Assembly (NCBI GenBank): GCA_016929985.1
Contig: JAFGIH010000326.1
Location: 1 to 5,690 of the forward strand
DNA from: Thermoleophilia bacterium
GTDB lineage: Bacteria > Actinomycetota > Thermoleophilia > RBG-16-64-13
Length of the DNA: 5,690 nt
Direction of reading: 5' to 3'
Shown: in pieces, positions 1 to 5,690 of the stretch
Position numbering within the stretch: position 1 is the stretch's first letter
Layout: each line of letters starts with the position of its first letter
Program-made: the position numbers and the translations under genes
The notes under the pieces: model-generated
The model's input: the letters and a program-made list of their open reading frames with translations, nothing else
Told to the model about the DNA's origin: nothing
The model's database searches: none

Positions 1-2817
1 GCGATAGACCCCGCCTCCCACGACGCTTGGGTCGGCACGCGCCGGCTCAGCCTGACCGGCCGCGAGTTCGAGTTGCTCCATCATCTGGCGGAGCATGCGG
101 GATGGGTGTTCTCCCGAGAGCAACTGATCCAGCAGGTGTGGGGCTACGAGTATGTGGGTGACACACGTCTCGTCTCCGTGCACATGAGCAATATCCGCAA
201 GAAGCTTGGCACGACCCCCACCCAGCCCGAGTTCATCGAGAACGTCCGCGGCGTCGGCTACAGGCTGGTCAAGCCCGGCCGGGCGCCCGGACTCGCTCCT
301 CTCAGTGGAGAGGCGCGGAAGGCCGGTGCCACGTCGCAGGGAGCGGGGCTGATCGGACGGGAGGCCGAACTCCGGAACCTTGTCGAGGCGTTCGAGGCCG
401 CCGCCGACAGTCATGGCTCTTTCGTCCTTCTGACAGGAGACGCTGGAATAGGAAAGACCAGTCTCGCGGGTGCTCTTGCGGATACGGCAGCGGAGCGGGG
501 CGCCCTGGTCTGCTCTGCTCACTGCCATGAGGTGGCCGCATCGACTTCCTACCGGCCCTGGGCTCAGATACTCCGGGGGCTCCTCGGGGCGCTGTCCGCC
601 GACGATCTACGCCGGTTTCTCGGCCCGGGGGCGTCCAGATTGGCGGCGTTGGTCCCCGAGGTGGGAAGGTGCGTCGACGGAGACTCCGGTGACGATGCCG
701 GCCCTCCGCTGTTCGACGCCATCTCCGGTCTGCTGGGGCGGATCGCCGCGGAACGGGTCGTGGTGCTGGTGTTCGAGGATCTCGAGTGGTGCGACCCCGA
801 CAGTCTCCCGGTCTTCCAGATCCTCCTCGATGAGGTGGGCAGACTACGATTGTTCGTCGTGATCACCATGGAGGATACCGAGAAAGTGCGGCATCGGTTG
901 CTCCGTGACACCCTAGCGGTCTTTGCCCAGGGCGGCGCCAGGCGGATGCATCTCCAGGGACTGACGAGCCAGGAGACAGAGGAGCTTGTAGCAAACGTAG
1001 CCGGGGAGAAGCTCCCTCGTTCCGTCAGCGAAGCCATCTACAACCAGTCCGAGGGGAATCCCCTTTTTGCCGGTGAGCTGGCCAGACTCCTTGTGACCGA
1101 CGAGGAACTGGCCCACGGACTACGCACGATCCCTGGGAATCTGCCTCTTTCACCTCAGATCCGGGACATCGTGGAGAGGAGAGTGGCGCGCGTAAGCCCC
1201 GAGTGCAGGACTCTGCTCGAGGCGGCCGCCGTGGCCGGCCGGACCTTCTCCGTGCGTCTGCTGCAGACCGTCACCGGGTCGGACATGGATTCGCTCTTGG
1301 CATCGCTGGACGAAGCCCTGCAAGGCCGGCTCATCGAGGGTGACGGAGATCCGGGTCGCTTCCGCTTCGCTCATCCGCTTATCAGACAGGTGCTTGCGGA
1401 CGACCTCGGAGGGGTCCGCAGACTGGCTCTTCACTCCAAGATGGCCAACGCACTGGAAGACTCCGGCGAATCTGAGGAGCGCATCCCCGAGATCGCCTAT
1501 CACTACGCGCAGTCCGCCGCTCTTGGTGATGCAGCGAAGGCTCTCGACTACGCGCGCAGGGCGGGGGAGTCCGCCATGGCACAATGGGGCTTCGAAGACG
1601 CGGCGGGGCAATTCGGCCGGGCGGTAGACCTCCTGCCGTTGGTCGATCTCGACGGCGAGTCACGGCGGGAGACCGCGATAGGTTTGCGCGAGAGCGCGGG
1701 CGATGCGCTCCTTCTGGGCGCCCATCCGCTCGAGGCCGTCGCCTCCTACCAGCAGGCTCTTCTCCTGCTGCCGGCGGGCTCGGAGCGGGTCAAGGCCCGG
1801 ATGCATCGAAAGACAGGCAATGCCTGGCAGGCCGACCAGCGACCCGACGCGGCGCTGGAGTGTTTCGATGTCGCCGAGCATGCTCTGTCCACTCCACCTG
1901 AGAAGCGAGACTCGGGCACATGGCAGGAGTGGATCGAGATCCAACTGGGTAGGATGGACGCCTTCTACTTCAAGGCCGATCTCCCTCGCCTGGCTGCCGC
2001 CGTCGAAGTCACGGAGGGCGCCGTCTTGCGATCCGGGACCAAGGAGCAACAGACCAGGCTGGCGGCGCTCCGCCTCTCGCTCTCCTTCCGGCTGGAACGG
2101 TATGTGATCTCGCCCGACACGGTTGAGGAGGCCCGCGAGCAGTGGCTGCAGAGCCAGGAGGGCGGGAGTCGGCGTCAGAGGTGCAACGCAGAATTCGTCC
2201 TGGCCTTCGCTCTGCTCTGGAACGGCCGGGTGGCTGAAGCCGGGTCGCACCTCTTGTCGTGCGAGGAGGCGGCGCAGAGCCTGCACGACCGCCGCCTGCA
2301 GGTGCTTGCTTCTACATACCTGGCGGTCGCCGCGCGGGTGAAAGGCGACGTGAAGGAGACCGAGGACTGGGCCTTGATCAGCATCGAACGCGCAGCCGCC
2401 ACTCATCTGCCTGGCTACGTCGCCACGGCCAAAGCCGACCTGGCCTGGGTCGCACTGCGGCGGGGCGATAGCGTGCAGGCGGAGCGCCTCGCACGCGAGG
2501 CGCTCGCCCTTTGGGAAACCCCCTTCGCCTACCCGTTCGAGTGGCTCGCTCGTTGGCCGCTCGTGGCCGTCTTGCTGGAGCGCGACGATCTACCGGCGGC
2601 CATGGAGCAGGCGGAGGCCCTGCTGCTCGATCATCAGCAGCCTCCACCCCCGCCGTTGGCCTCGTCGTTGGCTCTCGCAGCAGAAGCGTGGCAGATAGGC
2701 GATGCGGGAGAGGCGAAGAGCCGGCTGGTCGGCGCGCTCGCCGCAGGCCGAGACGGTTGGGACGTGGCGGGGGCTGCCGCCGCGTCAGATGTTTCGGGAA
2801 TCGTAGGCCCAGTGTAG
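1..2817 (+). CDS. OmpR-type winged-helix / AAA (STAND-like) ATPase / TPR-like transcriptional regulator, 5'-truncated by the window edge
   Basis: Probable cytoplasmic transcriptional regulator. The frame is open from base 1, so the gene starts upstream; 938 residues are visible. Visible residues 1 to about 92 form most of an OmpR/PhoB-type winged helix: LTGREFELLHHLAEHAG, SREQLIQQVWG, the recognition-helix region VSVHMSNIRKKLG, and the wing ending GVGYRLV. A linker leads to a P-loop ATPase with Walker A GDAGIGKT (residues 146-153) and Walker B-like VVVLVFEDLEWCDPD (253-267). A GNPLFAGELARLL motif is typical of MalT/LuxR-like and cyclase-associated STAND ATPases. From about residue 495 to the end the protein is Ala/Leu-rich and helical, resembling degenerate TPRs (AYHYAQSAALGDAAKAL; FEDAAGQFGRAVDLLP), with a five-proline run encoded at 2641-2655. 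By family analogy, the ATPase/TPR part would sense a ligand or partner and control DNA binding. A TTG at 73 lies inside the winged helix and is not the start. A receiver domain further upstream cannot be excluded. No BTAD domain is evident, which distinguishes it from AfsR/SARP proteins. Confidence 0.88.
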   Translation, partial: AIDPASHDAWVGTRRLSLTGREFELLHHLAEHAGWVFSREQLIQQVWGYEYVGDTRLVSVHMSNIRKKLGTTPTQPEFIENVRGVGYRLVKPGRAPGLAPLSGEARKAGATSQGAGLIGREAELRNLVEAFEAAADSHGSFVLLTGDAGIGKTSLAGALADTAAERGALVCSAHCHEVAASTSYRPWAQILRGLLGALSADDLRRFLGPGASRLAALVPEVGRCVDGDSGDDAGPPLFDAISGLLGRIAAERVVVLVFEDLEWCDPDSLPVFQILLDEVGRLRLFVVITMEDTEKVRHRLLRDTLAVFAQGGARRMHLQGLTSQETEELVANVAGEKLPRSVSEAIYNQSEGNPLFAGELARLLVTDEELAHGLRTIPGNLPLSPQIRDIVERRVARVSPECRTLLEAAAVAGRTFSVRLLQTVTGSDMDSLLASLDEALQGRLIEGDGDPGRFRFAHPLIRQVLADDLGGVRRLALHSKMANALEDSGESEERIPEIAYHYAQSAALGDAAKALDYARRAGESAMAQWGFEDAAGQFGRAVDLLPLVDLDGESRRETAIGLRESAGDALLLGAHPLEAVASYQQALLLLPAGSERVKARMHRKTGNAWQADQRPDAALECFDVAEHALSTPPEKRDSGTWQEWIEIQLGRMDAFYFKADLPRLAAAVEVTEGAVLRSGTKEQQTRLAALRLSLSFRLERYVISPDTVEEAREQWLQSQEGGSRRQRCNAEFVLAFALLWNGRVAEAGSHLLSCEEAAQSLHDRRLQVLASTYLAVAARVKGDVKETEDWALISIERAAATHLPGYVATAKADLAWVALRRGDSVQAERLAREALALWETPFAYPFEWLARWPLVAVLLERDDLPAAMEQAEALLLDHQQPPPPPLASSLALAAEAWQIGDAGEAKSRLVGALAAGRDGWDVAGAAAASDVSGIVGPV

Positions 2818-3309
2818 AAGGGCTTGGCGCTGCTTCTGGCGGCAGCTCAGGTCGCTCGGGTGGCAGTTCCTGCGGATCTGGGCTACGTGCCTACGCATGG
2901 CCTTCCACCGGCCTATCTGCCGCGCATCTTCGTCAGGCATCCGTCTACCCAGGTAGTAACGGCAGTACCACTGGAACCAGCCCCGCGGGTCGTCGGGATG
3001 TATCCATCCTCGCTTGACCCACTCAGAGAGGGGCAGGGATGCGTCCACTCCGAAATAGTTGAGGGCCGGGTCCTTCTTCTCCGGCGAGAGCTTCGCCTTC
3101 ACGAACCACTCGGCAGGGAACTCGTCACGGCAATCGGTCATGTACTTGCCGCCGAACACCCCCAGCGCGAGCATCTCTCGCGGTGTCAACTCCGGCGTGA
3201 ACTCCTCGTCGAAGCCGCGGCCCGTGGGAGCCGTCAATACGTAACGGTAGTCCCGCTGCATCTTGTCGTTCACCACGACCTCGCGCATCTCCGTGCCGGT
3301 CACGCTCAT
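2785..3309 (-). CDS. Conserved-looking protein of unknown function, 174 aa
   Basis: I cannot assign a function. The product is soluble, with no signal peptide or membrane segment. It is rich in Trp, Tyr and Arg and has strongly patterned motifs that look conserved: LTPREMLALGVFGGKYMTDC (41-60), EFPAEWF (63-69), GWIHPDDPRGWFQWYCRYYL (101-120), GRRMPDEDARQIGRW (121-135) and LLHWAYDSRNI (164-174). I recall similar uncharacterised proteins in diverse bacteria and some eukaryotes, but cannot confirm this here. Four cysteines are present (C60, C116, C149, C156), and the C149-H150 to C156 spacing in a basic C-terminal segment could be metal-binding or merely structural. The ATG at 3309 follows the DegV stop by 5 nt, and an AGGG about 9 nt upstream could serve as ribosome binding site. 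In-frame ATGs at codons 8 and 17 are alternative starts. It is the last gene of the operon. Its final codons overlap the convergent regulator gene by 33 bp. Confidence 0.85.
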   Translation of the reverse strand: MSVTGTEMREVVVNDKMQRDYRYVLTAPTGRGFDEEFTPELTPREMLALGVFGGKYMTDCRDEFPAEWFVKAKLSPEKKDPALNYFGVDASLPLSEWVKRGWIHPDDPRGWFQWYCRYYLGRRMPDEDARQIGRWKAMRRHVAQIRRNCHPSDLSCRQKQRQALLHWAYDSRNI

Positions 3310-3314
3310 CAGGC

Positions 3315-4196
3315 TCAGCCCTGCCCGTCACCCGGCGTTGTGTCGGGCGCGGTGCGGCGCTGCACGGCCACCGCTATCGTTCCAAGCCCGACGTGCGTGG
3401 TGATGACCGCGCCGGCTTCCAGCACCGGGATATCCAGGTCGCCAAAAGAAGTGCGGAGACGATCGCGGAGGTACAGCGCGTCGTCGTGGCCGTCGGCGTG
3501 GGCGATGGCGATCCGCACGGCGCCGTCAGGCGCGTAGCGCACGACCCGCTCGGCGACGGCACGTATCGCCCTCGCAAAGCCGATGCGCGCGCCATCGGTA
3601 TGGGCGCCCCCCTCGTCGTCGAAGATGATGAGGGGCTTGAGATCGGTCATCTTGGCGAGGCGCGCGGCGTGCGCGCTCACCCGGCCACCCTTGACGGCGA
3701 CCTCCAGAGACTGAAGGGTGCCGTACACGCGGGTGTCACGCGCGACGGCTCTGGCCGCCGCCGCCACTCCTGCCAGGTCCTCGCCGGCCGCGATCGCCTC
3801 TCCCGCGGCCTGCACCACCAAGCCGACGCCCATGGAGACCTTCTGCGAATCGATAACCAGCACCCGAGCGGGATCGACCGTCTCGGCGGCAAGCGTGGCC
3901 GACTGCACCGCGCCGGAGAGGCGCGCCGATATGTGGATGGAGACCACCGCGTCATGGTGCTCCAGCAGGTTCGAATAGACGTTGGCGAACTCACCCACGC
4001 TCGGTTGTGAAGACTGTGCCTCCTGACCGGCCTCCCGGAAGAGCTTGTAGAAGCCTCTGGGGTCCAAGTCCACCCGGTCCAGGTAGCTGACTCCCCCCAC
4101 CTGGACGTGGAGCGGCACCATGGCAGTGACGTATTTCTGCCGGGCATCCTCGGACAGGTCGCACGTCGAATCGATCACGAGGGCGATATCAGGCAT
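3315..4196 (-). CDS. DegV family protein (FakB-like fatty-acid-binding protein)
   Basis: DegV/FakB proteins bind a fatty acid in a cleft between two domains. In firmicutes they present it to the kinase FakA for phosphorylation. The family signatures appear in order (numbered from the GTG at 4205): VIDSTCDL (10-17), SSQPSVGEF (65-73), SIHISARLSGAVQSA (89-103), VIDSQKVSMGVGLVV (117-131), KGGRVS (172-177), LKPLI (189-193), and the C-terminal EAGAVITTHVGLGT (263-276). Length (293-296 residues) is normal for the family. I prefer the ATG at 4196 (MPDIALVIDST) because AGGGAG lies about 10 nt upstream and the N-terminus matches the family. The GTG at 4205 gives a 4-bp GTGA overlap with the redoxin stop, but its Shine-Dalgarno spacing would be only 1 nt. 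No FakA-like kinase is in the window. The tight coupling implies co-translation with the selenoredoxin. The lipid ligand is unknown. Confidence 0.93.
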   Translation of the reverse strand: MPDIALVIDSTCDLSEDARQKYVTAMVPLHVQVGGVSYLDRVDLDPRGFYKLFREAGQEAQSSQPSVGEFANVYSNLLEHHDAVVSIHISARLSGAVQSATLAAETVDPARVLVIDSQKVSMGVGLVVQAAGEAIAAGEDLAGVAAAARAVARDTRVYGTLQSLEVAVKGGRVSAHAARLAKMTDLKPLIIFDDEGGAHTDGARIGFARAIRAVAERVVRYAPDGAVRIAIAHADGHDDALYLRDRLRTSFGDLDIPVLEAGAVITTHVGLGTIAVAVQRRTAPDTTPGDGQG

Positions 4197-4201
4197 GGGC
4201 G

Positions 4202-4675
4202 TCACGCTCCCTGGTCGAGCCCGGCGATGAGGCCGAGTATCTCATCGTTGGGCGGGATGTCTGACATGTCATGGCCGTAGTGGACGAACCGGGCTACGCC
4301 TGACTTGTCCACCAGCACCTGCGCCGGCATGCGTCCCAGCTTGAACAGCTTGATCTCCTGTCCGTAGAGCTTGAGTACACCGTGTTCGGGGTCGGGTAGA
4401 CCGACGAAGGGTAGCTCGTTCTCTTGCCAGTACTTGGTGAACGCCGCGGCGTCTTCCGGACCGACCACCACGACGATCGTCTCTGACTCTTGGAACAGGG
4501 GATAGTCGAGGCGCAACTGCGCCATGTGCGCGCGGCAGAACGGTCACATGAAGCCCCGATTGAATACCAGAAGCACGTTGGCCGAGCCTCTGTGGTCGCT
4601 CAGCCGGAATGTCGCGCCGGTGAAGTCGGCCAGTTCGAATTCGGGAGCCTGTGCCTCGATGTCGACCTTCGGCAC
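4202..4675 (-). CDS. Putative selenocysteine-containing redoxin (AhpC/TSA or peroxiredoxin-like), UPFC active site, UGA read through
   Basis: Predicted cytoplasmic thioredoxin-fold oxidoreductase of 157 residues including Sec. The N-terminal part reads VPKVDIEAQAPEFELADFTG, the usual peroxiredoxin-like opening (APxFxLxD), then FRLSD, then the strand NVLLVFNRGFM leading to in-frame UGA (residue 44) and PFCRAHMAQLRLDY. The UGA replaces the first Cys of a CxxC motif, giving U44-P-F-C47. No other Cys exists in the protein. Downstream, VVVVGPEDAAAFTKYW, LPFVGLPDP, LGRMPAQVLVDKSG (with the cis-Pro-type MPA) and FVHYGHDMSDIPPNDEIL complete the fold without frameshift. The GTG at 4675 has AAGGAGG with 6-nt spacing. 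A SECIS-like hairpin follows the UGA. It is the first gene of the operon with degV. Substrate (peroxide or disulfide) is unknown. Alternatives are a true nonsense mutation or a sequencing error (TGC to TGA). The intact frame, the position at the redox residue and the hairpin favour Sec. The Sec machinery (selA, selB, selC, selD) is not in this window. Confidence 0.82.
4510..4523 (-). promoter_or_regulatory. Candidate bacterial SECIS hairpin inside the redoxin coding sequence
   Basis: The minus-strand RNA GGCGC-AGUU-GCGCC forms a perfect 5-bp GC stem with a four-base apical loop (the sequence is a 14-nt inverted repeat). The loop has G at its second position followed by U. That G lies 26 nt after the UGA. 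This fits what is known of bacterial SECIS elements: a short upper stem, a G among the first two loop bases, and about 16-37 nt from the Sec codon, bound by SelB. The stem does not clearly extend downward. A competing weaker fold (CUGC pairing with GCAG, 4538 to 4517) overlaps it. It also encodes part of MAQLR, so chance in a GC-rich gene is possible. Confidence 0.62.
4544..4546 (-). other. In-frame UGA, predicted selenocysteine codon
   Basis: The minus strand reads TTC ATG TGA CCG TTC TGC CGC. The TGA is codon 44 of the redoxin frame that starts at 4675. It occupies the first position of the CxxC redox motif, the usual place for Sec in thioredoxin-fold selenoproteins. The frame continues from it to the stop at 4202. 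Confidence 0.78.
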
Positions 4676-4680
4676 GTTCG

Positions 4681-4688
4681 CCCTCCTT
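4681..4688 (-). promoter_or_regulatory. Ribosome binding site deciding the selenoredoxin GTG start
   Basis: AAGGAGGG on the minus strand, with GGAGG 6 nt before the GTG at 4675. This near-perfect Shine-Dalgarno fixes translation start well upstream of the UGA and shows that the N-terminal half is a real translated region. An ATG at 4694 lies upstream of this site, is out of frame, and has no comparable site. Confidence 0.8.
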
Positions 4689-4707
4689 GTTCATAAGAGA
4701 CGCCGAA

Positions 4708-4722
4708 ATAGGTATTACCTAT
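4708..4722. promoter_or_regulatory. Perfect 7-1-7 palindrome, probable operator in the divergent intergenic region
   Basis: ATAGGTA-T-TACCTAT is a perfect inverted repeat in an AT-rich patch of otherwise GC-rich DNA. A nested overlapping repeat (GGTAT-TACCT-ATACC) spans 4711-4725. It lies 32 nt upstream of the selenoredoxin GTG, where the minus-strand -10 region would be expected, and about 100 nt upstream of the solute-binding protein start. A dimeric repressor or activator controlling the selenoredoxin operon is the simplest reading. I cannot assign the regulator family, and no dedicated regulator is adjacent. Confidence 0.5.
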
Positions 4723-4748
4723 ACCTGGCTTCCCACAAACCCCAGCGC

Positions 4749-4754
4749 TACACT
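4749..4754 (+). promoter_or_regulatory. Weak candidate -10 element for the solute-binding protein gene
   Basis: TACACT fits the loose TAnnnT pattern of housekeeping -10 boxes in high-GC actinobacteria and would give a leader of roughly 65 nt before the ATG at 4825. No convincing -35 box lies 16-18 nt upstream, so this is tentative. A CTTCATGAAG palindrome (4753-4762) overlaps it. Confidence 0.22.
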
Positions 4755-4810
4755 TCATGAAGGGGGGAACGGGAAGATAGCCCCGTGGACCGATTCCGCG
4801 GAGCATGTCC

Positions 4811-4818
4811 AGAGGAGG
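4811..4818 (+). promoter_or_regulatory. Ribosome binding site of the solute-binding protein
   Basis: AGAGGAGG with GGAGG at 4814-4818, 6 nt before the ATG at 4825. It selects that ATG over the in-frame GTG at 4819, which directly abuts the site, and over the GTG at 4891 next to the Tat motif. Confidence 0.75.
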
Positions 4819-4824
4819 GTGTGG

Positions 4825-5690
4825 ATGCTCGATGTCAGCAGAAACGACCAGACTCAACACGGAGACACGACCTCTCCAGCCAGAAGACCCGTGAGCCGCC
4901 GCGAGTTCCTCAAGCTGGCCGGCCTTCTCGGCGCCTCGGCTGTGGCGGCCGGTGGGTTGGGCGGGTTGCTCGCGGCATGCGGCGATGACGAGGAGGCTAC
5001 CGCGACCACGGCCGCGCCGGTCACCACCGCCGGACCAACGACCACGGCGGGCGCCGATATGGGCCGGGAGGTGAAGATCGGTTTCGTCACCCCTATCACC
5101 GGTGGTATCGCCGCCATGGGTATGGCCGACCAGTTCTGCGTCGACCAGTGGGTGAAGGCGATCGGTGACGGCCTTGTTTGTGGCGACGGCAAGAAGCACC
5201 CTATCAAGTTCGAGGTGCTTGACAGCCAGTCTGACTCCATGCGGGCCTCCCAGGTAGCGGGCGACCTCATCCAGAACGTCAAGGTCGACATCATCATGGC
5301 CGCGGCGACGCCGGACACGGTGAACCCGGTGGCCGACACGGCTGAGTCTATGGGCACTCCGTGCATCACGTGCGACACGCCTACTGAGTCGTACTACTTT
5401 GGGCGTGGCGCTACCCCCGAGAAGCCCTTCAAGTGGACCTACCATGCTTTCTGGGGCATGCAGCAGATCCAGAATGTCAGCCTCAGTCTGTGGGATCAGA
5501 TCGCGACCAACAAGGTCGTCGGCGCGCTGTGGCCGAACAACGTCGACGGCAACGCCTACAGGGATTCCTATCCACCCTTCATGGACAAGAACGGCTACAC
5601 ACTCGTCGATGGAGGCATGTACCAGGAGCCGAACGAAGACTGGACGGCCATGATCAGCGAGTTCAAGAAGGCGGGTGCCGAGATCTTCAC
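4825..5690 (+). CDS. Tat-exported lipoprotein, LivJ-like (Peripla_BP_6 type) ABC-transporter solute-binding protein, 3'-truncated by the window edge
   Basis: Binds a small solute outside the membrane and delivers it to an ABC permease, most likely of the branched-chain amino-acid/amide class, whose genes would lie beyond the right edge. The first 288 codons are visible with no stop. Residues 24-30 are a perfect twin-arginine motif (SRREFLK), followed by a hydrophobic Ala/Gly/Leu segment and lipobox LAAC with Cys52 as the lipidation site. A low-complexity Thr/Ala/Pro linker (about 54-79) tethers the domain. The type I binding-protein fold begins at VKIGFVTPITGGIAAMG (83-99), continues with FEVLDSQSD (129-137), VAGDLIQNVKVDIIMAAATP (144-163) and GTPCIT (177-182), then FKWTYHAFWG (202-211) and VGALWPNN, typical of actinobacterial members. 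The ligand cannot be read from the sequence. Four Cys follow the linker (105, 119, 180, 183), including the CxxC-spaced pair C180-I-T-C183. The ATG at 4825 has a good ribosome binding site. Confidence 0.9.
   Translation, partial: MLDVSRNDQTQHGDTTSPARRPVSRREFLKLAGLLGASAVAAGGLGGLLAACGDDEEATATTAAPVTTAGPTTTAGADMGREVKIGFVTPITGGIAAMGMADQFCVDQWVKAIGDGLVCGDGKKHPIKFEVLDSQSDSMRASQVAGDLIQNVKVDIIMAAATPDTVNPVADTAESMGTPCITCDTPTESYYFGRGATPEKPFKWTYHAFWGMQQIQNVSLSLWDQIATNKVVGALWPNNVDGNAYRDSYPPFMDKNGYTLVDGGMYQEPNEDWTAMISEFKKAGAEIF

Follow-up and report, generated by a model that had tools for sequence, protein, structure and literature searches.

The window, by which we mean the whole 5,690-nucleotide stretch of DNA analyzed here, contains the following genes and features:

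1-2817, forward strand: 5'-truncated gene for a large regulator, with a Trans_reg_C DNA-binding domain, an AAA_16 ATPase domain and a weak TPR match
2785-3309, reverse strand: ORF of 174 aa (MSVTGTEMREVVVNDKMQRDYRYV...) for which Pfam gives nothing at E <= 0.001; it shares 33 bases with the 3' end of the regulator gene, which converges on it
3315-4205, reverse strand: DegV-family gene, downstream of the next gene, whose stop it overlaps with its start (GTGA, 4205-4202) unless it begins at the ATG at 4196
4202-4675, reverse strand: predicted Prx-like (AhpC/TSA, PF00578) selenoprotein gene of 157 codons plus a terminal TGA, with the active site U44-P-F-C47
4509-4524, reverse strand: SECIS-type hairpin (extent of the consensus), with the stem GGCGC/GCGCC in the window and the apical loop AGUU at 4518-4515
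4535-4537, reverse strand: TGC encoding Cys47, the putative resolving cysteine, unvaried in 28 ORFs
4544-4546, reverse strand: in-frame UGA, the putative Sec codon (residue 44), conserved as TGA in relatives
4681-4688, reverse strand: Shine-Dalgarno sequence AAGGAGGG, read from the sequence, separated by 5 nt from the GTG at 4675
4825-5690, forward strand: gene in divergent orientation, encoding a substrate-binding protein of the Peripla_BP_6 type whose N-terminus, read by eye, resembles a twin-arginine/lipoprotein signal

The DegV-family gene is probably co-transcribed with the selenoprotein gene. Clustering of the 268 ORFs that neighbor the gene in 29 loci recovered no cluster present in more than four loci and no gene for a redox partner; a conserved link to DegV was rejected, as the adjacency is not kept among the relatives examined.

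An earlier note on this DNA had described a single frame running from a GTG with a Shine-Dalgarno sequence at 4675 to a stop at 4202, broken by one UGA at the first position of a CxxC motif and leaving C47 as the only cysteine. Our re-reading gives the same coordinates and the same U44-P-F-C47 motif: with TGA translated as U, the frame is open from the GTG at 4675 to the TGA at 4204-4202, its single internal TGA lies at 4546-4544 in the local context FNRGFMUPFCRAHM, and C47 is the sole cysteine of the encoded protein. The redoxin identity proposed in that note is equally well founded, in that PF00578 (AhpC-TSA) spans the recoded frame with 68.2 bits when Cys is placed at position 44, as against a gathering cut-off of 26. 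The structure of the protein is predicted with a pLDDT of 90.8, and its location is probably cytosolic. Read without recoding, the frame shrinks to a 107-aa ORF (4525-4202) that begins at Met51.

A scan of genome contigs recovered 30 relative loci with 56-80% identity, of which 28 cover the UGA site; the two that do not (L029 and L030) were left out. In every one of the 28 covering loci codon 44 is TGA, codon 47 is TGC and the motif UP[FY]C is present. Most codon counts, the tree and the shuffles described below do not include L028, a locus with a run of N, and the latter two do not include L106 either, because of an extra TAA; L076 and L078, which come from the same genomes as L006 and L018, were kept in the tree and the register counts and removed from the shuffle test. 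L106 itself, from genome G687, combines the UGA with the in-frame TAA and is possibly a pseudogene or an assembly error. The match of L030 is limited to query residues 99-149, its upstream part being different, and its genome has selA, selB, tRNA-Sec and selD. A search of 400 Chloroflexota genomes at E <= 1e-30 matched 47 places in 44 genomes, and 46 of these places contain a TGA; position 44 in the 32 loci that were fetched is TGA in 31 and TGC in one (L105). The alignment at position 44 proposed in the earlier note thus finds in relatives either UGA (28/28 covering loci; 31/32 from Chloroflexota) or Cys. At E <= 1e-10 there are also matches in 66 of 396 Actinomycetota genomes, and only two of these matches, in the genomes of L001 and L003, are close.

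The hosts of the 30 relative loci are nearly all labelled as MAGs. Curated cut-offs are passed by selA in 27, selB in 25 and selD in 27 of these genomes, a tRNA-Sec of at least 61 bits occurs in 25 (the 10 of these that were inspected all have the anticodon TCA), and each of the 30 hosts has at least one of the four. The same counts in 14 control genomes are 1, 2, 2 and 5, respectively. Here selB was counted only above its cut-off, as at E <= 0.001 it matches 14 of 14 controls; for tRNA-Sec a minimum of 61 bits was required, since the model RF01852 is unspecific at E <= 0.001 (14 of 14 controls match, five of them above the cut-off). A single TGA is found in 28 of the 29 above-cut-off selD places in G001-G030, the exception being a selD piece in G016, a genome with two such pieces; SelD is probably also a selenoprotein in these hosts. 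At a broader scale, selA (E <= 1e-60) is present in all 44 Chloroflexota genomes that carry the gene, including the one with the Cys form, versus 278 of the 356 that lack it (p 6e-5). In Actinomycetota it is present in 20 of 20 genomes for which UGA was confirmed at position 44 versus three of seven that have Cys (p 0.002); the members in all seven of the latter and in 18 of the former belong to remote subfamilies of 27-37% identity. Both p-values are indicative only, as the genomes are related, and selA is common across Chloroflexota regardless (322/400). When any TGA within the match is accepted, selA is found in 33 of 35 Actinomycetota genomes with TGA, 17 of 31 without TGA and 179 of 330 without a match. 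The two of the 35 without detectable selA are G184 and G309; neither has its TGA confirmed at position 44, and the aligned codon in G184 is ACG.

Downstream of the UGA the relatives share a consensus hairpin, UGGCGC-AGUU-GCGCCA, whose loop begins 28 nt downstream of the U in UGA (hereafter the +28 register). The copy in the window, with 25 nt between UGA and loop, has lost the outer U-A pair and retains five G-C pairs. The published bSECIS model specifies a loop of 3-9 nt with a G in the first two loop positions, a stem of 4-16 bp, a spacing of 16-37 nt and a minimum free energy of at most -7.5 (PMC13188914, Fig 2 legend), and the window falls within it with a 4-nt loop (AGUU), a 5-bp stem, a spacing of 25 nt and -9.6 kcal/mol for the 22-nt hairpin. 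Folded alone this 22-nt hairpin has a z-score of -2.4, whereas in a 45-nt context the RNA of the window favors a competing fold over the consensus hairpin (z +0.24). Similarly, the mean single-sequence folding energy along the gene is lowest for a stretch at +210, the hairpin site ranking second. Neither the single fold of the window nor the mean energy favors the hairpin, and the evidence for a SECIS comes from the alignment and from the constraint on synonymous codons. In the alignment, the windows over the hairpin have the best alifold energy among 130 along the ORF, and one stem pair has changed on both sides (GC 35, GU 11, AU 1). At the codon level, when considering residues common to at least 24 of 28 ORFs with Met and Trp excluded, synonymous variation is absent only at Cys47 (TGC), Ala52, Gln53 and Leu54; where these residues are conserved, Ala52 is GCG in 27/27, Gln53 is CAG in 28/28 and Leu54 is TTG in 28/28. 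TTG encodes Leu54 in 29 of 29 loci, whereas elsewhere in these genes it is used for 71 of 409 leucines. Compared with shuffles of synonymous codons, the mean folding energy has z-scores of -7.6 for the set with the hairpin at +28 (n=45), -4.3 for a second set with the hairpin at +19 (n=11) and -3.6 for 18 remote Sec relatives, as against -0.08 for seven remote Cys relatives. L105, the one Cys member of the family with DNA, has a z-score of -1.55 that stems from another fold and, coming from a single sequence, carries little weight; the remote subfamilies, with seven Cys and 18 Sec sequences, serve better as the Cys control. In L022 and L025, both of which keep the CAGUUG run, a different hairpin outscored the consensus one in a simple scan. 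Searches of the window found no Rfam match up to E 1 and no tRNA.

The +19 set comprises 11 Chloroflexota rows (L089, L091, L093, L096-L100 and L102-L104), which form one clade with 100/100 support and have lost the +28 hairpin. Their hairpin is of the type GCGCGC-AGUUG-GCGCGC, with the loops AGUUG in eight, AGUUA in two and CGUUG in one, and in the +28 register the loop is AGUU in 46 of 47 rows. The exact codons GCG-CAG-UUG are found at U+8 to U+10 in 44 of the 47 +28 rows and at U+5 to U+7 in seven of the 11 +19 rows; the Ala-Gln-Leu tripeptide thus appears to have slid three codons along with the loop, converting HMAQLR to RAQLAR. Furthermore, in database proteins Gln at U+9 (Gln53) is retained in all 61 sequences with an annotated Trp at position 44 (presumed Sec; see below) versus four of eight Cys proteins (p 8e-5, among related sequences), whereas His50 (U+6) and Leu54 (U+10) are each kept in 8/8 Cys proteins and show no sign of release. 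The Ala-Gln-Leu shift and the absence of Gln53 from half of the Cys proteins are most simply read as a sign that the loop of the RNA determines the glutamine, if not more. On balance, we lean towards the view that the SECIS writes part of the protein, with Gln53 being kept for recognition of the RNA and free to change in the Cys enzymes. If this is true, such slips could help tell RNA-imposed from functional residues in selenoproteins. The presence of two registers in one family amounts to a natural experiment in the shaping of a protein by an RNA signal within its coding region.

The conservation of the frame and its UGA, the exchange of UGA with Cys, the constraint on the hairpin at the RNA level and the Sec machinery of the relatives all point to a selenoprotein. 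We put at about 95% the probability that the gene encodes a protein of approximately 157 residues with a thioredoxin fold of the Prx/ResA type, in which UGA-44 is decoded as Sec by means of an in-gene SECIS. The interpretation in the earlier note of a Sec enzyme is thereby supported by sequence, through the UGA or Cys at position 44 of relatives and the Sec machinery in the genomes of close relatives. Under this proposal, the bacterial SECIS hairpin in the coding region, 25 nt downstream of the UGA and with the loop AGUU, would recruit SelB and Sec-tRNA(UCA), which would decode codon 44 as Sec. Sec44, positioned at the N-terminal end of the active site's first helix, would be the attacking selenol, and Cys47 would resolve the resulting selenenyl-sulfide. 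Lacking the Prx threonine and having a Trx-like UxxC, the protein may be a thiol:disulfide oxidoreductase, or else a peroxidase that is coupled to a reductant and re-reduced by a thioredoxin system.

A different view of its function, compatible with Sec decoding, is that the protein is a classical peroxiredoxin, i.e. a peroxidase like PrxQ or AhpE. It has the AhpC/TSA fold and an active-site Sec in common with the Sec peroxiredoxin of Eubacterium acidaminophilum, and lacks the PxxxTxxU of such enzymes, having V37 rather than Pro at -7 and G41 rather than Thr at -3 from U44, followed by UxxC. Thioredoxin/ResA enzymes provide the motif spacing and the proline to which UxxC and P117 can be likened. 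In 53 aligned sequences P117, a candidate for the cis-Pro that faces the CxxC in thioredoxin/ResA enzymes, is invariant, and R115, a candidate for the catalytic Arg of peroxiredoxins, is nearly so; the alignment to AhpE has a gap at this Arg. The resemblance to ResA (4nmu) also has bounds: the protein of the window would have Sec in place of Cys, scores 38.4 bits against the NCBIfam ResA cut-off of 170 and has no N-terminal anchor extension. We regard a classical peroxiredoxin as possible, albeit unlikely.

Returning to the selenoprotein reading, its relation to current annotation is best seen in a protein search that yielded 7973 proteins at E <= 0.001, of which the best 120 were inspected at position 44. 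In these 120, the position is Trp in 61, Cys in eight, Arg in two (P0018, P0072), Leu in one (P0012) and misframed in one (P0078); the remaining 47 are pieces of 102-119 aa that lack it. The Arg and Leu proteins have an otherwise intact frame and may reflect one-base errors at the UGA or a real loss of Sec. One of the short pieces, P0070, named 'redoxin domain-containing protein' at NCBI, is identical to the post-UGA part of L001, as expected from the earlier note, which had held that routine annotation would yield a piece of about 107 residues. Taken at face value, the 61 tryptophans might mean that UGA is read as another residue, either under a genome-wide UGA=Trp code or by unprogrammed read-through. 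Trp is, however, exactly what a gene call with code 4 makes of TGA, and the 61 proteins are presumed to contain Sec. With the window included, the gene ends in TAA in 12, TAG in seven and TGA in 10 of 29 loci, the window being among the last, and UGA is therefore also an ordinary stop in these organisms. Moreover, Trp would abolish the nucleophile of the [C/U]xxC motif, for which intact relatives have Cys (the eight among the best 120), and the host genomes of the relatives carry selA, selB, selD and tRNA-Sec. We accordingly judge a reassigned or leaky UGA very improbable.

Still less can be said for a sequencing error or for the decay of an earlier Cys enzyme through a nonsense mutation. A lone stretch of metagenomic DNA would have just this appearance, and the database relatives with Arg (two) or Leu (one) at the site would fit such a history, but the recurrence of the same TGA in 28 of 28 independent covering loci refutes it in the main. 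Furthermore, the codons after the UGA are frozen at the RNA level, and purifying selection acts on both sides of it, with pairwise pN/pS of 0.37-0.43 upstream and 0.30 downstream, rough values given that pS is near saturation. That the functional product is the 107-aa piece from Met51, as annotated in databases, is hardly credible, as the ATG at residue 51, kept though it is in the 28 covering loci, gives way to Leu in the +19 clade (11/11) and in the +28 members L083, L087, L088 and L094, the piece has no active site and the codons upstream are constrained.

With the Sec enzyme as the preferred reading, the question becomes one of placement. Prx-like selenoproteins with UxxC in a PF00578 domain are already recognized as a family (PMC9312934, PMC13188914, PMC1088965, PMC2398784), which also includes UxxU forms and is described as thiol:disulfide oxidoreductases (PMC9312934, PMC13188914). 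'Prx-like' selenoproteins were reported from the Sargasso Sea (PMC1088965), one count gives 32 such proteins in 28 organisms (PMC5029168), and a Sec peroxiredoxin with TxxU from Eubacterium acidaminophilum is cited in PMC13188914. As far as these sources describe it, the UxxC family agrees with the gene of the window in the PF00578 domain, the UxxC in place of TxxU, a bacterial SECIS after the UGA and the existence of Cys homologues; the enzyme class is already known. The best NCBIfam match of the window is NF040769 (SelL-related redox protein) with 70.9 bits, below the cut-off of 120. All 53 aligned members of the family match this model at E <= 1e-5, the family's matches in the host genomes score 54-66 bits, likewise below the cut-off, and a separate gene above the cut-off is present in five of the 30 hosts. 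Because the window is below this cut-off while the UxxC family is known, we assign the gene, from its sequence features, to a new subfamily of the known Prx-like UxxC selenoproteins, with an unusual two-register SECIS. The subfamily is distinguished by the signature FNRGFxUP[FY]CRxHMAQLR; it may or may not have members in the published sets or fall in the clade of the reference WP_010940744.1. In the passages of open-licence papers covered here (PMC13188914, PMC9312934, PMC1088965, PMC2398784, PMC10778597, PMC5029168), we found no description of this subfamily in these phyla or of the SECIS shift.

The picture that emerges is of a putative redox selenoenzyme subfamily of uncultured Chloroflexota, present in 44 of 400 sampled genomes (one with Cys), and also of some Actinomycetota (2/396 genomes at close identity). 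As its members are mostly stored as headless pieces or with an active-site Trp, their chemistry is invisible to annotation; the window falls about 50 bits short of the nearest NCBI model, NF040769, and the use of selenium by these Chloroflexota and Actinomycetota lineages is likely undercounted. In Actinomycetota we also observed remote AhpC/TSA subfamilies with UGA at the same position (L048, L050, L052, L054, L057-L064, L066-L070 and L074), with motifs such as FYRGDWUPYCNGQL and FGRGTWUPHCRQYM, and Cys versions alongside them (e.g. L051, L053 and L056). These look like a large set of unannotated selenoproteins. One of them, L066, has Ala at the place of Cys47.
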